The translations under genes and the position numbers were made by a program. A stretch of 26,044 bases of DNA from a virus, in the IMG/VR virus record IMGVR_UViG_3300024261_000141, positions 1-26,044 of that record. The stretch is one strand, 5' to 3'. The notes under the pieces were generated by a model. That model did not search any database. It was not told the origin of the DNA and saw only the letters and a program-made list of their open reading frames with translations. Positions 1-26,044 of the stretch are shown piece after piece (position 1 is the stretch's first letter; each line of letters starts with the position of its first letter).

Positions 1-303
1 CCTGAACACTGGGTTGACGCTTCCGAACTTGAATCACTGGATAGTGCTGGGCGGGGTACGTTTAAAGATGATTGCGATGGTCACGCTTTGGCTTGCAGGT
101 ATCAGTGCAGAAAATTACAAATCCCTAATCGACTCGTTTTTTGTCAAACAGAAACGGGCGAATACCACCTCGTTTTAGAAGTCGAGGGATGGATTTTGGA
201 CAACAGACGGCGCTGGGTGATTGACAGGGGTCATTGTGAATACAAGTGGATCAGCATCAGTGGCTACGAGAAAGGCGACCCGTGGCATGAGGTTCATTCG
301 TGA
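1..303 (+). CDS. Transglutaminase-like cysteine peptidase (BTLCP type), 5' partial
   Basis: The frame is open from the window edge, so the N-terminus lies outside; 100 codons are visible. The pattern fits bacterial transglutaminase-like cysteine proteinases. Counting from the edge, the candidate nucleophile is Cys25 in DDCDG, followed by His56 in the YHLVLEVEGW stretch and Asp67 in ILDNR, giving a C-H-D triad in the right order. The conserved tail YKWISISGY and PWHEV also fits phage members of the family. A TTG at 88 could act as a start, but that would remove the catalytic Cys, so the longer frame is preferred. It overlaps the next gene by 4 bp. Phage members often sit near lysis genes; whether this one cuts peptidoglycan cross-links or protein is unknown. 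Confidence 0.8.
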   Translation, partial: PEHWVDASELESLDSAGRGTFKDDCDGHALACRYQCRKLQIPNRLVFCQTETGEYHLVLEVEGWILDNRRRWVIDRGHCEYKWISISGYEKGDPWHEVHS

Positions 304-749
304 CTGACATTTTTAAGCTGCTCGAGAACATTAAGGTCTGGCAGTTGTTTTTCGGGGTTGGGGTGGCGCTGATTCTGCTCGGGCTAACTGGAGAGGTGCA
401 AGACGTTACGCTCATAGAGGGCGAAGAAGTTCATGCGACGATTATTGGTTGTATTTTTGTTGCGCTGTCGGTATTGCTGAGACTAACGCCCGACCCACTG
501 AAGGGTAAGCGTAACGGGGTATCAGCCGCACAACTAGAATTTGCGTCGAAATTCGCTGGGTGGGAAATATACGAACACGCGGCTCACGACCTGCTGTATT
601 CAGACAACCAACTGAGCAGTGACGAAAAGAGCATAAAGATATCGACGTTAAGGATTGAACTAGCCTTGGCGCAAGGGTTGCTAGAGAGCAAGACGGAGGA
701 TGGTAAGCGATACATCCGTTACATAAGATCAAAAGATGGGAGCCACTAA
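300..749 (+). CDS. Two-TM membrane protein with soluble C-terminal domain (possible holin)
   Basis: 149 residues. It starts at GTG 300, which overlaps the previous TGA; GAGG lies 8 nt upstream. Two hydrophobic segments are visible (about residues 14-31 and 45-62), joined by a short acidic loop, so both ends should face the same side of the membrane. The remaining roughly 80 residues are charged and helical, with a possible winged-helix look near the end (ISTLRIELALAQGLLE). No family is recognised. Position between a peptidase-like gene and a small lipoprotein makes a holin or other lysis membrane protein possible, but the long soluble tail is larger than in typical two-TM holins. Confidence 0.7.
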   Translation: MTDIFKLLENIKVWQLFFGVGVALILLGLTGEVQDVTLIEGEEVHATIIGCIFVALSVLLRLTPDPLKGKRNGVSAAQLEFASKFAGWEIYEHAAHDLLYSDNQLSSDEKSIKISTLRIELALAQGLLESKTEDGKRYIRYIRSKDGSH

Positions 750-923
750 ATGCGAGCACTACTCATAGTTTTTTTGCTATCTAGTTGTTCTTCGCTACCG
801 AACAATCCGAACCCTAAGACGATAGCAGCGGGGGCTTCGGGCCGCGTGGACTACTGTGTTTCACTGCTAGGGGCTAGTTTGTTTTGCATTAACGCTAAAA
901 GGCAGTTGGAGGATGTAGATTGA
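750..923 (+). CDS. Small lipoprotein, 57 aa (possible outer-membrane spanin)
   Basis: The ATG follows the upstream TAA directly, and GGGAG lies 7 nt before it. The protein begins MRALLIVFLLSSCSS: a basic residue, a short hydrophobic stretch and a lipobox (LSSC) with the lipidated Cys at residue 13. The mature part is only about 45 residues, starts Pro/Asn-rich (SLPNNPNP), and has two more Cys. Size, lipobox and position resemble Rz1-type o-spanins, but no i-spanin partner is seen unless the two-TM protein upstream takes that part. It overlaps the next gene (TTGA) by 4 bp. Confidence 0.72.
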   Translation: MRALLIVFLLSSCSSLPNNPNPKTIAAGASGRVDYCVSLLGASLFCINAKRQLEDVD

Positions 924-1291
924 GATTCCTCGGTGACCTAGATGTCAGAGTTATTGATAAAGAAGATCACCCAGAAGGGAAGACAGGGTTTTTCGTGGTG
1001 CTAACTGATTTCACCTATGAGGGATCGGAGTACACAGTTACTGTCCCTGCTGGTACCCTTATAGACTTTGCTTCTATCCCAAGAATACTAAGGTGGTTGT
1101 TTAACCGCTTTGGCCCGTCTAGGAAAGCGGCAGCGATACATGACTACCTTTACCAAGTACAGTATGGCACCAGACGACTCTGTGACGAGATATTTCGTGA
1201 AGCCCTAGAGTGTCGGAAGGTGGGTAAGGTAACTCGCAACACCTACAAGTTTGGAGTACGAGTGGGTGGTTGGACTAGAGGGAGGTGGTAA
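920..1291 (+). CDS. DUF1353 family phage protein
   Basis: 123 residues. The TTG start at 920 is chosen because GGAGG sits 8 nt upstream and the frame overlaps the lipoprotein stop by 4 bp. The DUF1353 signature is clear: IDFASIPR (residues 48-55), HDYLY (74-78) and a following RRLCDEIFREAL (85-96). The family is widespread in phages and prophages and has no established function; conserved His/Asp residues suggest a metal site or enzyme. It is the last rightward gene and ends just before a hairpin. Confidence 0.88.
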   Translation: MRFLGDLDVRVIDKEDHPEGKTGFFVVLTDFTYEGSEYTVTVPAGTLIDFASIPRILRWLFNRFGPSRKAAAIHDYLYQVQYGTRRLCDEIFREALECRKVGKVTRNTYKFGVRVGGWTRGRW

Positions 1292-1303
1292 CAAATTAGG
1301 ATA

Positions 1304-1321
1304 CCCCCTCCGAAGAGGGGG
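1304..1321. terminator. GC-rich hairpin between convergent operons
   Basis: CCCCCTC-CGAA-GAGGGGG, a 7-bp perfect stem. On the leftward RNA the loop becomes UUCG closed by C-G, an unusually stable tetraloop. It lies 12 bp after the last rightward stop and about 70 bp after the last leftward stop, so it could serve both directions. Neither side has a good U-tract, so it may be a weak terminator or a 3'-end stabiliser. Confidence 0.6.
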
Positions 1322-1343
1322 GTTGCTCTGGAGAGCAGGAGAA

Positions 1344-1382
1344 CGACATTGTGCCAGATAGAGAGAAGGAGACACAATGTCG
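1344..1382. repeat. 10-bp perfect inverted repeat in the convergent gap
   Basis: CGACATTGTG (1344-1353) and CACAATGTCG (1373-1382), separated by 19 purine-rich bases (gagagaagga). It lies immediately downstream of the final leftward stop codon. It could form a 3'-end stem-loop or bind a dimeric protein; there is no T-tract. Confidence 0.55.
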
Positions 1383-1393
1383 GGAGGAATATA

Positions 1394-1621
1394 TCACATA
1401 ACCCGCCAAATACGAACTCCATACTTACCCTTATTGATGCATATTCTTGCGTCAATATACCAACCGCGACTTGCCGCTATACCTTCAAACTCATCAATAG
1501 CCTTGTAAGCATTAATACAGGGGACAAAAACTGATGCCCCTACTGCTATAGTGTCCCACGGAACGACAATCCTTACCCCATCGGGGCACAGATCAAACGT
1601 CCGTACCACCTCCTGTCCCAC
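1394..1621 (-). CDS. Small protein of unknown function, last gene of the leftward block
   Basis: 75 residues starting at ATG 1621, inside the end of the primase-helicase gene (29-bp overlap); the upstream coding sequence supplies a GGGGGG/GGAACAA purine run that may act as an RBS. The protein has a readable core, FVPCINAYKAIDEFEGIAASRGW followed by CINKGKYGVRIWRV, suggesting a compact alpha/beta fold. I do not recognise the family. Its overlap implies translational coupling to the primase-helicase gene. Confidence 0.65.
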   Translation of the reverse strand: MGQEVVRTFDLCPDGVRIVVPWDTIAVGASVFVPCINAYKAIDEFEGIAASRGWYIDARICINKGKYGVRIWRVM

Positions 1622-4439
1622 TATTATTTCCCCCTTTGAAGTCCACCACCCATACCGTCATGGGGTTGATCTTAAACAATGTACCTTTGGCTAACCGCAC
1701 ACTCTCCTTCTTCGCGCCCATCTTGTTTTTAAGGTCGGCGGTGAATTGAGCGTAGTTGATTTGTTGTTTGCCACACCACTTCCGAAACGGTTTAGGTACT
1801 AGGAAGAGCTTCTTGGTATCTGTCTCATAACGTGCAACCAGTTGCCCACGTGGGGATAGTTCAGGTTGTACAAGGGCATCTACCCCTGCCATAGACGACC
1901 TAGCATCGGCTGTAGACTTAATCCGTAAGATACTATTGTAGTTTTCAGCAAGGTATTCGTTTAGTGTTTCATCGAGGGTCACCGCCATTCCTGCGGCATA
2001 GCCCTTGTTCTCCACTATCACACCCTCTATCCAAGTTGTAATCTTAGGGACGCTGTACCTTAGTAACTCTAACCTATAGGCAATTATACCGGCTGTAATT
2101 GCAACCGCTGCCCCCGCTGACCAGAAACGATTTTCTGCTTTTAGTCCTACGTGCTTATCTATATTAGCTTGTACTTCTTTCAAGAGTTGCCTGACAGCCA
2201 ATTCATTTTGCATCACGTACTGTACGAAGATGATACCGGCATGCCCATACTGTAATTCTAGGCTATGGGTAAACTCATCAGTCTCTGCTTTTGTATCTGG
2301 ACTCGTAAACAGTTTATCAACCTGCACTTCTAATACACGTTGAGCCTCTGCGCTGGGGTTCTCTTTCTTCAAGCGTATACGTTCGATTACGCTAGTGTTC
2401 CCCGTAGTGACTGTAAGCAAGCTCCACGGTTCTCCACGAGGACGTTCCGCATTAGCCCCACTCACCATCCTTGCACGCTGCTTACCAGACGTAAATTGGT
2501 AGACTAAGCTACTAAGTTCTTCAGGACTTGAATCAGTTAACTCGTCTATGAACAGTGGCAGACTATGTAGTATTTCAGCCCTTAACATCTTACTGTTATG
2601 CGTATCTCTCTCGTCAAGTACTAAATCTGAAGGGTTACCCCATATCGAAGCCGATGCTATCATCGCTGTAGTCTTACCTAGACCTGAATCTTTGCTGTGA
2701 AGATGCAAAGCCGAACACGCTATACCACCGATAAACTCCATCAAGATAGAACCAAAACCCATACACACTACGTACTGATGTAACTCAAAGCCGTCACGGT
2801 TGTAGAAGTCCATTAACTTCTTCCACGATTCCAAATCCCCTTTCGGCTCAAAGGCAGGGAACAGCCCCACAGTAGAAGCTGATGGAGGGTTGAACTCAAT
2901 TGAATCCGCGTGAACCTTTCGGTTACCCAATATAAAAGTTTGGTTGTCGTCTGCCCATCCAAATTGTCGGTGCGCGTTATCTGCCATTTTTGTATCCTGT
3001 AGTGTGTGAATCCAAGTTAACATGTACCTCATTAAATCATCAATATTTAATAGGGTGACCCCGTGTTTAGCCATCTCTTTTCTAAATTCGTCGCGGGAGG
3101 TAACTGCGGTCAGGGGCAGTGTGAATTCTCTAACCCCGTCCTTTGGCATGTGTAGGCGTATTACTATTGCCTCCCCACTCTCAATATCCATAACCCGTTG
3201 CACCACATAGATGTCATTGCGGTATATTTCTTTCTCCTCTACCTCCCCATCCTTACTTCTAGTTCGTACATACACCCCACCGTTAGCCCCACGAATATAG
3301 GGTTTAGGGAACTCAGGGATTTTGTAAGTGACCGTAGGTGTACTCGGCAGGGAAAACGCGGGAGCTTCCACTGTAACGATGTTATCTTCTTCGGTAGCTT
3401 CCTTAATCGACTGCCCTATATACAAGGGACTACGAAGTTTCCCCCTATTAGGACAGGCTTGGCATATCTCAGGGTTGGCCCCTTCAAATGTGTTACAGGT
3501 GTACCGCTTGTCAGGTGTCAGGTTGTCCCATTTTACATCCGTTTCTTGGGGGTCATACCCAAGGTAACCTCGTGATATCTTATGGGCTTTCTTTCGGCTA
3601 CCGTCTTGGCATGCCTTCATTACTGACAATACCCCACGCCACACGGGTTCTGTTATCTCATCTGGACGTTGTAGTGCATGGCTTATCTGGGCACACCCTT
3701 TTCCCGCATCTGACAGCCTTAATATTTCTCTAAAACTGTACACCCGATTATCAGGCCGTTTATTCAGGGCCGCATCCATCATCCCTCCCGCTCCTTCCAC
3801 CACTACGGTGGGAGCTGGTATCAGGGGAGTGCCTAGAAGGGCGCTGAAGTTATCAAAATCAACAGGGGGAGCACTCCCTCCACCTATAAAGGTTACCTGT
3901 ACGGGGACATCGGGCTTGTAATTGTGGGTTTGGGGGACGCGCAGGACACGGGCGGCATCTGCGGTAACTGAGGGATCTGCTTTAAAGTTGTGCTTGACGC
4001 ACAATGCCTTTAGTTGTTCTGCTACGGGTAGCCAATCGGCTAAACAAACGGCTTCTTTTAATATCCAGTAGATGTGTACCCCACGTCCAGAGTTGATGAT
4101 AGTCGGGCGGGGTAACGTGTTAACGTGACAGAACTGCTTCAATGCAGCTAGTGCTGTTTCTTGTGTGGCGAACTCTTTGGTTGGGCCACAGTCTAGGTCG
4201 AGGAAAAAAGATTTTATGTTTCTTACGTTATCTGCTTTGCGGGAGTTACCCTCATTAAATGTAGATAGGGCAAAGTATACGTTGAACCCTTGGCTATCCA
4301 GTGCGGTTGCATCGTCAATCAGGGCATCTACTGAGGGGAAAAATCGTTGAACTCGTTTGTCTGTCCGTGTGTTCGCAGCGAAAATGCAATATAGACCGTC
4401 TTTTGCTAGGGCTTCCTCTAGAAATATTTTTGTTTCCAT
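1593..4439 (-). CDS. Primase-helicase: archaeo-eukaryotic-type primase plus DUF927-like helicase
   Basis: 948 residues from ATG 4439; an upstream GTG at 4466 is in frame but would start inside a predicted leader hairpin. The N-terminal half looks like a bifunctional primase/polymerase: FFLDLDCG (about 78-85) carries the metal-binding acids, SGRGVHIYW (about 117-125) the next motif, and VLRVPQTHNYK (about 165-175) the third. A Cys cluster at about 315-329 (C-x10-C-x2-C) suggests a zinc site. The C-terminal half has a Walker A, SKDSGLGKTT (about 582-591), a Walker B in LPLFIDE (about 627-633) and a sensor-like VTTGN. Such proteins prime synthesis and unwind DNA at phage forks. It is preceded by its own promoter and a structured leader. 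Confidence 0.88.
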   Translation of the reverse strand: METKIFLEEALAKDGLYCIFAANTRTDKRVQRFFPSVDALIDDATALDSQGFNVYFALSTFNEGNSRKADNVRNIKSFFLDLDCGPTKEFATQETALAALKQFCHVNTLPRPTIINSGRGVHIYWILKEAVCLADWLPVAEQLKALCVKHNFKADPSVTADAARVLRVPQTHNYKPDVPVQVTFIGGGSAPPVDFDNFSALLGTPLIPAPTVVVEGAGGMMDAALNKRPDNRVYSFREILRLSDAGKGCAQISHALQRPDEITEPVWRGVLSVMKACQDGSRKKAHKISRGYLGYDPQETDVKWDNLTPDKRYTCNTFEGANPEICQACPNRGKLRSPLYIGQSIKEATEEDNIVTVEAPAFSLPSTPTVTYKIPEFPKPYIRGANGGVYVRTRSKDGEVEEKEIYRNDIYVVQRVMDIESGEAIVIRLHMPKDGVREFTLPLTAVTSRDEFRKEMAKHGVTLLNIDDLMRYMLTWIHTLQDTKMADNAHRQFGWADDNQTFILGNRKVHADSIEFNPPSASTVGLFPAFEPKGDLESWKKLMDFYNRDGFELHQYVVCMGFGSILMEFIGGIACSALHLHSKDSGLGKTTAMIASASIWGNPSDLVLDERDTHNSKMLRAEILHSLPLFIDELTDSSPEELSSLVYQFTSGKQRARMVSGANAERPRGEPWSLLTVTTGNTSVIERIRLKKENPSAEAQRVLEVQVDKLFTSPDTKAETDEFTHSLELQYGHAGIIFVQYVMQNELAVRQLLKEVQANIDKHVGLKAENRFWSAGAAVAITAGIIAYRLELLRYSVPKITTWIEGVIVENKGYAAGMAVTLDETLNEYLAENYNSILRIKSTADARSSMAGVDALVQPELSPRGQLVARYETDTKKLFLVPKPFRKWCGKQQINYAQFTADLKNKMGAKKESVRLAKGTLFKINPMTVWVVDFKGGNNSGTGGGTDV

Positions 4440-4461
4440 AGCTATCTCAAAACCGAAAGTG

Positions 4462-4510
4462 ACCACGGCAGGGGCATAAGATCGCCCTTTTAGATATTTC
4501 TAGCCGTGGT
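4462..4510 (-). promoter_or_regulatory. Branched RNA leader before the primase-helicase gene
   Basis: Read leftward, an 8-bp outer stem (ACCACGGC at 4510-4503 with GCCGTGGT at 4469-4462) encloses two small hairpins, TAGA-AATA-TCTA and GGGC-GATCTTAT-GCCC. This is the shape of a three-way junction. It begins within a few bases of the predicted transcription start and ends 22 nt before the ATG. I cannot match it to a known riboswitch or ribozyme. It may control translation or protect the 5' end. Confidence 0.5.
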
Positions 4511-4518
4511 GTATTTAG

Positions 4519-4547
4519 AGTATAGGCTCCCGCGAACAGAAGCCCAA
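4519..4547 (-). promoter_or_regulatory. Sigma70-like promoter for the primase-helicase gene
   Basis: On the minus strand: TTGGGC (-35, 4547-4542), 17 bp, TATACT (-10, 4524-4519). The start would fall near 4512, right at the first stem of the structured leader. The -10 is 5/6 to consensus, the -35 weaker. Confidence 0.5.
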
Positions 4548-4560
4548 TGGTTACCCTAGA

Positions 4561-5298
4561 TTAGTCGTCGTCCCAATCTGCCACGAGAGCACCAAGATCC
4601 AGTTCTTCTTTCGGTGCAGCGGCTTTAGACTTCGCTTTCTTCTTCTTCGGTTCTTCTACGGTTGGCTCTTCCTCGGGGGCATCTCCCTCATCAAACACAT
4701 CCGCAGCATCCGTACTGGAGGTAGCTTCCTGAGTAGCAAAGGGGTTTTCTTCCTTCTCGGGCATACCCTCTGTGGAATCGAATCCCTCATCCAATGTGGC
4801 AAAGGGGGAAGCTGCGACATAGGGCTTGTGTTCAATAACCTGCACAGCACGCAGCCGTAAAGATACCCCTGTACCCACACTTGGCGCACTGTAAGGCACT
4901 GCCTCAACTGCGAGACTAGCGGTACTGCCCGTAGTCAATTCAAATCCCTCGGGCAACTCGGTGTTCTTCGAGTCGTACTGCTTGGGTGCCCTAGTCTTTT
5001 CGACACCATCATAACTTCCTTTGAGGTTAGCCTTACCCACGTACATGTCATCCTCCCCTTTGACAAAGGGCATGGGGATCTTTTCAGGCCAGCTATCTTT
5101 ACGTTTGGCGATGTACTCGGTAGCCATATGGCCCATTAACGCCTTAGCAGTCGCGCTATCCATACGAAACGAGGTTTCATACTTCGCACCTGTTTCCAGT
5201 TCGCTGCACGGCACACTCCGGTTTTCCACTTGATCGAACTTGTATGTCTTGTTAAGACGGGGGTATAAAATTTCTACTTTCTCTATAAGGTAACTCAT
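4561..5298 (-). CDS. Single-stranded DNA-binding protein, T7 gp2.5-like type
   Basis: 245 residues; GGAGAGA lies just upstream of ATG 5298. The N-terminal 150 residues form a beta-rich domain with a phage SSB pattern (KVEILYPRLNKTYKFD, then ALMGHMATEYIAKRKDSWPEK and MYVGKANLKGSYDG). A long Pro/Glu/Ala/Lys-rich linker follows, and the protein ends in an acidic tip, LGALVADWDDD, with an aromatic residue. That architecture is typical of SSBs, whose acidic tail recruits polymerase and helicase. It lies directly upstream of the primase-helicase gene in the same direction, which fits a fork protein made early. Confidence 0.78.
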   Translation of the reverse strand: MSYLIEKVEILYPRLNKTYKFDQVENRSVPCSELETGAKYETSFRMDSATAKALMGHMATEYIAKRKDSWPEKIPMPFVKGEDDMYVGKANLKGSYDGVEKTRAPKQYDSKNTELPEGFELTTGSTASLAVEAVPYSAPSVGTGVSLRLRAVQVIEHKPYVAASPFATLDEGFDSTEGMPEKEENPFATQEATSSTDAADVFDEGDAPEEEPTVEEPKKKKAKSKAAAPKEELDLGALVADWDDD

Positions 5299-5314
5299 GC
5301 GTTCTCTCCGAACG

Positions 5315-5965
5315 TTAATTATTAATTGTAAAACCGTCAGTTACTGCGAAGGGGGAAACATTTCCATGTTCTACGGGGACAATGCTTAGTGACAGTGCCC
5401 TTGTAGTATCCTCATGTTCCATCATTCGTTTGACAGTCTCTAGCTCCCGCTCTTCCAAAGGCCGTACTGGTCTAAAAAAGAGTTTCGGTACGTCACTACT
5501 AGCATCGAAATACATGTCTGTCACTAGTGCAACAAAAGGTGTTTCCCTCACCTCAAGGTACCGTGCATACGCACGGAGGGGCATATCCCCCTCTACCGCG
5601 TCCCCAAAAATCGAGGTGGGCGGTAGTTGTATCTGATAAACTGTTTCCAGATCATCTACCATAACAACGGCTAAACGCTGCACAAACCTACATGCACGTC
5701 CTAGTCCTCTCCCTGAACCTTTAATATTCTGGGGGCAATCTACGCAACGGGCTGACTGTCGTTTATGGTCGGGCACATTTATTGCTGGCAGTTCAGTATC
5801 GCTAGACCAGCAGGTAGGTTTTGCCACCTGTTCAGCACTGTAAGCATCTGCGTAGTACATACGCGATACGAACGCCACCCCCACGATAACTACGTGTAGG
5901 CTTTGCAGATTGCCCTCGGTGGGAATCCCGCTAAAGGTCTTGTCACGGATACTAATCCTGTTCAT
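5315..5965 (-). CDS. Phage protein with four-Cys putative zinc site, unknown function
   Basis: 216 residues. ATG 5965 overlaps the upstream stop (ATGA). Cys52 (PTCWSSD), Cys74-x2-Cys77 (RCVDCPQN) and Cys92 (RACRFVQR) are spaced like a metal-binding knuckle within the first half. The second half (YQIQLPPTSIFGDA, then LRAYARYLEVRETPF and MYFDASSDVPKLFFRP) reads as a beta-rich domain. Similar proteins are, to my knowledge, often found next to phage SSB genes, so a replication or recombination role is plausible, but no function is established. Position between a helix-turn-helix gene and the SSB gene supports co-expression with the replication set. Confidence 0.72.
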   Translation of the reverse strand: MNRISIRDKTFSGIPTEGNLQSLHVVIVGVAFVSRMYYADAYSAEQVAKPTCWSSDTELPAINVPDHKRQSARCVDCPQNIKGSGRGLGRACRFVQRLAVVMVDDLETVYQIQLPPTSIFGDAVEGDMPLRAYARYLEVRETPFVALVTDMYFDASSDVPKLFFRPVRPLEERELETVKRMMEHEDTTRALSLSIVPVEHGNVSPFAVTDGFTINN

Positions 5966-6288
5966 AGGTCTTTTTCGTCACTCATGTCGCCCCATGTACC
6001 TATGTTATCTGCCGTTAAGATCTTACCTCCCTCTTCATCCAGCTCTTCGACTATTTCAGGGTCGCTAAAAGCATCAGTCCATGCAGACGTATTCGCGGTA
6101 GTAGAGACAACAGGACGGTCTGCCAATAGTGCAGCTTCAACTGCTGCAAGGTTAAACCTATACGTCTGCTGGATGTGTACGTAGGTATCTTTGGGGATCT
6201 TACCTTGGCTTACCCAAGTACGGATTAGCCTTTCCGATACCTTAAAATGGTCGGCTACTCCTTTGACATTAACAAATTCACTTAGCAT
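5962..6288 (-). CDS. Helix-turn-helix protein (MerR/excisionase-like fold)
   Basis: 108 residues; ATG 6288 has AAGGAAGA upstream. The first 50 residues fit a winged HTH of the MerR/excisionase type: VKGVADHFKVSERLIRTWVSQGKIP, with YRFNLAAVEAAL closing the domain. The rest is acidic and low in structure (FSDPEIVEELDEEGG). It could be a transcription regulator or a DNA-binding accessory factor such as a terminase small-subunit-like or excisionase-like protein. No integrase is in the window, so an excisionase role has no direct support. Confidence 0.7.
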   Translation of the reverse strand: MLSEFVNVKGVADHFKVSERLIRTWVSQGKIPKDTYVHIQQTYRFNLAAVEAALLADRPVVSTTANTSAWTDAFSDPEIVEELDEEGGKILTADNIGTWGDMSDEKDL

Positions 6289-6290
6289 AT

Positions 6291-6701
6291 TTAGTTCTTC
6301 CTTACCGATATGGTATACGTAGAGTTGGAATTAAGCCCTTTCGGGAGTAAATCAGGGTTGTCTTCCAAGAATTCTTTCATATGTTTCTGGTTAATGCGTT
6401 TGTCCAATAGCGCCGGTTCACCATGCTCAAGAATAAACTTATGCATCTGATCCCAATCACTCGTCCAATACGATTCCTTAACCGTCCGATAGAACAACCC
6501 TTCGGAAGTTTTGACGCTACTAACATCGTGCGCCTTGCAGTGGTCTAGTAGAGCTGTCTTCACCTGATCAAGCTGTGCCGTAAGTTCTGCATCTTGGCTA
6601 TTGAAAGCACGCTTAATATCGGTTCGACGGTCACGTATTTTTATGTACGTCTTGACTAACTTTTCTAGGGACACTTGTATCAGGGGTATAGCACTGCTCA
6701 T
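6291..6701 (-). CDS. Gp157-like phage protein
   Basis: 136 residues. ATG 6701 is preferred over the in-frame GTG at 6716 because AAGGAG lies 7 nt before it. The N-terminal half is a charged coiled coil (KLVKTYIKIRDRRTDIKRAF, then LTAQLDQVKTALLDH), followed by VKTSEGLFYRTV, SYWTSDWDQMHKFILEH and LLDKRINQKHMKEFLEDNP. This layout resembles the Gp157/Gam-like group found beside phage SSB and recombination genes. A role in protecting or managing DNA ends is possible, not shown. Confidence 0.65.
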   Translation of the reverse strand: MSSAIPLIQVSLEKLVKTYIKIRDRRTDIKRAFNSQDAELTAQLDQVKTALLDHCKAHDVSSVKTSEGLFYRTVKESYWTSDWDQMHKFILEHGEPALLDKRINQKHMKEFLEDNPDLLPKGLNSNSTYTISVRKN

Positions 6702-6751
6702 TTCGATCTCCTTCACTTATCGAATGACAGATTGTAATGTATGATGATGAA

Positions 6752-8287
6752 CTACGCAAGTATATCGTTGTATAAATCTATCATCTTTGTATGTATGTTG
6801 ATTTTATTGTCTAACATAGCGTAAACACGTTTTTCTATAGCTGATCCTTGCAACTGTACCACAGTACATTTATGGTCTTGCCCCGTTCTATGTACACGTG
6901 CGTTAGCCTGTAGGTAAGTCTCTAACGAGGAAGTTGGCCCCCACCAGATAACGGTATTGGCAGCGGTCAAAGTTACCCCATGTGCAGCGGCTTGCGGTTG
7001 GATCACTAGTACCCTAGGGTCATCGTTGTTTTGGAAGCGCCGGAAAATCTCCGCGCGTTTAGGTGCAGGTACGTCCCCACGAATTATGGCAGTAGTGATG
7101 CCCTCTGCCTCTAGCTTGTCTACAAGGATGTCGATAACATGTCTAAAGGGTACAAACACCAATACTTTTTTGCTTGACTCATCAATCACTTCCCGTAGGA
7201 CTTTGTAGCGATGCGTGATATCGAACTCTAATGTTTCTTTGGTGTCGGTGTAGACTGCCCCGCAGGATATTTGTAGTAACTTGGTCATAGCGATAGCAGC
7301 ATTAGCTGCACTGACTTGTTGGCCCCCGGCATCCATGATTAGTCTATCTCGTAACAAGTTATAGTATTTAGTCTGTTGTCGCGTTAGTTCCGCCACACGT
7401 TTGACATAGACCATCGGGGGTAAATCCAAGCACTCATCCTTCGTATACCTAATAGCGGGTTGCAGCACTTGGTATACCGTTTCGGTTGCGTCAGGTTTTG
7501 GTACCCAACGGAAGTTACTTATTTTGGTCATCACCCTATCGCGGAAGGAACCTGCGAATCGAGGTACGGCAGCGGGGTTGACCAGCTTTGCTAACCCAAA
7601 AGCGTCTACAGGGCTTTGCGCGGCAGGGGTTCCGGTCATCATCCAAAGCCATTTGTCGTTGCTCATTAGTTTATTCAGGGTCTTCCAGCGTTTAGTCTGC
7701 GCGTTCTTGTAGTGGGTTGCCTCATCAACAATGATCAGGTCAAAATTCCCCTTGGCAATAGCATCAGCTACGATGTTCACTCCATCATAATTAATCACTA
7801 CATACTCAGCGTCCCCCGTAATAACTTCGGTTCGTTTCTGCTTGGAGCCGTAGGCCACACCTACCTTACGGTGCATAGCAAAGGTGAACAGGTCATTGTG
7901 CCAAGCGGAATCCATGATAGATAGGGGGCATATGACAAGAACTCTACGTATGACTCCTGCATTCATAAGGTAATCTGATGCCCATATAGCACTGGCTGTC
8001 TTACCTGTACCCTGTTCGTTGAAGCAGAAGGCACGTTTGTGCATAGTGAGGAACGACGAGGTTGTTTTCTGGTGGGCGAATGGGGCGTACTTCCCCGTCC
8101 ATGTGTACTTACCCTCTATAGGGGAAGGTATTTTAATATTGAGGTTCTTCAGGACATGGGCTTCGTCAATCCCCCACCTTACTAGTACTTTGTTGTTTGG
8201 TAATTCCTTACTCTTAGGTATAACTGTTGTTACTTTTGCGGGGTGCCGCAATTGCAAGAGCACCGCCTTGTTGTCAACGATTTGCAT
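6752..8287 (-). CDS. SNF2-family (superfamily 2) DNA helicase/translocase
   Basis: 511 residues with a full set of SF2 motifs. They are FAHQ (about 70-73), Walker A NEQGTGKT (90-97), VLVICP (motif Ia), VINYDG (motif Ib region), DEAT (188-191), TGTPAA (218-223), a C-terminal lobe with KVLVFVPFRHVID and VLVIQPQAAAHGVTLT (motif V), and QANARVHRTGQ (460-470, motif VI with arginine fingers). This order is that of SNF2 proteins without chromatin domains, common in phages, where they probably remodel forks or recombination intermediates. It ends 50 bp before the Gp157-like gene and starts 14 bp after the nuclease-like gene. Confidence 0.9.
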   Translation of the reverse strand: MQIVDNKAVLLQLRHPAKVTTVIPKSKELPNNKVLVRWGIDEAHVLKNLNIKIPSPIEGKYTWTGKYAPFAHQKTTSSFLTMHKRAFCFNEQGTGKTASAIWASDYLMNAGVIRRVLVICPLSIMDSAWHNDLFTFAMHRKVGVAYGSKQKRTEVITGDAEYVVINYDGVNIVADAIAKGNFDLIIVDEATHYKNAQTKRWKTLNKLMSNDKWLWMMTGTPAAQSPVDAFGLAKLVNPAAVPRFAGSFRDRVMTKISNFRWVPKPDATETVYQVLQPAIRYTKDECLDLPPMVYVKRVAELTRQQTKYYNLLRDRLIMDAGGQQVSAANAAIAMTKLLQISCGAVYTDTKETLEFDITHRYKVLREVIDESSKKVLVFVPFRHVIDILVDKLEAEGITTAIIRGDVPAPKRAEIFRRFQNNDDPRVLVIQPQAAAHGVTLTAANTVIWWGPTSSLETYLQANARVHRTGQDHKCTVVQLQGSAIEKRVYAMLDNKINIHTKMIDLYNDILA

Positions 8288-8301
8288 TGAGGTAGTTCCT
8301 A

Positions 8302-8952
8302 CTAAAGGGTTGGTAAAATAGATTCACGTTCTTTTTTAGAGCCTTGGGATGTAACTAAAGTGGCTACATCAGTAGCGTATCCTGCTTTATATCCGTCACT
8401 ACGCCACATACGGTTGCCTCTAAGTATTAATGACCAAAAGGAAGCCTCCTCGTCTACCTGTGTACTTCTACGTAGGTGGTATTCTGAGTAGACTAGCGTA
8501 CCTACGTTTACCCGCCCCCCAAATAAATTAAATGCGTCCATAGAGTTAACGGTAGTACCTCCAACAGGACGGTCTCCTGTTGACGTAAGGTATGGCCCTA
8601 AAAATACAGGTAAGTTTAATTCTCTAGCGTAGGCGGCACATTGTTCAAAATGGGCTGCTAAGTTAGTAACATTAAGGCCGCGTCTATGTTCAATACTTAA
8701 ACGAGGTTTACACTCTACGCCAAACTGAAATGACGCTCCCCATCTATCTAATGGGGCAGTCATTAAGAAGTCAATTCTTTTGCCGTTGGGTAATTTGTAT
8801 TCTGCTTCACATCCCCAACCAACATTAAACGCAAGTTGCTGTATTACTTTTGACGCATCTTTTTCTGTAGCGATATCTTCCGGTACGGGCAGTGGCTTTT
8901 TATACCATCCAGTACGCTCATCAATTTCGGTGCACCCATCATCAATCTCCAT
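8302..8952 (-). CDS. Putative PD-(D/E)XK nuclease
   Basis: 216 residues. The region LPNGKRIDFLMTA, then FQFGVECKPRL, gives Asp61 and Glu80-x-Lys82, the expected D...ExK spacing for a restriction-like nuclease core; Glu50 in AEYKLP may be the upstream acid. A helix with FEQCAAYARELNLPVFLG follows, a common feature of the fold. The C-terminal third is not recognised. ATG 8952 is preceded by GAGAGACAAGG. The call rests on motif pattern only. It lies directly upstream of the SNF2 gene and could act with it on branched or broken DNA. Confidence 0.6.
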   Translation of the reverse strand: MEIDDGCTEIDERTGWYKKPLPVPEDIATEKDASKVIQQLAFNVGWGCEAEYKLPNGKRIDFLMTAPLDRWGASFQFGVECKPRLSIEHRRGLNVTNLAAHFEQCAAYARELNLPVFLGPYLTSTGDRPVGGTTVNSMDAFNLFGGRVNVGTLVYSEYHLRRSTQVDEEASFWSLILRGNRMWRSDGYKAGYATDVATLVTSQGSKKERESILPTL

Positions 8953-8964
8953 CCTTGTCTCTCT

Positions 8965-9087
8965 TTATATTAGTTCGCAACGTGTTAACGTGGTAGGCTC
9001 TGTTTCGTCCCCAGATAGAGCCAAGTCTGCAATGAGCGATGGGAATACTATTCCTTTTATAATTACACCGCATGAACTAACCCAATT
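8965..9087 (-). other. 177-bp gap (8953-9129) with a protein-like frame lacking a start
   Basis: A 40-codon open frame ends at TAA 8967-8965 and reads LIADLALSGDETEPTTLTRCELI near its end, which looks like coding sequence, but it has no ATG, GTG or early TTG in a good context. An overlapping 43-codon frame with ATG (MRCNYKRNS...) lacks a ribosome site. This may be a decayed small gene or one using an unusual start. Confidence 0.3.
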
Positions 9088-9129
9088 TTATTTTCAGATG
9101 CATCAGGCTAGGCATCCTCGCACCAACAG

Positions 9130-9402
9130 TTACTTCTTCTTTTTCTTGTAATTCCTAGCACGATTCTTGCTAGAACTCTCTACCGTCACACCGTCCTTAT
9201 TCTTACCCCCTTTCGATAGAGCTTTCTTATGGCTGATATCTTTCCCTTCGCGCTTGTCTGCCTTACCGTTGTTATTTTCATCCTTCCCTTCTCTGTCCAT
9301 CTTACGCCTAGCGCGTTGGCGTTCCATCCGTGCCTTAAACGGCTTACTGGATACAGGTTTGTTAACCTGCTTCTTCCTATCTTTCTTGTCCTTATATGGC
9401 AT
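9130..9402 (-). CDS. Small, very basic protein with HNH-like motif
   Basis: 90 residues. ATG 9402 overlaps the upstream TAA (TAATG) and has GGGAGA ahead. More than a third of residues are Lys or Arg, and it ends in five Lys. The segment GKDISHKKALSKGGKN, followed by SSSKNRARN, resembles the central part of HNH nucleases (His, then Gly-Gly-Asn and a late Asn-Arg), but the usual zinc-binding Cys are missing. It is probably nucleic-acid binding. It may be a minimal HNH nuclease or a structural DNA-binding protein; the sequence alone does not decide. Confidence 0.65.
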   Translation of the reverse strand: MPYKDKKDRKKQVNKPVSSKPFKARMERQRARRKMDREGKDENNNGKADKREGKDISHKKALSKGGKNKDGVTVESSSKNRARNYKKKKK

Positions 9403-10073
9403 TAGTTTCTCCCGTTATGAGCACATTCAAGTACTATGCAGTGCGCCTTACAAAGCCCTGATGGGTTGGCATTCCATACATTATTCTCAAATGCTTTCTC
9501 CATACGACTGTAAGCTGTTAACCACTGCTCCCAAAGGTGTCCTTGGTCGAGTGATGTGTAACTTTCTTTTATCAGTTCATTGGAGACTACAAACAGTAGC
9601 CCCCCTCGGACAGTCTTGACGTTAGGGAAGAATTTAAAGATAGCCAAGGCCATCAATTGAAGTTGCCCCTTATCCGCGTACCGTGCATTCTTCCCTGTCT
9701 TGTAATCTATAACCCATGCAAGATCTTTCTCTTCGTCGATAATCACTAGGTCAGCAATACCGCGCCACCATACGTCATCTGCAAAGAAGTCACAGGGTTC
9801 TAGGTTCTCTGTAAGCCCCATCTTAAACTCGCATAACTTATCGCCCTGCTTGGCGTTGAGCACATCCAACGCATCTTTTGCGTAGTCAAACTGCGGTGGC
9901 ATAGGAGTTTCATCTCGTATGTATTCTTCGGCAGCGGTGTGAAAAGCCGTGCCATAGAGCATAGCCGTTGACTCGCTTTCCTTGTAGGTCTTTAGGATCT
10001 TGAGGTGCTGAAACTGCTTAGGGCATTGCTCAAACGACTTTATCCTACTGAATGACCACGGGGATATACTCAT
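9402..10073 (-). CDS. Cas4/RecB-like PD-(D/E)XK exonuclease with four-Cys Fe-S signature
   Basis: 223 residues with the RecB-family plan: SFSRIKSFEQCPKQF at the N-terminus, YGTAFHTAAEEY (His45), IADLVIID (Asp108), VIDYKTGK (Asp123-x-Lys125) and GQLQLMALAIF (the Q motif). Cys17 plus Cys208, Cys212 and Cys217 at the C-terminus match the one-plus-three Cys arrangement that holds a 4Fe-4S cluster in Cas4 and AddB proteins. In phages such nucleases act in recombination or end processing. No cas1, cas2 or CRISPR array is in the window, so a CRISPR role has no support. GGAGG precedes ATG 10073. Confidence 0.88.
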   Translation of the reverse strand: MSISPWSFSRIKSFEQCPKQFQHLKILKTYKESESTAMLYGTAFHTAAEEYIRDETPMPPQFDYAKDALDVLNAKQGDKLCEFKMGLTENLEPCDFFADDVWWRGIADLVIIDEEKDLAWVIDYKTGKNARYADKGQLQLMALAIFKFFPNVKTVRGGLLFVVSNELIKESYTSLDQGHLWEQWLTAYSRMEKAFENNVWNANPSGLCKAHCIVLECAHNGRN

Positions 10074-10366
10074 TACTCTTCACTACCTCCATTCTTTTGT
10101 GCTGCTACGCAGGTCATAGTTTCGATCAATAGGGTTACAATGTCGGGTATTTCGTCTATGTCAAACGTAACCGTATCACTGCGCGGGGGGTCAACCCCGT
10201 AATCACATTGGTTGAGCAGCACCATATACTTACCTCGGTTAGCCATGACTGCAATATCAGTAGTAGTTAACGCTTGCTCGTCAGGTGGGGGGAGCCGTTT
10301 AGTAGGTAGCACCTTATGTACAGCGTAGTGCGCTTTACGTTCTAGGAAATTAATTACTTGGCTCAT
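10073..10366 (-). CDS. Small protein of unknown function between polymerase and nuclease genes
   Basis: 97 residues. ATG 10366 lies inside the polymerase gene's last codons (ATGA overlap) with GGAGA before it, so it is translationally coupled to the polymerase. The N-terminus (QVINFLERKAHYAVHKVLP) is basic and helical; the rest (YMVLLNQCDYGVDPPRSDTV, then IPDIVTLLIETMTCVAAQK) is mixed alpha/beta. No motif or family is recognised. Confidence 0.65.
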   Translation of the reverse strand: MSQVINFLERKAHYAVHKVLPTKRLPPPDEQALTTTDIAVMANRGKYMVLLNQCDYGVDPPRSDTVTFDIDEIPDIVTLLIETMTCVAAQKNGGSEE

Positions 10367-12222
10367 AGTTCGCAGTCTCCGTAATTTACACCGACACCTG
10401 ATTCACAGTTTATAGGTAGTCCAGTGGCCCATACAGGAACCCACCGCATGCACTCCTCTATGTATGCACGGGCTTCCTGTTCTTGCTCTGCAAGCACGCA
10501 ACTTAAAACTGAGTCATGTACTGTCAACACAGTCCTATATCGCTTGCTAATTTTTAACATCTGCTCTGCTATTATGCAACGGGCAATGGCTTGGCAGATA
10601 TTCTCTACTAATTTAGCCCCATAAATTCTTACACGCCCTTTACGTGTCTGGTACGTATACTCTGGGCCGCGTTCCCCTTGTGCAGATCGTAAATCGTCAT
10701 ACCGTAGAAGTAACCCTGACGGTAACTTAATAGCACTTAGTTCGGGGCACACTTCTAGTACACCCTTACGCCCTAATTCTGTGGAGAATGATCCCGATAT
10801 GTCTTGCCCTACTTCTTTGTCAGCCAAAAGCTGGAGCGTGTAGCTCGCATCAGTCCACAAATTTGGTATACGGAAATATGTGTCACGGTAGACCTTGATC
10901 ACTCTCCGAGCCTCCGCTTCCTCCATGTCAACGCCGAACGTCCTAAGCTGATCTACAAAACGTTCATACCCCATCCCATATCCACAACCAAGTATAGTCG
11001 TCTTACCCACGAACCGCTGGGGCTTTGTGATAGCTTCCTCATCCTCAACGTTATAGATCGGCATCGCCATCTGTTTATATACGTCTTCACCGTTAGCAAA
11101 CGCGGTAACCAAATCCTCCTCCCCTGCTAACCATGCGAGAACCCTAGCCTCTATCTGACTAGAGTCGCAATCAATGACCACGTGCCCCTTTGGTGCGAGT
11201 ATGCTGCGCTTTAACTTCTTACCATTTACCCCTCGACTAGGTAGGTTCTGCATGTTTATCTTGTCGTCCCCACCGAACCGTCCGGTATGGGCAGCGTAAT
11301 ATTTTATGGGTATAGGTAGCGCCCCGCGCCCTGCGATATCAATGAACCGCTGCGTCCGTGTCTCTTCTAGCGTAGACTTGTTACCTAGTCGTGCTTGAGC
11401 CAGTGTTTGTACCCGAGTGTCTTTATGCTCTAACAAGTCTACAAACCCCTGATCAGTCTTCGCAAAGGCGAAGGTTTCTTTCTCAGTTGTTGGGCTGATT
11501 TTCATAGGGGCATCAACCCCTAGGTTTTCTAGCAATTCGGCAAACTTCAGGTTGCTCATAAGAGCTGTCTTGGTAACCCCCGCCTCCGCTATTAATTGCC
11601 ACTTCCCTTGTTTAACATCTTTGAGGTGGTCTTCCAGCAGTGATACATCTAATTCCAGAACAGGCTCGATGAACATTCGTAGGGTCAGGTCTATAATCTT
11701 CAGCTCAGTACGTGGAAACGTGTTACCCATAAGTCCGAACAGTTCGTATGTTAACTCAACATCGTTAATGCAGTAGTCGCCGTAGCGACTTAACGCTTCC
11801 TTCGTAAAGTCTTCTCGCCGCTTCCCTAATGCAGCCTCAATCTCTGTTCCCTTTGCTCCAATGCTATATCTATCAGCCAACGCCTTGAGACTGCCGCCAA
11901 CTTCAACCCCGTGAAGAGCACGGGCAATACAAAGAGTATCAAGGAGAACGCGAGGACGGATACCAAACAGCCAAGATAGTATAGCCCCGTCAAACATAGT
12001 GTTGTGACAGAGTAACGCAGAATCTTCCCAATAGAATCCATCTAAATACCCCTGTAATTGCTTATGTGTACCACTCGCCCATTCGGTAGGGCCATTGTTT
12101 AGCTTGACCCCTACACCAATAACCTGAAATTCCTCACCTCGAATATACTCCTCGGTCGTCATTTTTGTGAGGCTGTATGTTTTGCTATAGAAGGTTTCAA
12201 AGTCTAGTGTAATCACGTCCAT
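10363..12222 (-). CDS. polA: Family A DNA polymerase with 3'-5' exonuclease, Leu762 type
   Basis: 619 residues, the replicative polymerase. The exonuclease domain is intact (DEDDy type): Asp7 and Glu9 in DFETF, Asp78 in HNTMFDGA, and Tyr150 with Asp154 in DYCIND. The polymerase domain has motif A, VIDCDSSQIEAR (Asp353, Glu358), motif B, RFVGKTTILGCGYG (403-416), and motif C, TVHDS (His569, Asp570). Aligning Arg403, Lys407 and Tyr415 with E. coli Arg754, Lys758 and Tyr766 puts Leu411 at the Phe762 position. There is no 5'-3' exonuclease domain, as in phage PolA proteins. The start overlaps the preceding stop (TAATG). Confidence 0.95.
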   Translation of the reverse strand: MDVITLDFETFYSKTYSLTKMTTEEYIRGEEFQVIGVGVKLNNGPTEWASGTHKQLQGYLDGFYWEDSALLCHNTMFDGAILSWLFGIRPRVLLDTLCIARALHGVEVGGSLKALADRYSIGAKGTEIEAALGKRREDFTKEALSRYGDYCINDVELTYELFGLMGNTFPRTELKIIDLTLRMFIEPVLELDVSLLEDHLKDVKQGKWQLIAEAGVTKTALMSNLKFAELLENLGVDAPMKISPTTEKETFAFAKTDQGFVDLLEHKDTRVQTLAQARLGNKSTLEETRTQRFIDIAGRGALPIPIKYYAAHTGRFGGDDKINMQNLPSRGVNGKKLKRSILAPKGHVVIDCDSSQIEARVLAWLAGEEDLVTAFANGEDVYKQMAMPIYNVEDEEAITKPQRFVGKTTILGCGYGMGYERFVDQLRTFGVDMEEAEARRVIKVYRDTYFRIPNLWTDASYTLQLLADKEVGQDISGSFSTELGRKGVLEVCPELSAIKLPSGLLLRYDDLRSAQGERGPEYTYQTRKGRVRIYGAKLVENICQAIARCIIAEQMLKISKRYRTVLTVHDSVLSCVLAEQEQEARAYIEECMRWVPVWATGLPINCESGVGVNYGDCEL

Positions 12223-12437
12223 TACGCGTATTTCCTAAACTCATTAACAAACCGCTTCGCCCCTCGCCTTCTTGTAAATTCTTTGAGGGTCATCAAACGT
12301 CCCTTGTAATAGCCGGTATTGCACCACTCACCCCCCAACCAACGGTACAAAAGTCCTTTATCCCCTACCCGAAATTCTTCTCCTTCAGGATCAACATGGG
12401 TTGTTCCTACATGTTTTGGCTTATATTCTGTAATCAT
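12222..12437 (-). CDS. Small protein of unknown function upstream of polymerase
   Basis: 71 residues; GAGGTG precedes ATG 12437, and the frame overlaps genes on both sides. The sequence (EGEEFRVGDKGLLYRWLGGEW, then KEFTRRRGAKRFVNEF) suggests a small beta-sheet protein with a basic C-terminal helix. No family is recognised. Overlap with the polymerase start implies coupled translation. Confidence 0.65.
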   Translation of the reverse strand: MITEYKPKHVGTTHVDPEGEEFRVGDKGLLYRWLGGEWCNTGYYKGRLMTLKEFTRRRGAKRFVNEFRKYA

Positions 12438-12778
12438 CTAGACACCTCACTGTTAGTGATCTCACCGCCGCACGCAAGATATCCACACGCGTCGATCCAA
12501 TTGTCAGCATTGCTTGGGTTCTTATCTAACCTCGCGATCTTCAACATGGTCATCATGATAGCAACGTCTTTTGAGGTTATCTCCCTTTGAAGGTAGACGC
12601 TCCAGTAATCAGCAATTCTACTAAAGCTATCTTCTGGTTTGCCGTGCGTGTTCTGTCTGTCCTGTGTGACATACTGCTTGGCAGTATCAAGAATGTCTGC
12701 CCTGCTTACTGGCAATGGTTTAGGGGGTAGATCGTCTGGTGCCGTACTGTACTTCCTCTCTACTTCACTGCTTGTCAT
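12434..12778 (-). CDS. DUF6378-like phage protein
   Basis: 114 residues; GGGAGA lies upstream of ATG 12778. The helical core fits the DUF6378 pattern: ILDTAKQYVTQDRQNTHGKP, then FSRIADYWSVYL, DVAIMMTMLKIARLDKN and DNWIDACGYLACG. The family is common in phage replication neighbourhoods; its all-helical shape, with repeated acids and a DNWID motif, recalls MazG/dUTPase-like nucleotide hydrolases, but no activity is established. Confidence 0.78.
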   Translation of the reverse strand: MTSSEVERKYSTAPDDLPPKPLPVSRADILDTAKQYVTQDRQNTHGKPEDSFSRIADYWSVYLQREITSKDVAIMMTMLKIARLDKNPSNADNWIDACGYLACGGEITNSEVSR

Positions 12779-13104
12779 TTAAATTCTCCCAAGTTTAATT
12801 CTAATTGGTTGGGGTTCTTTACGGGGGCACCTAGTAACACGTTTATGTCATTCATATTATCTTCGTTGACAACTAACGCGATACCTATTGCCTCAGCTAT
12901 TTCAGCTAGGTTCTTCTCTTGTAGAGGTGTCGGTTTATTCTTACCGGCCTTACACTCGATACCAAAAAACCTGCCGTTATAGCAGCCAACGATATCCGGT
13001 ACACCTGACTTGCCATAGCCTCCAGTCGCAGGGAAGAAGTAGTAACATCCTAACTCTTTAAGCTGCGCCGTAACTTTCCGTTTAACTTTAACTTCGGGTG
13101 TCAT
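12775..13104 (-). CDS. VRR-NUC domain nuclease
   Basis: 109 residues, close to the minimal VRR-NUC length. Key elements are visible: Gly34-Val-Pro-Asp37 (SGVPDIVG), Glu50-x-Lys52 in GRFFGIECKAG and Gln62 in TPLQEKNL, the D...ExK...Q set of this PD-(D/E)XK branch. Eukaryotic FAN1 carries the same domain; stand-alone phage versions are thought to cut branched DNA such as Holliday junctions. Overlaps of 4 bp on both sides place it in the polymerase operon. Confidence 0.88.
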   Translation of the reverse strand: MTPEVKVKRKVTAQLKELGCYYFFPATGGYGKSGVPDIVGCYNGRFFGIECKAGKNKPTPLQEKNLAEIAEAIGIALVVNEDNMNDINVLLGAPVKNPNQLELNLGEFK

Positions 13105-13298
13105 ATTATTTCAACCCTCTCAATATTTGTGTTTTTCTCGAATGCTTGGCAGAATCCTTCCAGTGAAGCGCCTCCGTCCATAACGTAACCCGTAATCACA
13201 TACTCCAATGCCGCCTCACATTCCTCAAAGGTCTGGTACTCTTGCATTGCAAGCCAAACCCCATCGCTCAACATAAATAAAACCGTTACGATCTCCAT
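13101..13298 (-). CDS. Small protein of unknown function
   Basis: 65 residues; AAGGAAA lies 8 nt before ATG 13298, and its start lies within the 3' end of the HNH gene (13-bp overlap). Sequence: a hydrophobic beta start (EIVTVLFMLSDGVWLAMQEY), then an acidic helix (FEECEAALEYVITGYV). No family is recognised. Confidence 0.6.
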   Translation of the reverse strand: MEIVTVLFMLSDGVWLAMQEYQTFEECEAALEYVITGYVMDGGASLEGFCQAFEKNTNIERVEII

Positions 13299-14191
13299 GT
13301 AGTTTCCTTTATTTGACCTAGAATTTTGTCTGACTCCTCGATCTCCTCCTGCGCTGCTAGTCGCGCTATGTTTGCTTCTTCCACCGAATCATAGGAACCT
13401 ACTAACATGTTCCTGCCATCTACGAGGATGCGGGTAATAAACTTCTCGCGGCCTCTATCCCAATTGATCCCCCTAATTTCAGTCTGGTTGACCTTGAGCA
13501 GGGCTAACCGCCGCTCCTCGTCGTCAGCGATTGACAACACTCCGCGCTTAAGATTCCCGATCCGGTTATCCTTTTGGTTACCATTTTTGTGCCCTAGTAC
13601 ATCTTCCTCAACATAGGTTCTTATACTGCTTTCGTTGCGTACCCACTCCCCCTTATGCCCTAACCATATAAGGCGTGCGACAGGGTATTGATATGCGCCG
13701 ATGTCACAAACGTAGAATTTGTTATGGGGGCGACCTAAGATCTGGCCCTCCAAACGATTTGGGCCGTAGGTCTTTCGGTATGTCATGCGTCCAGAACGGG
13801 GGTGGTAATTGAAGTACTCTCTAACTTCTCCCCGTGTAGGTTGGTCTGGATTCTCAAAAAGGATAGTTATTCTCTCCCCCTCGAAGAATTCCAGATTGCC
13901 TATCCGATCATCTTGCGTATTACCGTTTCTGTTAACGATGTAGCCGCCACTTGGAAACTCGCCAGTAACATAGAGCCATGCAATCTTCTTGGCGGCATAA
14001 CTCAACCCGTTGACGCTAACCTGCCGCCCTGCTTTGGTAAACCATCCTGCTAGGTTGCCCTTTCGAGCTAATCGGCTACGGGTAAACTTGTTTGTGAGTA
14101 ACCCACGTTCTGGGCAATAATCAAACAACGCCATAACTTGCGCTTGGGTAGGGTTAACTCTGATACCAGCTCCTTCCTCTCCGCTACTCAT
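13286..14191 (-). CDS. Double HNH endonuclease with C-terminal AP2-like domain
   Basis: 301 residues built from two similar halves. Each begins with a short specificity-type segment (FDYCPERGLLTNKF and FNYHPRSGRMTYRK) and ends in an HNH_3 motif. The first HNH (IVNRNGNTQDDRIGNLEF) has lost the catalytic His; the second (LGHKNGNQKDNRIGNLK) keeps it. An AP2-like DNA-binding segment follows (GINWDRGREKFITRILVDG, then GSYDSVEEANIARLAAQEEI). This is the form of a free-standing phage homing endonuclease that arose by internal duplication. ATG 14191 overlaps the preceding stop. Its insertion near the polymerase operon fits homing endonuclease habits. Confidence 0.88.
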   Translation of the reverse strand: MSSGEEGAGIRVNPTQAQVMALFDYCPERGLLTNKFTRSRLARKGNLAGWFTKAGRQVSVNGLSYAAKKIAWLYVTGEFPSGGYIVNRNGNTQDDRIGNLEFFEGERITILFENPDQPTRGEVREYFNYHPRSGRMTYRKTYGPNRLEGQILGRPHNKFYVCDIGAYQYPVARLIWLGHKGEWVRNESSIRTYVEEDVLGHKNGNQKDNRIGNLKRGVLSIADDEERRLALLKVNQTEIRGINWDRGREKFITRILVDGRNMLVGSYDSVEEANIARLAAQEEIEESDKILGQIKETTWRS

Positions 14192-14334
14192 GAGTTCTGA
14201 TTACGAAACCACTCGGCTCCTGCCTCTTCAATCAGAGTTTCCGCTTCTACGATCTGCACGATTCTTTCCAGTGCCTCCGCAATTCTTTCTAGTGACGCTA
14301 CAACTTGTTCTTCGCGTTGGTGTTTGGTGGTCAT
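14188..14334 (-). CDS. 48-aa amphipathic helical protein
   Basis: A complete short frame, ATG 14334 to TGA 14190-14188, with ATGA overlaps at both ends, exactly filling the space between the two HNH genes. It reads as one long amphipathic helix (SLERIAEALERIVQIVEAET) with heptad-like spacing of Leu, Ile and Val, ending in AEWFRNQNS. A small coiled-coil or oligomerising protein is likely; no function is known. Confidence 0.68.
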   Translation of the reverse strand: MTTKHQREEQVVASLERIAEALERIVQIVEAETLIEEAGAEWFRNQNS

Positions 14335-14816
14335 GCGGCTTCCCCGTTTAAATCAGTACCGTGTTCTTTGTGCCATGCTATGTGGCAAGTTTGACAAAGC
14401 CACATTACTTCTAATGGCTTGGTGTAATCGCAGTGATGGCCTTGGATAGTTCCAGTAGCGTTACACTCTGAGCAGGTGGTTGGCTTGGTTAGTTTCCCAT
14501 CTCTGATGGCGCGGTTAATTATGTTCTGCGCTCTTTTCTTTAGCGGGTTTTTGGCTTGGTATTCCTTGGTATAGGCCGATACTGCTTCAGGATGCTCCTG
14601 CCTCCACTGCTTGTTGTTGGCCGCCACCTCTTCGGGGTGATCCTGTTTCCATTGCTTGTTGAGAGCCGCCATGCGTTCTGGGTGGGCTGCACGCCACTGG
14701 CGGGAAGTGGCGTTATGGCAAGCCTTACAATCGCCGCGATATCCATCACGGGTACTCTTGGACTTATGAAACTCATCCAGCGGCTTCACTTCGCCACACT
14801 GCTTACAAGTTTTCAT
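14331..14816 (-). CDS. HNH endonuclease with N-terminal zinc finger and internal repeats
   Basis: 161 residues. The N-terminus holds C4-x2-C7 and C30-x2-C33 (CKQC, CKAC), a zinc knuckle. Residues about 39-98 are a tandem of 15-residue units (RQWRAAHPERMAALN and variants, three full plus one diverged), probably a helical spacer. The C-terminus is a classical HNH domain: CSEC, IQGHHCDYTKPLEVMWLC and CHIAWHKEH. It is likely a mobile or group I-like homing nuclease. The repeat unit may change copy number by recombination. ATG 14816 follows an upstream AAGGAG. Confidence 0.9.
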   Translation of the reverse strand: MKTCKQCGEVKPLDEFHKSKSTRDGYRGDCKACHNATSRQWRAAHPERMAALNKQWKQDHPEEVAANNKQWRQEHPEAVSAYTKEYQAKNPLKKRAQNIINRAIRDGKLTKPTTCSECNATGTIQGHHCDYTKPLEVMWLCQTCHIAWHKEHGTDLNGEAA

Positions 14817-14826
14817 ACAACTCTCC

Positions 14827-15057
14827 TTATGTAGCTAGGGCGATATTTAATGCGATCTTTAGAGTTTGCTTGATCGTCAGGTCAATTCCAAGTTCCGCTG
14901 ATTTCGCCGTTTGTAACTGACGTAGCAAAATGAGTAGCTCACCGTTTGCAGTTATCATTTTGGTATCGAGGTTTTTCTTACTGCGCGTTGCTAGTTCGGA
15001 GGGGGACAATCCGCTTTTGGGTCTGCCGCGCCCCCGCTTTACGTTGCTACTCTCCAT
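14827..15057 (-). CDS. AT-hook small DNA-binding protein
   Basis: 76 residues. Residues 7-16 (KRGRGRPKSG) form an AT-hook, which binds the minor groove of AT-rich DNA. The rest is helical (ELATRSKKNLDTKM, LLILLRQLQTAKSAELG, IKQTLKIALNIALA) and could be a dimerising or ribbon-helix-helix-like domain. A regulator or nucleoid-type role is possible. It overlaps the preceding gene by 11 bp and precedes an HNH gene. Confidence 0.75.
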   Translation of the reverse strand: MESSNVKRGRGRPKSGLSPSELATRSKKNLDTKMITANGELLILLRQLQTAKSAELGIDLTIKQTLKIALNIALAT

Positions 15058-15331
15058 CGTTATCTCTCCTGTTAATAGGTTTTAATACAAAAAATATGCT
15101 TTCTGATACACGCCGACCAATGCCTTCCACAGTGTTCTTAGTGTCTGCCAACATGAGGATCGCGACCTTCCGCTGTATCCATTCTGGCAAAGAGTTGATA
15201 TTACTATACTCCCCTGCATCCGTACTATCAAGACACCATAAGCCAATACATTGTACCACTACTACACCAGACAACATGTTAACGTCTACACGGTAGACCC
15301 CATCCATTTCCTCATTAGTCTTCGACGACAT
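15047..15331 (-). CDS. 94-aa protein, paralogue of the C-terminus of the neighbouring gene product
   Basis: ATG 15331 is chosen because GAGGAG lies 7 nt upstream; an earlier in-frame ATG at 15346 has no such site. The start lies 17 bp inside the upstream gene. Its last 40 residues (LPEWIQRKVAILMLADTKNT, then VEGIGRRVSESIFFVL) match the end of the upstream protein (LPEFIPRKISILMMSDTNTF, then VSGVGYKLDEEMYYVV). It therefore derives from a duplication. The N-terminal part (YRVDVNMLSGVVVVQCIGLW) is beta-rich. Function unknown. Confidence 0.72.
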   Translation of the reverse strand: MSSKTNEEMDGVYRVDVNMLSGVVVVQCIGLWCLDSTDAGEYSNINSLPEWIQRKVAILMLADTKNTVEGIGRRVSESIFFVLKPINRRDNDGE

Positions 15332-16322
15332 AATACATCTCCTCATCTAATTTATAGCCTACACCGGATACGAACGTATTTGTGTCGCTCATCATCAATA
15401 TAGATATCTTACGGGGGATAAATTCTGGCAGCTCGGCTTCGGTATACGTTACAGCTTCTCCCGCCCTAGTTCCCAATCCAACATTGTATCTGTCTTGACA
15501 ATCCGTAAATCGAACGCAGTCGAACCGTTGCTCGTCACCAACCATGTAGAGTCGGACAGATAGCAGGGTAATCTTGGTTGCTTGCGCCTCGGTGTATGCC
15601 ACCTCCTCAAGATATTCCGCTACCATCTCGGCAAAGTCTAGATCGGTGAACTTGTAACCCCTCTCTTGGAGATGTCGTAGCTCCGTGGTTAAGCCTGAAT
15701 GGTCTATTACTTTGTCTTTGCTTCGCCTCAACAGAGTATGTGTTTCATGCACAACATTACTGACTGCATCTGCCACATCTGACAGCAAGCCAACCCGTGC
15801 TACATCCACGGGAGATTCGGCCTTGAAGAATCGCCGTGCATTTTTTAACGCACGTGTGGGATTAGTCGTTGTCATTAGGCAGTGCTGCATGTTGTAACTG
15901 TTGACGTTAGCCTTACCTATATGGGGTGACCAGACACCAATGGTATCGGGGGCTTGCGCATCTACCTCATCGCCTAACCGAAAATCCCCGAACCCCACCC
16001 AGCCTGATGTAAACCTGTTAGAAGGTATATACATATGTATATTAGGGTTGCTACGTACTGCACGGGAGTAATCCCCATCCCAATTGTTCCCAACGTTACC
16101 TATCAGAAAAGAGCAACCCGAATACGTTTTTAGCATCCCCTTCAGGAAACCTATGTATCCGTCCCATCCTTCAGCGTGATGGTAACCGCCGCCATTAGGG
16201 TAATCCTCCTCTGCTGTTTTGATGAACTCGCTAAGTTCAAATGTGAAGTTGTTAGGGCTATGCTCGCGGTGTTTAGTCAGCATATGCCTTTGTGCTTGTA
16301 GCATTCTTGGTGATCCAGTCAT
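15315..16322 (-). CDS. Unknown phage protein in the MoxR/VWA neighbourhood
   Basis: 335 residues; GGAGAAAAG lies before ATG 16322, which overlaps the upstream gene by 4 bp. The N-terminal half is rich in Gly, Trp, Tyr and Asn (GGGYHHAEGWDGYIGFLKGM, GNVGNNWDGDYSRAVR), the middle has a helical block, and the last 40 residues form a small domain that is duplicated in the next gene. No catalytic motif is recognised. Same direction and tight spacing with the ATPase/VWA genes suggest a shared role, but direct evidence is lacking. Confidence 0.72.
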   Translation of the reverse strand: MTGSPRMLQAQRHMLTKHREHSPNNFTFELSEFIKTAEEDYPNGGGYHHAEGWDGYIGFLKGMLKTYSGCSFLIGNVGNNWDGDYSRAVRSNPNIHMYIPSNRFTSGWVGFGDFRLGDEVDAQAPDTIGVWSPHIGKANVNSYNMQHCLMTTTNPTRALKNARRFFKAESPVDVARVGLLSDVADAVSNVVHETHTLLRRSKDKVIDHSGLTTELRHLQERGYKFTDLDFAEMVAEYLEEVAYTEAQATKITLLSVRLYMVGDEQRFDCVRFTDCQDRYNVGLGTRAGEAVTYTEAELPEFIPRKISILMMSDTNTFVSGVGYKLDEEMYYVVED

Positions 16323-16699
16323 TTCTTTTCTCCTGTTTTAGTTTCGGCATCCTTCTCGATACCAGTTCCCAACGTTACCCCCGCAAAACCGTAGTCTCGC
16401 AAGCGCAGCATATCTTTTGGTGTTAAACGGTAGTACTGACGGAAATGATCTTCCTGCCCAACTAAGGCATTAACTACCCACGCGTTAGCCCCAGAGATTG
16501 CGTACCACGTATCTCTCTCATGTATAAGTATGGGGACAAAGTTACCAATATCGAACCATGCACTCACAACATACCTGTCACCCGCACTTGATTCATTACT
16601 TTGCCACACACTACTAAACACGTTACCAGCAAAGGCTTCTTTCTTGGCGACATGTAGGTAAGCGTCCTCGTCCTTGCACTGTATTTTATTCCTACTCAT
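16319..16699 (-). CDS. Unknown protein downstream of the VWA gene
   Basis: 126 residues; AAGGAGATAGAG precedes ATG 16699, 2 bp after the VWA stop. Beta-rich middle (AGDRYVVSAWFDIGNFVPILIH, WYAISGANAWVVN) and HFRQYYRLTPKDMLRLRDYGF near the end. The first part resembles small phage domains that read as a mini beta-sheet with a Tyr/Trp-rich face. No family can be named. Confidence 0.68.
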   Translation of the reverse strand: MSRNKIQCKDEDAYLHVAKKEAFAGNVFSSVWQSNESSAGDRYVVSAWFDIGNFVPILIHERDTWYAISGANAWVVNALVGQEDHFRQYYRLTPKDMLRLRDYGFAGVTLGTGIEKDAETKTGEKK

Positions 16700-16701
16700 C
16701 T

Positions 16702-18099
<1,398 letters not shown>

Positions 18100-18109
18100 G
18101 TTCCTTCTC

Positions 18110-19249
18110 CTATGTTTTGTCGGCTGTGAATAAGTAGTTGTTGGTATGTGCCCAATCCGTGAACTTCTGGTGCTGCATGATTCTCTCCTTGAGCTTGGCT
18201 GCTTTCGGGTGTAGCCGCCTGTTATCTGATAACTGCCTAGCACGTGAGGCGAACACTGCCCCAATCGTTGGGGGACAACGCATGAGGTAGGTGAACCATG
18301 CATCAAGCATCGGCCCATCAAGCACATCCATCACCCGATACAGCACCATCATCAAGGCACTCGCAGTGGTTGGCACAGTGGCATTTTTCGGATCTGACCT
18401 GATACTCTCCAGCGAAGGTAGCTCACCCGCTAACTTGGAGAACGCCATGATGTCGCCCGCTGCTGCATCACCCGTGGTACCAACTAGTAAAGATGTTAGG
18501 GTGTGCTCATCGTATTGGTCAGCCATATGCAACCAGTTCGATGCTGCTTCGAGTGACCTGCCTGTCACCCCATGTGTCCGATTAGATCGGGGATGAGGTA
18601 TGTACAGGTTATCGTCAGGGTTCTCAAAGTCACGGAAGTCAGCAAACGCTCTGTCGTTGTCGTTCGCCCATGCCAGTATTGTGGTGTGGATATTATTGTT
18701 ATACCCCCACTCTACCCATGCATCAGGGGTTGGCTTGGCTAACTCAACCGTGGTTACCCTGTCATGTTGGTGTGCTAGTAACCTGTCACCTACACCTTCT
18801 ATGGCGAGGTTAGTCGTACAGAAGATAACGGAGTCAGGGTGCAGGGTATATGATCCGACCTTACCCTCCTGCACAATCCGCAACGTCGAGTTCAATACGC
18901 CTTGGTTACACTTACCCCACTCATCCAGCATGAGGATGACAGGCTTACCAAGATGTATACCCAGCTCCTCATTGGTCAGGTAGCGCACAAACCCGCTGCC
19001 ATCGTCCATGTGCATGAGGTCAGGTATGGTGATATCTCCCAAGTCCTTGGTAGAACAATCGAAGTAACACGGTATGTGGTCAGGTAGTCGTGCAGCTAAC
19101 ATGTGTAGTATTGAGGATTTACCCCACCCCATCGCACCTTCGACTAGTATTGATCGTCGTTTCTTATCCTTCGTGGGGTTGAGTGCTTGAGCAACCAGAG
19201 GGTTGCAGATCTGTTCATGCGTTAGTGCATATCGTTGTGATGTATTCAT
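18110..19249 (-). CDS. MoxR-type AAA+ ATPase
   Basis: 379 residues. Walker A is GAMGWGKSS (38-46), Walker B VILMLDEWGK (104-113), sensor 1 in FCTTN (Asn147), and arginines near 156 and 164 could be the finger. The tail contains a lid-like domain. It resembles the CobS/MoxR branch often called cobaltochelatase subunit in phage annotations, but no cobalamin gene is nearby, so a general chaperone role with the VWA protein is more likely. TCTGGAGAG precedes ATG 19249, and a consensus-like promoter lies 90 bp upstream. Confidence 0.88.
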   Translation of the reverse strand: MNTSQRYALTHEQICNPLVAQALNPTKDKKRRSILVEGAMGWGKSSILHMLAARLPDHIPCYFDCSTKDLGDITIPDLMHMDDGSGFVRYLTNEELGIHLGKPVILMLDEWGKCNQGVLNSTLRIVQEGKVGSYTLHPDSVIFCTTNLAIEGVGDRLLAHQHDRVTTVELAKPTPDAWVEWGYNNNIHTTILAWANDNDRAFADFRDFENPDDNLYIPHPRSNRTHGVTGRSLEAASNWLHMADQYDEHTLTSLLVGTTGDAAAGDIMAFSKLAGELPSLESIRSDPKNATVPTTASALMMVLYRVMDVLDGPMLDAWFTYLMRCPPTIGAVFASRARQLSDNRRLHPKAAKLKERIMQHQKFTDWAHTNNYLFTADKT

Positions 19250-19283
19250 TGTTACTCTCCAGAGTAATTAAGTTTCTAAGTTG

Positions 19284-19309
19284 CTTACTTTACAAGGCCG
19301 TAAAGTAAG
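19284..19309. repeat. 10-bp perfect dyad in the leader of the ATPase gene
   Basis: CTTACTTTAC (19284-19293), spacer AAGGCC, GTAAAGTAAG (19300-19309). It lies about 22 nt after the predicted start of the leftward transcript. It would form a hairpin in the RNA or an operator in DNA. The core TACTTTAC-N6-GTAAAGTA recurs at 25574-25595. Confidence 0.7.
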
Positions 19310-19337
19310 GTCGTGCTGTCGTGCTCATGATGGTGTT

Positions 19338-19366
19338 ATGTTACCACATGTGTACTTCTATGTCAA
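19338..19366 (-). promoter_or_regulatory. Sigma70-like promoter for the MoxR/VWA operon
   Basis: Minus strand: TTGACA (19366-19361), 17 bp, TAACAT (19343-19338). The -35 is perfect and the -10 has 4/6 matches. The start would be near 19331, leaving about 80 nt of leader with the 19284-19309 dyad. Confidence 0.6.
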
Positions 19367-19400
19367 TCTACGTCATTTGGTGTCTTTCCATCTTACCTCC

Positions 19401-20312
19401 TTACATGTTTAACGATGGTAGTTCCTTAAGTACATCAGCCAATACCGTCTTGGTCTGCTCACGCAGTACGTCATCCTCCTTCAATGCTTCGGTACTCAAA
19501 CCCATCATTCCAGTCCCTTGAAACTGTGCTTTAAGTTTGCTATGGATGGCGATCATCTGGGTGTCACCTGTTAAGTTACAAGCGTCAAGCATGTCGATCA
19601 TGTCGAGGCAAGTGTCGAACACTGACTCAAAGATCCGCTTGTTCTTCTCACCTGCTACCCAATCGAGTTGGTCGTGCAGCTTGGTCAACGCCACCGTTGT
19701 ACGGTCGGCAATGTCATGCATTGCCTGATGTATCTGCGCCTCATAGTGCTCCTGATAACGTGTCTCCATATCTGCTAACTGATCCTTACCCAGCTCGCAC
19801 AGCCAGTTGTTCTCTGGTACAGGCGCAAGCACCATACGGAAGTTGAACTTGTCCTTAAGCTGTTCGGACGACAGGTAGTCAGCAGGGTTGTACATATCCC
19901 CTAACTTCGCTTGTGATTGCGCTACTTCCCAATCGTAGACCTTGAGAAACGCCGTGACCAATACCCAGAACTTATCCTCGGCTTCAGACATCTTGGTTGT
20001 GTAATCAAACGACATGGCAGTTGTTACCAGCCGCTGCCCGAGATCACCCCACGGCATAGTCATGGCATAGTGGACATGATTACGTACATAGCCTACATGT
20101 TTAAGGATTGCGTCAAGCTCTGGACAATCCCCTAACAACTTCTTATATACTCCTGCCGATCCTTCTTCGGCGTTGTTGTCCTCGGTTACCTTGTGAGAGG
20201 CACGCTTATCCTTCTTGCGACCCGTCCAAAGTGATACGTTTAACTCTGAGATCATCGCAGAACTCGCGATTGATACCCGTGATACTGCTTCTGGTGCTGT
20301 TAACATACTCAT
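19401..20312 (-). CDS. Unknown protein, partner of the MoxR/VWA genes (DUF3150-like, tentative)
   Basis: 303 residues. ATG 20312 is chosen: AGGAG lies 8 nt upstream and it comes 2 bp after the preceding stop; a longer frame to 20375 overlaps that gene without a ribosome site. It is mostly helical, with VSIASSAMISELNVSLWTGRKKDKRAS near the N-terminus, VYKKLLGDCPELDAILKHVG, and long coiled segments such as LADMETRYQEHYEAQIHQAM. Proteins of this look (DUF3150) often precede MoxR-VWA pairs in phages; the assignment is from memory of context and motif look. No catalytic site is evident. It may be a substrate or adaptor. Confidence 0.65.
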   Translation of the reverse strand: MSMLTAPEAVSRVSIASSAMISELNVSLWTGRKKDKRASHKVTEDNNAEEGSAGVYKKLLGDCPELDAILKHVGYVRNHVHYAMTMPWGDLGQRLVTTAMSFDYTTKMSEAEDKFWVLVTAFLKVYDWEVAQSQAKLGDMYNPADYLSSEQLKDKFNFRMVLAPVPENNWLCELGKDQLADMETRYQEHYEAQIHQAMHDIADRTTVALTKLHDQLDWVAGEKNKRIFESVFDTCLDMIDMLDACNLTGDTQMIAIHSKLKAQFQGTGMMGLSTEALKEDDVLREQTKTVLADVLKELPSLNM

Positions 20313-20314
20313 AC

Positions 20315-20536
20315 TTACTCTCCTGTTGTGGTACTTGTGGCACTGGATGTGCCGGTTTCTGATACCTGTTCCCATACCCAGCCCTGCCCGTACTCCTCAT
20401 CTATGTCAGACGAACGAATCATCAGGTAGTGGTACAGCCCGTACACAGGCCAATCCCAACGCTGCATAGGGCGTGACACCATGTCACCTAGAAAGTAGTA
20501 CAGGTAACAGAGCATTCGGTTAGTTATTTTTTTCAT
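20315..20536 (-). CDS. Small Trp/Tyr-rich protein, first gene of the MoxR cluster
   Basis: 73 residues; GAGGAG lies in the preceding coding sequence, and ATG 20536 is within a recurring junction (see 20528-20551). Aromatic-rich core (MLCYLYYFLGDMVSRPMQRW, then VYGLYHYLMIRSSDIDEEYG and GWVWEQV) with a Ser/Thr tail. A membrane-facing or protein-binding role is possible; there is no clear TM segment. Family not recognised. Confidence 0.68.
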   Translation of the reverse strand: MKKITNRMLCYLYYFLGDMVSRPMQRWDWPVYGLYHYLMIRSSDIDEEYGQGWVWEQVSETGTSSATSTTTGE

Positions 20537-20669
20537 TAGTTAACTCCTCATACTGCTCATCCCAACATTCAGCGCAGTACCCCCATGTCCCACCATTGAT
20601 GACTTCGGTTTCACATGTCAGGCATTCTTCACCATCCTGCTCGGCAGTTGTTTCTTCTTCTTTAATCAT
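20520..20669 (-). CDS. 49-aa zinc-ribbon protein
   Basis: A complete frame from ATG 20669 to TAA 20522-20520, overlapping both neighbours. It has two CxxC pairs, Cys16/Cys19 (ECLTCE) and Cys32/Cys35 (YCAECW), a simple zinc ribbon between acidic ends. The C-terminal YEELTNEKNN is imposed by the stop/RBS/start junction with the next gene. Function unknown; perhaps nucleic-acid or protein binding. Confidence 0.72.
   Translation of the reverse strand: MIKEEETTAEQDGEECLTCETEVINGGTWGYCAECWDEQYEELTNEKNN
20528..20551 (-). promoter_or_regulatory. Recurring stop/RBS/start junction (four copies)
   Basis: Minus-strand sequence GAGGAGTTAACTAATGAAAAA carries a ribosome site and the next ATG, and also encodes the EELTNEK end of the upstream protein. 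Near-identical copies lie at 20664-20681, 21529-21554 and 21776-21800. It couples adjacent genes and spreads the same C-terminus. Confidence 0.75.
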
Positions 20670-21078
20670 TAGTTAACTCCTTGCTCTCCCTGTTGATGAA
20701 CGATGGAATGCCCTTGTCCTGACATGTTCTACAGTTCCAATCCATTCTGTAGTCACCATGCAGTTGGCCATTGCCACCACATTCTGGGCAGTTGCCCCGT
20801 ACTTTTAAGTTAGCCATAACATCTTCAATCTGGGTTGCAGCTTCACCTACAGCCCCTTTAATCAATGCCTCACAATCCTGCAAATCCAGTTCTAGCATGA
20901 ACCTAGTCTTAGTACCCAATACCTTTACCCCATGCTCGTAAACACAAGGGACGCGCTTACCATCGGCGTGAGTTTTTATACCAGCACCATGACGTTTATC
21001 ATTTAGATAGTAGCCTTGATAGGTGGCCCCATTTGGGTACGTTTTGGTGTGAATACCTTGCCTCTTACTACTCATCAT
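20662..21078 (-). CDS. MORN-repeat plus zinc-ribbon protein
   Basis: 138 residues; GAGGAG precedes ATG ATG at 21078/21075. The N-terminus holds one clear MORN motif, YQGYYLNDKRHGAGIKTHADG, with a partial one before it (TYPNGAT). A helical middle follows (DLQDCEALIKGAVGEAATQI), then a CPECGGNGQ and CRTCQDKG pair like a DnaJ-type zinc ribbon. MORN repeats bind lipids or proteins; they are unusual in short phage genes. The end KELTND arises from a junction element. Function unknown. Confidence 0.75.
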   Translation of the reverse strand: MMSSKRQGIHTKTYPNGATYQGYYLNDKRHGAGIKTHADGKRVPCVYEHGVKVLGTKTRFMLELDLQDCEALIKGAVGEAATQIEDVMANLKVRGNCPECGGNGQLHGDYRMDWNCRTCQDKGIPSFINRESKELTND

Positions 21079-21316
21079 CGTTCTCCTCGTAATAGTCCAT
21101 TAGGGCGTAAATTCCCTCCCGTCTATTCGCCCAATCCGCAGCCATCATTGTGACTTTGGATGACATCCACCACCTCAGTGACTCGCGGTAGTACATTGGG
21201 TACATCCGAAAGGCCGACCACTGGAGTTTTTTCATGCTCTTATGGTGATTCCTTGGATCAAGCATTAGGTCTACTAGGTAATTCATGCGGTCTGAAAATC
21301 CAGTATCACTACTCAT
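21068..21316 (-). CDS. Small protein of unknown function
   Basis: 82 residues; GGGAGAACAACA precedes ATG 21316, overlapping the upstream stop. Rich in Met, Tyr and Trp (KLQWSAFRMYPMYYRESLRW, MMAADWANRREGIYALMDYY) with an acidic end. Probably helical; no family recognised. Confidence 0.62.
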   Translation of the reverse strand: MSSDTGFSDRMNYLVDLMLDPRNHHKSMKKLQWSAFRMYPMYYRESLRWWMSSKVTMMAADWANRREGIYALMDYYEENDDE

Positions 21317-21539
21317 TGTTGTTCTCCCATGCGCTTACGGGTTGACGAATTAGTGAATTGCGAAACTCTGTAAGGTTTTTAATCTCTTCATCAATGTAAT
21401 TGAGCAACTCTTTTGGCGTGAGCTTCTCTTCTTCTTCACAACAGCCACAAGAAGAATGGTAGACAGAAGATGTACCATCTGCGTATATCTGTAGCCAATC
21501 AACGTCACTGTGATAAGAAGCTGTTTCTTCATTTTTCAT
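21309..21539 (-). CDS. Small acidic protein with Cys cluster
   Basis: 76 residues, ATG 21539 within the second junction element. SSCGCCEEEEKLTP gives three Cys in four positions (CGCC), a possible metal or redox site, followed by a helix (ELLNYIDEEIKNLTEFRNSL). The start MKNEE resembles the start of the Ala-rich paralogues because the junction encodes it. Function unknown. Confidence 0.62.
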   Translation of the reverse strand: MKNEETASYHSDVDWLQIYADGTSSVYHSSCGCCEEEEKLTPKELLNYIDEEIKNLTEFRNSLIRQPVSAWENNNE

Positions 21540-21786
21540 TAGTTACCTCCTCATACCGTTTAACCCAGTGAGCAACATTACCAGCCCAGTAATCAGTATT
21601 ATCAGCATCATAAGCAGCAGCATGAGCAGCACGAGCAGCAGCACGAGCAGCAGCACCAGCACGATAAGCATCATAAGCATCATCAGCAGCATCAGCAGCA
21701 CGATCAGCATTTGCCTTTAGTGCTTCTACACTAACTACTTCACCTGCTTGCCATCTCTTAACCAGTTCTATGTATTCATTTTTCAT
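21529..21786 (-). CDS. Ala-rich paralogue 1
   Basis: 85 residues. N-terminus MKNEYIELVKRWQAGEVVSV and C-terminus WVKRYEEVTNEK are shared with the gene at 21776-22006, while the middle is a run of Ala broken by Asp, Arg, Tyr and His (AADAADDAYDAYRAGAAARA). The DNA there is built of GCAGCAGCAC-like units and is prone to slippage. The middle should be one helix or a solenoid-like repeat. Function unknown; ATG 21786 overlaps the previous stop. Confidence 0.72.
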   Translation of the reverse strand: MKNEYIELVKRWQAGEVVSVEALKANADRAADAADDAYDAYRAGAAARAAARAAHAAAYDADNTDYWAGNVAHWVKRYEEVTNEK

Positions 21787-22006
21787 TAGTTAACTCCTCA
21801 TATCTTTTGACCCAGTAAGCAGCAGCAGCAGCACGAGCAGCAGCAACGTAAGCAGCTTCAGCAGCAGCCTCAGCCTCAGTAGCAACGTAAGCAGCCTCAG
21901 CATTATAAGCCGCCCAAGCTGCATCAGCATTTGCCTGTAGTGCTTCTACACTAACTACTTCACCTGCTAACCATCTCTTAACAACTTCTATGTATTCATT
22001 TTTCAT
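21776..22006 (-). CDS. Ala-rich paralogue 2
   Basis: 76 residues; AAGGAGAAAACAACA precedes ATG 22006. It begins MKNEYIEVVKRWLAGEVVSV and ends WVKRYEELTNEK, almost as in paralogue 1; the Ala-rich middle (AAYVATEAEAAAEAAYVAAA) differs in length and sequence. This split between fixed ends and variable middle suggests recent tandem duplication followed by repeat change. Confidence 0.72.
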   Translation of the reverse strand: MKNEYIEVVKRWLAGEVVSVEALQANADAAWAAYNAEAAYVATEAEAAAEAAYVAAARAAAAAYWVKRYEELTNEK

Positions 22007-22146
22007 TGTTGTTTTCTCCTTATTTGAATAGATAGCGTGATTATGGTGCTGCTATTCGGGTTATCTGGAAAAGGTTTATGTTTGACAATAGAGATATCAA
22101 ACCTACCTATGTGCCAGTCTTTTCTATAGCCGTTTTCAAATTTCAT
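22003..22146 (-). CDS. 47-aa protein of unknown function
   Basis: ATG 22146 is chosen because AAGGAG lies 7 nt upstream; a longer frame to 22194 lies inside the HD gene with no ribosome site. MKFENGYRKDWHIGRFDISI, then SSTIITLSIQIRRKQQ, reads as a small beta-sheet protein. It overlaps the HD gene's end by 11 bp. No family recognised. Confidence 0.6.
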   Translation of the reverse strand: MKFENGYRKDWHIGRFDISIVKHKPFPDNPNSSTIITLSIQIRRKQQ

Positions 22147-22852
22147 TGTTGTTCTCCTTACTCTCCTGCAATTGCTGATTGATCGGATGGTCACACGCTT
22201 TGTTAACCGTGGTTTTCAAACCATTGCGGATTATCCGGTGTTGCCGTTCATGCTCTGATACCTGTTCCCATACCTGTTTCCATCCCTTAACGATACCCAA
22301 AGCTGTTTCCCTTAGACTTGCATCGCCCTTGGTAAGCACTTCCAGCAGCAGTTTCTTTTCTGCCATGTAGATGGGTGCGAACTTCCCCCCATGCATGATG
22401 ATGCTCTTGGAATTATCTATCAGGTCTGCCAGTTTAATGGTCTGCACTTGGTGGCACTGGGCCTGAAGGTGCTCCCTGTCCATCTTCTTACGTGTTACAC
22501 GGTTACCGTCAGACAGCACACTTACGTCTGTCATGCCCAAGACATACTCTGCTACCTCGTATCCGAATCCGGCATCGCGTATGTCATCAAAGGTTTTGTC
22601 TGTATCTTCGATAACATCATGCAGGAACGCAGCACTAATCATGTTGCAGTCATCAGTGACTGACGCGACTAGTTGGGCAACGGCTATCGGATGAACTATG
22701 TACGGCTCACCCGTGTACTTACGCTTCTGATCTCCGTGCGCTTCTGTCGCATATCGACAGGCAAAGTCAATCAACGCCTGAGATCTTTTATGCACTATCC
22801 CGTGGTGGCGGGGTTTTGTTATTCCATGTTCACCCATTATTGTTTTTATCAT
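22136..22852 (-). CDS. HD-domain (p)ppGpp hydrolase, Mesh1/SpoT-like
   Basis: 238 residues; GAAGGAG precedes ATG 22852. The SpoT-type HD pattern is intact: HGDQKRKYTGEPYIVHP (His54), AAFLHDVIEDT (His78-Asp79, with EDT) and QTIKLADLIDN (Asp143). These four form the Mn site of Mesh1-type enzymes that remove the 3'-pyrophosphate of ppGpp. There is no synthetase, TGS or ACT domain, so it would be a stand-alone hydrolase; it could lower alarmone levels in an infected cell. Substrate could also be another 3'-pyrophosphorylated nucleotide. The last 50 residues are a charged extension not needed for the fold. Confidence 0.85.
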   Translation of the reverse strand: MIKTIMGEHGITKPRHHGIVHKRSQALIDFACRYATEAHGDQKRKYTGEPYIVHPIAVAQLVASVTDDCNMISAAFLHDVIEDTDKTFDDIRDAGFGYEVAEYVLGMTDVSVLSDGNRVTRKKMDREHLQAQCHQVQTIKLADLIDNSKSIIMHGGKFAPIYMAEKKLLLEVLTKGDASLRETALGIVKGWKQVWEQVSEHERQHRIIRNGLKTTVNKACDHPINQQLQESKENNNEI

Positions 22853-22855
22853 TCT

Positions 22856-23134
22856 TCATTCTCCTTCGCTTAGACGTACCCACATAGCAGCGGCAGCGGC
22901 GTACCTAGCGTAAGCAGCATCGGGATCAGACCAAGGGTAAATAGTAGTGTGAACCTCAGCAGCAGTGTAAGCGTCGCTAGCAGCATGCCAAGCGCAAGTG
23001 GGTGTGTCAGGGGTATCGGGCATCTCATGGCAGTCATCAGATACAGCATCATAATTCGCCTTCAATTCTTCTAGGCTTACGCTGTCATTATCTGCCAGCC
23101 ATCTCTTAACAACTTCTACGTATTCATTTTCCAT
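22856..23134 (-). CDS. Ala-rich paralogue 3 (diverged)
   Basis: 92 residues; CTGGAGAACGAAG precedes ATG 23134. The start MENEYVEVVKRWLADNDSVS and EELKANYDAVS match the two paralogues near 21.5-22 kb; the middle is less repetitive and holds Cys, Trp and His (CHEMPDTPDTPTCAWHAASD), and the end (ARYAAAAAMWVRLSEGE) is a diverged form of WVKRYEE. It lies under a 37-bp promoter/dyad element. Function unknown. Confidence 0.7.
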   Translation of the reverse strand: MENEYVEVVKRWLADNDSVSLEELKANYDAVSDDCHEMPDTPDTPTCAWHAASDAYTAAEVHTTIYPWSDPDAAYARYAAAAAMWVRLSEGE

Positions 23135-23161
23135 CTTCGTTCTCCAGTTTTACTCCAGTTA

Positions 23162-23198
23162 CTTATAGGGTGTCCTATAAGTTTTTGTTAATGTTTAT
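23162..23198 (-). promoter_or_regulatory. 37-bp promoter/operator element, copy 1
   Basis: Identical to 24253-24289. It holds a dyad CTTATAGG-GTGT-CCTATAAG and, on the minus strand, TTAACA (23191-23186), 18 bp, TATAAG (23167-23162), so the dyad spans the spacer and -10. It covers the last codons of the gp88 gene and leads into paralogue 3. A repressible promoter is the simplest reading. Confidence 0.6.
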
Positions 23199-23802
23199 GG
23201 TAGCTAATGTTTGGAATTGATTTGTCCCAGCACGCTCGGCAATCCTTGCACTTGTCACCTTGCTTAGGTGCTGGGCATACGTGGGAATTTACGGGTATGG
23301 TATTGGCGTGTACTGTTGACGTGTTAGCAAATCGCTTAGGTGCTGGGCCGTCCACCATAGGCGCGGATACTCGCACGATTAGATTGTCTGGTAGCTCCCC
23401 CTTATGGCTCGCGACTATTTGCGCTTCGCGTGTTGGCAACCAGTGCTGACAATCGGGCGTAAGCCGTGCAACCTCTATGATCTTTTGGTAGTGCTCGCTG
23501 CTTTGGATGTCGCCACTATCATGCCACCGGAAAAGTTTATCTTTATTGATTGACCGTGCCACGTTCACTGACCAATTTTTATCAGTGATTGTTGCTAGTC
23601 TTCGCGCTTGCGCTGCCTTGACTACTGGCATGACATACATACCACGATCATAGGCGTAGCATTTTTCGCAAGTGGAACCTTTAACCTTGCGAAGTTTGCC
23701 GCCTACGTTGCACGCTTGCGCTGGCAACCCATATGATTTGCTTGGCATCTTGGATGCGTTAGATAACCCGCCAACGTTTTTTCTGGCTTCTGCTACATTC
23801 AT
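23188..23802 (-). CDS. Gp88-family phage protein
   Basis: 204 residues with the gp88 pattern: LSNASKMPSKSYGLPAQACN, STCEKCYAYDRGMY, LFRWHDSGDIQSSEHYQKII and HWLPTREAQIV. Cys31, Cys45 and Cys48, plus a C-terminal group at 176, 185, 188 and 191 (CKDCRACW), suggest two metal or Fe-S sites. The family is common in actinobacteriophages and other phages; its function is not established. ATG 23802 overlaps the preceding stop by 4 bp. Confidence 0.85.
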   Translation of the reverse strand: MNVAEARKNVGGLSNASKMPSKSYGLPAQACNVGGKLRKVKGSTCEKCYAYDRGMYVMPVVKAAQARRLATITDKNWSVNVARSINKDKLFRWHDSGDIQSSEHYQKIIEVARLTPDCQHWLPTREAQIVASHKGELPDNLIVRVSAPMVDGPAPKRFANTSTVHANTIPVNSHVCPAPKQGDKCKDCRACWDKSIPNISYHKH

Positions 23803-23996
23803 GAGGAATACACTCCAGTGGAACTGACACTACCTTGATGCCTACAACCGCGCATTGATCCTCGGTCTATTCGGTCATCAGTTACAGTAAAGACCATTTC
23901 ACCAGTGCTATTAATGTGTGACCACAAAGCCATCCGCGTGTGTTCTTCAATTGCTCGTACTTTTGCATACTCTTTAGCTTCTTCAAAATTCATCAT
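23799..23996 (-). CDS. Small protein of unknown function
   Basis: 65 residues; CTGGAGAACG precedes the double ATG at 23996/23993. The first half is helical (NFEEAKEYAKVRAIEEHTRM), the second holds VFTVTDDRIDRGSMRGCRHQ and a Ser-rich end. No family recognised. It overlaps the gp88 gene start by 4 bp. Confidence 0.6.
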   Translation of the reverse strand: MMNFEEAKEYAKVRAIEEHTRMALWSHINSTGEMVFTVTDDRIDRGSMRGCRHQGSVSSTGVYSS

Positions 23997-24008
23997 CGTT
24001 CTCCAGTT

Positions 24009-24236
24009 TCAGTCAAAGTTTACGCCAGAAACATCTGGCTCGATCCAGAACTGTACATTCATATCTTCTTCATGCCTCTTGGTTTCTGCTTCCCACATTG
24101 CCACAGCATAATCCTTGTGGAGCCTGTCTTGTAACCAGTAAACATTTCCGGTGCGAATATCTCGTCGCATCAAACGCCACATTAGCGAATCCTCCAATAC
24201 TTTTTCGAGACTAGAAAAATCCAGTTCCTTGTCCAT
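24009..24236 (-). CDS. Small protein of unknown function, first gene of the leftward chain
   Basis: 75 residues; CTGGAGAGTAAG precedes ATG 24236, which lies 16 bp after the second copy of the 37-bp promoter/dyad element. The sequence is helical and charged (SSLEKVLEDSLMWRLMRRDI, then AVAMWEAETKRHEEDMNVQF). Position as first gene behind an early-type promoter suggests an early product, perhaps acting on the host. No family recognised. Confidence 0.62.
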   Translation of the reverse strand: MDKELDFSSLEKVLEDSLMWRLMRRDIRTGNVYWLQDRLHKDYAVAMWEAETKRHEEDMNVQFWIEPDVSGVNFD

Positions 24237-24252
24237 TCTTACTCTCCAGTTT

Positions 24253-24289
24253 CTTATAGGGTGTCCTATAAGTTTTTGTTAATGTTTAT
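24253..24289 (-). promoter_or_regulatory. 37-bp promoter/operator element, copy 2
   Basis: Exact copy of 23162-23198. The -35-like TTAACA is at 24282-24277 and the TATAAG at 24258-24253. A start 7 nt later would leave only about 10 nt before the ATG and touch the ribosome site, so either the RNA is nearly leaderless or the element acts mainly as an operator. Confidence 0.55.
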
Positions 24290-24332
24290 AAGGTGAATGC
24301 TGGGGTTCCTGCACGCACTCAATAAACACCAC

Positions 24333-24356
24333 AAAAAAGGCCAGCAAATGCTGACC
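24333..24356 (-). terminator. Leftward intrinsic terminator
   Basis: Minus strand: GGTCAGC-ATTT-GCTGGCC (24356-24339, one G-U pair) followed by TTTTTT (24338-24333). It ends transcripts coming from the right, although no gene is called between here and 25825. Confidence 0.8.
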
Positions 24357-24433
24357 CTAATTGAGTGGTTATCGGTTCCGACTTTATTATTCGATCCGTT
24401 TAACTAGCCACTTAGCAGCTATAATTTAATCAG

Positions 24434-24574
24434 TTACTTTCCAAAACTTGATAAATACCTTTCACGTATCGCGGCAATAAGATGTTTTTCATTGCGGCAA
24501 TCATTTTTCGCATACGATGTAGTGGCGCGTGAACCTGTTTTAACTTCTTTAACTTTGTAATGAACTACAAAGTA
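24434..24574 (-). pseudogene. 46-codon protein-like frame without a start codon
   Basis: Runs from just after a TGA (24577-24575) to TAA 24436-24434. It reads HYKVKEVKTGSRATTSYAKN, then CRNEKHLIAAIRERYLSSFG, which looks like real protein with even residue use. There is an AGGAG at 24584-24580 but no ATG, GTG or TTG in frame after it. It lies in the predicted leftward transcript that ends at 24333. It may be a decayed gene, use a rare start, or reflect a base error. Confidence 0.4.
24552..24573. repeat. 8-bp dyad ACTTTGTA/TACAAAGT
   Basis: ACTTTGTA (24552-24559), six bases, TACAAAGT (24566-24573). It overlaps the beginning of the startless 46-codon frame, so it could be an operator or a hairpin hiding its ribosome site. 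It resembles the ACTTTAC dyads but has different inner bases. Confidence 0.5.
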
Positions 24575-24815
24575 TCAAGCTCCTACTTGTTAACCTTTCG
24601 ACTATAAACGGTTACAGACGTGTCTTATTTGCATCAACAATCGACAAATTCTTACGCCGATCTAACAGTGATAGAGCGCGACTTACACCATGCGTGACGT
24701 ACCGCTAGCCGTTCATGACCGAAGCAAGTTCGGTACACATTCAATTGAACTGGGGATTCAATCTACATCCAGTGCTTGGGCCAAACTGGGTACGCCCTTG
24801 ATTCCTTACTTGTTC

Positions 24816-24843
24816 CAAACTTATAAGATGTCCTATAAGTTTG
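24816..24843. repeat. 10-bp dyad related to the 37-bp element
   Basis: CAAACTTATA (24816-24825), AGATGTCC, TATAAGTTTG (24834-24843). The inner CTTATA...TCCTATAAG matches the dyad at 23162 and 24253 apart from two bases, but the TTTTTGTTAATG flank with the -35 is missing. It begins about 27 nt downstream of the predicted start of the promoter at 24877-24905. Confidence 0.65.
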
Positions 24844-24876
24844 CCGGAATCTATATAAACTACTACCTGAGAACAC

Positions 24877-24905
24877 ATTATGACATACTATAGGGTCGAT
24901 GTCAA
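24877..24905 (-). promoter_or_regulatory. Strong leftward sigma70-like promoter
   Basis: Minus strand: TTGACA (24905-24900), exactly 17 bp, CATAAT (24882-24877); 11 of 12 hexamer bases match consensus. The start would be near 24870. With the terminator at 24333 the RNA would be about 540 nt. A T7-promoter-like sequence lies on the opposite strand of the same bases. Confidence 0.72.
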
Positions 24906-24939
24906 GTTCGTGTACTACTGTGTCCTTCTAGGTTTATCT

Positions 24940-24958
24940 GTGGAAATCTGTTGATTAC
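24940..24958 (+). repeat. 19-bp direct repeat, copy 1
   Basis: GTGGAAATCTGTTGATTAC, repeated exactly at 25548-25566. Just upstream and downstream a shorter word, TTCTAGGTTKATCTGT, occurs twice (from 24926 and from 24977). These look like short protein-binding iterons. Confidence 0.65.
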
Positions 24959-25031
24959 GTACTGTGTTCTATGCCTTTCTAGGTTGATCTGTCCGAATAG
25001 CAGGAAGTGGAAGGTATCGTCTTGTTCTAGC

Positions 25032-25395
25032 ACTGTAGCGTAATGTAGTAGAACGGTTCTGCTACAGTACAGATGTGGAGTGGTGTGGAATGATGTGGAC
25101 GTTTACCGGCAGGTACTGGTAATGGATGGCGCAGAAATGTGAGCTATTGATAGTGTAGCTGTTTCCCCAGAATCAATAGTATTCTAGATCTGAGAGGGGG
25201 GGAGAGACCTCTGGGCAGGAGATATTTAGGAATCCCCAGCAGCCCTATATATATATATGGTTTATTAACTACACTATATATATATAGCTATTTCTGCTCA
25301 ACCATCTGCCATTAAACGCCAACATCGTTCTATAGTGTTCCACATTGTTCCACTTTTGTAATGTAGCAGAACATTCTACTACATTATGCTACAGT
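25032..25395. repeat. 364-bp imperfect inverted repeat (arms about 127 bp)
   Basis: Left arm 25032-25158, right arm 25269-25395. Three anchor words pair about the same centre (25213-25214): ACTGTAGC with its neighbours (25032 vs 25395), GCAGAAAT (25131-25138 vs 25290-25297) and TAGTGTAG (25151-25158 vs 25269-25276). The outer 39 bp of the arms differ at only about four positions, and each contains its own smaller palindrome. The 110-bp core has a GAGAGGGGGGGAGAG purine run and TATATATATAT tracts. Candidate origin, or a relic of an inverted duplication. Confidence 0.8.
25245..25287. repeat. Paired (TA)n tracts in the core of the inverted repeat
   Basis: Two runs of alternating TA (about 25246-25258 and 25274-25286) flank GGTTTATTAACTACAC. 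They would melt easily and could be a DNA unwinding element. Confidence 0.6.
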
Positions 25396-25493
25396 ATGCG
25401 TATTCTAGCTACACTACCTCTGTAACCCGCATGCCTACTGCCTCTCAGCGATATGCCCTAAAAACTACAATACAACTGTGGCCTTTGGTGTCG

Positions 25494-25524
25494 CTACGCC
25501 ATACTCCATGAGGTACTGGTATCG
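25494..25524 (+). repeat. Iterated repeat, degenerate copy A
   Basis: Shares TACGCCATACTCCA and GGTACTGGTATC with copies B and C but differs in the middle (TGAG in place of GTGG) and at the left end. A still weaker echo, AGGTACTGGTA, is at 25111-25121. Confidence 0.65.
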
Positions 25525-25547
25525 AAAATTACGTACAGTATCATTAG

Positions 25548-25566
25548 GTGGAAATCTGTTGATTAC
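25548..25566 (+). repeat. 19-bp direct repeat, copy 2
   Basis: Same 19 bases as 24940-24958. Here it runs into CCGTACCGTAC and the dyad at 25573-25596. Confidence 0.65.
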
Positions 25567-25572
25567 CGTACC

Positions 25573-25596
25573 GTACTTTACGACACTGTAAAGTAC
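25573..25596. repeat. 9-bp perfect dyad GTACTTTAC/GTAAAGTAC
   Basis: Spacer GACACT. It shares TACTTTAC-N6-GTAAAGTA with the leader dyad at 19284-19309, including the six-base spacing. Located between copies A and B of the 36-bp repeat family. Confidence 0.7.
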
Positions 25597-25614
25597 CACC
25601 ATGTGGAATAACAG

Positions 25615-25650
25615 GACGATACGCCATACTCCAGTGGGTACTGGTATCAG
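25615..25650 (+). repeat. 36-bp repeat, copy B
   Basis: Identical to 25724-25759. Internal hairpin CCAGT-GGGT-ACTGG and outer GATAC/GTATC arms make each unit a bulged palindrome. Unit starts of B and C are 109 bp apart. Confidence 0.8.
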
Positions 25651-25669
25651 GTTAGGGTATGCTACGCTC

Positions 25670-25692
25670 TACTACCCGGGGCCGGGGTAGTA
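25670..25692. repeat. GC-rich palindrome between copies B and C
   Basis: TACTACCC-GGGGCCG-GGGTAGTA. An 8-bp perfect stem flanked on both sides by GTTAGGGT. Confidence 0.65.
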
Positions 25693-25723
25693 AGTTAGGG
25701 TGCGTTAACCTATCACCGTATGA

Positions 25724-25759
25724 GACGATACGCCATACTCCAGTGGGTACTGGTATCAG
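25724..25759 (+). repeat. 36-bp repeat, copy C
   Basis: Exact copy of 25615-25650; the flanking bases differ at once on both sides, so the conserved unit has sharp borders. Confidence 0.8.
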
Positions 25760-25781
25760 AGAGTGATCAAACGACAGGCAC

Positions 25782-25804
25782 AAAAAAGCCCCAATTAAGG
25801 GGCT
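25782..25804 (-). terminator. Leftward intrinsic terminator after the 38-aa gene
   Basis: Minus strand: AGCCCC-TTAATT-GGGGCT (25804-25787) followed by TTTTT. It closes the small gene at 25825-25941 and separates it from the noncoding region. Confidence 0.88.
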
Positions 25805-25824
25805 AATCTGTTAGTAGTTCCAAT

Positions 25825-25941
25825 CTACTTTTTTTGTAGTTGGGGCTGTGGGTAATGTGTTATCTGATCGTTGTAGTGAACGGGTGTTGCGGGTGTTGCG
25901 GGTGTTGCTGTGGTTGCTGTGAAGATTAGATCATTGTTCAT
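25825..25941 (-). CDS. 38-aa Thr/Pro-rich protein, possibly extended by -1 frameshift
   Basis: ATG 25941 has AAGGA 8 nt upstream; TAG at 25827-25825. The product starts MNNDLIFTATTATPATPATP, where a 9-bp tandem repeat encodes Ala-Thr-Pro units, and ends PQPQLQKK. The last codons are CAA AAA AAG TAG, which place the slippery heptamer A-AAA-AAG in the exact frame for -1 slippage. A -1 shift would add VDWNY and stop at 25811. The gene stands alone between two leftward terminators. Function unknown. Confidence 0.6.
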   Translation of the reverse strand: MNNDLIFTATTATPATPATPVHYNDQITHYPQPQLQKK

Positions 25942-25962
25942 TGTGTTGTTCCTTTTAGGATT

Positions 25963-25989
25963 AAAAAAAGCCCCCTATTTCTAGGGGGC
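25963..25989 (-). terminator. Strong leftward intrinsic terminator
   Basis: Minus strand: GCCCCCTA-GAAA-TAGGGGGC (25989-25970), an 8-bp stem with a GNRA-type loop, followed by seven T (25969-25963). It lies 9 bp after the stop of the edge gene. Confidence 0.92.
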
Positions 25990-25997
25990 AGTTAAGG

Positions 25998-26044
25998 TTA
26001 TTGTGAAATTAACGCGAGAGCGGCATTGATACTTTTCAGCATGT
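25998..26044 (-). CDS. C-terminal end of a leftward gene, partial
   Basis: The last 14 codons before TAA 26000-25998 read MLKSINAALALISQ; the frame is open to the window edge. The strong terminator just after it supports a real gene end. The Met at 26042 could be internal or the start of a tiny peptide. Too short to identify. Confidence 0.5.
   Translation of the reverse strand, partial: MLKSINAALALISQ

Follow-up and report, generated by a model that had tools for sequence, protein, structure and literature searches.

A duplicated, inverted iteron module as the probable core of a replication origin in an uncultured phage

The 364-bp inverted repeat described here is probably the core of a phage replication origin of the iteron/AT-rich type, working like a SaPI origin. 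Origins of this type are of a known kind, and the inverted duplication of one module is the unusual detail. To our knowledge, most phage origins are unmapped, a few models apart. The repeat is found in a phage contig of 26,044 bp (26 kb), a complete IMG/VR viral record that was analysed as a whole (the window) and is probably a fragment of a larger genome. Nearly all genes of the window are carried by the minus strand. They encode a primase-helicase of 957 aa, a helicase of the SNF2 type, an ATPase/VWA pair, small proteins and a family A polymerase; this PolA is 35%–37% identical to its counterparts in Rhizobium phage RHph_TM3_14A and Pseudomonas phage KPP25. The features of the window are listed below, with the basis of each in parentheses.

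1593-4466, minus strand: 957-aa protein with an AEP primase and a DUF927 helicase, the proposed initiator (domain, profile and fold matches).
10363-12222, minus strand: family A DNA polymerase (protein comparison).
24237-25995, no strand: non-coding region of about 1.76 kb (ORF list and sequence).
24858-24933, no strand: promoter/operator-like element, TTGACA-17-CATAAT on the minus strand inside TGACAT...ATGTCA (conserved in the contigs L010, L020 and L028).
25032-25158, minus strand: left arm, the right-arm module repeated in inverted orientation, with GTGGA iterons at 10-bp spacing (25075, 25085 and 25095) and a TAATGTAG dyad (arm alignment and module comparison).
25040-25070, no strand: left-arm dyad TAATGTAGTAGAAC-GGTTCTGCTACAGTA (sequence).
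25192-25207, plus strand: G-rich purine run near the axis (G run kept in L020, L028, L031 and L010).
25245-25294, no strand: AT tract, proposed unwinding element, with the lowest duplex stability of any 50-bp stretch in the contig (predicted stability -0.969 against a mean of -1.37).
25269-25395, plus strand: right arm, the conserved module, with the edge of the AT tract, TTTCTGC, TGCCNTTAAACG, TTCCAC iterons, a TAATGTAG dyad and GCTACA (blastn to relatives).
25337-25354, plus strand: pair of TGTTCCAC-type iterons at 10-bp spacing, with three such iterons in L020 (sequence).
25359-25386, no strand: right-arm dyad TAATGTAGCAGAACATTCTACTACATTA (sequence).
25490-25759, plus strand: three distal units (25490-25525, 25615-25650 and 25724-25759), each ending in GGNACTGGTAT (sequence and relatives).
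25787-25804, minus strand: terminator-like hairpin that closes the region on the right (kept in relatives).

The non-coding region is bounded by the leftward operon, whose first gene is at 24009-24236 (minus strand), and by the 3′ end of a leftward-reading ORF that comes from the contig end. Between these limits, the ORF list and the sequence contained no gene-like frame and no open frame above 72 codons. The inverted repeat sits within this region, with the leftward replication operon downstream of it, and in relatives the terminase genes are oriented opposite to that operon, across the region. Searches of a phage DNA collection and of Rfam with the region both returned zero matches. One T7-promoter-like string is present near 24877-24895 and is not conserved in L020; no phage RNA polymerase was recognised among the window proteins scanned. 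Elsewhere in the window, a MoxR/CobS-like ATPase (16702-18327, minus strand) is followed by a CobT-like product (18110-19249, minus strand) that has a VWA-type motif, DTSGSIS, and a long low-complexity run of GEGKGEG; its PHROGs family label is HNH endonuclease, despite the VWA-type motif. Three similar small Ala-rich proteins starting with M(K/E)NEY(I/V)E(L/V)VKRW, apparently paralogues, are encoded on the minus strand at 21529-21786, 21776-22006 and 22856-23134.

The two arms, 127 bp each, are placed about an axis at 25213.5, and the coordinates and centre given in the earlier note were correct. By global gapped alignment the arms share 98 identical positions over 141 columns, corresponding to 98 of the 113 ungapped pairs (87%), with a score of 57, while shuffled arms gave a mean of 3.6, a standard deviation of 4.2 and a maximum of 14; the symmetry over about 127 bp therefore goes beyond chance hairpins, as had been proposed. 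The near identity claimed for the outer ends was confirmed in 36 of the outer 40 columns, or so, and in 21 of the outermost 22 bp. The inner 67 bp alone scored 18, above the maximum of 12.5 over 1000 shuffles, and the inner identity is therefore not at random level. When the whole contig was scanned for spaced inverted repeats, this one scored 72 and the runner-up 23. Small insertions and deletions distinguish the two arms. The core holds the TA tracts (25245-25257 and 25274-25286) and G-rich run described before; however, the axis has the G run on one side and the AT tract on the other, which places the AT tract off-centre, with its right part inside the right arm. The palindrome reported in each arm and the iterated units reported on the right (25490, 25615 and 25724) are present. 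The dyad pattern had no occurrence in a prokaryote genome collection. An exact 19-bp direct repeat, GTGGAAATCTGTTGATTAC, which includes a GTGGAA word, lies outside both arms at 24940-24958 and 25548-25566, and it was not seen in the aligned relatives.

The same region was recognised at the DNA level in four contigs (L020, L028, L031 and L038), and in part in L010. By blastn, the right arm is 73%–81% identical to these four, and the conserved stretch, which spans the core and the right arm (25190-25393), is 77% identical to L020. The conserved items are the G run, the AT tract and the TTTCTGC, TGCCNTTAAACG, dyad and GCTACA words, together with TTCCAC iterons exactly 10 bp apart, and the position of the AT tract is also the least stable 50-mer of L020, L028 and L031. 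The region lies between the replication operon and the opposite-running terminase genes in L020 and L038, and the neighbours are the same in L028 and L031 over the extent of those contigs. The left arm as such is absent from all four, in which only the right arm is complete, so the long-range symmetry is not universal.

Read in reverse, the left arm follows the right-arm module, with CTACACTAT, ATTTCTGCGC, TGCCGGTAAACG, the three iterons CGTCCACATC-ATTCCACACC-ACTCCACATC and then TGTAGCAGAAC-CGTTCTACTACATTACGCTACAGT. It is 81%–85% identical to the right arm of the relatives and 87% to its own partner, and TGTAGCAGAAC is common to the left arm and that partner only, not to the right arms of the relatives. 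These comparisons suggest an inverted duplication of the module within the lineage of the window, old enough for the copies to have diverged, with retention of words that resemble protein sites. A reading in which the right arm and core are functional and the left arm is a neutral duplication with no function of its own would explain why the nearest relatives lack it. However, the three phased iterons, the TGCC..TAAACG word and the dyad were kept while the intervening sequence diverged and gained indels, and symmetry is found independently in the contig G001 and in KPP25, which makes a neutral left arm quite improbable. The earlier note also raised a mobile inverted element, and a MITE-like insertion could indeed be imagined from the inverted arms and the 19-bp direct repeat outside them. 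This candidate is scarcely credible and was rejected: the right arm and core occupy the same place in relatives, no transposase or other gene lies inside, and neither a duplication at the arm ends, nor an empty site, nor a second copy in the contig was found.

The highest-scoring spaced inverted repeat coincides with the least stable 50-bp duplex of the whole record in the window, G001, G003 and KPP25, with different sequences; for a single record, the chance of such a coincidence within 150 bp is about 0.5%–1%. G001 is a contig of 57,950 bp with a terminase 80% identical to that of L020 and a primase-helicase 50% identical to that of the window, and G003 is its near twin (90% identical). The least stable 50-mer of G001 lies at 40366, in the same syntenic gap, and is flanked by inverted arms at 40248-40279 and 40549-40580 (score of 49, against 35 for the best of 100 shuffles); this contig is too diverged for the region to be aligned, and its row was left out of the alignment reading. 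The stability minimum of the KPP25 genome (26503-26552) is located between arms at 26419-26512 and 26572-26664, with a score of 50 against 27 for the best of 100 shuffles, and six records of the KPP25 group carry this region at 97%–100% identity. The two features do not coincide in G002, G004, Rollin, RHph_TM3_14A and phiA008, although in RHph_TM3_14A and phiA008 (first 50 kb each) the AT minimum is in a comparable early intergenic gap. The AT minima of the window, L020, L028, L031, KPP25, RHph_TM3_14A, phiA008 and G001 are all intergenic, near the start of the early or replication operon, which favours an origin. Symmetry conserved under changing sequence, taken beforehand as a sign of function, is therefore seen in G001/G003 and KPP25, whereas the nearest relatives have one full arm only. 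Within 300 bp of the core, TGTTMCR occurs 8 times in L026 (0.13 expected), 9 times in G001 (0.32 expected) and 8 times in KPP25 (0.31 expected). This motif was picked after inspection, and the window itself holds only 2 sites; L026 has no long arms matching those of the window. GC skew, which had been suggested as a check, gave no support for an origin: the locus is unmarked in G001, and the switch in KPP25 is at 23.9 kb, not 26.5 kb. This measure is uninformative because the switch follows gene direction in KPP25.

The kinship of the window primase-helicase points in the same direction as the origin reading. Its profile matches include the Cch protein of SCCmec (PDB 5dgk) and the SaPIbov1 Rep initiator (PDB 8tch), with E values of about 1e-14, and its predicted fold also matches both structures, with the AEP primase domain in front (mean pLDDT of 60 for the whole model). 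Two structure models of the C-terminal domain, of low confidence there, gave no usable match. DUF927-containing Cch is related to SaPIbov1 Rep, and SaPI Rep recognises iterons through its C-terminal domain (PMC7581432). SaPI origins are described as having repeats in opposite orientations and as supporting the self-loading of two head-to-head hexamers (PMC9894130).

From these data we infer how the origin could work. Each arm is one copy of a module of about 127 bp, combining helically phased 10-bp TCCAC iterons (three on the left, two on the right) with a dyad, and the two copies face each other, with the G run and the AT-rich duplex of lowest predicted stability in the contig between them. 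An initiator, most likely the primase-DUF927 helicase (1593-4466), would bind the iterons of both arms in opposite orientation, two head-to-head helicase rings could then assemble on the arms and open the AT tract, and the phage DNA polymerase would extend the two forks so started. Among the three readings in the earlier note, an origin is the best supported, through the conserved core, the iterons, the least stable duplex, the adjacency to the operon and the SaPI-Rep-like helicase gene, even though long symmetry is missing in the nearest relatives and GC skew does not help.

The closest known counterpart is the SaPIbov1 origin. As there, iterons in opposite orientation (GTGGA three times on the left, TCCAC twice on the right, in 10-bp phase) flank an AT region of low stability, and a related DUF927-type helicase is encoded within the same replicon (PDB 8tch). 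However, the candidate (25032-25395) does not follow the helicase gene (1593-4466) immediately but lies about 20 kb away, and the helicase carries a fused AEP primase. The replicon is here a phage that encodes its own polymerase, and the dyads, G run and distal units are additional. The working may be SaPI-like, but the locus is not assigned as a SaPI origin because it is placed differently with respect to the helicase gene and binding is a prediction. SCCmec offers another helicase relative (Cch, PDB 5dgk), and Cch2 binds short direct repeats; its putative origin differs in having only three iterons, adjoining the helicase gene, and inverted repeats that are dispensable for Cch2 binding (PMC7581432). 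Phage lambda-type origins likewise have iterons, bound by the O protein, beside an AT-rich tract, whereas the present element is non-coding rather than inside an initiator gene, has iterons on both sides and is accompanied by no recognised O-like protein. The resemblance to the SV40 origin and T antigen is one of working only, namely opposed sites that direct two head-to-head helicases, as virus and sequence are unrelated. The intergenic region of KPP25 (Kochitakasuvirus, 26219-26894) has a comparable position and inverted arms around the AT minimum of its genome, but its iteron is TCGTAACA and its helicase belongs to the DUF5906 family; no paper describing this region as an origin was found in the literature. 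Since KPP25 and phiA008 both encode this different, DUF5906 type of primase-helicase, the layout, if used by both groups, is not tied to one helicase family. A DnaA-dependent, oriC-like origin was also considered and rejected, as no DnaA box (TTWTNCACA) lies near the AT element; the sole match in the window is at 18125.

The main rival to an origin is regulation, in which the dyads and TTCCAC repeats would bind a dimeric phage regulator of the leftward early operon and its neighbours, with the AT tract as a promoter or curvature element. In its favour, the operon lies downstream of the repeat, and both a strong promoter-like match (24905-24877, minus strand) and the conserved operator-like element (24858-24933) are close by. 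Phage-specific palindromes of operator type occur on both sides of the region and ahead of genes, and a small HTH-like protein is encoded at 5962-6288. Nevertheless, the promoter-like and operator-like elements are outside the repeat, more than 100 bp to the left of the left arm, and inside it only one promoter-like match (9/12) is found. Promoter-like matches in the region are at chance level (3 against 4.2 expected), and an operator needs neither the minimum duplex stability of the contig nor iterons on both sides. A purely regulatory role is therefore considered unlikely, but such a role could share sequence with an origin, and to that extent the control element of the earlier note may persist.

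The flanking palindromes (about 18-20 bp) differ in sequence in each relative and are found upstream of genes: in the window at 23162, 24253 and 24820, in L020 at 5360, 6022, 6330 and 7362, and in G001 at 38099, 40058, 40626 and 41433. L026 has six copies of GTTATGCCATGGCATAAC, and L019/L038 have CTATCGGTGCCACCGATAG. Together they look like a phage-specific operator set, possibly immunity-like.

To the right of the repeat, 2-3 copies of the distal units are also present in L020, L028, L031, L038 and G001; their 3′ part, GGNACTGGTAT, is conserved among relatives and their 5′ part is variable. A packaging site (cos or pac), with the repeats as sites for the terminase small subunit, might be supposed here, as the terminase genes of relatives begin 1-2 kb rightward and the contigs L027 and L029, which come from different samples, terminate at one homologous base inside a distal unit. 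However, L010, L031 and G003 end elsewhere, the last of these inside a repeated operator, G001 (58 kb) passes through the region uninterrupted, and an AT core with iteron symmetry is atypical of cos. Such a site is accordingly judged very unlikely. The shared end of L027 and L029 may be a genome end or an assembly break. A terminase relative (L070, 73%) was found on a contig of a Rhodobacterales metagenome bin, a weak hint of the host; this contig, the single one obtained when prokaryote genomes were searched for the terminase, begins with that gene and therefore includes no origin.

Returning to the origin reading, it can be tentatively suggested that a wide lineage of phages, extending from uncultured contigs as far as Pseudomonas phage KPP25, may use symmetric origins like those of SaPI and SV40, with self-loading head-to-head primase-helicases, and that the symmetry may have been repeatedly rebuilt through inverted duplications of a module with one arm, alongside changes in the iteron sequence. 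The locus allows an exact origin to be predicted both in a group of uncultured phages and in the cultured phage KPP25, and ties the predicted origin to a primase-helicase of the SaPI Rep kind. In addition, the one-armed and two-armed versions of one module form a natural comparison, which could show whether opening needs initiator binding on both sides.
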